Positions 1 to 32,399 of a DNA stretch of 32,399 nt are shown here, one piece after another; the first letter of the stretch is position 1; each line of letters opens with the position of its first letter. This DNA is from a virus. The stretch lies in the IMG/VR virus record IMGVR_UViG_3300020427_000006, positions 1 through 32,399 of that record, one strand, 5' to 3'. The notes under the pieces were generated by a model that saw only the letters and a program-made list of their open reading frames with translations, was not told the origin of the DNA and did not search any database. The position numbers and the translations under genes were made by a program.

Positions 1-2
1 AT

Positions 3-788
3 GATGAGGACGGCAATCCGCAACGCGTTAAAATTGGTTCAGGAACATCATTTGAAAGCGGACAAACCTACAGTCCCAATGTAGACAGTAGTGGACGAGT
101 ACAGGAGATTCAAACTGATAGGGGAGGACGAGCCATCGCTGATCCTCAATTGTCACAAAGTGAAGCCATCAACCTTATTGAAGGTCTTGGTCCCACTCCA
201 AGCTGGGATCAACTACAGGGAATGAAAGATCAATTAGTAAACGCTGATATCCTCACCACGGATCAAGATGAACAACGGAACATGTACCAGTATCTCATCA
301 ATGAAATGCTGCGATCAGGGCAAAGCGAAAGAGGAGCTCAACTTATAGATGAGGAATGGATTCCTGAAGCATGGAGGCGGACGGGAAGCCAAACGTGGAC
401 CGATCCCGCTGATCCTGACTTATGGCGAGACATAAAAGGATTAAATCTTTTTACAGGTTTTGAGAACCCGGGAGTATTTAATCTTAATGAAGTAGAGGGC
501 AGAGGCCTCGCTTCATTTCCACAATTTCAACCAGGATGGGCGCAAGGAGATCCCGATAAAGGTGAAGGACTTGGAATCATGGACTACGGAGCACTGCTGG
601 AAGGAATGTTCACGGGACTTACGCCACTTAAATACGCAAAGATGCTGGGACAAAAGGTTCTAGACAGTGATCTCTATGGGGATGCAGCACAGATGGGTGT
701 CCTAGGACTTGAGACTCCCTTTAAGGCCGTTGACTTTCTGACTGAGCAAATTGACAAGCTCAGTAAAAAATTCACGGGGAAGAAATGA
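3..788 (+). CDS. C-terminal part of an unrecognised virion-region protein (cut by window start)
   Basis: The frame is open from the first bases of the window, so the gene begins outside it. The TTG at 150 is only an internal codon. The visible 261 residues have no motif I recognise. The first 50 or so are polar and Gly/Ser/Asp-rich, followed by a mixed region rich in Trp, Pro and Leu and a basic Lys-rich C-terminus ending KKFTGKK. There is no signal peptide or membrane segment in the visible part. The stop overlaps the next gene as ATGA, so the two are probably translationally coupled. Its place just before a lysis cassette suggests a late virion or tail-associated protein, but that is inference from position only. 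Confidence 0.7.
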   Translation, partial: DEDGNPQRVKIGSGTSFESGQTYSPNVDSSGRVQEIQTDRGGRAIADPQLSQSEAINLIEGLGPTPSWDQLQGMKDQLVNADILTTDQDEQRNMYQYLINEMLRSGQSERGAQLIDEEWIPEAWRRTGSQTWTDPADPDLWRDIKGLNLFTGFENPGVFNLNEVEGRGLASFPQFQPGWAQGDPDKGEGLGIMDYGALLEGMFTGLTPLKYAKMLGQKVLDSDLYGDAAQMGVLGLETPFKAVDFLTEQIDKLSKKFTGKK

Positions 789-1309
789 CCCAATTCACTC
801 CAAACGACCAATTTCGTCAACTACCGTCGGGCTTGAGTGGTATATTTGGCCTAGGAGGAGGACCAAGAGGTGATTTATGGCCGCCACGACCACGTGTACC
901 GCATATTCAACAACCATTTAATCAAGATCCTTATGGCATCAAGCCAATGGGAGAGCAGATAACAGGATTTGGTGAAACACTTGGAGGATATGGTGAGCAG
1001 CTGGGCGGATTTGAATCCACACTGGGTGGATTCGGAGAACAGATGGGAGGATACGGTGAACAACTTGGTGGATTTGAATCGGCATTGGGAGGAATAGGCG
1101 AACAGATGGGAGGATTCGGCAACCAATTTAATAAGCTTAACGAGAAACTTTCCTCTATGGAGCAGGGCATCGCCAGCCTAACTGAAAAATTCGGCACGAC
1201 GCAACAGCAGAACCAGCCGCAGCAGAACTACAATCCTTACGCTTCCCTTTTCGGAGGAGGCATGTTTAGTCCTTTCGGGGGCTTAGGCGGATTGTTTGGG
1301 AGATATTGA
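785..1309 (+). CDS. Glycine-rich heptad-repeat protein, probably structural
   Basis: This 174-residue protein has a Pro-rich N-terminus and then about eight 7-residue units of the type GGYGEQL, GGFESTL and GGFGEQM (residues about 61-116). An aromatic or Ile and a Leu or Met are spaced four apart within each unit, as in coiled-coil a/d positions, but with two glycines per unit. A conventional coiled coil follows (residues about 117-138, NKLNEKLSSMEQGIASLTEKF), then a Gln/Asn-rich linker and a Gly/Phe-rich C-terminus. I do not recognise the family. An elongated trimeric or fibrous virion component is plausible from the repeat, but this is inference. It overlaps the upstream stop (ATGA) and the downstream start. 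Confidence 0.75.
   Translation: MTQFTPNDQFRQLPSGLSGIFGLGGGPRGDLWPPRPRVPHIQQPFNQDPYGIKPMGEQITGFGETLGGYGEQLGGFESTLGGFGEQMGGYGEQLGGFESALGGIGEQMGGFGNQFNKLNEKLSSMEQGIASLTEKFGTTQQQNQPQQNYNPYASLFGGGMFSPFGGLGGLFGRY
965..1132 (+). repeat. Eight 21-nt in-frame coding repeats with a 63-nt super-period
   Basis: Units start at 965, 986, 1007, 1028, 1049, 1070, 1091 and 1112 and are exactly 21 nt each. The order cycles through a Tyr-GEQL type, a Phe-ES-x-L type and a GEQM type, so a three-unit block (63 nt) appears to have been duplicated. Third positions differ between copies, which means the protein pattern is maintained and the duplication is not recent. Confidence 0.85.
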
Positions 1310-1527
1310 TGAATTTTAATTTCAAGGACAGCATCTGGTTTATAGGAATTATCATTGCCCTGGGGGCGACCTGGGGAATGATGAGCCAGCGCGTCACGGC
1401 GCTGGAAAAAGACGTGGGTAATGTGGAAAGCGCGATCATTTTGTTCACTAAAATGGAAACGCGCCTCGCGGTCATTGAGACCGAAGTAAAAAATATCAAT
1501 AAAAAACTTGATGATTTGAAGAGGTAA
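1309..1527 (+). CDS. Small one-pass membrane protein with coiled coil, holin- or spanin-like position
   Basis: The start is taken as the ATG at 1309, which overlaps the upstream TGA by one base. A TTG three bases earlier is the alternative. The 72-residue product has one N-terminal membrane segment (residues about 8-23, IWFIGIIIALGATWGM), then a predicted coiled coil with Val/Leu/Ile heptads to a basic end (KKLDDLKR). It lies immediately before the lysozyme gene. Its layout (membrane anchor, then SQRVTALEKDVG) resembles those of the proteins at 2155 and 2601. A role in lysis or membrane anchoring is inferred from the neighbourhood. One membrane span is also compatible with a class III-type holin. 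Confidence 0.75.
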   Translation: MNFNFKDSIWFIGIIIALGATWGMMSQRVTALEKDVGNVESAIILFTKMETRLAVIETEVKNINKKLDDLKR

Positions 1528-1529
1528 AA

Positions 1530-1967
1530 ATGGGTGATTATAAAAACCTGGAGGCACGAATCAAGGTCCATGAAGGATTTAGAAACACTGTATACCTCGA
1601 TACTCTTTCTAATAAAACGATCGGGTGGGGCCATCTCTGCACTAAAGATGAAATTTGGGAAGAGGGAAAGGAGTATTCCGAAGAGGAACTTCACCGCGTA
1701 TTCATCACAGATCTTAATCGAGCCATTGACGGGGCAAACAAACTCTGCCACGACATAGAGCTTCCCGAATTAGCCAAGGAAATAATAATTGAGATGGTAT
1801 TTCAGCTTGGAGCTGGTGGTGTTTCCAAGTTCAAAAAATTTTGGAAATTTTTAAGAGAAGGCAAGTTTTTTGATGCGAGCTGCGAGATGCTCGACTCGAG
1901 ATGGGCCAAGCAGACACCCAACCGTGCCCATGAGCTGAGTGAATTAATGAAAAGCATCGATGCATAA
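1530..1967 (+). CDS. Endolysin, T4-type lysozyme (GH24 muramidase)
   Basis: The 145-residue product carries the GH24 catalytic triad Glu15 (VHEGF), Asp24 (YLDTL) and Thr30 (KTIGWGH). The spacing (9 and 6 residues) matches Glu11, Asp20 and Thr26 of T4 lysozyme. The IGWGHL motif follows. Enzymes of this family hydrolyse the N-acetylmuramic acid to N-acetylglucosamine bond of peptidoglycan at the end of infection. There is no signal peptide or SAR segment, so release should need a holin. Candidates are the small membrane proteins at 1309, 2524 and 2601. The stop overlaps the downstream lipoprotein gene by 8 bases. Confidence 0.93.
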   Translation: MGDYKNLEARIKVHEGFRNTVYLDTLSNKTIGWGHLCTKDEIWEEGKEYSEEELHRVFITDLNRAIDGANKLCHDIELPELAKEIIIEMVFQLGAGGVSKFKKFWKFLREGKFFDASCEMLDSRWAKQTPNRAHELSELMKSIDA

Positions 1968-2151
1968 AATAGTGATACCTTTTATTTTTTTGTGTATCAT
2001 AATGGTATGTTTTAATCTTTACGGCTGTAGTATGTCAATGAAACCGCATAAGACATCCGTTACATACGGGGTGTCCGATACGGAAAAAGATAATGGAAAA
2101 GATTCTGTTAAGGAATCTTTTACAGTGAAGCAGGATTTTTTATGGGAGTAG
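1960..2151 (+). CDS. Small lipoprotein, candidate outer-membrane spanin subunit
   Basis: The 63-residue protein has a basic start (MHK), a hydrophobic stretch of about 17 residues and a lipobox-like sequence LYGC at residues about 20-23, followed by a short polar mature chain of about 40 residues. This is the architecture of an o-spanin (Rz1-like) lipoprotein, which would sit in the outer membrane and pair with an inner-membrane coiled-coil protein such as the next gene. It overlaps the lysozyme gene, as lysis genes often do. It is not Pro-rich as Rz1 is, so it could be another small phage lipoprotein. Confidence 0.65.
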   Translation: MHKIVIPFIFLCIIMVCFNLYGCSMSMKPHKTSVTYGVSDTEKDNGKDSVKESFTVKQDFLWE

Positions 2152-2154
2152 ACA

Positions 2155-2523
2155 ATGAACGGACTTAAGATATCCTTCGCCGTCGTGGCGTTTGTGCTGG
2201 TTCAGGGGATTGGCGTCATATGGTACGTCTCGAAATTAGATTCTCGGGTGGACCAGATGTATAAAAGCTTCGAAGAGGAAAATAAAAAAGAAGTCATCGA
2301 AAATCAGGTCAAAATGAAAATTGATCTGGAAAATCTCATTGCAGATGTCAAGGAGCTACAAAGAGAAATGAAGCAGATGAATAAAAAAGACAAAGAAATA
2401 GTTAAGCAGAATAAATCTATAGAGCGCCAGCATAAAGATCTTTTCGAAATGTTGCAGGGAGGGTCTAATAATATGATTCAGCAAAACCAGACTAAGGGTG
2501 GCGCTTACAGCTACGGAGACTAA
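2155..2523 (+). CDS. Membrane-anchored coiled-coil protein, candidate inner-membrane spanin
   Basis: The 122-residue protein has one N-terminal membrane segment (residues about 5-25), then a long charged helix (residues about 26-95) with clear heptads, rich in Lys, Glu and Gln, and a polar Gly/Gln tail. An N-terminal anchor followed by a periplasmic coiled coil is the layout of i-spanins. It comes directly after a small lipoprotein, which fits a two-gene spanin pair. The residues after the membrane segment (WYVSKLDSRVDQM) resemble those of the proteins at 1309 and 2601. Confidence 0.65.
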   Translation: MNGLKISFAVVAFVLVQGIGVIWYVSKLDSRVDQMYKSFEEENKKEVIENQVKMKIDLENLIADVKELQREMKQMNKKDKEIVKQNKSIERQHKDLFEMLQGGSNNMIQQNQTKGGAYSYGD

Positions 2524-2601
2524 ATGACTGATTGGTTTGATAAGTTGATCATAGCTATAGGAATTACGGCAGTAATAATATTTGTAATGGTGGTGGTGTA
2601 A
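2524..2601 (+). CDS. 25-residue single-span membrane peptide
   Basis: A very short frame fits exactly between its neighbours: its ATG directly follows the upstream TAA, and its own stop overlaps the next ATG (TAATG). The product starts MTDWFDKL and continues with about 17 hydrophobic residues ending FVMVVV. The placement and hydrophobicity support a real small membrane peptide of the lysis cassette. A holin or holin regulator role is only a guess. I see no strong ribosome binding site, so coupled translation is likely. Confidence 0.5.
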   Translation: MTDWFDKLIIAIGITAVIIFVMVVV

Positions 2602-3011
2602 TGGCAAATGATAGACTCGATGTATCGGATAGAACAGCGATCAGCATGCCTATGCGCAACCTTTTGGCGATTCTCGCAACGGTCGGAATTGGCGTCTATA
2701 GTTATTTTGGTATGCAGGAGCGCATAAATTCTCTGGAAACTCGTGTAACACTGTCCGAGTCAGATCTTACAAAAAACACGGAATTCCGCATAAAATGGCC
2801 ACGAGGTGAATTAGGGTCCCTCCCTGCCGACGCTCAGCAGGATTTATTATTGGAATTTATGGCCTCCCAGGTCGAGTCCATGCAGTCTGATATGGAGTCA
2901 ATGATGAGCAATACCGTAAATATAAAGAGGTCTCAGCAGGACATAGAGCGATTGCTCAATGATGTCGAGAAGCTCAAGGACAAACTGAGGGAATCAAATG
3001 GAAGTAATTAG
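2601..3011 (+). CDS. Membrane-anchored coiled-coil protein
   Basis: The 136-residue protein has a short cytoplasmic N-terminus (about 18 residues), a membrane segment (residues about 20-37, LLAILATVGIGVYSYF) and a helical segment QERINSLETRV. A region with KWPRGELGSLPADAQQD follows, then a C-terminal coiled coil with many Gln, Asp, Met and Leu residues. I recognise no enzyme motif. It is the third protein of this anchor-plus-coil type in the cassette. It overlaps the downstream start by 14 bases. Confidence 0.7.
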   Translation: MANDRLDVSDRTAISMPMRNLLAILATVGIGVYSYFGMQERINSLETRVTLSESDLTKNTEFRIKWPRGELGSLPADAQQDLLLEFMASQVESMQSDMESMMSNTVNIKRSQQDIERLLNDVEKLKDKLRESNGSN

Positions 3012-3312
3012 TGTAATAGTCATGTTCATATTTGGAAATATGAACGATCAGGAGCATAGAATGACGCAGTATGTTCCAATGGAATCACTGTCCTCATGCA
3101 TGAAGGAAGTGAGAATACTCAAGAAAAAAGAAACAGATTATACAAAGGACGCATTCTGCGGTCCGGCACTCGTGGAACTGAGTGATGACGGGGAAATCCT
3201 GACATTGCATACGGAGATCCCGGAAGGAGCGAAGATGGTCAGAAAAAAAATAAGCAAGGAAGCTTTTGAAAGATGGACGTTGAGATCTAAAGAGAAATGG
3301 AATAAGAAATGA
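2998..3312 (+). CDS. Unrecognised small protein, possibly exported
   Basis: The product is 104 residues with a hydrophobic N-terminus (MEVISVIVMFIFGNM) and then a polar, Lys/Glu-rich body with two cysteines (in SSCMKE and AFCGPA) and a basic C-terminus. The hydrophobic start and paired cysteines suggest a membrane-anchored or periplasmic protein. The arrangement resembles the next gene, which also has a hydrophobic start and Cys in EECLSQKKD and FCLEM. The start overlaps the upstream gene by 14 bases. Function unknown. Confidence 0.6.
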   Translation: MEVISVIVMFIFGNMNDQEHRMTQYVPMESLSSCMKEVRILKKKETDYTKDAFCGPALVELSDDGEILTLHTEIPEGAKMVRKKISKEAFERWTLRSKEKWNKK

Positions 3313-3316
3313 TTCA

Positions 3317-3610
3317 ATGTCAACAGTTTGGTTTTTAATTGCACTCATATCCGTTGCTGGTTTTCCCGCACTGCAATATAAAGGATATTACGCTTATCAC
3401 ACAAAGGAAGAATGCCTTTCACAAAAAAAGGATCTAGAAAATTTTGTAATAGAACAGGAAATTACCAAAGGACACGACACCATATATGTTGACACATTTT
3501 GCCTGGAAATGAAAGCCTTCCCTGATCAATTGGAAGAGTATAAAAAACGGCGGAATATCGACGAAATAGAAAGGTCCAATCATACACCGGCTACCCTACA
3601 AACGCTCTGA
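3317..3610 (+). CDS. Unrecognised small exported or membrane-anchored protein
   Basis: The 97-residue product starts with a hydrophobic segment (MSTVWFLIALISVAGFPALQ) that could be a signal anchor. A compact domain follows with YKGYYAYHTKEEC and later DTIYVDTFCLEMKAFP. The two cysteines could pair in the periplasm. It is the last gene of the plus-strand lysis cassette and faces the carbamoyltransferase gene end to end with a 23-base gap. I see no convincing terminator in that gap. Function unknown. Confidence 0.6.
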   Translation: MSTVWFLIALISVAGFPALQYKGYYAYHTKEECLSQKKDLENFVIEQEITKGHDTIYVDTFCLEMKAFPDQLEEYKKRRNIDEIERSNHTPATLQTL

Positions 3611-3633
3611 GAGGCTTTAAAACAAGAAAAATT

Positions 3634-5277
3634 TTAAGAAATTTCTTTAGACAAAATAATTTCCTTTTCTGGAAACCATAATATATCTATATCTGACCTT
3701 TCATAGGTGTTCATAGCATCCACAGGACTTTCTACCAAAGCTTCACCAGCTAAATTAAAACTAGTATTTAATAATACCGGCACACCAGTTTTTTCATAAA
3801 ACGAATTCAACAAATTATAAAAATGTGGTATATCTAAATTAACTGTTTGCACCCTACAAGAATTATCTACATGAACAACGCCTGGTATATCATTACTCTT
3901 CACATTAAAGGACATTGTCATAAATTCAGATTTTTTTAATCCTAATGTATCAAAATAATCACCAAAATATTCTTCTAATATAGAACAAGCAAAAGGCCTA
4001 TACCATTCTCTATTCTTTATTTTATTTATAATCTCCTTTGCATTTGGTCTTCTAGCGTCAAATAATATTGACCTATTACCTAATGCTCTAGGACCAGCTT
4101 CTGCCATTCCATTATAAACTGCAACAACTTTACCTTGTGTTAAATAATCAGCAATATCATCTACACTACAATTGATACCTTTTACTTTAATATTATGTTT
4201 TACACCGTTAAAAAAAGTATTTTTTATAGGAGATATATTACAATTTTTTGTTTTATCTCGGTAAACATACATTGCTGAACCTATACTATTGCCTGTATCG
4301 TCAGCAATAGGTTCAAAATAAAAATTTACATTTGGCAAGTTTTTAACTAGATAAGAGTTTGTAACAACATTTAAACCATATCCACCACTTATACATACAT
4401 TTTTTATACCTGTTTCATTAATATATTTTTTAACTAAATCTAATACAACTTCTTGTGTTTGTTTTTGCACTTGATAAGAGTAATCAGCATAAAAAGAATA
4501 ATCATCTTTTTTTAATTCTCTACTATTATTTAAATTTTTATTTAAGTGTTCTTTTAAGAATATAGGCTTTAAATATCCACCATGAATAAAATAGTTAGAT
4601 ATTGGTATATTATCTACAAACAAACTTTTAAAATTTTTATTTTTACCATAAGAAGATAATCCCATGGTTTTTCCATTTTCTAACGAATCTTCACCAATTA
4701 ATGATGTGGCTGTTTCATACACTTTAGTAATATTATATGTGCTTTCTGCAACACACTCACAACCTAAAAATTGTTTTTTTATTTTGTTTAGAGTTTTATT
4801 ATTTTCAACATCATGGTTTTCACCAATATTTTCTACCCAATATGATTTGTAAATAGCTTTAAAATTGTTTGGATAAGATGATACAAAAACGGTTTCACTT
4901 TCTCTTAAGCCATCTATTTTTGCACCATTTCTATCTATTACAAATGTTAAACTTTTTTCAAATCCACTATTATAAAAGGCCAAGCTAGCATGAGCTAAGT
5001 GATGATTGTTACAAAATCTTAAAATGTCTGAATTGGGATAATATTTTTTTAAATAATTTTCAAAAAAAACATTCCACGGGGCATCCCAGGTAGGAGAACA
5101 AATTAAAATAAAATCAACCTCTTCATAATTTTTAATAACATATTCTAAAGCTTTAAATGGACTATTATCCCTTTTAATTCTAGTAAGTCTTTCTTCTTTT
5201 TGAAAATACTCAATCTTGCCGTTATTTAAAACAACAACGCTACTATCGTGAAATGGAGACATACTTAAAATTTTCAT
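3634..5277 (-). CDS. Carbamoyltransferase of the NodU/CmcH/TobZ family
   Basis: The 547-residue protein has the family layout. The N-terminal Kae1-like part has HDSS (10-13), HHLAHA (92-97), VIDRNGAKIDG (113-123) and GLSSYGK, then SGGYGLNVVTNS. The C-terminal domain has GPRALGNRSIL, NREWYRPFA and LLNTSFN. The family uses carbamoyl phosphate and ATP to place a carbamoyl group on a hydroxyl of a sugar, antibiotic or (in some phages) modified base. It overlaps the upstream pyruvyltransferase-like gene by 4 bases (ATGA), so both should act in one pathway, probably surface glycan modification. It is very AT-rich (9 G/C in 60 bases at 4501), unlike its upstream neighbour, suggesting recent acquisition. 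Length is near the family norm, so it looks intact. Confidence 0.9.
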   Translation of the reverse strand: MKILSMSPFHDSSVVVLNNGKIEYFQKEERLTRIKRDNSPFKALEYVIKNYEEVDFILICSPTWDAPWNVFFENYLKKYYPNSDILRFCNNHHLAHASLAFYNSGFEKSLTFVIDRNGAKIDGLRESETVFVSSYPNNFKAIYKSYWVENIGENHDVENNKTLNKIKKQFLGCECVAESTYNITKVYETATSLIGEDSLENGKTMGLSSYGKNKNFKSLFVDNIPISNYFIHGGYLKPIFLKEHLNKNLNNSRELKKDDYSFYADYSYQVQKQTQEVVLDLVKKYINETGIKNVCISGGYGLNVVTNSYLVKNLPNVNFYFEPIADDTGNSIGSAMYVYRDKTKNCNISPIKNTFFNGVKHNIKVKGINCSVDDIADYLTQGKVVAVYNGMAEAGPRALGNRSILFDARRPNAKEIINKIKNREWYRPFACSILEEYFGDYFDTLGLKKSEFMTMSFNVKSNDIPGVVHVDNSCRVQTVNLDIPHFYNLLNSFYEKTGVPVLLNTSFNLAGEALVESPVDAMNTYERSDIDILWFPEKEIILSKEIS

Positions 5278-6191
5278 ACTGCTTCAGCGAATGAGAAAGG
5301 TTTCTGTTTCTCCATCCAATCAAAAAGCTGATCATAATAAGGTTGAGCCTTTTCTATCTCTTCCACGTGCTTCGAAAACGTACGCGCGTCATACCACCCT
5401 TTCATAAATTCAAATACTGTGCGATCCTCTTGATCATAAGGAAAAGGCATTTGAGGACCTATGGCCAAGTGACAGGCAGCAGTGTCCAGGAACCCCTCAT
5501 TCTTCCAGGAATTTCCCTTGAAGACGTAGAAGGGACATCTGGCTATGCACGCCGCATACATTTCGTGATGCCTGCTTGTAATAAAATATTCAGCGGTTGA
5601 TAATCGAGAGATGACATCCTCCCACTTATCCGTAAAAATATTCACAGAAGGAATATTTTTTCTTCTCAGATCGTGATCGTGAGAAAAACTTCCGATGACG
5701 ACGCCGTCACGGGTTAAATGATTAAAAAAAGATTCACCCCATCCTGGATAAAGACCAGTAGGTTTCATATTGTAGGACAAGTCCAGGTGCAGATGAGCGT
5801 TGATGTTATGCTTGTTGAGCTCGGACTGTGATTTAATGTCACGCACCGAGACGTAGGATTCTTGAAGAATTTTTTTCAATTCCTTGGAAAGTGTCATCTG
5901 CTGCCACACCGTGTTGATTAGAAATATTTTTTTCTTCAGGGAATAAGCCTTGGAAATGAGCTCCAGGTACCATTTGGCCAGAGGCCTGTCGTGATGCATT
6001 GTTCCTTCTCCATTAATAACTATTCCCTCAGCGTCTTTAAAATTTTTTTCACTGTACTGGGGAAACTCCCCATTCTTAACTGATTCTAAAATAACATAAC
6101 CATTCTCTTTTAAATCATTATGAAGATAATCCATTACCGCTCTGCATCCGTCATGGAAATCAGAAGTATCGTTAAAGACCATTATTTTCAT
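5274..6191 (-). CDS. Polysaccharide pyruvyl transferase-like enzyme
   Basis: The 305-residue protein shows the pattern of the PS_pyruv_trans (CsaB/WcaK-like) family. There is an N-terminal Rossmann-like half with GIVINGEGTMHHD (about 56-68) and VRDIKSQSELNKHNI, then a second half ending in FITSRHHEMYAACIARCPFYVF, equivalent to the family's GRLHA...A..G.P segment. The fold is GT-B-like, and family members transfer ketal-pyruvyl groups or act as sugar transferases. Substrate cannot be told. It sits between small genes (upstream overlap TGATG-type with 6188-6334) and the carbamoyltransferase. A glycan-decorating pair is the simplest reading; DNA base modification is the alternative. Confidence 0.75.
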   Translation of the reverse strand: MKIMVFNDTSDFHDGCRAVMDYLHNDLKENGYVILESVKNGEFPQYSEKNFKDAEGIVINGEGTMHHDRPLAKWYLELISKAYSLKKKIFLINTVWQQMTLSKELKKILQESYVSVRDIKSQSELNKHNINAHLHLDLSYNMKPTGLYPGWGESFFNHLTRDGVVIGSFSHDHDLRRKNIPSVNIFTDKWEDVISRLSTAEYFITSRHHEMYAACIARCPFYVFKGNSWKNEGFLDTAACHLAIGPQMPFPYDQEDRTVFEFMKGWYDARTFSKHVEEIEKAQPYYDQLFDWMEKQKPFSFAEAV

Positions 6192-6334
6192 TTCTTTTTT
6201 TCAACTTTTAAATTTTTAAACAGTCTTTTATCCAACAAAGGACCATAATAATAAACGGTGCTCCATTCATCAAGATAATTTTTACTTTTATATGTTTGAA
6301 AATAGAATTTTTTATTTATTGTTTTCTTATTCAT
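6188..6334 (-). CDS. Small basic unrecognised protein (48 aa)
   Basis: This frame starts at an ATG that overlaps the CHCC-finger gene stop (TGATG) and ends with a TGA overlapping the start of the pyruvyltransferase-like gene (ATGA). That double coupling is strong support for a real gene. The product is Lys/Tyr-rich: it starts MNKKTINKKFYFQTYKS, contains DEWSTVYYYGPLLDKRLF and ends KVEKKK. No known domain is visible. Confidence 0.6.
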   Translation of the reverse strand: MNKKTINKKFYFQTYKSKNYLDEWSTVYYYGPLLDKRLFKNLKVEKKK

Positions 6335-6582
6335 CAGCCACTTCCTTTCAAAATTTTATTAACATAGTCATTATCAATAGGTTCAATCTTGTCCTGCATT
6401 TCTTCCGAATGGGTTTTTTCTTTTGGCTCATATATAAATTGAGTGGAGCAATATTCACACATCGCTTTATTATCCTTATCAAAGGTGTACCACACAATAG
6501 GATGATCATCGGCACAGGAGAACGTTCTTGTATGAATTACTTTAGGTTTCCTTATGCTATAATGTTCTGGATTCCAGGGCAT
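6334..6582 (-). CDS. CHCC zinc-finger protein (zf-CHCC-like)
   Basis: The start is set at the ATG at 6582 because AAGGAG lies just upstream; an in-frame ATG at 6630 would overlap the upstream gene and lacks such a site. The 82-residue product starts MPWNPEHYSIRKP and has a C-x-x-x-HP...C-x-x-C-x-x-x-F arrangement (FSCADDHPIVWYTF, then CEYCSTQF). This is the CHCC finger known from the 13-kDa NADH dehydrogenase accessory subunit and small alphaproteobacterial proteins. It should bind zinc; its partner in a phage is unknown. It is coupled to the small genes on both sides. Confidence 0.75.
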   Translation of the reverse strand: MPWNPEHYSIRKPKVIHTRTFSCADDHPIVWYTFDKDNKAMCEYCSTQFIYEPKEKTHSEEMQDKIEPIDNDYVNKILKGSG

Positions 6583-6583
6583 T

Positions 6584-6790
6584 TTATATCTCCTTAGGTC
6601 TCGTGTATTTTGAATTTGAAGAAGGAACATATCCGTTACTTATCTTATCCCGGTACAATGCTCCGATGACCGCGTTCTTGGTTGTTCCAAAGATCTTTGC
6701 AATTTGACTGGCGCTATTGCATTTTGATAAATATTTCACATAACTTAATTCTGGATCACTCCATTTTCCTCGCGGTCGTGGTTTAATCAT
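6584..6790 (-). CDS. GcrA-like helix-turn-helix protein
   Basis: The 68-residue protein is almost entirely one DNA-binding unit: KWSDPELSYVKYL followed by SASQIAKIFGTTKNAVIGAL. This closely follows the N-terminal helix-turn-helix pattern of GcrA (ASQIA..LG.TRNAVIGKVHRL), the alphaproteobacterial cell-cycle regulator that works with sigma-70 at methylated sites. Only the DNA-binding part is present; the C-terminal sigma-binding region of GcrA is missing. It is followed after one base by the CHCC gene and preceded by the primase. It may retune host or phage promoters, which is an inference. Confidence 0.8.
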   Translation of the reverse strand: MIKPRPRGKWSDPELSYVKYLSKCNSASQIAKIFGTTKNAVIGALYRDKISNGYVPSSNSKYTRPKEI

Positions 6791-6791
6791 T

Positions 6792-8306
6792 TTAAAACTC
6801 CCTTTCCTTTTCCATATTAGGTATGGAATAAGGTTTAGAGCTCCTGTCTATCGGAGGAATCCACCATACATAAACTTGTTTCTTCTCAATGCGAACTTGT
6901 TCATCGCCCCCTTTTCTGGCTTTGATAACTTGTATCATCCGTGTTTTATTAAAATTGTGAAAATTACGGCGACGTAAAAAAGACTCAAGAGCGTTCAGAC
7001 GAAAATATACTTTATTTTGCTCTTCGTCCAAATAAGCCTTATTAGACATTACTTCCCCTATTTCATCAGCTTCACCTTGTTCTAAAATAAAATCTTCCAA
7101 ATGGGCTTCAAAACGTCCTGCCTGTGTCATTGAATGATCAACTTTTTCGGGTTGGCATTTTGTCAACAAGTCCTGGACGTGAAGTCGCCATTCATTTTTT
7201 CCTTTTGGAACAGGCCATACATTAATCTGCTCTACGCACGCTTCGTGAAACTTTGTTTCGTTAGTTAAGTCTTGTGTAGTAAGGGTAACGCGTTGTCCGT
7301 CCACGTTTAAAAAATAAATGGATTCTCCATCACTTTGAATTTTAGTTAAATCGCCGATTTTACTATCTCCTTCTCTTCCAATGCCAAAAGTTCTTGTAGC
7401 GCACACATTTTTTACACAATGTTGACACATCGGCTGATCCTTGCATTTATATTGATAGTCCTTCTTTTGATGCTGACTAACTGTTTTATTGACTTGCTGT
7501 AATCCCAGAGGATGTTCTATATATTTTTGATTAAAAGACGCGATTTTATCTTCCCATTTATCTGGCCATTTTTTCTTAGCGTAAACAGCGTATTGGTAAA
7601 GAACATTGTCCCGTCCTCCTTCTTCAATTCCTTTCTCTACTAAAGTTTCCAGGCACGGAGGGCCATCGGAAAAACCTGATTTTTTTTCTATTTTTTTTAT
7701 TTTAAAAGATAAAAGATTAGTTTTTGTAATCGATCTTTCATCATACAGAGAAATAAACTGATCCAATGTGGCAGCAGTGCCATCAAGGTTAAAAGCATAG
7801 CGATTAGTGCTATTACCATTATGGTAAGGCAAATTAAGAAAATTCCCAGTATCTCCCCTATCAGCCCTAATTTCAATTTGCTTCGGAAAAATTTCACAAT
7901 TCGCATAACCTAACTCTCCGGCCCATTCCATAAGTTTATCTCTCATAAGAGAAGCTGAAATCCAATCTTTGGTAAATAAAAATAAATGTGCGCCTCCACT
8001 TTTAGAACGACACATTACCAAAGGCAATTTTAATTTTTGTATATTTTTAATTATTTCTTTGTGATCAAGAGGATAAGTATCTACATCAATGCAACCCCAA
8101 CGACACATAGAGGCATCTGTAATAGGAATGATGCCTAGTCCAGGCTCCTCCCCTTCCAGATGTTTTATCCATAGGCTATCGTGCACCATATCCTTTCGAA
8201 TAAAAGCTTGTCCTCCTAATTTTCCATTGGAATTAGGATCACCACTTTTATATTGGCCATAGGCGCGGTCAAGTCCCTCAAAAATATTCTTAAATTTCTT
8301 CCACAT
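6792..8306 (-). CDS. Archaeo-eukaryotic-type primase (PrimPol superfamily)
   Basis: The 504-residue protein has the AEP catalytic motifs in order: CIDVD with Asp74 and Asp76, the SGGAH motif with His107, and IEIRAD with Asp149 followed by a GNFLNLPY segment. A PriCT-like helical stretch (GGRDNVLYQYAVYAKKKW, about 230-247) comes next, then a Cys cluster (C288, C294, C297, C302) that probably binds zinc. The C-terminal third is unassigned. AEP primases make primers and may extend them. It is co-directional with the 8353 protein and probably primes for Pol A (14876). No fused helicase domain is visible, so unwinding must come from another protein. Confidence 0.85.
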   Translation of the reverse strand: MWKKFKNIFEGLDRAYGQYKSGDPNSNGKLGGQAFIRKDMVHDSLWIKHLEGEEPGLGIIPITDASMCRWGCIDVDTYPLDHKEIIKNIQKLKLPLVMCRSKSGGAHLFLFTKDWISASLMRDKLMEWAGELGYANCEIFPKQIEIRADRGDTGNFLNLPYHNGNSTNRYAFNLDGTAATLDQFISLYDERSITKTNLLSFKIKKIEKKSGFSDGPPCLETLVEKGIEEGGRDNVLYQYAVYAKKKWPDKWEDKIASFNQKYIEHPLGLQQVNKTVSQHQKKDYQYKCKDQPMCQHCVKNVCATRTFGIGREGDSKIGDLTKIQSDGESIYFLNVDGQRVTLTTQDLTNETKFHEACVEQINVWPVPKGKNEWRLHVQDLLTKCQPEKVDHSMTQAGRFEAHLEDFILEQGEADEIGEVMSNKAYLDEEQNKVYFRLNALESFLRRRNFHNFNKTRMIQVIKARKGGDEQVRIEKKQVYVWWIPPIDRSSKPYSIPNMEKEREF

Positions 8307-8321
8307 CTTTTTTCTCTACTC

Positions 8322-8345
8322 GGGGACGGCTAAAAAGCCGTCCCC
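8322..8345. terminator. Perfect 9-bp stem hairpin between two minus-strand genes
   Basis: The arms GGGGACGGC and GCCGTCCCC flank a 6-base loop (TAAAAA). It lies between the stop of the 8353 gene and the start of the primase on the minus strand. On the minus strand no T-run follows, so it may be an attenuator, RNA-processing or mRNA-stabilising stem rather than a full terminator. On the plus strand it is followed by only three T. Confidence 0.55.
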
Positions 8346-8352
8346 TTTAAAG

Positions 8353-9153
8353 TTAGAAGCCTACGGCCTCACGGTTATTTGCTCCTCCCTCGATTTCCTC
8401 AGGAACTGCTATTTTTTCGCCTTTAGTAACACTATCAGCAAATTCTTTAGCCATATTGAAAAGAGTTCTGTTTTCTAACATTCTTTCTTTTTCAATATTA
8501 ATCCCGAACCAATCGCCGAAGTCATTACCTTCTTTAATCGTAGTTAAACGATAAAGATGACTGTACATCGGCGGAGTAAATGGACCATTAGAACCTTGAA
8601 TCTTGATGTTCAACATCATAGAGTTCCACTTTCTACTTTTTTTCAATTGAGTAGATTTAAGTGTAATCAAGGCTGGTTGCCCAATCCCGTTTTTTTCATC
8701 TTCAACAACAATGACGAAATGATTACCAGCAGTTTCAACATAATTACCATTTGGCAATCTGTCTTTCTTCTGATCATCACGAGTAGTTTTGCTTAATACG
8801 TTACTATTAGCATCATAAACAGCGACCGGAGCTCCAGTGCCCTGTCCCCTGTCTTGCCACTCGGTGTATTGACGTTGATATGCAACAGGAAGAAGAAGGA
8901 TACCTTTATTGCCATCATAAAGTTTATTATTGACAGTATCCAGGATCATTCCTGCTTTGGCACCTTCCACTGTGTCTAAATCTGGACTCATCTTTTGAAG
9001 AATCTTTAGACGTGGAGTTGCCAGGTCTTCTTGTGAAACGCCTTCGAGTCCAGCTTTCGCTACAGACTCAAAATCGTTTGCTCCAATAGTCACTGGAAGA
9101 GGAGTTTCCTTCTTCGCAGGAGCTTTGGAGGCTTTTCTTTTTTTGACTACCAT
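8353..9153 (-). CDS. Phage replication-module protein, possible ssDNA-binding protein
   Basis: The 266-residue product has a Lys/Ala-rich N-terminus (VVKKRKASKAPAKKE), a central body with SQEDLATPRLKILQKMSPDLD, QYTEWQDRG and SHLYRLTTIKEGNDFGDWFGI, and an acidic, Gly-rich C-terminus. A basic N-terminus, a beta-rich core and a place next to the primase fit a single-strand binding or recombination accessory protein. I cannot assign a family by eye, so that role is inference. A ribosome binding site (GGAGG) lies just before the ATG. Confidence 0.65.
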   Translation of the reverse strand: MVVKKRKASKAPAKKETPLPVTIGANDFESVAKAGLEGVSQEDLATPRLKILQKMSPDLDTVEGAKAGMILDTVNNKLYDGNKGILLLPVAYQRQYTEWQDRGQGTGAPVAVYDANSNVLSKTTRDDQKKDRLPNGNYVETAGNHFVIVVEDEKNGIGQPALITLKSTQLKKSRKWNSMMLNIKIQGSNGPFTPPMYSHLYRLTTIKEGNDFGDWFGINIEKERMLENRTLFNMAKEFADSVTKGEKIAVPEEIEGGANNREAVGF

Positions 9154-9179
9154 ATTGCCTCCTTACGGTTTTCGGTTGT

Positions 9180-9740
9180 CTATTGTCGTATTTTCACTTT
9201 TTTGCGTATGAATACGCCAAATTCATCGGGTACACCGTCTCCACCACGGACACGCTCCCCAACGAATGCTTTTAAAGTTTGCGGGTGAATCTTTTGAGAG
9301 TGCTCCACGGGCAAACCTTGTCCTTCTAGCTGTCCCTTAAGATCTAAGGCATTATTATTTTCGCCTCGACCAAAAGCAACAGAAACTTCATTTTTAATTA
9401 TATCATCTAGACCATTTTCTTTCAGCCAATTAAAACAAAAATCTCTATTGGCTGTAGTAATAGTTGCGTGATAACTTTCCGTTACATCGATTTTTTGACC
9501 ATCTTTTAAACGCAAAGAAGTTAAATTATTTTCCTCCATCACAGCAGGAATTTCTTCATTTTCTAATTTGAATTCCCGTTGAGATAATTCTTTTTTCTTT
9601 TGTTCGAGTTCAGCTATCTCACTTCGAACTTCAACAAGTTCAGTGCATTTTTTCCCAAGGGAAGATAAAGCATCATCGCCCACCTGTCCTATATGGTCCA
9701 CAACTTGTTGTTCCATTTCTTGTATTAAATTTTTAGCCAT
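9180..9740 (-). CDS. Conserved-looking phage protein with coiled-coil N-terminal half
   Basis: The start is set at the ATG at 9740 (MAKNLIQEMEQQVVDH), which has GGAG about nine bases upstream. An in-frame ATG ten codons earlier would overlap the upstream gene. Of 186 residues, about 1-75 form a charged coiled coil (EVRSEIAELEQKKKELSQREFKLENEEIP). A compact domain follows with LRLKDGQKIDVTESYHATI and a basic C-terminus (FIRKKVKIRQ). I do not know its function. It is part of the operon leading to the primase. Confidence 0.65.
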   Translation of the reverse strand: MAKNLIQEMEQQVVDHIGQVGDDALSSLGKKCTELVEVRSEIAELEQKKKELSQREFKLENEEIPAVMEENNLTSLRLKDGQKIDVTESYHATITTANRDFCFNWLKENGLDDIIKNEVSVAFGRGENNNALDLKGQLEGQGLPVEHSQKIHPQTLKAFVGERVRGGDGVPDEFGVFIRKKVKIRQ

Positions 9741-9741
9741 T

Positions 9742-10065
9742 CTAAATTTCTCCTTTATTATATAAATCAATTTCTATGGGATAATATGTAGCCTCAATCT
9801 TATCCCACTTCAAGCATTTATAGCGTCCTCTATTGAAATCGGATGCAATAGAACACGCAATGCCTATAGCCGCAGGATCTCCAATGAGCAACAAGTAATC
9901 ATCGTCACAAAAATCTTTAAGTCTTTGCTTCAACTTTCTTACAGTTGGAGCTGAACTTAAAACAACTTGTGAGCCTTCAGGCAGTAATAACTTTAAATCG
10001 CCAAATTCTTGGGCGCTTAATATATTTCTACCCTTAACTTCTTGCACCACATATACTTTTCCCAT
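9742..10065 (-). CDS. Unrecognised small phage protein, first gene of the minus-strand operon
   Basis: The 107-residue product starts MGKVYVVQEVKGRNILSAQEFG and contains SQVVLSSAPTVRKLKQRLKDF, then DDDYLLLIGDPAAIGIACSIA. This alternation of strands and helices suggests a small alpha/beta fold. It directly follows the divergent promoter region. No enzymatic motif is evident. Confidence 0.65.
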   Translation of the reverse strand: MGKVYVVQEVKGRNILSAQEFGDLKLLLPEGSQVVLSSAPTVRKLKQRLKDFCDDDYLLLIGDPAAIGIACSIASDFNRGRYKCLKWDKIEATYYPIEIDLYNKGEI

Positions 10066-10078
10066 TTCTATTCTTTCT

Positions 10079-10104
10079 AATAGATTTTTCCTTATTAATC
10101 TATT
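10079..10104. promoter_or_regulatory. 8-bp inverted repeat over the minus-strand promoter
   Basis: AATAGATT at 10079-10086 and its reverse complement AATCTATT at 10097-10104 are separated by 10 bases. The right arm adjoins the minus-strand -10 box (TAATAA, 10097-10092). Two TTGCAA copies lie just beside it (10103-10108 and 10115-10120). This is a plausible operator for a dimeric repressor acting on the divergent operons. Confidence 0.45.
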
Positions 10105-10120
10105 GCAATTCTTTTTGCAA
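10092..10120 (-). promoter_or_regulatory. Candidate sigma-70-type promoter for the minus-strand operon
   Basis: Reading the minus strand, TTGCAA (10120-10115) is followed by a 17-base spacer and TAATAA (10097-10092), about 27 bases before the ATG at 10065. The spacing is ideal for sigma-70. The boxes match the consensus at four of six (TTGACA) and four of six (TATAAT) positions. Confidence 0.5.
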
Positions 10121-10129
10121 TCTTTTATA

Positions 10130-10144
10130 TGGGATAATTAGAAA
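10130..10144 (+). promoter_or_regulatory. Extended -10-like element ahead of the plus-strand replication operon
   Basis: TGGGATAATTAGAAA lies 15 bases before the ATG at 10159. TG-n-GATAAT has the form of an extended -10 box. The identical 15-mer is found on the minus strand at 26911-26897, also directly before an operon. A ribosome binding site (AAGGA) follows at about 10148-10152. Confidence 0.5.
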
Positions 10145-10158
10145 TTAAGGAAGAAACA

Positions 10159-11604
10159 ATGAAATATAAGTTTAAAACGACGCCTTTTAGGCATCAATTG
10201 GATATTTTAACTCATTCCTGGAACAAGGAAAACTATGCTGTTTTTGCTGATATGGGAACGGGAAAATCAAAAATTATTATTGATAACATAGCTATTCTTT
10301 ATGATCGGGGAAAAATAAACGCGGCATTGATTGTAGCTCCTAAAAGTATCATAGGAAACTGGGAAAAAGGAGAGATTCCCGCTCATATGCCTGAACATAT
10401 TAAATATCATACGGTTTTATGGTCTCCTAATACCACTAAAAAACAGGAAGCATTACTTAAGCCTTTATTTCTCTTAATGGATGAACTTATTATTTTCATA
10501 ATTAATGTGGAAGCTTTAAGCACTCAGCGGGGAATGGATATTACACAAAGATTTTTACTCAGCCATCAAACTTTTATGGTCATCGATGAATCTACAACCA
10601 TTAAAAATCCTAAAGCCATTAGAACTAAAAATATTATTAAAATGAAAGACAGGGCGAAATACAGAAGAATTTTAACAGGGATGCCTGTTACAAAAACCCC
10701 CTTGGATTTATACTCACAATGTTATTTTTTAGATCCTTACCTATTGGATTTTTCTTCTTATTATGCATTCAAATCTCGATACACTATTTCAAGGAAAGTG
10801 CATTTGCCCGGAAGGCATTCTTTTGATCAAGTGTTAAAGTATATTAGATTAGATGAATTAAATAAGACACTAGAGAAATTTTCCACGAGGGTTCTTAAAT
10901 CCGACTGCCTGGATCTGCCAGAAAAAATTTATTTAAAAAGAAACATTCAGCTTACACCCGAACAGCAAAAAGCTTATTTGGAAATGAAGAAATATGGAAT
11001 TGCCCTACTAGGAAAAGGACAAACAATGTCCGCGGTAAATGCCCTGGCGCAACTCATACGGCTACATCAGATTACATGCGGTCACGTCAAAACAGATGAT
11101 CAGCAAATTCGCTCCATTAAAAATAATAGAATTGAGGAGCTCCTTTCCGTCCTGGAAGAAACTAATGATGAAAAGGTAATTATATGGGCCGTTTATCGCT
11201 ATGACATTCAAGAGATTGAAAGGCAGTTGCGTAAAAAATATGGGGCTGAAAGTGTGGTGACCTTTTATGGCGATACTAAGGCAGAAACACGGCAAGAAAT
11301 TGTTAATGAGTTTCAAGACAAAGATTCTCCTTTGCGTTTCTTCATCGCTAATCCTCAGACAGGTGGCTATGGATTAACATTGACAGCCAGCCATACCGTT
11401 ATTTATTATAGCAACAGCTATGACTTGGAGATTAGAATGCAATCCGAGGACCGCGCCCATAGGATCAGCCAAACAGAAAAAGTAACATACATTGATCTGA
11501 TTGCTGAAAAAACAGTTGATGAAAAAATTGTTAAAAGTTTACGAAATAAAATTAATCTGGCAACAGAAGTACTAGGAGAGGAAATGAAACAATGGCTGGT
11601 ATAA
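10159..11604 (+). CDS. SNF2-family helicase/ATPase
   Basis: The 481-residue protein has a Walker A motif (ADMGTGKSK, Lys36), a motif II of DEST type (VIDESTTIKNP, about 142-151) and motif III ILTGMPVTKTP. The C-terminal RecA-like lobe has NPQTGGYGLTLTASHTVIY and RMQSEDRAHRISQTEKV with the QxxxRxxR motif. This is the compact SNF2 type common in phages. It should translocate on double-stranded DNA and remodel protein-DNA complexes or aid fork movement. It is the first gene of the plus-strand replication operon and overlaps the next gene by 13 bases. Confidence 0.9.
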   Translation: MKYKFKTTPFRHQLDILTHSWNKENYAVFADMGTGKSKIIIDNIAILYDRGKINAALIVAPKSIIGNWEKGEIPAHMPEHIKYHTVLWSPNTTKKQEALLKPLFLLMDELIIFIINVEALSTQRGMDITQRFLLSHQTFMVIDESTTIKNPKAIRTKNIIKMKDRAKYRRILTGMPVTKTPLDLYSQCYFLDPYLLDFSSYYAFKSRYTISRKVHLPGRHSFDQVLKYIRLDELNKTLEKFSTRVLKSDCLDLPEKIYLKRNIQLTPEQQKAYLEMKKYGIALLGKGQTMSAVNALAQLIRLHQITCGHVKTDDQQIRSIKNNRIEELLSVLEETNDEKVIIWAVYRYDIQEIERQLRKKYGAESVVTFYGDTKAETRQEIVNEFQDKDSPLRFFIANPQTGGYGLTLTASHTVIYYSNSYDLEIRMQSEDRAHRISQTEKVTYIDLIAEKTVDEKIVKSLRNKINLATEVLGEEMKQWLV

Positions 11605-11783
11605 TAGAGAAACCAAATGCTTGGTACAAGAAAGAAAGGAAAGAAGGGGAGCTCACCAAAAGAAAATGCCTTCCGTGCGGGAAGATGTTTGATAGTTGGG
11701 GAGTGGGTAATAGAATTTGCAAAGACTGTAAAACAAGTTCCGCCTACAAGGACGCCATTAATACCACTTCGATAAAAATGTGA
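11592..11783 (+). CDS. Small zinc-ribbon protein
   Basis: The 63-residue protein carries two CxxC pairs in RKCLPCGKMFDSWGVGNRICKDCK, the spacing of a small phage or alphaproteobacterial zinc ribbon. The rest is basic and polar. It overlaps the helicase 3' end and is coupled to the next gene by TGATG. It may bind DNA or RNA; its partner is unknown. Confidence 0.75.
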   Translation: MAGIIEKPNAWYKKERKEGELTKRKCLPCGKMFDSWGVGNRICKDCKTSSAYKDAINTTSIKM

Positions 11784-11938
11784 TGCCTAAAAAAACATTA
11801 AAAGAAAGAATTCTCAAAAGTTTGCTAGATGTAGGTGAAAAAGCCTTACGTGATCCTCGAACCCATCGAGAGCTCGTGACACGCAAACGTTGGGAGCGTT
11901 TAAAATACATTTGGGAAAAAAGATATGAAACTAATTAA
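11783..11938 (+). CDS. Small basic helical protein (51 aa)
   Basis: The ATG overlaps the upstream TGA (TGATG), and the stop overlaps the start of the next gene by 14 bases. The product starts MPKKTLKERILKSLLDVGEK and contains DPRTHRELVTRKRWERLKYI, an amphipathic and very basic sequence. No family is recognised. The gene fills the gap exactly, which supports it being real. Confidence 0.6.
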   Translation: MPKKTLKERILKSLLDVGEKALRDPRTHRELVTRKRWERLKYIWEKRYETN

Positions 11939-12596
11939 AAAATATAAATATAAAAAATTTAACCGTATTGACGGGGAAAAGCGTCTGTATCAAACAGGGA
12001 AAATAAAAGTTCCCTCGGTCACTACCATCCTAAAGAAAACTCAACCCGAAGAGAAAACCAAGTCTCTGGAAAAATGGAAACAACGTGTTGGGCAAAAGGA
12101 AGCTGAAAAAATAAGGGATGACGCCGGAGCTTTGGGAACGGCTCTGCATAAATGCTTAGAAAAATATATTCTTAATAAAAGAGATTTAAAATATTTTGAT
12201 GATACTCCCTTAGGGAGGCGTGCACGAAAAATGGCCAATATTATCATCGGCAGAGCTTTTTTTAATCTTGATGAAGTATGGGGATGCGAAGTTCATTTGG
12301 CAGGAGAAAATTACGCGGGAACAACAGACGTGGTTGGAATCTTTGACGGCAAACCAGCCATCATTGATTTTAAACAAACCAATAGGCCAAAGCGTGAAGA
12401 ATGGATTGAGGACTATTATCTTCAATTAACGGCTTACGCCCTGGCGCATAATTATTCTTTTGGAACAAGTGTTAGCCAAGGCTACATTTTAATGTGCAGC
12501 CGTGAAGGATATTTTCAGCAATTTCATTTAACACCAGATATGTTTCCTGTGTACTCAGAGAAATGGAAAAAAAGACTCGAGGCTTATTATGCGTGA
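11925..12596 (+). CDS. PD-(D/E)XK exonuclease, RecB/Cas4-like
   Basis: The 223-residue protein has the RecB-family order: VPSVTTILKK, then ALGTALHKCLEKYI (the GxxxH motif), CEVHLAGENYAGTTDVVGIFDGKPAIIDFKQ (E, then GTTD, then D-F-K of the catalytic core) and a QLTAYA motif near the end. This is a two-metal DNA nuclease. It may degrade host DNA, process ends or work with the helicases on either side. It overlaps both neighbours by 8-14 bases. Confidence 0.87.
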   Translation: MKLIKKYKYKKFNRIDGEKRLYQTGKIKVPSVTTILKKTQPEEKTKSLEKWKQRVGQKEAEKIRDDAGALGTALHKCLEKYILNKRDLKYFDDTPLGRRARKMANIIIGRAFFNLDEVWGCEVHLAGENYAGTTDVVGIFDGKPAIIDFKQTNRPKREEWIEDYYLQLTAYALAHNYSFGTSVSQGYILMCSREGYFQQFHLTPDMFPVYSEKWKKRLEAYYA

Positions 12597-13146
12597 GTAT
12601 GTAGTTTATGGACAAAAATATCCTTGGATTCCTGGTGAGCATAGAAGTAATTATGATCCAGATATAGATGCACCAAGTATTTTAGAAGCAGTGAAAATAT
12701 ATAATGAAAAACCTCGAAATGAATATTACGCGTACAGTGCCCGTTGCATTATGTGGAGCGAGTCCTGGCATTTATCCACTGCAGATTTTAAACGTATGAG
12801 AACAACTCGTTTCTGGAAAAAGAAAAAAGAAATGGAAGAATTGGAAAAAAATAATCCTCATTTAAAATTCTCTATGTGGAAAGATAAAAACACAATTTTA
12901 AATAACTCTGAACCTGTTGAAATTTTAAAAGAACGTTTTTATATTTATTTTTTAATTCGAGAAAATGAAATAGTTTATATTGGACAAACCGATAATTTTG
13001 TCACGCGCTTAAAAAATCATCAAAAAAGAATAACCTTTGATCGCTACTCCATTCAACATTGGGAAGGCACTCTAGAAGAAGTTAAACTTATAGAAAGTCA
13101 ATTAATTTTACACCACAAGCCTTGTGAAAATAAGAATTCAAAATGA
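12589..13146 (+). CDS. GIY-YIG nuclease-domain protein
   Basis: The 185-residue protein has a polar, Trp/Tyr-rich N-terminal region (about 1-110) and a C-terminal GIY-YIG domain (about 117-180). The domain has FYIYFLI, EIVYIGQT, the Arg of VTRLKNHQ and the metal-binding Glu of KLIESQLI, followed by HHKP. It could be a homing-type or structure-specific endonuclease. It is embedded in the replication operon, overlapping both neighbours by 4-8 bases, which argues for a domesticated replication role. The N-terminal part has no family I recognise. Confidence 0.8.
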   Translation: MREYVVYGQKYPWIPGEHRSNYDPDIDAPSILEAVKIYNEKPRNEYYAYSARCIMWSESWHLSTADFKRMRTTRFWKKKKEMEELEKNNPHLKFSMWKDKNTILNNSEPVEILKERFYIYFLIRENEIVYIGQTDNFVTRLKNHQKRITFDRYSIQHWEGTLEEVKLIESQLILHHKPCENKNSK

Positions 13147-14738
13147 GCGAATTTATCTTTGGTCCTCCTGGCACAGGCAAGACAACCACCTTACTGGACA
13201 TCGTTGATAAGGAAATGGCGGAGGGGACGCACCCGAATGAAATAGGATATTTTTCTTTTACAAAGAGAGCGTCAAAAGAAGCCATCAACCGAGCTGTGAA
13301 AAAATTTAACAGGAAGTATAAAGACTTTCCATATTTTAAAACACTGCACGCCTTAGCCCGATTCTGTCTCCACCTGGATCGCACATCCATTCTGCAAGAC
13401 CACGATTACGCGGAGTTCTCCGATCTCATCGGATGGAAGATTCATAATCCCAACAGGCACGTGGAAGAACTGGGAATCCCGGTCTATGAGGATGTCCATC
13501 TTTCGTTGATTGATAAATACCGCATTAAAAAAACTTCTTTATATCAAGAATTCCAGGAATACGGGCATTTAGAGGGCGGATGGAAAAAATTAGACAAGCT
13601 TGACCGAGGATATGCATCCTTCAAGAAAGCGCGTCAACTCTTTGATTTCACTGATATGATTTCCACCCTCATTAATGAAGAGGATAAGATTCCAACCTTT
13701 AAAGTTTTAATCATCGATGAAGCCCAAGATCTTAGTAAACTGCAATGGGAGCTCGTTGACAAACTCATTGAACGCTCCGAGAAAGTATACATCGCGGGGG
13801 ATGATGACCAAGCAATTTTTAGATGGGCCGGAGCTGACGTGCAAGAGCTACTGCGAAGAGCCAATGACTCCAGCAACACGAAAAGCGTGCTTCATCAATC
13901 CTTCCGCATTCCTTCCAGCATTCATTCCTATGCGACAGCTTTAATTAATAAAAATAAAAATCGGGAACCTAAGGTGTGGAGTCCGCGCCAGGCGAAGGGA
14001 CGAATCATTTTTCCTAATTATAAAGATCTTTCTTTATTTAGAAAGGGGAACTGGCTGTTGCTCGCATCCACTGGATATCAACTGGATAAACTTTGTTCGG
14101 AAATGAAACACCAGGGGATTTATTATAATCGCAAAGGATTTTTTTCCGTCTCCGAGGAATCCATTGAAGCCATGTTCCTATGGAATAGTTTAATGGAAGG
14201 CAATTCCATTTCCTTAAGCAATGTTAATTTAATATATAAATATATTAGTTCTAAAGTAGGACTAAAATGGGGCGCCAAGAAAATGGAAGGGGCCATTGAG
14301 GAAGATACTTTCACATTTGAAAAATTAAAAGGACAGCACGGATTACTTATTCCGGAAAGAACACCGTGGACCGCGGCCCTGGATCGCATCAATGATCGAG
14401 AAAAAAGAACAATTCAATCTTTATTAAAAAATAATGAAGATCTTAAAAAACCACCACGCGTCACCGTTTCTACTATTCACGGAGCAAAAGGTGGCGAAGC
14501 TGATAAAGTTATGTTATTAACTGACATCTCAAGAAAGGGATTGGATGCATATTATAAGAATGCAGAAGAGACAAGAAAGGTTTTTTATACGGGAATGACA
14601 AGAGCGAAAGAAGAGCTCTATGTAATGGCACCGGAAACTGAAATAGAATTTGGAGAAATACGTTATGAACAGCAAAAGCGCAAAAGACAAACAAATAATG
14701 GGAAGTCATTACAAGGATTGCCCCATTCAACCTATTGA
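13143..14738 (+). CDS. UvrD/Rep-like superfamily 1 helicase
   Basis: The 531-residue protein shows superfamily 1 motifs: Walker A FGPPGTGKTTT (Lys13), motif Ia, DFTDMI, motif II LIIDEAQDLSKLQWEL (about 190-205), motif III YIAGDDDQAIFRWAGA, and C-terminal VSTIHGAKGGEADKV with FYTGMTRAKEELYVM. It should unwind DNA 3' to 5' with ATP. It is shorter than UvrD (about 720 aa) but has all visible motifs, in line with phage Dda-like or UvrD-like enzymes. The start overlaps the GIY-YIG stop (ATGA). Confidence 0.9.
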   Translation: MSEFIFGPPGTGKTTTLLDIVDKEMAEGTHPNEIGYFSFTKRASKEAINRAVKKFNRKYKDFPYFKTLHALARFCLHLDRTSILQDHDYAEFSDLIGWKIHNPNRHVEELGIPVYEDVHLSLIDKYRIKKTSLYQEFQEYGHLEGGWKKLDKLDRGYASFKKARQLFDFTDMISTLINEEDKIPTFKVLIIDEAQDLSKLQWELVDKLIERSEKVYIAGDDDQAIFRWAGADVQELLRRANDSSNTKSVLHQSFRIPSSIHSYATALINKNKNREPKVWSPRQAKGRIIFPNYKDLSLFRKGNWLLLASTGYQLDKLCSEMKHQGIYYNRKGFFSVSEESIEAMFLWNSLMEGNSISLSNVNLIYKYISSKVGLKWGAKKMEGAIEEDTFTFEKLKGQHGLLIPERTPWTAALDRINDREKRTIQSLLKNNEDLKKPPRVTVSTIHGAKGGEADKVMLLTDISRKGLDAYYKNAEETRKVFYTGMTRAKEELYVMAPETEIEFGEIRYEQQKRKRQTNNGKSLQGLPHSTY

Positions 14739-14889
14739 TTATATTATGGATAATAAGTTAGATTGGTGTGAAGGAAATATTATTAAATACGTTACTCGTC
14801 ATAATAAAAAGGGAGAAGGTAAAAAAGACATTGAAAAAGTAATTCACTACGCTCAACTTTTACTGGAGAAAAAATATGGAAAACGTTGA
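14665..14889 (+). CDS. DUF3310 protein (phage nucleotide-kinase-like small protein)
   Basis: The start is set at the ATG at 14665 because GGAG lies nine bases before it; a TTG at 14650 is also in frame. The 74-residue product contains SHYKDCPIQPIDYIMDNKL, then CEGNIIKYVTRHNKKGEGKKDIEK and HYAQLLLE, the signature of DUF3310. The family is common in phage replication modules, sometimes labelled nucleotide kinase, but its biochemistry is not settled. It overlaps the helicase end by 74 bases and the polymerase start by 14. Confidence 0.85.
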   Translation: MNSKSAKDKQIMGSHYKDCPIQPIDYIMDNKLDWCEGNIIKYVTRHNKKGEGKKDIEKVIHYAQLLLEKKYGKR

Positions 14890-16780
14890 ATGGCTTCCAC
14901 CAGAAAGATTACCTGATTTTACTGACGCAAAGGAAATAGCTATTGATTTAGAGACCTATGATCCAGGACTCAAAACTAAAGGCCCTGGCTGGGCTCGTAA
15001 TGAAGGAAAGGTTGTAGGAGTTGCATTAGCTGTTGACGGATGGAAAGGATATTTTCCTGTAGCTCACGAAGGAGGAGGAAACTTCGATGCAAAATTTTTA
15101 AAGCAAAGTCTTAAACCTATGTTATCTTCCAGTGCTGCTAAAATTTTTCACAATGCATCTTATGATGTAGGATGGTTGCGCCGTTGGGGACTGGAAGTTA
15201 AAGGACGTATCATTGACACGATGATTGCAGCTCCTCTCATCGATGAAAATCGCACGTCGCAAGGACGGCATTATAGTTTAAATGACTTGTCTAAAGACTA
15301 TCTAGGAGAAAAGAAATTAGAAAATGAACTATACTTAAAAGGACTGGAACATGGTGTGGACCCAAAAGGTGAGATGCATAAACTGCCAGCAATGATAGTA
15401 GGTCCGTACGCGGAAAAAGACGCAGAGTTAACATTGAAATTATGGCAATCCTTCCAAAAAGAAATTGTTAAACAAGAGCTCATTAATGTTTTTGATTTAG
15501 AGACAGATCTACTTCCTATCTTAATTGATATGAAATGGAAAGGAGTTAATGTTGATTTAGAATACGCAGAAAAAATTAAAAAAGATTTAGCAAAAAAAGA
15601 AAAAAAAATACTTGAACAAATAAAAAAAGAAACAGGAGTAGCAGTAGAAATTTGGGCAGCAGTGAGTGTGGCCAAAGCTTTTGATGCAATGGGATTAAAA
15701 TATGATCGAACAGAAAAAACAAACCAACCAAGTTTTCATAAACAATTTTTAGTTAATCATCCTCATTCTCTTCCTAAGATGATAGTGGACGCAAGAGAAA
15801 TTAATAAAGCCAGAACAACTTTTATTGATTCCATTCTGCGCCATCAACATAATGGAAGAATTCACGCTGACATTAATCAATTAAAAACTGAAACAGGGGG
15901 AACCGTTTCCGGAAGACTTTCTATGCAACATCCTAATCTCCAACAAATCCCTGCGAGACACGCAGAATTAGGCCCTCTTATTCGAAGTATTTTTATTCCT
16001 GATGATGACTGTGAATGGGGTAGTTTCGATTATTCTCAACAAGAACCTCGTATTCTTTTACATTTCGCCGACGGCATTAATCACGGCGAGGGGTTGAAAG
16101 GAACAAAAGAATTAGTTGAACTCTATCATTCTGAAGATCCTGACTTTCATCAAGCTGTAGCTGATATGGCGGGCATTGATCGTAAGACCGCAAAAACAAT
16201 TAATCTCGGATTATCCTATGGAATGGGAAAAGCTAAATTAGGAAACGAGCTAGGATTGAATAAAGGAGATACCGATGATTTATTTAGAAGATATCATAGT
16301 CACGTTCCTTTCTTAAAAAAATTAACAGAAGAAGCGATGCACTGGGCGAATAGCAGTGGTTATTTACGCACACTGGAAGGAAGACGATGTCGTTTTGAAT
16401 TATGGCAACCAGCCACTTTTGAACTGCAAAAACCGTTGCCTTATAAAGAAGCGCACCAGGAATATGTTTTAAATCAACGTAAAGGATTAAAACGAGCATT
16501 TACTTACAAGGCTTTAAATAGATTAATACAAGGAAGCGCGGCGGACCAAACCAAAAAAGCAATGATAGCACTAGGAAAAATAGGAATCACCCCTCAAATT
16601 CAAGTGCATGATGAATTAAATATGTCCGTTCCTCTGGAAAATAAGGAAAAATTTATTTCTACAGTGAAAAACTTAATGGAAACGTGTGTGGAACTCAGAG
16701 TTCCTTCCAAAGTTGAACCTAAAACAGGAGAATCGTGGGGTCATCTAACGAAAATTATGCCTACGCCGCAGGACTCATAG
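14876..16780 (+). CDS. polA: Family A DNA polymerase with 3'-5' exonuclease
   Basis: The 634-residue protein has an N-terminal exonuclease domain (ExoI Asp24 and Glu26 in DLETY; ExoII FHNASYD with Asp97; ExoIII YAEKD with Tyr178 and Asp182). The polymerase domain has motif A FDYSQQEPR (Asp385, Glu390, Arg392), motif B RKTAKTINLGLSYG (Arg436, Lys440, Leu444, Tyr448) and motif C QVHDE (His578, Asp579). There is no 5'-3' exonuclease domain. The position matching E. coli Phe762 is Leu444. This is the replicative polymerase of the phage. A ribosome binding site GGAG lies seven bases before the ATG. Confidence 0.95.
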   Translation: MENVEWLPPERLPDFTDAKEIAIDLETYDPGLKTKGPGWARNEGKVVGVALAVDGWKGYFPVAHEGGGNFDAKFLKQSLKPMLSSSAAKIFHNASYDVGWLRRWGLEVKGRIIDTMIAAPLIDENRTSQGRHYSLNDLSKDYLGEKKLENELYLKGLEHGVDPKGEMHKLPAMIVGPYAEKDAELTLKLWQSFQKEIVKQELINVFDLETDLLPILIDMKWKGVNVDLEYAEKIKKDLAKKEKKILEQIKKETGVAVEIWAAVSVAKAFDAMGLKYDRTEKTNQPSFHKQFLVNHPHSLPKMIVDAREINKARTTFIDSILRHQHNGRIHADINQLKTETGGTVSGRLSMQHPNLQQIPARHAELGPLIRSIFIPDDDCEWGSFDYSQQEPRILLHFADGINHGEGLKGTKELVELYHSEDPDFHQAVADMAGIDRKTAKTINLGLSYGMGKAKLGNELGLNKGDTDDLFRRYHSHVPFLKKLTEEAMHWANSSGYLRTLEGRRCRFELWQPATFELQKPLPYKEAHQEYVLNQRKGLKRAFTYKALNRLIQGSAADQTKKAMIALGKIGITPQIQVHDELNMSVPLENKEKFISTVKNLMETCVELRVPSKVEPKTGESWGHLTKIMPTPQDS

Positions 16781-17067
16781 ACGGAGAGGGATATGTGGCA
16801 GTTGTCACTCGCTCTGATAGGCGTGCAGGAACACCTGTCATTACCGTAGAAATGAGCTCCTATGAGGTTATTCATCGGCTAAGAGACATCTTTACCCTAG
16901 GAACCATTCATCGATGTAAGAAGCGAGAAAAACACCATAAACAAACGTGGAAATGGCAAGTAAAATATCGCCAGGCCCACAGCGTAGGACGAAAGATCTT
17001 TCCGTACTTGATTGAAAAAAAAGATAAAATGTATTGTATTATTCAATATTATCCAGAAAACGCTTGA
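16735..17067 (+). CDS. Single-motif LAGLIDADG homing endonuclease-like protein
   Basis: The GTG start at 16735 follows AGGAG at ideal spacing and lies inside the polymerase gene, overlapping it by 46 bases. The 110-residue product begins with AYAAGLIDGEGYVAVV, a clear LAGLIDADG-type helix and first strand, followed by a basic domain (RCKKREKHHKQTWKW). One motif implies a homodimer. It could be a free-standing homing endonuclease lodged beside the conserved polymerase gene. No intron is visible in the polymerase, whose motifs are contiguous. The family can also act as a regulator. Confidence 0.8.
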   Translation: MGSSNENYAYAAGLIDGEGYVAVVTRSDRRAGTPVITVEMSSYEVIHRLRDIFTLGTIHRCKKREKHHKQTWKWQVKYRQAHSVGRKIFPYLIEKKDKMYCIIQYYPENA

Positions 17068-17122
17068 TTTTATCCCCAAAATATCCTAAATAATCCCATA
17101 AATATAGAAATGAGAGGAACTT

Positions 17123-17278
17123 ATGACTGATATAAGTAAATATAAATCAGTTGCCGTGAGCATTAAAACTCATCAGCAACTAAAAAAACTAGGCGGTTCT
17201 GACTTTAGATCGGTTTCTAAAGTTATAGAATGGCTAGCAAATGAAGAAGAAAAACGTAGAAAGAAGAGAAGAAAATGA
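17123..17278 (+). CDS. Ribbon-helix-helix-like small DNA-binding protein (51 aa)
   Basis: A ribosome binding site (GAGAGGAAC) precedes the ATG, and the stop overlaps the next ATG (ATGA). The product starts MTDISKYKSVAVSIKTHQQL and continues with SVSKVIEWLANEEE and a basic tail KRRKKRRK. A short strand (KSVAVSI) followed by two helices is the Arc/CopG/MetJ-like ribbon-helix-helix layout. It may be a repressor for this operon; no toxin partner is evident. Confidence 0.6.
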   Translation: MTDISKYKSVAVSIKTHQQLKKLGGSDFRSVSKVIEWLANEEEKRRKKRRK

Positions 17279-17502
17279 AAAAAGAAACTGCATATGGCAC
17301 CGTAAACAGAACGTGGGAAGTGTCCAGGGAGGCTGATAAAATTAAAGAAGCCTTGGAAACCCTAGTGGCTGCAGCTCACGGCAAAGATGCAAAAAACATT
17401 ACTGAGGCTACAAAACTCGTTGAAAAGACATTAATAACAAACAACGGAATATCCGATATAATGATCGCGGCATCAGATTGGAGGAATCGTGAACGATTAT
17501 AA
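17275..17502 (+). CDS. Unrecognised small helical protein
   Basis: The 75-residue product has an early RTWEVSREADKIKEALETLV segment and a second helix (AKNITEATKLVEKTLI), then SDIMIAASDWRNRERL. It looks all-helical. The start is coupled to the ribbon-helix-helix gene by ATGA, and the end overlaps the next gene by 14 bases. Function unknown. Confidence 0.6.
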   Translation: MKKETAYGTVNRTWEVSREADKIKEALETLVAAAHGKDAKNITEATKLVEKTLITNNGISDIMIAASDWRNRERL

Positions 17503-17875
17503 AAATTTATTTGTTTATGGAACTCTGAAAAGGGGCGGTAAACTTCACGATTTTTACCTTAAAAATCAAACATTTATGGGTACTTTCTATACGGAACCTA
17601 ATTATGTTATGGTGGATCTTGGAGCGTTTCCCATTGTATTTCCTGTTAAAAAAGGAACGGGGCAAAAAATAGAAGGGGAGATCTATGAAGTGGATGGCCT
17701 TCATTTCAGCACGGTTCAAACAATGGAAGAAGGCGCTGGGTATGATACGACACAAGATATTTTTTTATCTAAAGGTGGCGCCATCCATCGCATAGCTTCA
17801 ATTTTTGCCTATCCCCCTAAATATTTTAAAGGGAAAATAGAATCGAAAAAAGGAGTAGTAAGCTGGGGCAACTAG
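17489..17875 (+). CDS. Gamma-glutamylcyclotransferase-like (AIG2/GGCT fold) protein
   Basis: The GTG start has GGAGG just upstream. The 128-residue protein begins with NLFVYGTLKRGGKLH, the YGTLxxG substrate-loop motif of the GGCT/AIG2 family. VMVDLGAFPIVFP and GEIYEVDGL follow, with an acidic residue in the METMEEGAGY-like segment (QTMEEGAGYD) at the expected catalytic Glu position. Family members release 5-oxoproline from gamma-glutamyl amines or peptides. In a phage it could act on gamma-glutamyl adducts, an interesting echo of the amidoligase cassette at 28.8 kb, but no link is shown. Confidence 0.85.
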   Translation: MNDYKNLFVYGTLKRGGKLHDFYLKNQTFMGTFYTEPNYVMVDLGAFPIVFPVKKGTGQKIEGEIYEVDGLHFSTVQTMEEGAGYDTTQDIFLSKGGAIHRIASIFAYPPKYFKGKIESKKGVVSWGN

Positions 17876-17881
17876 GATTTC

Positions 17882-17910
17882 TTGTAATTTAATGAGATAT
17901 CCCCTATAGT
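17882..17910 (+). promoter_or_regulatory. Candidate sigma-70 promoter before the 17941 gene
   Basis: TTGTAA (17882-17887) and TATAGT (17905-17910) are separated by exactly 17 bases. A strong ribosome binding site (AAGGAGG, about 17928-17934) follows before the ATG at 17941. This small gene may therefore have its own transcript. Confidence 0.55.
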
Positions 17911-17940
17911 ACGGCACGATATTAATTAAGGAGGTCTGAA

Positions 17941-18132
17941 ATGGCTGACGTTAATAAAATCGTGTCGCACGTCCTGGATGTTCCAGGTAAAGATGAAGTT
18001 CTCGTAAATTATACGGACGGGACTGTTATTAGATTTTCACTGTTAGAATGGAGAACAATTATAAGTAAAGGCAAGGAAGCCTATACATTTATTTGTGCGA
18101 GCGAAGACTATAAAAATTTAATCGATCATTAA
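17941..18132 (+). CDS. Unrecognised small protein (63 aa)
   Basis: The product starts MADVNKIVSHVLDVPGKDEV and contains LVNYTDGTVIRFSLLEWRTI, suggesting a small beta-rich domain followed by a helix. It has a strong ribosome binding site and a plausible promoter of its own. Its stop overlaps that of the convergent gene at 18129 by a few bases. Function unknown. Confidence 0.6.
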   Translation: MADVNKIVSHVLDVPGKDEVLVNYTDGTVIRFSLLEWRTIISKGKEAYTFICASEDYKNLIDH

Positions 18133-18527
18133 GCGCCGCAGGAATCGCATTCTTCTTCCGTCAAGACGGTGTCTTTGTCTTCCAATTTTATTTCTTTTCC
18201 GCTACTCAATCCTGGAGGCAACGGGTTAGCCATTGTCACGTTGATTTGATTATCCTCATTCCACTCAGCTTTTCCCCACCCATTTCCTTTGGATCTCAGA
18301 TCCTCTAGATCTTGGGTTCTTTCGGGAGGAGAGGGAGGTTGAAACGAAGTGTTGACTGATTCACTGATACTTCCATTTTCCGCTTCGGGAGAAAACAATG
18401 CCAATTTATATTTTTCTTCTAAAATCCTGACTTTCTCTGCCAGGTACGCTGTTGCTTCCAGCGCCTTCTTATAATCTTCACGTGAAACACAGTCACCGGT
18501 CCCACCGCAATTGCATTGCTTTTCCAT
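18129..18527 (-). CDS. Unrecognised protein with terminal Cys motifs
   Basis: The 132-residue protein has an N-terminal Cys cluster (MEKQCNCGGTGDC), a short coiled coil (ALEATAYLAEKVRILEEKYKL), a disordered Pro/Ser/Glu-rich middle and a C-terminal EECDSCGA. The two ends could bind one metal together. A ribosome binding site (AAGGAG) lies before the ATG. It ends the minus-strand GC-rich cluster and meets the 17941 gene tail to tail. Function unknown. Confidence 0.6.
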   Translation of the reverse strand: MEKQCNCGGTGDCVSREDYKKALEATAYLAEKVRILEEKYKLALFSPEAENGSISESVNTSFQPPSPPERTQDLEDLRSKGNGWGKAEWNEDNQINVTMANPLPPGLSSGKEIKLEDKDTVLTEEECDSCGA

Positions 18528-18603
18528 TCTTTTTCTCCTTATTTATGATTTGGGGTGAGAACTAATTTAAACACATCGTCAGCATTAATCAAGAAATCTT
18601 TTT

Positions 18604-18861
18604 TTAATTATTTTCTTGACACATTTCTAAAATTTTCCGATTCACTATCCAGGGCTTGGGAATGACAACGCCTCGTCCTCCGTTCTGGTCACTTTCATCC
18701 CAGCAGGCAATCAACGTCAGCTTCTCTTCACTCTCTTCCACAATCCATCCAACACTTTCCACGCTCACCAGTGTTTTATCTTTTATTTCTTGCAGCGACA
18801 GCCATCCTGTTTCAATGTCCGTGGCGTCCAGCCACGTGATCTTAACCAGGGGGAAGTTCAT
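18604..18861 (-). CDS. Unrecognised small beta-rich protein
   Basis: The 85-residue product starts MNFPLVKITWLDATDIETGW and continues with SVESVGWIVEESEEKLTLIACWD and GRGVVIPKPWIV. The strand-rich pattern looks like a small SH3-like barrel. Its ATG overlaps the stop of the upstream oxygenase-like gene (ATGA). I do not recognise a named family. Confidence 0.6.
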   Translation of the reverse strand: MNFPLVKITWLDATDIETGWLSLQEIKDKTLVSVESVGWIVEESEEKLTLIACWDESDQNGGRGVVIPKPWIVNRKILEMCQENN

Positions 18862-19478
18862 TTTATAATTCCAATGTTAAAATTAACAGCGACGGATATT
18901 CTTCTTTTCTTGCTTTTATTCAACGCCACTCGGTGCGGAAGCCAGGAGGGAAATAATAATAAATCATGATCCTGTGGAACGCGCTCAATGTTCTGGGCGT
19001 TAATGTAATTAGGCTCTCCTATCAATGGATGATATTGAATGGCCCCTGGACGCGGATCGCAAAAAACAAGAGGTCCCTGGTCCACTCCGTGCGTCTCAAC
19101 GTAATAGACCGCGGAAAGAATGCAGTTCCCATGCACGTGCGTGTTATTCGATCCTCCCGGCGGATTCACATTGGCCCACGCACCGCCTTCCGAAAAAAAT
19201 TTTCTATCCTTAAGCTGCCATCCCATCGCCTTTGCAAAAATAGGGGCGTACTCCTCAGCAATTGTTTTAGTTAAATTTCCCAGAGGTCCCGTATGAGTCG
19301 TTTGAGAATGCCAGCCGCCCATATTGGACCTGACAATACCAGGATCTTTTTTAATCCATTTTTCTATTTCTTGTAAAACTGATTTCCGCAGCTGTGGGTG
19401 CTTATCCTTGAGATTGAATTGCATCGCCAAGGTGGCGAACATCATTTGACCAACGACAGTGGGTTCTTGGCTACTCAT
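18858..19478 (-). CDS. 2OG-Fe(II) oxygenase-like protein, TIGR02466 type
   Basis: I set the start at the ATG at 19478 because it overlaps the upstream stop by only eight bases; the in-frame ATG at 19502 is possible. The protein (about 206 aa) has NVNPPGGSNNTHVHGN followed by CILSAVYYVETH, then GPLVFCDPRPG and LLLFPSWLPHRVALNKSKKRRISVAVNFNI. The His residues in THVHGN and LPHRV and the late Arg match a double-stranded beta-helix hydroxylase (2OG-FeII_Oxy_5). Such proteins are common in marine phages; their substrate is unknown. It is adjacent to a second member. Confidence 0.8.
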   Translation of the reverse strand: MSSQEPTVVGQMMFATLAMQFNLKDKHPQLRKSVLQEIEKWIKKDPGIVRSNMGGWHSQTTHTGPLGNLTKTIAEEYAPIFAKAMGWQLKDRKFFSEGGAWANVNPPGGSNNTHVHGNCILSAVYYVETHGVDQGPLVFCDPRPGAIQYHPLIGEPNYINAQNIERVPQDHDLLLFPSWLPHRVALNKSKKRRISVAVNFNIGIIK

Positions 19479-20112
19479 CAGACTTGCCTGTGGGAATTGC
19501 ATGTACGTTAAAGGACATTGATCGCCTCTCCCCTGGTCCTCGAAACGGCATCACCGAATGCCCCAGCCACGCGGGAAAGACATACATATGCCCTCGCTCG
19601 GGCATCTTGTTGTTTGTCATGCCGAAACGCAATGTCATTGCATCGTACTCCCGGTTATTGTGAAAGGTGAGCCAGCCGTCAGGCTCTGAATCCTTGTTAA
19701 TCTGTTCAGGAACTTTAATGTAAATAATGCCTGACAAGGTTCCGCTGTGGGTATGAACAGGGTTGTAGTCCCCCGCATACTGGGAGACGACCCAGGATTT
19801 TTGAAACGTCAGATCAAAATCCTTCCACATCTTAATTCCCCGTCCATCCAGAATCGTGCTCGCCTTCACGTACCCTTCGCACGCGGCAATAATTCCCGTG
19901 TCGATGAACATTTTCATAAATCCCTTGCGCGGAACGGCAATCTGTTCGCCTTCATAAATTTTTCCCGCCAACTGGTCGGCGTGGTCTTCTTTTTTTTCAC
20001 GTAGAATCTCATTCGTCTCCAGTTCCAGCTTGACTACCACGTCTTCCGGCAGCTCCACCTTGCAAATGGGAATGGGAAACAAATATTCCATTTTCGCTTG
20101 TACGTTAATCAT
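19471..20112 (-). CDS. 2OG-Fe(II) oxygenase-like protein, second member
   Basis: The start is set at the ATG at 20112 because it overlaps the methyltransferase stop as ATGA; a TTG at 20130 is also in frame. The 213-residue protein begins near EYLFPIPICKVELPE and has SWVVSQYAGDYNPVHTHSGTL followed by SGIIYIKVP, then GWLTFHNN, YVFPAWLGHSVMPF and ERRSMSFNVHAIP. It follows the same plan as the next protein, with His pairs in HTH and GHSV. The two probably arose by duplication or form a pair. They could hydroxylate a glycan, lipid or protein. Confidence 0.8.
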   Translation of the reverse strand: MINVQAKMEYLFPIPICKVELPEDVVVKLELETNEILREKKEDHADQLAGKIYEGEQIAVPRKGFMKMFIDTGIIAACEGYVKASTILDGRGIKMWKDFDLTFQKSWVVSQYAGDYNPVHTHSGTLSGIIYIKVPEQINKDSEPDGWLTFHNNREYDAMTLRFGMTNNKMPERGHMYVFPAWLGHSVMPFRGPGERRSMSFNVHAIPTGKSDE

Positions 20113-20771
20113 ATCAATGGTGTCCTCCAATGTTTTTCAGTTTTTTCATTCACGCGTATCCAGGCCGGCATGATGTGAGCCCCGAAGGAGATGGGAAAAT
20201 CCCCGTGCTCATTGGCGTATCTCTTCAGGCCCAGGCGAACACCTTGAATATATAAGTCATCACCGGCGATGACGCCCGTGTCCTTCAACTTCGGCATCCA
20301 GGCGCTCAGGTCCTGATACACATTTTCTTCATCGTGAGATCCGTCCAGGAAGACGAAATCCAGGGACTTGTCCTTGTAGCTCTTGGCCGCCTTCACGCTC
20401 GCCATTCTGACGGGAGTGATGATGTGCCTGACGGGCTTGATGTTCCTCGTGAACTGCCCGAATAGATCCTTCATCTTTAAATTTTTCATCTGCCAGCGGG
20501 AGCCTTCAGCGAAGTGCTTGTCCACGTCCTCATCGCTCAGGTGATGCTCCCAGGACCCCTTCCAGGTGTCCACGCAGTCGAATCTTATTTTCTTTCCCGA
20601 GTTATGAATGTTCGTCGCCATGTACGCCGCGCTCCGTCCTTTCCAGCTTCCTACTTCCACGAAGTGTGATCCGTCTCCAAACCATGACAGAGCCATATCA
20701 TAAATATCGTGATAGTTAAACCATCCTTGAATGGTGAAGTAAAAATGATCTATTTTTTCTTGACTGTCCAA
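20109..20771 (-). CDS. Class I SAM-dependent methyltransferase (Methyltransf_24-like)
   Basis: The 220-residue protein starts with TTG at 20771. It has the SAM-binding loop HFVEVGSWKGRSAAYMA (about 36-52), the acidic strand end IRFDCVDTWKGSW, and LDFVFLDGSHDEENVYQDL with GVIAGDDLY. Similar enzymes methylate sugars or act beside glycosyltransferases. The gene overlaps the glycosyltransferase end by 22 bases and the oxygenase start by 4. A surface-glycan role is inferred from these neighbours. Confidence 0.83.
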   Translation of the reverse strand: MDSQEKIDHFYFTIQGWFNYHDIYDMALSWFGDGSHFVEVGSWKGRSAAYMATNIHNSGKKIRFDCVDTWKGSWEHHLSDEDVDKHFAEGSRWQMKNLKMKDLFGQFTRNIKPVRHIITPVRMASVKAAKSYKDKSLDFVFLDGSHDEENVYQDLSAWMPKLKDTGVIAGDDLYIQGVRLGLKRYANEHGDFPISFGAHIMPAWIRVNEKTEKHWRTPLI

Positions 20772-21646
20772 GGCACACCTTTCTCTTCCATTTCCTTTAT
20801 TCCTCCCTCTAAGTCATCATTTTTCCGCAGCATTGCTATCGTCTTGATTTGCTCCTGGAAGTTTCCCGTGAACTTCGATGCGCCTTCGTGGCGCATGTTG
20901 GCGGTGCACAAGACCCAGATCTCGCGGCCCGCGGCGATGACGCGTTCGCAAAAGGCGAAATCCTCCCCGAGGCGATGATTAGACTTCAAGGTCATCACGT
21001 CAAAGAATCCGTACATGTTTTTCGTGTCCTTCACGTCCCTGTAGGGCTTGACCCGGCAGGGATAAGGCGCTCCAATCAATCGTTTAAAGACCTCCCTCTT
21101 AATCAGCATCATTCCCGTCGGCGCCCTTCTCACCCGGAGAAGGCCCTTTTCATCAGGCTGAATGGTGCTCTTTCCGTTGTCCTGGTTCTCAAACACCACG
21201 TTGTACGTCAATCCCGCCATTGAATAATCCGCCTCGGGATCATTGGTGACGCGAAACTCCTGCCACGCCCAGTCCATTCGCTTGTTCGGATAGGGCGCGA
21301 CAGCCACATCCTTGTCCGCCTCCAGCAGCTTTTCCAGAGTCTCCACTCCAAAGGCAACGTCAGCGTCGACGAAGAGTAAATGAGAGTAATGATCGTTGTC
21401 ATTGAGGAATTCCGCCACGCACCTGTTTCGCGCTTCGGTGATGATGGCGTTCTGGCCCAGCCAGTATTGGCGGAGAGGAATATATTTTTCTGCAGCCCAC
21501 GACTGTACGTTAATCATGGACTGCATAAAATCCACTGTGACAAGGTTTCCAAAGCAAGGAGTCGTTATGAATAAGGATTGAGTTTCAGCCTTGGAGGAAA
21601 ATAAGTCAGGCTTCTTCTTCAATTGGTTCAATCCTTTTGTCGACAT
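20750..21646 (-). CDS. GT-A-type glycosyltransferase
   Basis: The start is the ATG at 21646, preceded by AGGAGG. The 298-residue protein has SLFITTPCFGNLVTVDFM near the N-terminus, ITEARNRCVAEFL and a DxD motif in HLLFVDADVAFG. A region with APTGMMLIKREVF and LGEDFAFCERVIAAGREIWV (ED acceptor motif) comes next, then a His-rich end (TANMRHEGASKF). This is the pattern of a short GT-A nucleotide-sugar transferase seen in marine phages. It could decorate a phage or host glycan. Composition is GC-rich compared with the replication genes. Confidence 0.83.
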   Translation of the reverse strand: MSTKGLNQLKKKPDLFSSKAETQSLFITTPCFGNLVTVDFMQSMINVQSWAAEKYIPLRQYWLGQNAIITEARNRCVAEFLNDNDHYSHLLFVDADVAFGVETLEKLLEADKDVAVAPYPNKRMDWAWQEFRVTNDPEADYSMAGLTYNVVFENQDNGKSTIQPDEKGLLRVRRAPTGMMLIKREVFKRLIGAPYPCRVKPYRDVKDTKNMYGFFDVMTLKSNHRLGEDFAFCERVIAAGREIWVLCTANMRHEGASKFTGNFQEQIKTIAMLRKNDDLEGGIKEMEEKGVPWTVKKK

Positions 21647-21785
21647 CAACCCTCCTGTATTTCTTTTTATTCTTCACCACCCGGGGTTTATACCTGGGCG
21701 TGAACAAATCCCTCGCCACGGGATTAGGCTTTCTTTTTATCCTATTTTTTTGTAATTTCCCACCGATATTTTGGTTCCTTGACAT
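21606..21785 (-). CDS. Small basic phage protein (59 aa) with NPVARDL motif
   Basis: The frame overlaps the end of the XF1762-like gene by 44 bases and the start of the glycosyltransferase by 41. The product contains KPNPVARDLFTPRYKPRVVK followed by NKKKYRR. I recognise this as the pattern of very small basic proteins common in marine phage genomes, of unknown function. AGCAGGA lies just before the ATG. It may bind nucleic acid. Confidence 0.65.
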   Translation of the reverse strand: MSRNQNIGGKLQKNRIKRKPNPVARDLFTPRYKPRVVKNKKKYRRVDVDKRIEPIEEEA

Positions 21786-22209
21786 TTTCCTGCTTCTCCC
21801 TGTTAGGCCTCGTCCGCCAGCCCTTGAGATGATCCCCGAATCCCCTGGTAGCCCCTATCATGCGCCACCCGGTGGCGCGAATGGATCCTCCGGACTCCTT
21901 CCGGAAGGTGTAGGTTATCATCCGCTTTCCCCCCATCTGCTGCCAGATCCTCCAGCAGCGACCGTACAGGAAGCTGCACGCGTTCTTGGGAGCTCCGGGA
22001 CTCGCGCAAAGCCTCGTAATTTCGGCCGTCAGGCCGTTATCCAGCTTCCTCGCCACGGGTCTCCCGACGATGCCGACAGCCACAAGCTTCAAGTCACTGA
22101 GACAGCCGACCGCGAACCGCGCGCCTTGGACTTTTTTATTGTGCCGATGATGCTGTTCCACAAACTCATTGGCAGCCCTGATAGTTATTGGTATGATATC
22201 TAATGTCAA
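21742..22209 (-). CDS. XF1762-like protein, acetyltransferase-like fold
   Basis: The TTG start at 22209 gives a 155-residue product. It starts DIIPITIRAANEFVEQHH and continues with KVQGARFAVGCLSDLKLVAV, GIVGRPVARKLDNG, AEITRLCASPGAPKNACSFL and KRMITYTFRKESGGSIRATG. This is the conserved pattern of the phage XF1762 family, which has a GNAT-like arrangement. The biochemical role is not known. It is the first gene of the minus-strand cluster and diverges from the 22450 gene. A competing plus-strand frame is rejected. Confidence 0.8.
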   Translation of the reverse strand: MTLDIIPITIRAANEFVEQHHRHNKKVQGARFAVGCLSDLKLVAVGIVGRPVARKLDNGLTAEITRLCASPGAPKNACSFLYGRCWRIWQQMGGKRMITYTFRKESGGSIRATGWRMIGATRGFGDHLKGWRTRPNREKQENVKEPKYRWEITKK

Positions 22210-22217
22210 ATATTTCT

Positions 22218-22440
22218 CTATATAGTTATGTCAGATATATTTTATAAAATATTTTTTAATATTTGAAAATATCATTCAACTCATTCAACACCACTAAATA
22301 ATATATATTTTCTGTCATTTATACCAACAAATGAACTGTTGAATGAATATTATTCTCATTCAACATATTCAACAACACATTTCACTTTTCATTGAAATAC
22401 TGCAATAAAAATATAAAATTGCCTACACATAACTATATAG
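22218..22440. promoter_or_regulatory. Symmetric AT-rich intergenic region: 14-bp inverted repeat and 9-bp iterons
   Basis: CTATATAGTTATGT (22218-22231) and its exact reverse complement ACATAACTATATAG (22427-22440) flank the region, each just before the ribosome binding site of one divergent gene. Inside, TCATTCAAC occurs in tandem at 22272-22280 and 22281-22289, again at 22356-22364 followed by ATATTCAAC (22365-22373). GTTGAATGA (22338-22346) forms a 9-bp inverted repeat with 22356-22364. This could be a divergent promoter with repressor operators, or a replication origin with iterons. Confidence 0.75.
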
Positions 22441-22449
22441 GAGATTTTT

Positions 22450-22680
22450 TTGAAGACATTACCCCAAGAACTGTATAATGCATTATCACTGAAATACGAG
22501 GCAGCAATTAGTGACGCAAAAGCCCGAATTAGAATTTATTTTGAACATCCTGTAGGAATTGGGGAACACCCTCAACACCTGGAAGAGATTGATAAATTAC
22601 TGGATCTTATCTGCCAGGCTGAAGATAAAAAATCAGCTTTAGAAAGGCATTTTGAGCAACACCAAAAAATTGGTATCTAA
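22450..22680 (+). CDS. Small conserved-looking helical protein (76 aa)
   Basis: The TTG start is preceded by AGGAGA. The product starts MKTLPQELYNALSLKYEAAI and contains DAKARIRIYFEHPVGIGEHP, then HLEEIDKLLDLICQAEDKKSA. It looks like two long helices with a loop. Its 3' end lies in a 19-bp sequence that recurs at 23691. Function unknown; it shares the divergent region with the XF1762-like gene. Confidence 0.65.
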   Translation: MKTLPQELYNALSLKYEAAISDAKARIRIYFEHPVGIGEHPQHLEEIDKLLDLICQAEDKKSALERHFEQHQKIGI

Positions 22681-22688
22681 AGTTATTA
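22670..22688 (+). repeat. Left copy of a 19-bp direct repeat
   Basis: TTGGTATCTAAAGTTATTA here is identical to 23691-23709, exactly 1021 bp away. It holds the last codons and stop of the 22450 gene. In the frame matching the right copy it would read LVSKVI-MKNWK and stop after 17 codons. Confidence 0.85.
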
Positions 22689-22716
22689 TGAAGAATTGGA
22701 AAGAAAATAAAAATCA

Positions 22717-23688
22717 GTGAAATCAAATAGAATTCCGTGCGGTAACGACATATTAAATCCAGAATGGCCGGAAGCTATGTGGGATGTTGGAACACTGTTT
22801 CTTTATGATAATGAAATTATAAATTTTTTTGATGTAATACAAAAAAAATATGAGTGTTCATTGCCCATTGAATCCGTATTTGGTTGCTATAATGTTATGT
22901 GGAGTGGAGGAAGAAATGCCGGCAGTGCAGGCTCTCCTTGGAATCATATTGGTTGGACACCGGAAATCTTACTTAAGGCACATAATGAGAGAGAAATAGG
23001 CACTACTTTTACTTTTTCCAATTCTTTACTGAAAGAAAAAAATCTTACAGACCCTAGTTCCAATTACCTATTAAATTTATTAGCAAAACAAAACTATAAA
23101 AAAAATGCTGTCACTGTTACTTGTGATGTTTTGTCGGATTACATACGAAAAAAATATCCTGATTTAAAACAAAAAGCATCCATCGTTAAATCTTCAATTG
23201 AAATGCCTAAAAAAAGAACTTTTGAATATTATGACAATCTGTTTGAAAAATATGATCTGGTCTACCTTCATCCTGATGATAATTTCAATCTTAAATTATT
23301 GAAAAAAATAGCTGAATCTGGAAAAGTTGACCGGTACATACTTCTTATAAATGAAAACTGCGCGAGAAACTGCACCATACGCAACAACCACTATGATGAA
23401 ATTTCAAGAGTATTTGTTGATGGCTGGCATGGAATGTTTAATTTTACCAATGTGGATCAAATTCACGATCCCTCTCATCCCAACAGCATATGTGAAAAAC
23501 ACACAAAACCAAAAATGAAATCATGTACTCTTTCTAAGGCTGAATTTAAAGAAATTTATGATCTTGGGTTTAGAAGTTTTAAATTACAAGGAAGGGGGGA
23601 TGGATGGGGCACAATGTTAAATAATTTTTCTCTGTGGGTGGTTGAACAAGATTGTATGGCTGAAAGAATCTCTCAATTTCCACATTAA
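22717..23688 (+). CDS. U32-peptidase-like (UbiU/YrrN-type) TIM-barrel protein, tentative
   Basis: The start is a GTG at 22717. The 323-residue product has conserved-looking Cys residues in YILLINENCARNCTIRNNHY and SICEKHTKPKMKSCTLSK, followed by EIYDLGFRSFKLQGRGDG. Two Cys blocks and a C-terminal FK-x-x-GR are the pattern of U32-type proteins, in which cysteines can hold an iron-sulfur cluster. The first third (NVMWSGGRNAGSAG) is not typical, so the call is tentative. A 19-bp direct repeat brackets the gene, suggesting insertion. Its stop overlaps the next ATG (TAATG). Confidence 0.5.
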   Translation: MKSNRIPCGNDILNPEWPEAMWDVGTLFLYDNEIINFFDVIQKKYECSLPIESVFGCYNVMWSGGRNAGSAGSPWNHIGWTPEILLKAHNEREIGTTFTFSNSLLKEKNLTDPSSNYLLNLLAKQNYKKNAVTVTCDVLSDYIRKKYPDLKQKASIVKSSIEMPKKRTFEYYDNLFEKYDLVYLHPDDNFNLKLLKKIAESGKVDRYILLINENCARNCTIRNNHYDEISRVFVDGWHGMFNFTNVDQIHDPSHPNSICEKHTKPKMKSCTLSKAEFKEIYDLGFRSFKLQGRGDGWGTMLNNFSLWVVEQDCMAERISQFPH

Positions 23689-24023
23689 TGTTGGTATCTA
23701 AAGTTATTACGTATCCGGAACTTTATGATGTTTCACTTATCATAGATCTTAAGGGTATTGAATGGTTTGATATGGTGAGGTGTTTAATATCCAACGAAGG
23801 AGCTATTATTAAAACTCCTCTTGCTGAATCTGTCAGGAAGCTGAGTAAGGATATTAGTTTAAATGGATTAAAGCATCCTGTTTTAATTTATGCCAATAAA
23901 GTTATTTATGGAATGCAACGCTGTGTAATCGCCAAATATTTAGACTATGATTATATTTCCTGTTATTATTGTGATACTATGGAACAACTAGAAAAAATTC
24001 ATCAAGAACAAATCAATGCCTAA
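23688..24023 (+). CDS. ParB/sulfiredoxin-like domain protein
   Basis: The 111-residue product has SVRKLSKDISLNGLKHPVLI followed by IYGMQRCVIAKYLDYDYISC. This is the ParB N-terminal pattern: strand, helix, GLKHPVLV, short loop, G-x-x-R-x-x-A-x-x-LG. Such domains bind DNA or nucleotides and in phages often lie near terminase genes. The 5' end contains the right copy of the 19-bp repeat, which here forms its start (MLVSKVIT). It overlaps the small terminase start by 8 bases. Confidence 0.7.
   Translation: MLVSKVITYPELYDVSLIIDLKGIEWFDMVRCLISNEGAIIKTPLAESVRKLSKDISLNGLKHPVLIYANKVIYGMQRCVIAKYLDYDYISCYYCDTMEQLEKIHQEQINA
23691..23709 (+). repeat. Right copy of a 19-bp direct repeat
   Basis: TTGGTATCTAAAGTTATTA is identical to 22670-22688. 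Here it encodes residues 2-7 of the ParB-like protein directly after its ATG. Confidence 0.85.
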
Positions 24024-24516
24024 GTATAAAAAGACTGAGAAGCTCACGCCAATGCAACTGCGCTATTCACATAACCTGGTGTTTGGAGAGGGTAAAGTTA
24101 CTGGAGCAGAAGCAGCCCGCCAGGCAGGATATTCAGAGAAAATAGCACGGCAAGTTTCCTATCAACTTCAGAATCCTATTATGTATCCGAAGGTAGTGTC
24201 TTACATCAAGGAGCTCAGGGAAGAGCAACAAAAGAAAAATGAAACTAATTTGTCAGTGCATATGCGTGACCTAAAGGAATTAAGGGAAGGGGCCAAAGAC
24301 AGTGGTCATTGGTCTGCAGCTGTTAATGCTGAAAAAATTCGAGGTCAAGCTGCAGGACTGCATGAAAAAGTTTCAACGGTATTGCACGGAACGATTGATA
24401 GTATGAGTAGGAAGGAAGTGGAGGCGCGACTTAAAGAAATAGTTGATTTTCACGCCCCTCTTATAGATCACATCACTGTTGATGATGTTAAGTCAAAAAA
24501 ACCACTTAAGAAGTAA
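24016..24516 (+). CDS. terS: Terminase small subunit
   Basis: The 166-residue protein has the terminase small-subunit pattern: KLTPMQLRYSHNLVFGEGKV followed by TGAEAARQAGYSEKIARQVS (helix-turn-helix) and YQLQNPIMYPKVVSYIKELR. A long charged helix (MRDLKELREGAKDS) and a basic C-terminus follow. It should recognise the packaging site and feed DNA to the large subunit, which here is nearly 7 kb away at 31409. The gene ends in AT-rich DNA and faces the minus-strand cluster. Confidence 0.8.
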   Translation: MPKYKKTEKLTPMQLRYSHNLVFGEGKVTGAEAARQAGYSEKIARQVSYQLQNPIMYPKVVSYIKELREEQQKKNETNLSVHMRDLKELREGAKDSGHWSAAVNAEKIRGQAAGLHEKVSTVLHGTIDSMSRKEVEARLKEIVDFHAPLIDHITVDDVKSKKPLKK

Positions 24517-24559
24517 TTTTTTTTATAAATTCTGCTAATTTTCCCATTAACCAGTACAT
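24506..24559 (-). CDS. Possible 17-residue peptide
   Basis: The ATG overlaps the stop of the 35-residue membrane peptide gene (TGATG), and the product is MYWLMGKLAEFIKKITS. It ends inside the antisense end of the small terminase gene. Coupling is the only support, so this is a weak call. Confidence 0.25.
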   Translation of the reverse strand: MYWLMGKLAEFIKKITS

Positions 24560-24666
24560 CATTTTTTTTCTCCTTTCTCAAAAAGATTGTTTCCGTATGC
24601 TATTGCAACCCATAGAATAACACACAATACTAATAAAATTAATCCTAGTAAAATATTTGTAATCAT
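24559..24666 (-). CDS. 35-residue single-span membrane peptide
   Basis: The frame starts two bases after the glucosaminidase stop. The product is mostly one hydrophobic span (NILLGLILLVLCVILWVAIA) with a basic end (KGEKK). A position right behind a cell-wall hydrolase fits a holin, antiholin or membrane accessory of a lysis module. It is too short for a family call. Confidence 0.55.
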   Translation of the reverse strand: MITNILLGLILLVLCVILWVAIAYGNNLFEKGEKK

Positions 24667-24668
24667 TT

Positions 24669-25205
24669 CTACCCCCTAAAATATTCTTCCTGCAGTAAGG
24701 AAATAATTTCTTTTAATTTGTCCACGTAAAATGGATCTACTGCATAAGGCCTTAAACTTTCAGCCAGTTTATCATAATCCACTTCCCTTGTAACCATTAC
24801 TTCTTTGATTCTTTGATCCCTAAATTCTTGAAAACTTGTTCCTTGGTTTAAAAGTTGTATGTAATCCGTGACGGATTCACATTTTCTTCCATATCTTTTA
24901 AGTAAGACACTGGAGTTTAATGATTTAATGTGAGGCTCTGTATTATCTGTTTCAATGATGCCATAAAAATTATGGGCTTCTTTGGCGAAACGGCTTTTAC
25001 CCCAATCTGATTCCAGAATAGCCTGTGCTACGCTTATGAGCACAGGCACTCTGTGATGCGGAGGAAGTGCTTGATTAACAGTAATAGTGCATTCTGTAAT
25101 TCCTCTTACAAATAGTTCTTGTTTGTTATCGGTGTAATTAAAATCGAAACCACTTAAGAACGTATTACATAACGCTAGTAATGTTGCACAAATTTCCTTC
25201 ACCAT
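24669..25205 (-). CDS. Bax-like glucosaminidase (GH73-type), second wall hydrolase
   Basis: The 178-residue protein has a hydrophobic N-terminus (EICATLLALCNTFLSGF) that may be an export signal. The catalytic region is LISVAQAILESDWGKSRFAK followed by EAHNFYGI, with Glu65 in AILESDWG as the expected catalytic acid, as in the glucosaminidase/Bax family. A later part has TDYIQLLNQGTSFQEFRDQR. Such enzymes cut the N-acetylglucosamine bond of peptidoglycan, the bond next to that cut by the lysozyme at 1530. It heads towards a small membrane peptide gene, suggesting a second lysis or entry module. Confidence 0.82.
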   Translation of the reverse strand: MVKEICATLLALCNTFLSGFDFNYTDNKQELFVRGITECTITVNQALPPHHRVPVLISVAQAILESDWGKSRFAKEAHNFYGIIETDNTEPHIKSLNSSVLLKRYGRKCESVTDYIQLLNQGTSFQEFRDQRIKEVMVTREVDYDKLAESLRPYAVDPFYVDKLKEIISLLQEEYFRG

Positions 25206-25211
25206 TGAAGT

Positions 25212-25547
25212 CTAGTCCTTTTTGATTCTAGTGTCCAGATCTCGCATATCAATCTCGACCTTGACTATTCTTCCTGTTTCGTCCTTGTGTCCCCACGCTT
25301 GATATAAGCCGTCCCCATATCCACTAGAAATATGAACTGCTAATCCTTGCGATTTAGAACGTGGAAAATTGCTCGAACTAACTCCTTTCAAAGTTTTTTG
25401 ACAAACATCATTATAGCTGAAGCTCGTAGCCTTTGACTTGGCGTCAAAGTCTTCTCCATTATGCCAATGTTCGTCAATTCGACAAGGATCAGTTATCATC
25501 AACTGACCGCTATCCACTGCGACAAATCCTAGATTAATTTTTTCCAT
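25212..25547 (-). CDS. Phage protein with VDSGQLMITDPC motif
   Basis: The ATG overlaps the upstream stop by one base (TAATG). The 111-residue product begins with LGFVAVDSGQLMITDPCRID, which is followed by KATSFSYNDVCQKTLKG, QGLAVHISSGYGDGLYQAWG and an acidic end. The order V-D-S-G-Q...D-P, then S-G-Y-G-D-G-x-Y, resembles DUF4241-type phage proteins, but I only suggest this. Function unknown. Confidence 0.6.
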   Translation of the reverse strand: MEKINLGFVAVDSGQLMITDPCRIDEHWHNGEDFDAKSKATSFSYNDVCQKTLKGVSSSNFPRSKSQGLAVHISSGYGDGLYQAWGHKDETGRIVKVEIDMRDLDTRIKKD

Positions 25548-26065
25548 TATATACCTCTCTTATCTTTGTATCTTTGTCGGATTGATTTCTGACAAGGAAT
25601 GCACCCAGAAAAATATGTTCCATTCTTTCTTTGATAGAACATACGATTAGGTTTAAGTTTTCTGCACACATAGCAGGTCTTGCTTTTTTCAGTCTTACGC
25701 AAAGGGCCAGATCTTGTAGTAATCGCACTTACGCTTGGAACATCCGGAAATACAATATTTCTTCTGGATGATAATCTTTTATAAAATCCAATCATAAGAT
25801 CTTTGCGATTAGTCATCTTGTAAGTAGTAGGCCCCATCCTGAATGTTACACGCCTTTTGGTATTTACATCATCACTTGCGTTAGAAATAAATTGTAACAA
25901 TCGATTCAACCAGAAGCTTTTATTCTTGTCCCTAAAAACGCGTGGAATAAAAGTCTCTTTGGTTGAATGAGGGCGCGTATGATTAGTTATATGCACCGCA
26001 TATTCAATGGGTTGAATTATATCAACTCCAAATCCATCTTTGCATTTTACGTGTTCAGTTTTCAT
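25547..26065 (-). CDS. Protein with C-terminal zinc-ribbon
   Basis: The 172-residue product has an unassigned N-terminal part (KRRVTFRMGPTTYKM), then a C-terminal zinc ribbon CYVCRKLKPNRMFYQR...CIPCQK followed by SIRQRYKDKRGI. The pattern, two CxxC pairs plus a basic tail, is common in phage proteins next to HNH nucleases, but no HNH motif is visible. It is coupled to the next gene by TAATG. Confidence 0.6.
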   Translation of the reverse strand: MKTEHVKCKDGFGVDIIQPIEYAVHITNHTRPHSTKETFIPRVFRDKNKSFWLNRLLQFISNASDDVNTKRRVTFRMGPTTYKMTNRKDLMIGFYKRLSSRRNIVFPDVPSVSAITTRSGPLRKTEKSKTCYVCRKLKPNRMFYQRKNGTYFSGCIPCQKSIRQRYKDKRGI

Positions 26066-26066
26066 C

Positions 26067-26207
26067 TTATTCTCCTTTCTCCATTTTTTCTATTGCATCT
26101 AAAATGTTTTGAAATTCCTCTTCTGGTGGAATTGCATCTGACCAATTAACCCTTGTGTTTATTTCCAGCATTTCTTTTACTTTTATTAATATTTTATCTG
26201 GTGTCAT
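26067..26207 (-). CDS. Small acidic helical protein (46 aa)
   Basis: The ATG overlaps the stop of the upstream zinc protein (ATGA). The product starts MTPDKILIKVKEMLEINTRV and ends PPEEEFQNILDAIEKMEKGE. The next gene starts a few bases after its stop, and GGAGAA at its own 3' end gives that gene its ribosome binding site. This dense packing supports a real gene. Function unknown. Confidence 0.6.
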   Translation of the reverse strand: MTPDKILIKVKEMLEINTRVNWSDAIPPEEEFQNILDAIEKMEKGE

Positions 26208-26410
26208 TTTTCCTCCTCAATAATTTGTGTTGGGTTATCTTTATAATAGGCTTGTTCGCAGTCATCACAGCAATAACCATCATATTCAATACCTGATCCA
26301 TCAGGATCAAGCCCTGAAACTGGATATCGATTAACAAAACGACCAGAACCAAATGAAGTATCATTACGGCAATGAACGCATTGATTACCTAAATCTATTT
26401 GTTTGTTCAT
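26204..26410 (-). CDS. Small zinc-finger-like protein (68 aa)
   Basis: The product has CVHC near the N-terminus and CCDDCEQAYYKDNP near the C-terminus, two Cys pairs that can bind zinc (treble-clef or ribbon). The middle is Gly/Asp-rich (PVSGLDPDGSGIEYDGY). It overlaps both neighbours by 4 bases. Confidence 0.65.
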   Translation of the reverse strand: MNKQIDLGNQCVHCRNDTSFGSGRFVNRYPVSGLDPDGSGIEYDGYCCDDCEQAYYKDNPTQIIEEEK

Positions 26411-26886
26411 TTTTCCTCCTTATTAAAGTCCGTTAATGATTTAGGGGCGTTTTTATAAACGTCCCGAATGATTTTATACAACTCCGAACTGTCTTTAAAA
26501 CTATCTTGAATATAAGATAATTGTTCGTCACTTAAAAAACCATCAGCTCCCGGTTGTAGATCTTCATATTCTTCATACTTCTCATTATAATTTTCAATGT
26601 AGCCATATGAATTGTGGTCATACTTTAAAATTTTTTCCACTAGCTCTGAATATAATTTCTTATAGTTAAGAGCTCCTTCTTGAATTACACTTTTTTTGAA
26701 AGTGGCAGTATCCAACAATTCATTTTCAAAATGAATGTTCACCACTTTAAGTGGATCCTTTGTTGGAACAGGTGGAAACTCAACTACAACTTTTATCTTT
26801 TTTGTGTTATCCTTGTTAGGAATGTACCACGTCCAGATGTTGTTGATGCAACCTGCGTCATATTTATCAAAATTAATTTTTACCAT
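26407..26886 (-). CDS. Unrecognised acidic protein, first gene of the minus-strand cluster
   Basis: The 159-residue product starts MVKINFDKYDAGCINNIWTW and contains KIKVVVEFPPVPTKDPLKVV and many Tyr, Glu and Asp residues (YNEKYEEYEDLQPG). It is likely alpha/beta with a helical acidic end. It lies directly behind the shared extended -10 element and diverges from the 26936 nuclease gene. Function unknown. Confidence 0.6.
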   Translation of the reverse strand: MVKINFDKYDAGCINNIWTWYIPNKDNTKKIKVVVEFPPVPTKDPLKVVNIHFENELLDTATFKKSVIQEGALNYKKLYSELVEKILKYDHNSYGYIENYNEKYEEYEDLQPGADGFLSDEQLSYIQDSFKDSSELYKIIRDVYKNAPKSLTDFNKEEK

Positions 26887-26896
26887 AATTTCTCTC

Positions 26897-26911
26897 TTTC
26901 TAATTATCCCA
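26897..26911 (-). promoter_or_regulatory. Extended -10-like element ahead of the minus-strand cluster
   Basis: On the minus strand the 15-mer TGGGATAATTAGAAA starts at 26911 and runs to 26897, identical to 10130-10144 on the plus strand. It lies 10 bases before the ATG at 26886. A TTGACA hexamer is present on the minus strand further upstream, but too far for a 17-base spacing to this box. Confidence 0.5.
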
Positions 26912-26935
26912 ACTATTTATAAGAATATGGGTTAA

Positions 26936-27325
26936 ATGTCAAAAGAATCTTTATTCTGGAAATCCTTGAAAAATGGCATAAATGAGGCTTTCTGGACAAG
27001 AATTGAGAATAAAGTTGGGGGTGGAATTCCTGACGTTTTTGGGTGCTATAAGGGAGCATCAATTTGGATAGAATTAAAGCAAACGAAATATTACAAAGTG
27101 TTACTTTCGCCTTTACAGGTTGCGTGGCATTACAGGTATGCTGAATCTGGCGGAATATCTTATATTTTCGTTAAAAAACAATCCGAGAGCCTCTTTAAGA
27201 GGTCTCTCTATCTATATGGAGGGAAAGACTCCCTTATAATAGCGAAAAAAGGTTTAAAGCACCTTCCCTTAAAACAATTCGATTATCCTTATGATTGGAA
27301 CGCGATCCGCGATTCCCTGTTCTAA
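26936..27325 (+). CDS. PD-(D/E)XK nuclease, VRR-NUC/resolvase-like
   Basis: The 129-residue protein has WTRIENKVGGGIPDVFGCYK followed by ASIWIELKQTKYYKV, matching E...PD-x(n)-E-x-K of a small PD-(D/E)XK nuclease, then LSPLQVAWHYRYAESGG and SYIFVK. Phage members act as Holliday-junction or nicking nucleases. It ends directly before the AATTACTGAAC repeat region. Its position between the two terminase genes would suit a resolvase that clears branched DNA for packaging, which is inference. Confidence 0.8.
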   Translation: MSKESLFWKSLKNGINEAFWTRIENKVGGGIPDVFGCYKGASIWIELKQTKYYKVLLSPLQVAWHYRYAESGGISYIFVKKQSESLFKRSLYLYGGKDSLIIAKKGLKHLPLKQFDYPYDWNAIRDSLF

Positions 27326-27388
27326 AATTACTGAACTCACTCCCGAAATTACTGAACTCACTCCCCCGAATTACTGAATCGCACTCCC
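27326..27388 (+). repeat. Three near-tandem copies of the AATTACTGAAC repeat
   Basis: AATTACTGAACTCACTCCC occurs at 27326 and 27347 (period 21), and a variant AATTACTGAATCGCACTCCC at 27369. The first follows directly after the stop of the nuclease gene. In one frame the first two read ITELTPE-ITELTP. The same core occurs at 27474, 27615, 28125, 28234, 28258, 28282 and 31249, always on the plus strand. Confidence 0.85.
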
Positions 27389-27880
27389 CCTCATTATATT
27401 AGAGGCATCTCCAGCTTTACTTCCAGCAGCTCAAGCTGCAGCATGCTTCACTTCACCAGGGCCCGGAGATGGAAATTACTGAACTAGGCGCAGGATGTCG
27501 TAGGTTACTGAGTCGCGGGCCACTGTATGTAGTACTCAGTCTTCAGGAACAGCTTGAGTCACGCAGCTCAAGCTGGGCTGCAGGTTACATGACGGCGTCC
27601 AGGTGCTGCGTCGGAATTACTGAACTAACTCCCCCCGTTTCTGGGGTTTTCGGGGCGGGGCTAATGGTTTTCACTTTTATTAATACATGCCTTCCAGGGA
27701 AGCATGCCGCTGCATCTCAGGAAGTTCTTGCATATGGGAAAAAATGGGAGTATACAGGTACCTGGACTGCATCGTAATTCTAGATGATTTAACGTATCTG
27801 TCCAAGGACTGCAGCGGGAAGCATCTAGCGCCGAAAGGCTGGAGCTCTGCTCCCGCACTGTCCGGAAAAGAAAGGAGAAT
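27389..27880. other. GC-rich, hairpin-rich stretch without a convincing gene
   Basis: This stretch has two further copies of the AATTACTGAAC core (27474, 27615) and a diverged one (about 27504, GGTTACTGAGTCGC). It has several stems: GCAGCT/AGCTGC at 27426-27439, CAGCTTGAG/CTCAAGCTG at 27550-27575, and CTAGATG/CATCTAG at 27780-27828. A GCC-GAAA-GGC tetraloop-type hairpin (about 27831-27840) precedes GGAG/CTCC. An open frame at 27469-27777 lacks a proper ribosome binding site, and its product resembles no family. The stretch looks like non-coding or degraded DNA, possibly the structured leader of the 27881 gene. Confidence 0.6.
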
Positions 27881-28114
27881 ATGTCACATTTTTACGGCAT
27901 GATTTCCAGGAGCGCCAGGAAGACGACGCCAACGGCGCGAGCTCACGCGAGCTCAGGACTGGAAACGATTTCAGCGTCCTGGCAGGGCGCGGTCCAGGTT
28001 ATCCTGAACCACAACGCGGAAACGGGAAAAGACTGGTACCGCGTGGACCTGATCCCGTGGCACGGGACCGGCGTTTATAAGACTATAGCAACGGGCACAA
28101 TAGACGGCTCGTAA
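27881..28114 (+). CDS. Small phage protein of the MSHFYG type (77 aa)
   Basis: The ATG has a strong ribosome binding site (AAAGGAG). The product starts MSHFYGMISRSARKTTPTAR and contains SGLETISASWQGAVQVILNH, then TGKDWYRVDLIPWHGTGVYK. I recognise this as a widespread small phage and bacterial protein of unknown function that opens with MSHFYG and has the SWxGAVxV and PWHGxG segments. It is GC-rich and the only convincing gene in the repeat region. A strong terminator follows 24 bases after its stop. Confidence 0.8.
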   Translation: MSHFYGMISRSARKTTPTARAHASSGLETISASWQGAVQVILNHNAETGKDWYRVDLIPWHGTGVYKTIATGTIDGS

Positions 28115-28137
28115 TCAATGGCTAAATTACTGAACAC

Positions 28138-28169
28138 ACTCGGCCCCAATTCAGGGGCCGAGTTTCTTT
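28138..28169 (+). terminator. Strong rho-independent terminator
   Basis: A perfect 10-bp stem (ACTCGGCCCC with GGGGCCGAGT) and a 6-base loop (AATTCA) are followed by TTCTTT. It lies just after the 27881 gene, and an AATTACTGAAC core sits immediately in front of the stem. It would end the transcript of the 27881 gene. Confidence 0.85.
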
Positions 28170-28233
28170 GGAGGAGTATTGATGTTATTTTATTTAATGA
28201 GCTGGGCAGCCCGGGCCCTGGAGAAGCTGCGGA

Positions 28234-28300
28234 AATTACTGAACTAACTCCAGCCCGAATTACTGAGATGACTCCACGCCGAATTACTGAATCGTATTCA
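28234..28300 (+). repeat. Three AATTACTGAA copies with a 24-nt period
   Basis: Copies begin at 28234, 28258 and 28282 and read in one frame as ITELTPAR, ITEMTPRR and ITES. The exact 24-base period differs from the 21-base period of the first array. This shows independent expansion or sequence drift between the arrays. Confidence 0.8.
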
Positions 28301-28307
28301 TACTATT

Positions 28308-28348
28308 CCCGTGCTGCAGCTACAAGCTGCAGCGTCTTCAGGCACGGG
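28308..28348 (+). ncRNA. Nested stem-loop, possible structured RNA element
   Basis: An outer stem CCCGTGC (28308-28314) with GCACGGG (28342-28348) can be extended by one G-T and one T-A pair. The inner stem is GCTGCAGCT (28313-28321) with AGCTGCAGC (28325-28333). The two stems share two bases, so they may be alternatives or be trimmed slightly. No known RNA family is recognised. Confidence 0.4.
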
Positions 28349-28417
28349 GAGGCAGCTGGAAATTTTTTTGGCTGGTTTTCTGGTAAAAATCAAAGTTAAA
28401 AAATAGCAGGATATAAG

Positions 28418-28440
28418 GGGATAATATCCCATATTATCCC
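28418..28440. promoter_or_regulatory. Perfect palindrome with GGGATAATAT arms
   Basis: GGGATAATAT (28418-28427) and ATATTATCCC (28431-28440) flank CCC. Each arm contains the GGGATAAT core also found at 10131 and, on the minus strand, at 26910. It lies at the entry to the AT-rich cassette and may be an operator, a bidirectional -10 element, or both. Confidence 0.55.
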
Positions 28441-28485
28441 ATAAATAACTGTTGCGATGTGCATAAAAATAGTCATAATAAAATA

Positions 28486-28686
28486 ATGATTAAAAATATC
28501 AGAGAAAAACTTGAAAAAATGATAGGGCAAAATTTCATTTGTTTTGTTGCTAATTCTTGGATAGTAATTTTTAGCGAGATGTTTAATTCATTGATGTCAG
28601 ATGTAGATAGTTTCTTATCTGTTAGATGGTGTAAGGAATTTAGAAAACCATACTGTGAATTAAATAAGGTACTAGAAAAACTTTAA
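28486..28686 (+). CDS. Unrecognised small protein (66 aa)
   Basis: I set the start at the ATG at 28486 (MIKNIREKLEKMIGQNFICF); an in-frame GTG at 28459 is possible. No clear ribosome binding site is seen for either. The rest contains ANSWIVIFSEMFNSLMSDVD and SVRWCKEFRKPYCELNKVLE. A possible promoter, TTGCGA and CATAAT with 16 bases between, lies just upstream. The gene is AT-rich like the following cassette. Function unknown. Confidence 0.5.
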   Translation: MIKNIREKLEKMIGQNFICFVANSWIVIFSEMFNSLMSDVDSFLSVRWCKEFRKPYCELNKVLEKL

Positions 28687-28781
28687 TATTTTTTATTGTT
28701 GCTATTTAACATTGTGAATTAAGATTACTATTTTTTCAAGGCTCTATCTTTATTTTAGAAAGTTAGAAAGTAGAGGTAATG

Positions 28782-29879
28782 ATGCCCAATGAAAATACTA
28801 CACAAGCACAAATAAGTACAACAGATGATGAAAGCACTTTGTATACTTGTGATTGCTGTTCTAATGATGGTTTTACTTTGTCTCGAATGTCAGACAATCA
28901 TACTTTTGAAGATTTTTCTGGTATGAATGTTTGTTCACATTGTAGAGAAAATGAATTTAGGTATTCAGATCGTACAGATAGTTATATTCATAATGATGAT
29001 TGGTGTTCCGATGATCACGAAAACTTTGAAGAAAACTTTGATGATGATAGACCACCAGAAAGCGAATATATTAATTCGTATATGTCTGGTAGTTTTCGGA
29101 ATACTAGACCATTATTTAAACCTTATGAAAAATTTGATGGCAACCTTTTAATTCTAGGAATAGAAAATGAGGTACAAGTTAGAGGATCAAGTCGTTTAGG
29201 TCGTGATGATTTAGCGTATAACATTACGCAACACGATTTAAAAGATTTTGCAATTTGTAAGGAAGATAGTTCAATTGGCTATGGTTTTGAAATTGTTTCA
29301 AAACCTGCGACATTTGAATATCATAAAACAGCGTGGGATATATTTTTTCAAAACTCGGCTAGGTATTTGCGTAGCTATAGAGATACGACAACAGGTTTAC
29401 ATATACATATAAATCGAAGTTTTTTATCTCGTATGGCTGTTGGTAAAATTTTAGAGTTCATTAACAGCGATGTTAATAAAAGTTTTATCAATGCTGTATC
29501 TGGGAGAGAGCAAACCCATTATTGTATGAGAAATAATTCTTTAAAGATTAAGAATGAAAAAACATACAGAGATAGGGGAGCATTTCACATATATTGTGAT
29601 GGAACGCCTACACACGAATTCAGGTGTTTTTCTGGTAATGTCAAAAAAGAAAGTTTTTTTAAAACTGTAGAATTTGTCGTTGCTATTTGTCATTATGTAA
29701 AAAATGAATGTCCTAACATTAACATTAATTATACGGATTTTGTTTCTTATGTAAGATCAAGTCATTTTAATTATCCTTACTTGTTTAATTGGCTGATGAA
29801 AAAAGGCTATTTGAATTCAAGGAATTTAGGAAGATTAAAAGAAAAAACAAAGTTCTATAATAAAAAGAAAGTGAGATAA
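28782..29879 (+). CDS. Amidoligase (glutamine-synthetase-like COOH-NH2 ligase) with N-terminal zinc finger
   Basis: The start is set at the ATG at 28782, which has AGAGG about five bases upstream. The protein (365 aa) opens with a Cys-rich module (TCDCCSNDGF...VCSHCRENEF). The ligase domain (about residues 120-330) follows: LGIENEVQVRG (E-x-E), ICKEDSSIGYGFEIVSKPAT, TTGLHIHINRSFLSRM (H-x-H) and THEFRCFSGNV (EFR). These are the motifs of the Amidoligase_2 family, which uses ATP to join a carboxyl and an amine. The next gene, a class II amidotransferase, is three bases away, so the two probably work together. AT-rich, unlike neighbouring modules. Confidence 0.82.
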   Translation: MPNENTTQAQISTTDDESTLYTCDCCSNDGFTLSRMSDNHTFEDFSGMNVCSHCRENEFRYSDRTDSYIHNDDWCSDDHENFEENFDDDRPPESEYINSYMSGSFRNTRPLFKPYEKFDGNLLILGIENEVQVRGSSRLGRDDLAYNITQHDLKDFAICKEDSSIGYGFEIVSKPATFEYHKTAWDIFFQNSARYLRSYRDTTTGLHIHINRSFLSRMAVGKILEFINSDVNKSFINAVSGREQTHYCMRNNSLKIKNEKTYRDRGAFHIYCDGTPTHEFRCFSGNVKKESFFKTVEFVVAICHYVKNECPNININYTDFVSYVRSSHFNYPYLFNWLMKKGYLNSRNLGRLKEKTKFYNKKKVR

Positions 29880-29881
29880 TT

Positions 29882-30772
29882 ATGTGTTTAATTGTAGTAG
29901 GAAACAAAGATAAGGTTTCCAAACAAAAAACAATACTAGAAAATGCATTAAGAATAAACAGCAATGGCTTTGGTTTAATGTATTTTAAGAACGATGATGT
30001 TTTATCTAAAAAAACTTTATCAAAAAACTTTGTTGATGTAGAAAACTTAATCAAATCAGTTGTTGAAGATTGTTCTGATAAGTTAGCATTGCATTTTAGA
30101 TTTGCAACACAGGGCATAGTTGATAAAATCAACACACACCCTATTACTGTTTTAAATAAAAACAGCGATGGCAGATCAGTTAAGTTAATGCACAATAGTC
30201 CTATGTTACCAACAGCGTTAATTGATAAGGATAGATCAGACACTCACCAATTTGTTAAATATTATTTGCGACCAGTTTTAAAATCTAACCCAGATTTATT
30301 ATATAATCAAAAATGGTTAGAACAATTAAACGCTGATTGCGATAGTGCAAGAATGGTTTTTGCAGATGGTAAAACTAATAGTTTTATTTATGTAAATAAA
30401 AAACTTTGGGAAAAAAAGGATAAGATTTGGTATTCCAATGACAATTGTTTTTCTTCTAGTTCTTGGATGAGTAATATTTCTTCTGGTTTTGGTCAATCTT
30501 CTAACTATTATAATAATAGTTGGGATTATGCCGATCAAGAAAATATAGATTATTTAAAATCAGATGATGCAAAACAAATAACTAATGGCAATCAACAAAA
30601 ACTTTTTGATGATCCAGAAAATGATCCGATGGATTTTTTAGATATGCCTTTAGATGATGACTTGTTACAGCAAATGGATGAAAATCAAATTGCTGATTAT
30701 GTAAAGAATAATAACGATGAGGTTATTAATTATTTACAACAATTAAAAACAGACTTTTTTTATAATGGATAA
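29882..30772 (+). CDS. Class II glutamine amidotransferase (GATase II, Ntn hydrolase)
   Basis: The 296-residue protein starts MCLIVVGNKDK, so Cys2 becomes the N-terminal nucleophile after Met removal. Class II motifs follow: NSNGFGLMYFK, ALHFRFATQG (with Arg), NTHPI and LMHNSPML. After about residue 190 comes an Asn/Ser-rich and then very acidic region (DDPENDPMDFLDMPLDDDLL). The enzyme should hydrolyse glutamine or transfer an amide. With the amidoligase it can be read as an amide or peptide modification pair. Its leader AGAAAGTGAGA is shared with the 30859 gene. Confidence 0.85.
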   Translation: MCLIVVGNKDKVSKQKTILENALRINSNGFGLMYFKNDDVLSKKTLSKNFVDVENLIKSVVEDCSDKLALHFRFATQGIVDKINTHPITVLNKNSDGRSVKLMHNSPMLPTALIDKDRSDTHQFVKYYLRPVLKSNPDLLYNQKWLEQLNADCDSARMVFADGKTNSFIYVNKKLWEKKDKIWYSNDNCFSSSSWMSNISSGFGQSSNYYNNSWDYADQENIDYLKSDDAKQITNGNQQKLFDDPENDPMDFLDMPLDDDLLQQMDENQIADYVKNNNDEVINYLQQLKTDFFYNG

Positions 30773-30858
30773 CCAATAGCCATTGGTTTGATAGAGCCTT
30801 GAATAAATAGTAATCTTAAAGTTAACGAGCATTAACAATAAAAGAAAGTGAGAAAGTT

Positions 30859-31083
30859 ATGTTGAATAAATTTCAAGATCAAGATTTATTTTCTAGTGTA
30901 GAAAAACTAGAAAACTTAAAAGAGGATATAGATATAATTATATCTTCAATTAAGAATATGCATCCATCATTGTTTAATAGTCCTCGTGTTGCTAAATACA
31001 ACACACCAGATGGCAGATATGATCCAACACCAATTATAAATGATGATGACAACACTATTGATGGAATGGATGGAGAAGAATGA
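30859..31083 (+). CDS. Small acidic protein (74 aa), candidate substrate or partner
   Basis: The product starts MLNKFQDQDLFSSVEKLENL, with a helical N-terminal half, then PSLFNSPRVAKYNTPDGRYD and a C-terminus of nearly only acidic residues and Gly (DDDNTIDGMDGEE). The leader AGAAAGTGAGA is the same as that of the GATase gene, so the two are probably regulated alike. It belongs to the AT-rich cassette. A role as a substrate for the ligase is a hypothesis from position and acidic carboxyl-rich end only. Confidence 0.6.
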   Translation: MLNKFQDQDLFSSVEKLENLKEDIDIIISSIKNMHPSLFNSPRVAKYNTPDGRYDPTPIINDDDNTIDGMDGEE

Positions 31084-31193
31084 AAATATATATGCACCCT
31101 ATTTTATTTAAATCTAAATTACTTATGTACTTATATATTTGGTACATAGTTTTAATTAAAATAAAACTTAAATATTATTTATTTAATAAATAA
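31080..31193 (+). CDS. 37-residue hydrophobic peptide
   Basis: The ATG overlaps the stop of the acidic protein gene (ATGA), with GGAG five bases upstream. The product starts MKIYMHPILFKSKLLMYLYI and ends KLKYYLFNK, a Tyr/Leu/Ile-rich chain with Lys that could span or line a membrane. The coupling and ribosome binding site support translation. Function unknown; it may be part of the same cassette. Confidence 0.5.
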   Translation: MKIYMHPILFKSKLLMYLYIWYIVLIKIKLKYYLFNK

Positions 31194-31217
31194 TAAATCA
31201 ATGGCAAGTTAAACTCT

Positions 31218-31247
31218 TTGATCCTGCAATTAAAATTGCAGGATCAA
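31218..31247. repeat. 30-bp near-perfect palindrome at the end of the AT-rich cassette
   Basis: TTGATCCTGCAATT (31218-31231) and its exact reverse complement (31234-31247) flank AA. No T-run follows on either strand, so it is not a typical terminator. The repeat core AATTACTGAA follows directly at 31249. It may be a protein-binding site, a recombination site or a transcript end. Confidence 0.75.
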
Positions 31248-31248
31248 T

Positions 31249-31266
31249 AATTACTGAATGATATTC
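31249..31266 (+). repeat. Right-hand copy of the AATTACTGAA repeat
   Basis: AATTACTGAATGATATTC matches the core of the arrays at 27.3-28.3 kb and resembles the 28282 copy (AATTACTGAATCGTATTC) at 16 of 18 positions. A weaker match (TATTACTGAA) starts at 31302. Together with the left arrays, these bracket the AT-rich cassette. Confidence 0.75.
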
Positions 31267-31408
31267 AGACTTTAGGTACTTACGATTAATTGACAATCTA
31301 CTATTACTGAAATTTTTACCCCATCCCCCTAAATATAAGGAAGGATTCCTTGTATTCTGGTTTCGTGCTATGATTGATATAAACATAGAATATGGTAAAA
31401 CATTCAAT

Positions 31409-32399
31409 ATGCAATTTAATCCGGAGAAACTGGAGCATTTATCCGATACGGATCTTAAAATTATCCTTAAAAAGCTTGAATTAGAGTATCAACAAAAGAC
31501 TCAAACTGATTTTTTATTATTTGTAAAATCCGTATGGACGGATTTTATTCAGGGAAAGCACCACGTTAAGTACGCCGAGAAGCTTGAAAAAGTTGCCAAT
31601 GGTACCTTAAAGCGCCTCATTGTGAATATGCCCCCCAGGCATACCAAGTCAGAGTTTGCGTCCTATCTCTTTCCTGCCTGGTTCATAGGAAAAAATCCTA
31701 AAGCCAAGCTGATGCAGACCACGCATAACGCGGAGCTCGCTTTTCGTTTCGGTCGTAAGATGAAAAATTTAATTGATTCCCCTGAATACAGGAAAAATTT
31801 TCCTGACGTGAAACTGGCTTTTGATTCAAAGGCCGCGGGCCGTTGGGAGACCAACCAGGGCGGCGAGTATTTCGCAGCTGGGGTGGGAGGAGCCATCACG
31901 GGACGTGGTGCGGATCTCCTGATCATTGATGATCCCCACTCGGAGCAGGACGCGCTCTCCGAGTCCGCTTTGGACAACGCGTATGAATGGTACACCTCGG
32001 GACCGAGGCAGAGGCTTCAGCCCGGAGGATCCATCGTCATCGTGATGACCAGGTGGTCGACCAAGGATTTGACGGAGCGTCTGCTCCGCAACCAGTCAGA
32101 GCCGATGGCGGACCAGTGGGATCTCATCGAGTTTCCAGCCATCCTGCCGAGCGGGAAGCCGCTGTGGCCGGGGTACTGGGAGAAACAGGTGCTGATGCAG
32201 ACCAAGGCGTCATTGTCCGAGGCCAAGTGGCAGTCGCAGTACCAGCAGAATCCAACATCCGAGGAGGGAGCCCTCATCAAGCGCGAATGGTGGCAGCGAT
32301 GGGAGAAGGAGGACATTCCCGATCTCATTCACATCATCCAGAGCTATGACACAGCTTACAGCAAGAAGGAGTCCGCGGACTACAGCGCGATTACCACTT
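31409..32399 (+). CDS. terL: Terminase large subunit (cut by window end)
   Basis: The frame is open to the end of the window, giving 330 visible residues from the ATG at 31409; an in-frame ATG at 31370 is possible and neither has a strong ribosome binding site. The ATPase domain has Walker A VNMPPRHTKSE (about 73-82), Walker B LLIIDDPHSE (170-179) and a VMTRWSTKD coupling segment. The RNase H-like nuclease domain begins at IIQSYDTAYSKKESADYSA, with its first Asp at about 313. It powers packaging of DNA into the head. The gene becomes GC-rich towards the window end. Confidence 0.92.
   Translation, partial: MQFNPEKLEHLSDTDLKIILKKLELEYQQKTQTDFLLFVKSVWTDFIQGKHHVKYAEKLEKVANGTLKRLIVNMPPRHTKSEFASYLFPAWFIGKNPKAKLMQTTHNAELAFRFGRKMKNLIDSPEYRKNFPDVKLAFDSKAAGRWETNQGGEYFAAGVGGAITGRGADLLIIDDPHSEQDALSESALDNAYEWYTSGPRQRLQPGGSIVIVMTRWSTKDLTERLLRNQSEPMADQWDLIEFPAILPSGKPLWPGYWEKQVLMQTKASLSEAKWQSQYQQNPTSEEGALIKREWWQRWEKEDIPDLIHIIQSYDTAYSKKESADYSAITT

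Follow-up and report, generated by a model that had tools for sequence, protein, structure and literature searches.

A boxA motif and a conserved long-range helix bracket the amidoligase and amidotransferase genes in marine phages

Two adjacent enzyme genes in a viral genome, one for an amidoligase and the other for a class II glutamine amidotransferase, are exactly enclosed by the arms of a helix that spans about 2 kb, and a boxA lies directly in front of the first arm. A boxA followed by a leader-trailer helix is regarded as the signature of rRNA operons. The enzyme pair is already known; the bracket around it is the striking part. I think it rather likely that boxA and helix, in the manner of pre-rRNA, serve to excise or protect the bicistronic phage mRNA that encodes the pair. 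A sequence-only reading of the same DNA had missed both the long-range inverted repeat around the first two genes and the boxA 5' of it.

Layout of the cassette

The window, by which I mean the whole stretch of DNA analysed, is IMG/VR record IMGVR_UViG_3300020427_000006 (32,399 nt). The cassette occupies 28418-31193, between the genes for the small (24016-24516) and large (from 31370) terminase subunits, and all its elements lie on the plus strand. It was reported as AT-rich, and is: the GC content is 0.28-0.30 over both enzyme genes and 0.36-0.50 in most of the window. A small leader ORF (28486-28686, MIKNIREKLEK...), conserved in three related contigs (L008, L010 and L011), precedes the bracket. 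Within it are the amidoligase gene (28779-29879, 366 aa) and the amidotransferase gene (29882-30772, 296 aa), which are nearly contiguous as claimed, although the gap is 2 nt, not three. The leader said to be common to genes 2 and 3, AGAAAGTGAGA, is found exactly at 29866 and 30843, where it forms their Shine-Dalgarno regions, and there is no third mismatch-free copy. A local hairpin read by eye, AACCAAT-AGCC-ATTGGTT (30771-30788), spans the second stop codon immediately 5' of the right arm; its stem sequence is kept in relatives and its loops vary, again as judged by eye.

Other elements surround the cassette. At least 10 copies of ATTACTGA(A)(C)(T)NACTCC, at 27327-28304 and 31250-31322, flank it on both sides, between the VRR-nuclease gene and terL; they could be binding sites for terminase (pac) or another protein. 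Just 5' of terL (31218-31290, with equivalents in L011, L013, L015 and L017) are a hairpin, one copy of ATTACTGA and a stretch of conserved sequence resembling CTTAGGTACTTAC, possibly a late control signal. Far from the cassette, on the minus strand at 3634-6191, genes for a carbamoyltransferase and a polysaccharide pyruvyl transferase are adjacent, and one kb of that region has 26% GC.

A helix across 2 kb

A repeat search found a 30-nt inverted repeat, 97% complementary, whose arms enclose exactly both enzyme genes. The left (leader) arm, 28719-28748, begins 7 nt 3' of boxA and ends 30 nt 5' of the amidoligase ATG; the right (trailer) arm, 30790-30819, is complementary to it but for one U.U. 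The arms are about 2 kb apart and would form a helix of about 29-30 bp. Their placement is constant in relatives, about 30 nt 5' of the ATG and 18-29 nt 3' of the last stop.

In close relatives (amidoligase 77-81% and amidotransferase 92% identical) the repeat is present, with the same substitution in both arms. Diverged relatives have the same genes between arms of differing sequence, with complementarity restored, and this holds in every lineage of the clade. Over six distinct rows of the alignment, 16 of 28 pairs have changed on both sides and 97.6% of the cells are paired. The covariation score is 0.648, which none of 500 shuffles reached, compared with 0.196 in the shuffles and 0.07-0.11 when slid. 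The two arms of one lineage match at 28 of 29 positions, those of different lineages at only 15-21 of 29, and the cofold energy is -36 to -48 kcal/mol as against about -7 to -10 after shuffling. The alignments thus point to a long-range pairing backed by compensatory change, and they are strong evidence that selection acts on pairing across 2 kb.

Could the bracket be a property of the enzyme pair? I reject this idea, since no bracket was found at distant amidoligase-amidotransferase pairs, and assign the helix to the phage group rather than to the enzymes. Nor is it an rRNA in disguise: the brackets contain protein genes, not rRNA, and no Rfam family matches the window or nine other bracket loci.

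The boxA upstream

The 17-mer directly 5' of the left arm, CTATTTAACATTGTGAA, matches the boxA motif of alphaproteobacterial rrn operons, CTNTTTRACATTGTGAA, and the boxA region as a whole (TGCTATTTAACATTGTGAA, 28700-28718) agrees with rRNA boxA, TGCTCTTTAACA, at 11 of 12 positions. Relatives also have boxA upstream of the helix, perfect in L013, 11 of 12 in L015 and others, and degenerate (9 of 12) in L010 and L011. A boxA with two mismatches is to be expected by chance within the window, so the weight of the motif rests on its position and conservation.

A longer motif, CTCTTTRACATTGTGAA, scanned over bacterial genomes, turned up mostly in Alphaproteobacteria. The exact 21-mer boxA of L015 had no match in bacterial genomes, and the bacterial scan was therefore made with a shorter motif. 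Among 119 bacterial boxA sites, 17 precede a 16S start by 117-216 nt, and about a dozen precede a 23S start by 139-216 nt; Rfam confirmed the 16S downstream in two, and many other sites are at contig ends or unassigned. As a positive control, the same pairing search recovers the known pre-23S stems downstream of that bacterial boxA. The spacing differs: the helix mostly starts 60-165 nt 3' of this boxA in host rRNA and 7-13 nt in the phages.

Brackets around other genes

Viral contigs were scanned for boxA alone, with no reference to amidoligases, and a second scan required in addition a ribosome binding site and ATG. Together they gave 127 usable boxA sites. With a bracket counted at a score of at least 49, there were brackets at 22 of these sites and at 3 of 808 control positions. 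In the boxA-seeded brackets the arm begins 0-7 nt 3' of the motif, and each encloses a single gene that has a ribosome binding site of its own. The cargoes are unrelated to one another: several unknown small proteins and proteins with an NRYCGPS motif, which by eye resemble C39 peptidases. Some brackets are in tandem, their cargo being unrelated to amidoligases: in L345 (5352-6701) a single boxA precedes two consecutive brackets, L418 (373-1471) has two successive boxA-bracket units, and there are further cases in L307 (1312-2175) and L298.

Relatives of the terS, polA or terL of the window are present on all 21 contigs with brackets. The device therefore belongs to the window's phage group, where it is known here only from metagenomic contigs. 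Isolates of this group, HTVC023P and HTVC027P, infect Pelagibacter; the parts fetched of these two, of 023Pt_psg01 and of DSL-LC04 contain no boxA bracket, and there is none near the homologous cargo of Roseobacter phage CRP-901 and Erythrobacter phages XM05 and L02. One bracketed family (L324:1512-2258 and relatives) has the motif NRYCGPSVISA and unbracketed homologues in CRP-901 and XM05. In Lentibacter phage ICBM1 the leader contains a boxA with one mismatch and gene 2 is enclosed by an inverted repeat; since the arms of this repeat fold into local hairpins, the case was not counted. An inverted repeat of 45 nt in L093 (2751-2795 and 3759-3803) consists of two near-identical leaders that lie on opposite strands, each including an ATG and its ribosome binding site.

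A model from ribosomal RNA

The use of boxA and host Nus factors by a phage is familiar from the nut sites (boxA/boxB) of phage lambda. The phage of the window differs in that no boxB hairpin or N-like protein was identified in it; it has a long-range helix instead. Another parallel is pre-16S rRNA of E. coli. There boxC comes 18-19 nt after boxA; it forms part of the leader-trailer helix and shares sequence with the RNase III site, and the model is that factors bound at boxA retain the leader up to the emergence of the trailer (PMC10250234). Bacterial rrn operons and the phage bracket share a boxA at the 5' side, a leader arm behind it, a trailer arm 2-3 kb on, and a near-perfect helix of about 25-30 bp or more (PMC10250234). 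What sets the phage bracket apart, besides its occurrence in phages, is the protein-coding mRNA inside it, ribosome binding sites included, the short distance from boxA to helix and a recurrent U.U mismatch.

Since the elements are in the same order in the phage as in E. coli pre-16S, I propose tethering and antitermination at boxA, formation of the helix, and release by RNase III. Host Nus factors would assemble at boxA and accompany RNA polymerase, which, so modified, would resist termination and keep the leader arm near the RNA exit. The trailer arm, as it emerges, would pair with the tethered leader arm. Host RNase III would then cut the helix, presumably with an effect on expression, and free the bicistronic mRNA from a longer transcript that reaches terL and the late genes. 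The same proposal allows that the helix may simply protect the ends of the mRNA.

The same wrapping around quite unlike genes in related phages suggests a borrowing of the host's rRNA-processing machinery for messages. The general form of this idea is that the marine phage group uses the host pathway for rRNA transcription and maturation, with its boxA, Nus complex, leader-trailer helix and RNase III, as a device for excising single or paired mRNAs from long phage transcripts. Genes unrelated in function would enter it as bracketed units, in some cases one behind another. To my mind its truth is evenly balanced. If true, it would give viruses a new route to the host's rRNA machinery, explain small accessory phage genes that lie between long inverted repeats, and offer a module for excising and stabilising bacterial mRNAs. 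It opens the question whether the Nus complex, by keeping the leader arm close to the RNA exit, promotes long-range pairing on a non-ribosomal message. I found no earlier report of phage mRNAs wrapped by boxA and helix in the open-licence literature of PubMed Central; a report elsewhere is possible.

Alternative views

The arms might instead act as DNA, as terminal inverted repeats at the ends of a small cassette that can move or be inverted, in which site-specific or homologous recombination equalises the arms and enables genes to be swapped. They are placed like the terminal repeats of an insertion sequence, the bracketed cargo varies and occurs in tandem, and the site 5' of terL is variable between phages. 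It is the positions without Watson-Crick pairs that speak otherwise. Read on the message strand, 33 of them are G.U and 3 are A.C over 26 brackets, the window's included; since brackets from related phages are not independent, the count overstates significance and its nominal p of 2e-7 is too low, but the direction is clear. The window's clade alone has a ratio of 3:0 after trimming, 6:0 over helix columns. A U.U mismatch occurs 15 times over the 26 brackets, at a similar place in unrelated ones. The preference for G.U over A.C on the message strand, together with the recurrent U.U, indicates that the helix established by covariation acts as RNA, and a cause at the level of DNA (terminal repeats, gene conversion, inversion) is disfavoured because it gives no reason for a strand bias. 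Moreover, the boxA-seeded brackets that were inspected have boxA only at the gene-start side, the recovered cassettes of the window's type are all in one orientation 5' of terL, and the outer ends of the arms are unconserved. The window's bracket holds only the ligase and the amidotransferase. A transposon or insertion sequence was rejected, there being no transposase or recombinase between the repeats and no target-site duplication visible in the flanks. I judge recombining DNA arms to be distinctly improbable.

Even as RNA, the helix might close the mRNA into a loop that protects the message or controls translation without any cleavage. Such a loop would suit arms that hug the coding part so closely, and a duplex between 5' and 3' UTRs is known from icaR mRNA of S. 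aureus, where it is cut by RNase III (PMC3868564). In both cases the UTRs of one mRNA pair and form a substrate for RNase III, in the phage presumably so. However, the pairing in icaR relies on a short motif, UCCCCUG, and covers the Shine-Dalgarno sequence, whereas the phage bracket has about 29 bp, a boxA, up to two genes and ribosome binding sites left free. The boxA just 5' of the arm points to the rRNA pathway, and a near-perfect duplex of 25-30 bp is a likely substrate of RNase III. I therefore consider a loop that escapes cleavage unlikely. A further idea looks outside the bracket, to gene 3 (30859-31083, 74 aa), whose product the sequence-only reading saw as a small protein with an acidic end, perhaps tagged by the enzymes. 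By extension the pair would modify this or another neighbour-encoded partner. Gene 3 is real and adjoins the pair in several lineages of the clade (in the window, L008 and L010-L013). It is nevertheless confined to this clade and not present in all its members, being absent from L016 and L017, has no detectable homologue at distant amidoligase-amidotransferase loci, and its acidic end is not conserved. Gene 4 (31080-31193), the predicted 37-aa hydrophobic peptide, is there, but outside the window it occurs in none but the closest relatives (L008), which are 92% identical. With the acidic tail unconserved and gene 4 limited to near relatives, tagging is unsupported; the acidic protein was rejected as a substrate on conservation, and modification of any such partner is hardly credible.

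The enzyme pair

Both enzyme assignments made earlier stand, on the Pfam cut-off for the ligase, conserved catalytic residues and fold matches. The amidoligase scores 23.3 bits against Pfam Amidoligase_2 (PF12224), past the curated cut-off of 22, and matches phrog_16683 (2.7e-17) and phrog_2443 (2.6e-6). Its motifs E-x-E (E129, E131), H-x-H (H208, H210) and E-F-R (E280, R282) are invariant in 29 homologues, and the N-terminal Cys module, C24/C27/C52/C55, is invariant in the eight closest. The AF2 model resembles YbdK, GS, PafA and Dop (E down to 1.6e-4, with TM only 0.3-0.4), and the modelled protein combines a glutamine-synthetase-like fold with catalytic E-x-E, H-x-H and R. The amidotransferase begins M-C, as described, with C2, R73, N105 and D120 conserved. 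It scores 16.1 bits against Pfam GATase_4, under the cut-off of 23; the best fold matches of its model are GlmS and EgtC, with low confidence in region 193-250. The N-terminal Cys, the Ntn fold and the R, N and D of the GlmS glutaminase site mark it as a class II glutamine amidotransferase. Together the enzymes probably use glutamine-derived ammonia and ATP to form an amide on some carboxylate. Nothing here demonstrates peptidoglycan or any other substrate.

That these families are paired in phages, as noted earlier, is published: the conserved pair is described by Iyer et al. 2009 (cited in PMC10580990) and in PMC5498523, so this part of the cassette is known. The genes are adjacent, in either order, in nearly every locus from which both were recovered, and the named phages MEP401, MEP402 and MW202733 have the pair with neighbours ordered as in the window. 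The paper on the Methylophilales phages MEP401/402 names both genes and repeats the idea of cell-wall alteration (PMC10580990), PSA-HP1 and others have a "peptidoglycan modification cassette" (PMC5498523), and cell-wall peptides are a proposed target in other phages. The lytic phages phiEco32, Pseudoalteromonas PSA-HP1 and MEP401/402 likewise have an amidoligase (PF12224) next to a class II amidotransferase. The window differs from the known pairs in its short ligase with only the Cys4 module in front, in its HTVC023P-like phage, and in its bracket, which distant pairs lack. The PSA-HP1 cassette has as companions an ATP-grasp protein, a second amidoligase and a gamma-glutamyl cyclotransferase; the window has a GGCT-like gene (17489-17875, phrog_2520) and no ATP-grasp among the scanned genes of this incomplete genome.

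The GGCT-like gene, of an enzyme type reported beside the amidoligase cassettes of other phages, has a single tblastn match among annotated phages. In another phage (L064), a 27-nt inverted repeat with two G.U positions (1448-1474 and 2056-2082) lies between two amidoligase genes. A podovirus region that also holds an amidotransferase gene (L005, MW202828) has the palindrome GGTGTCGTTAACGACACC repeated across it.
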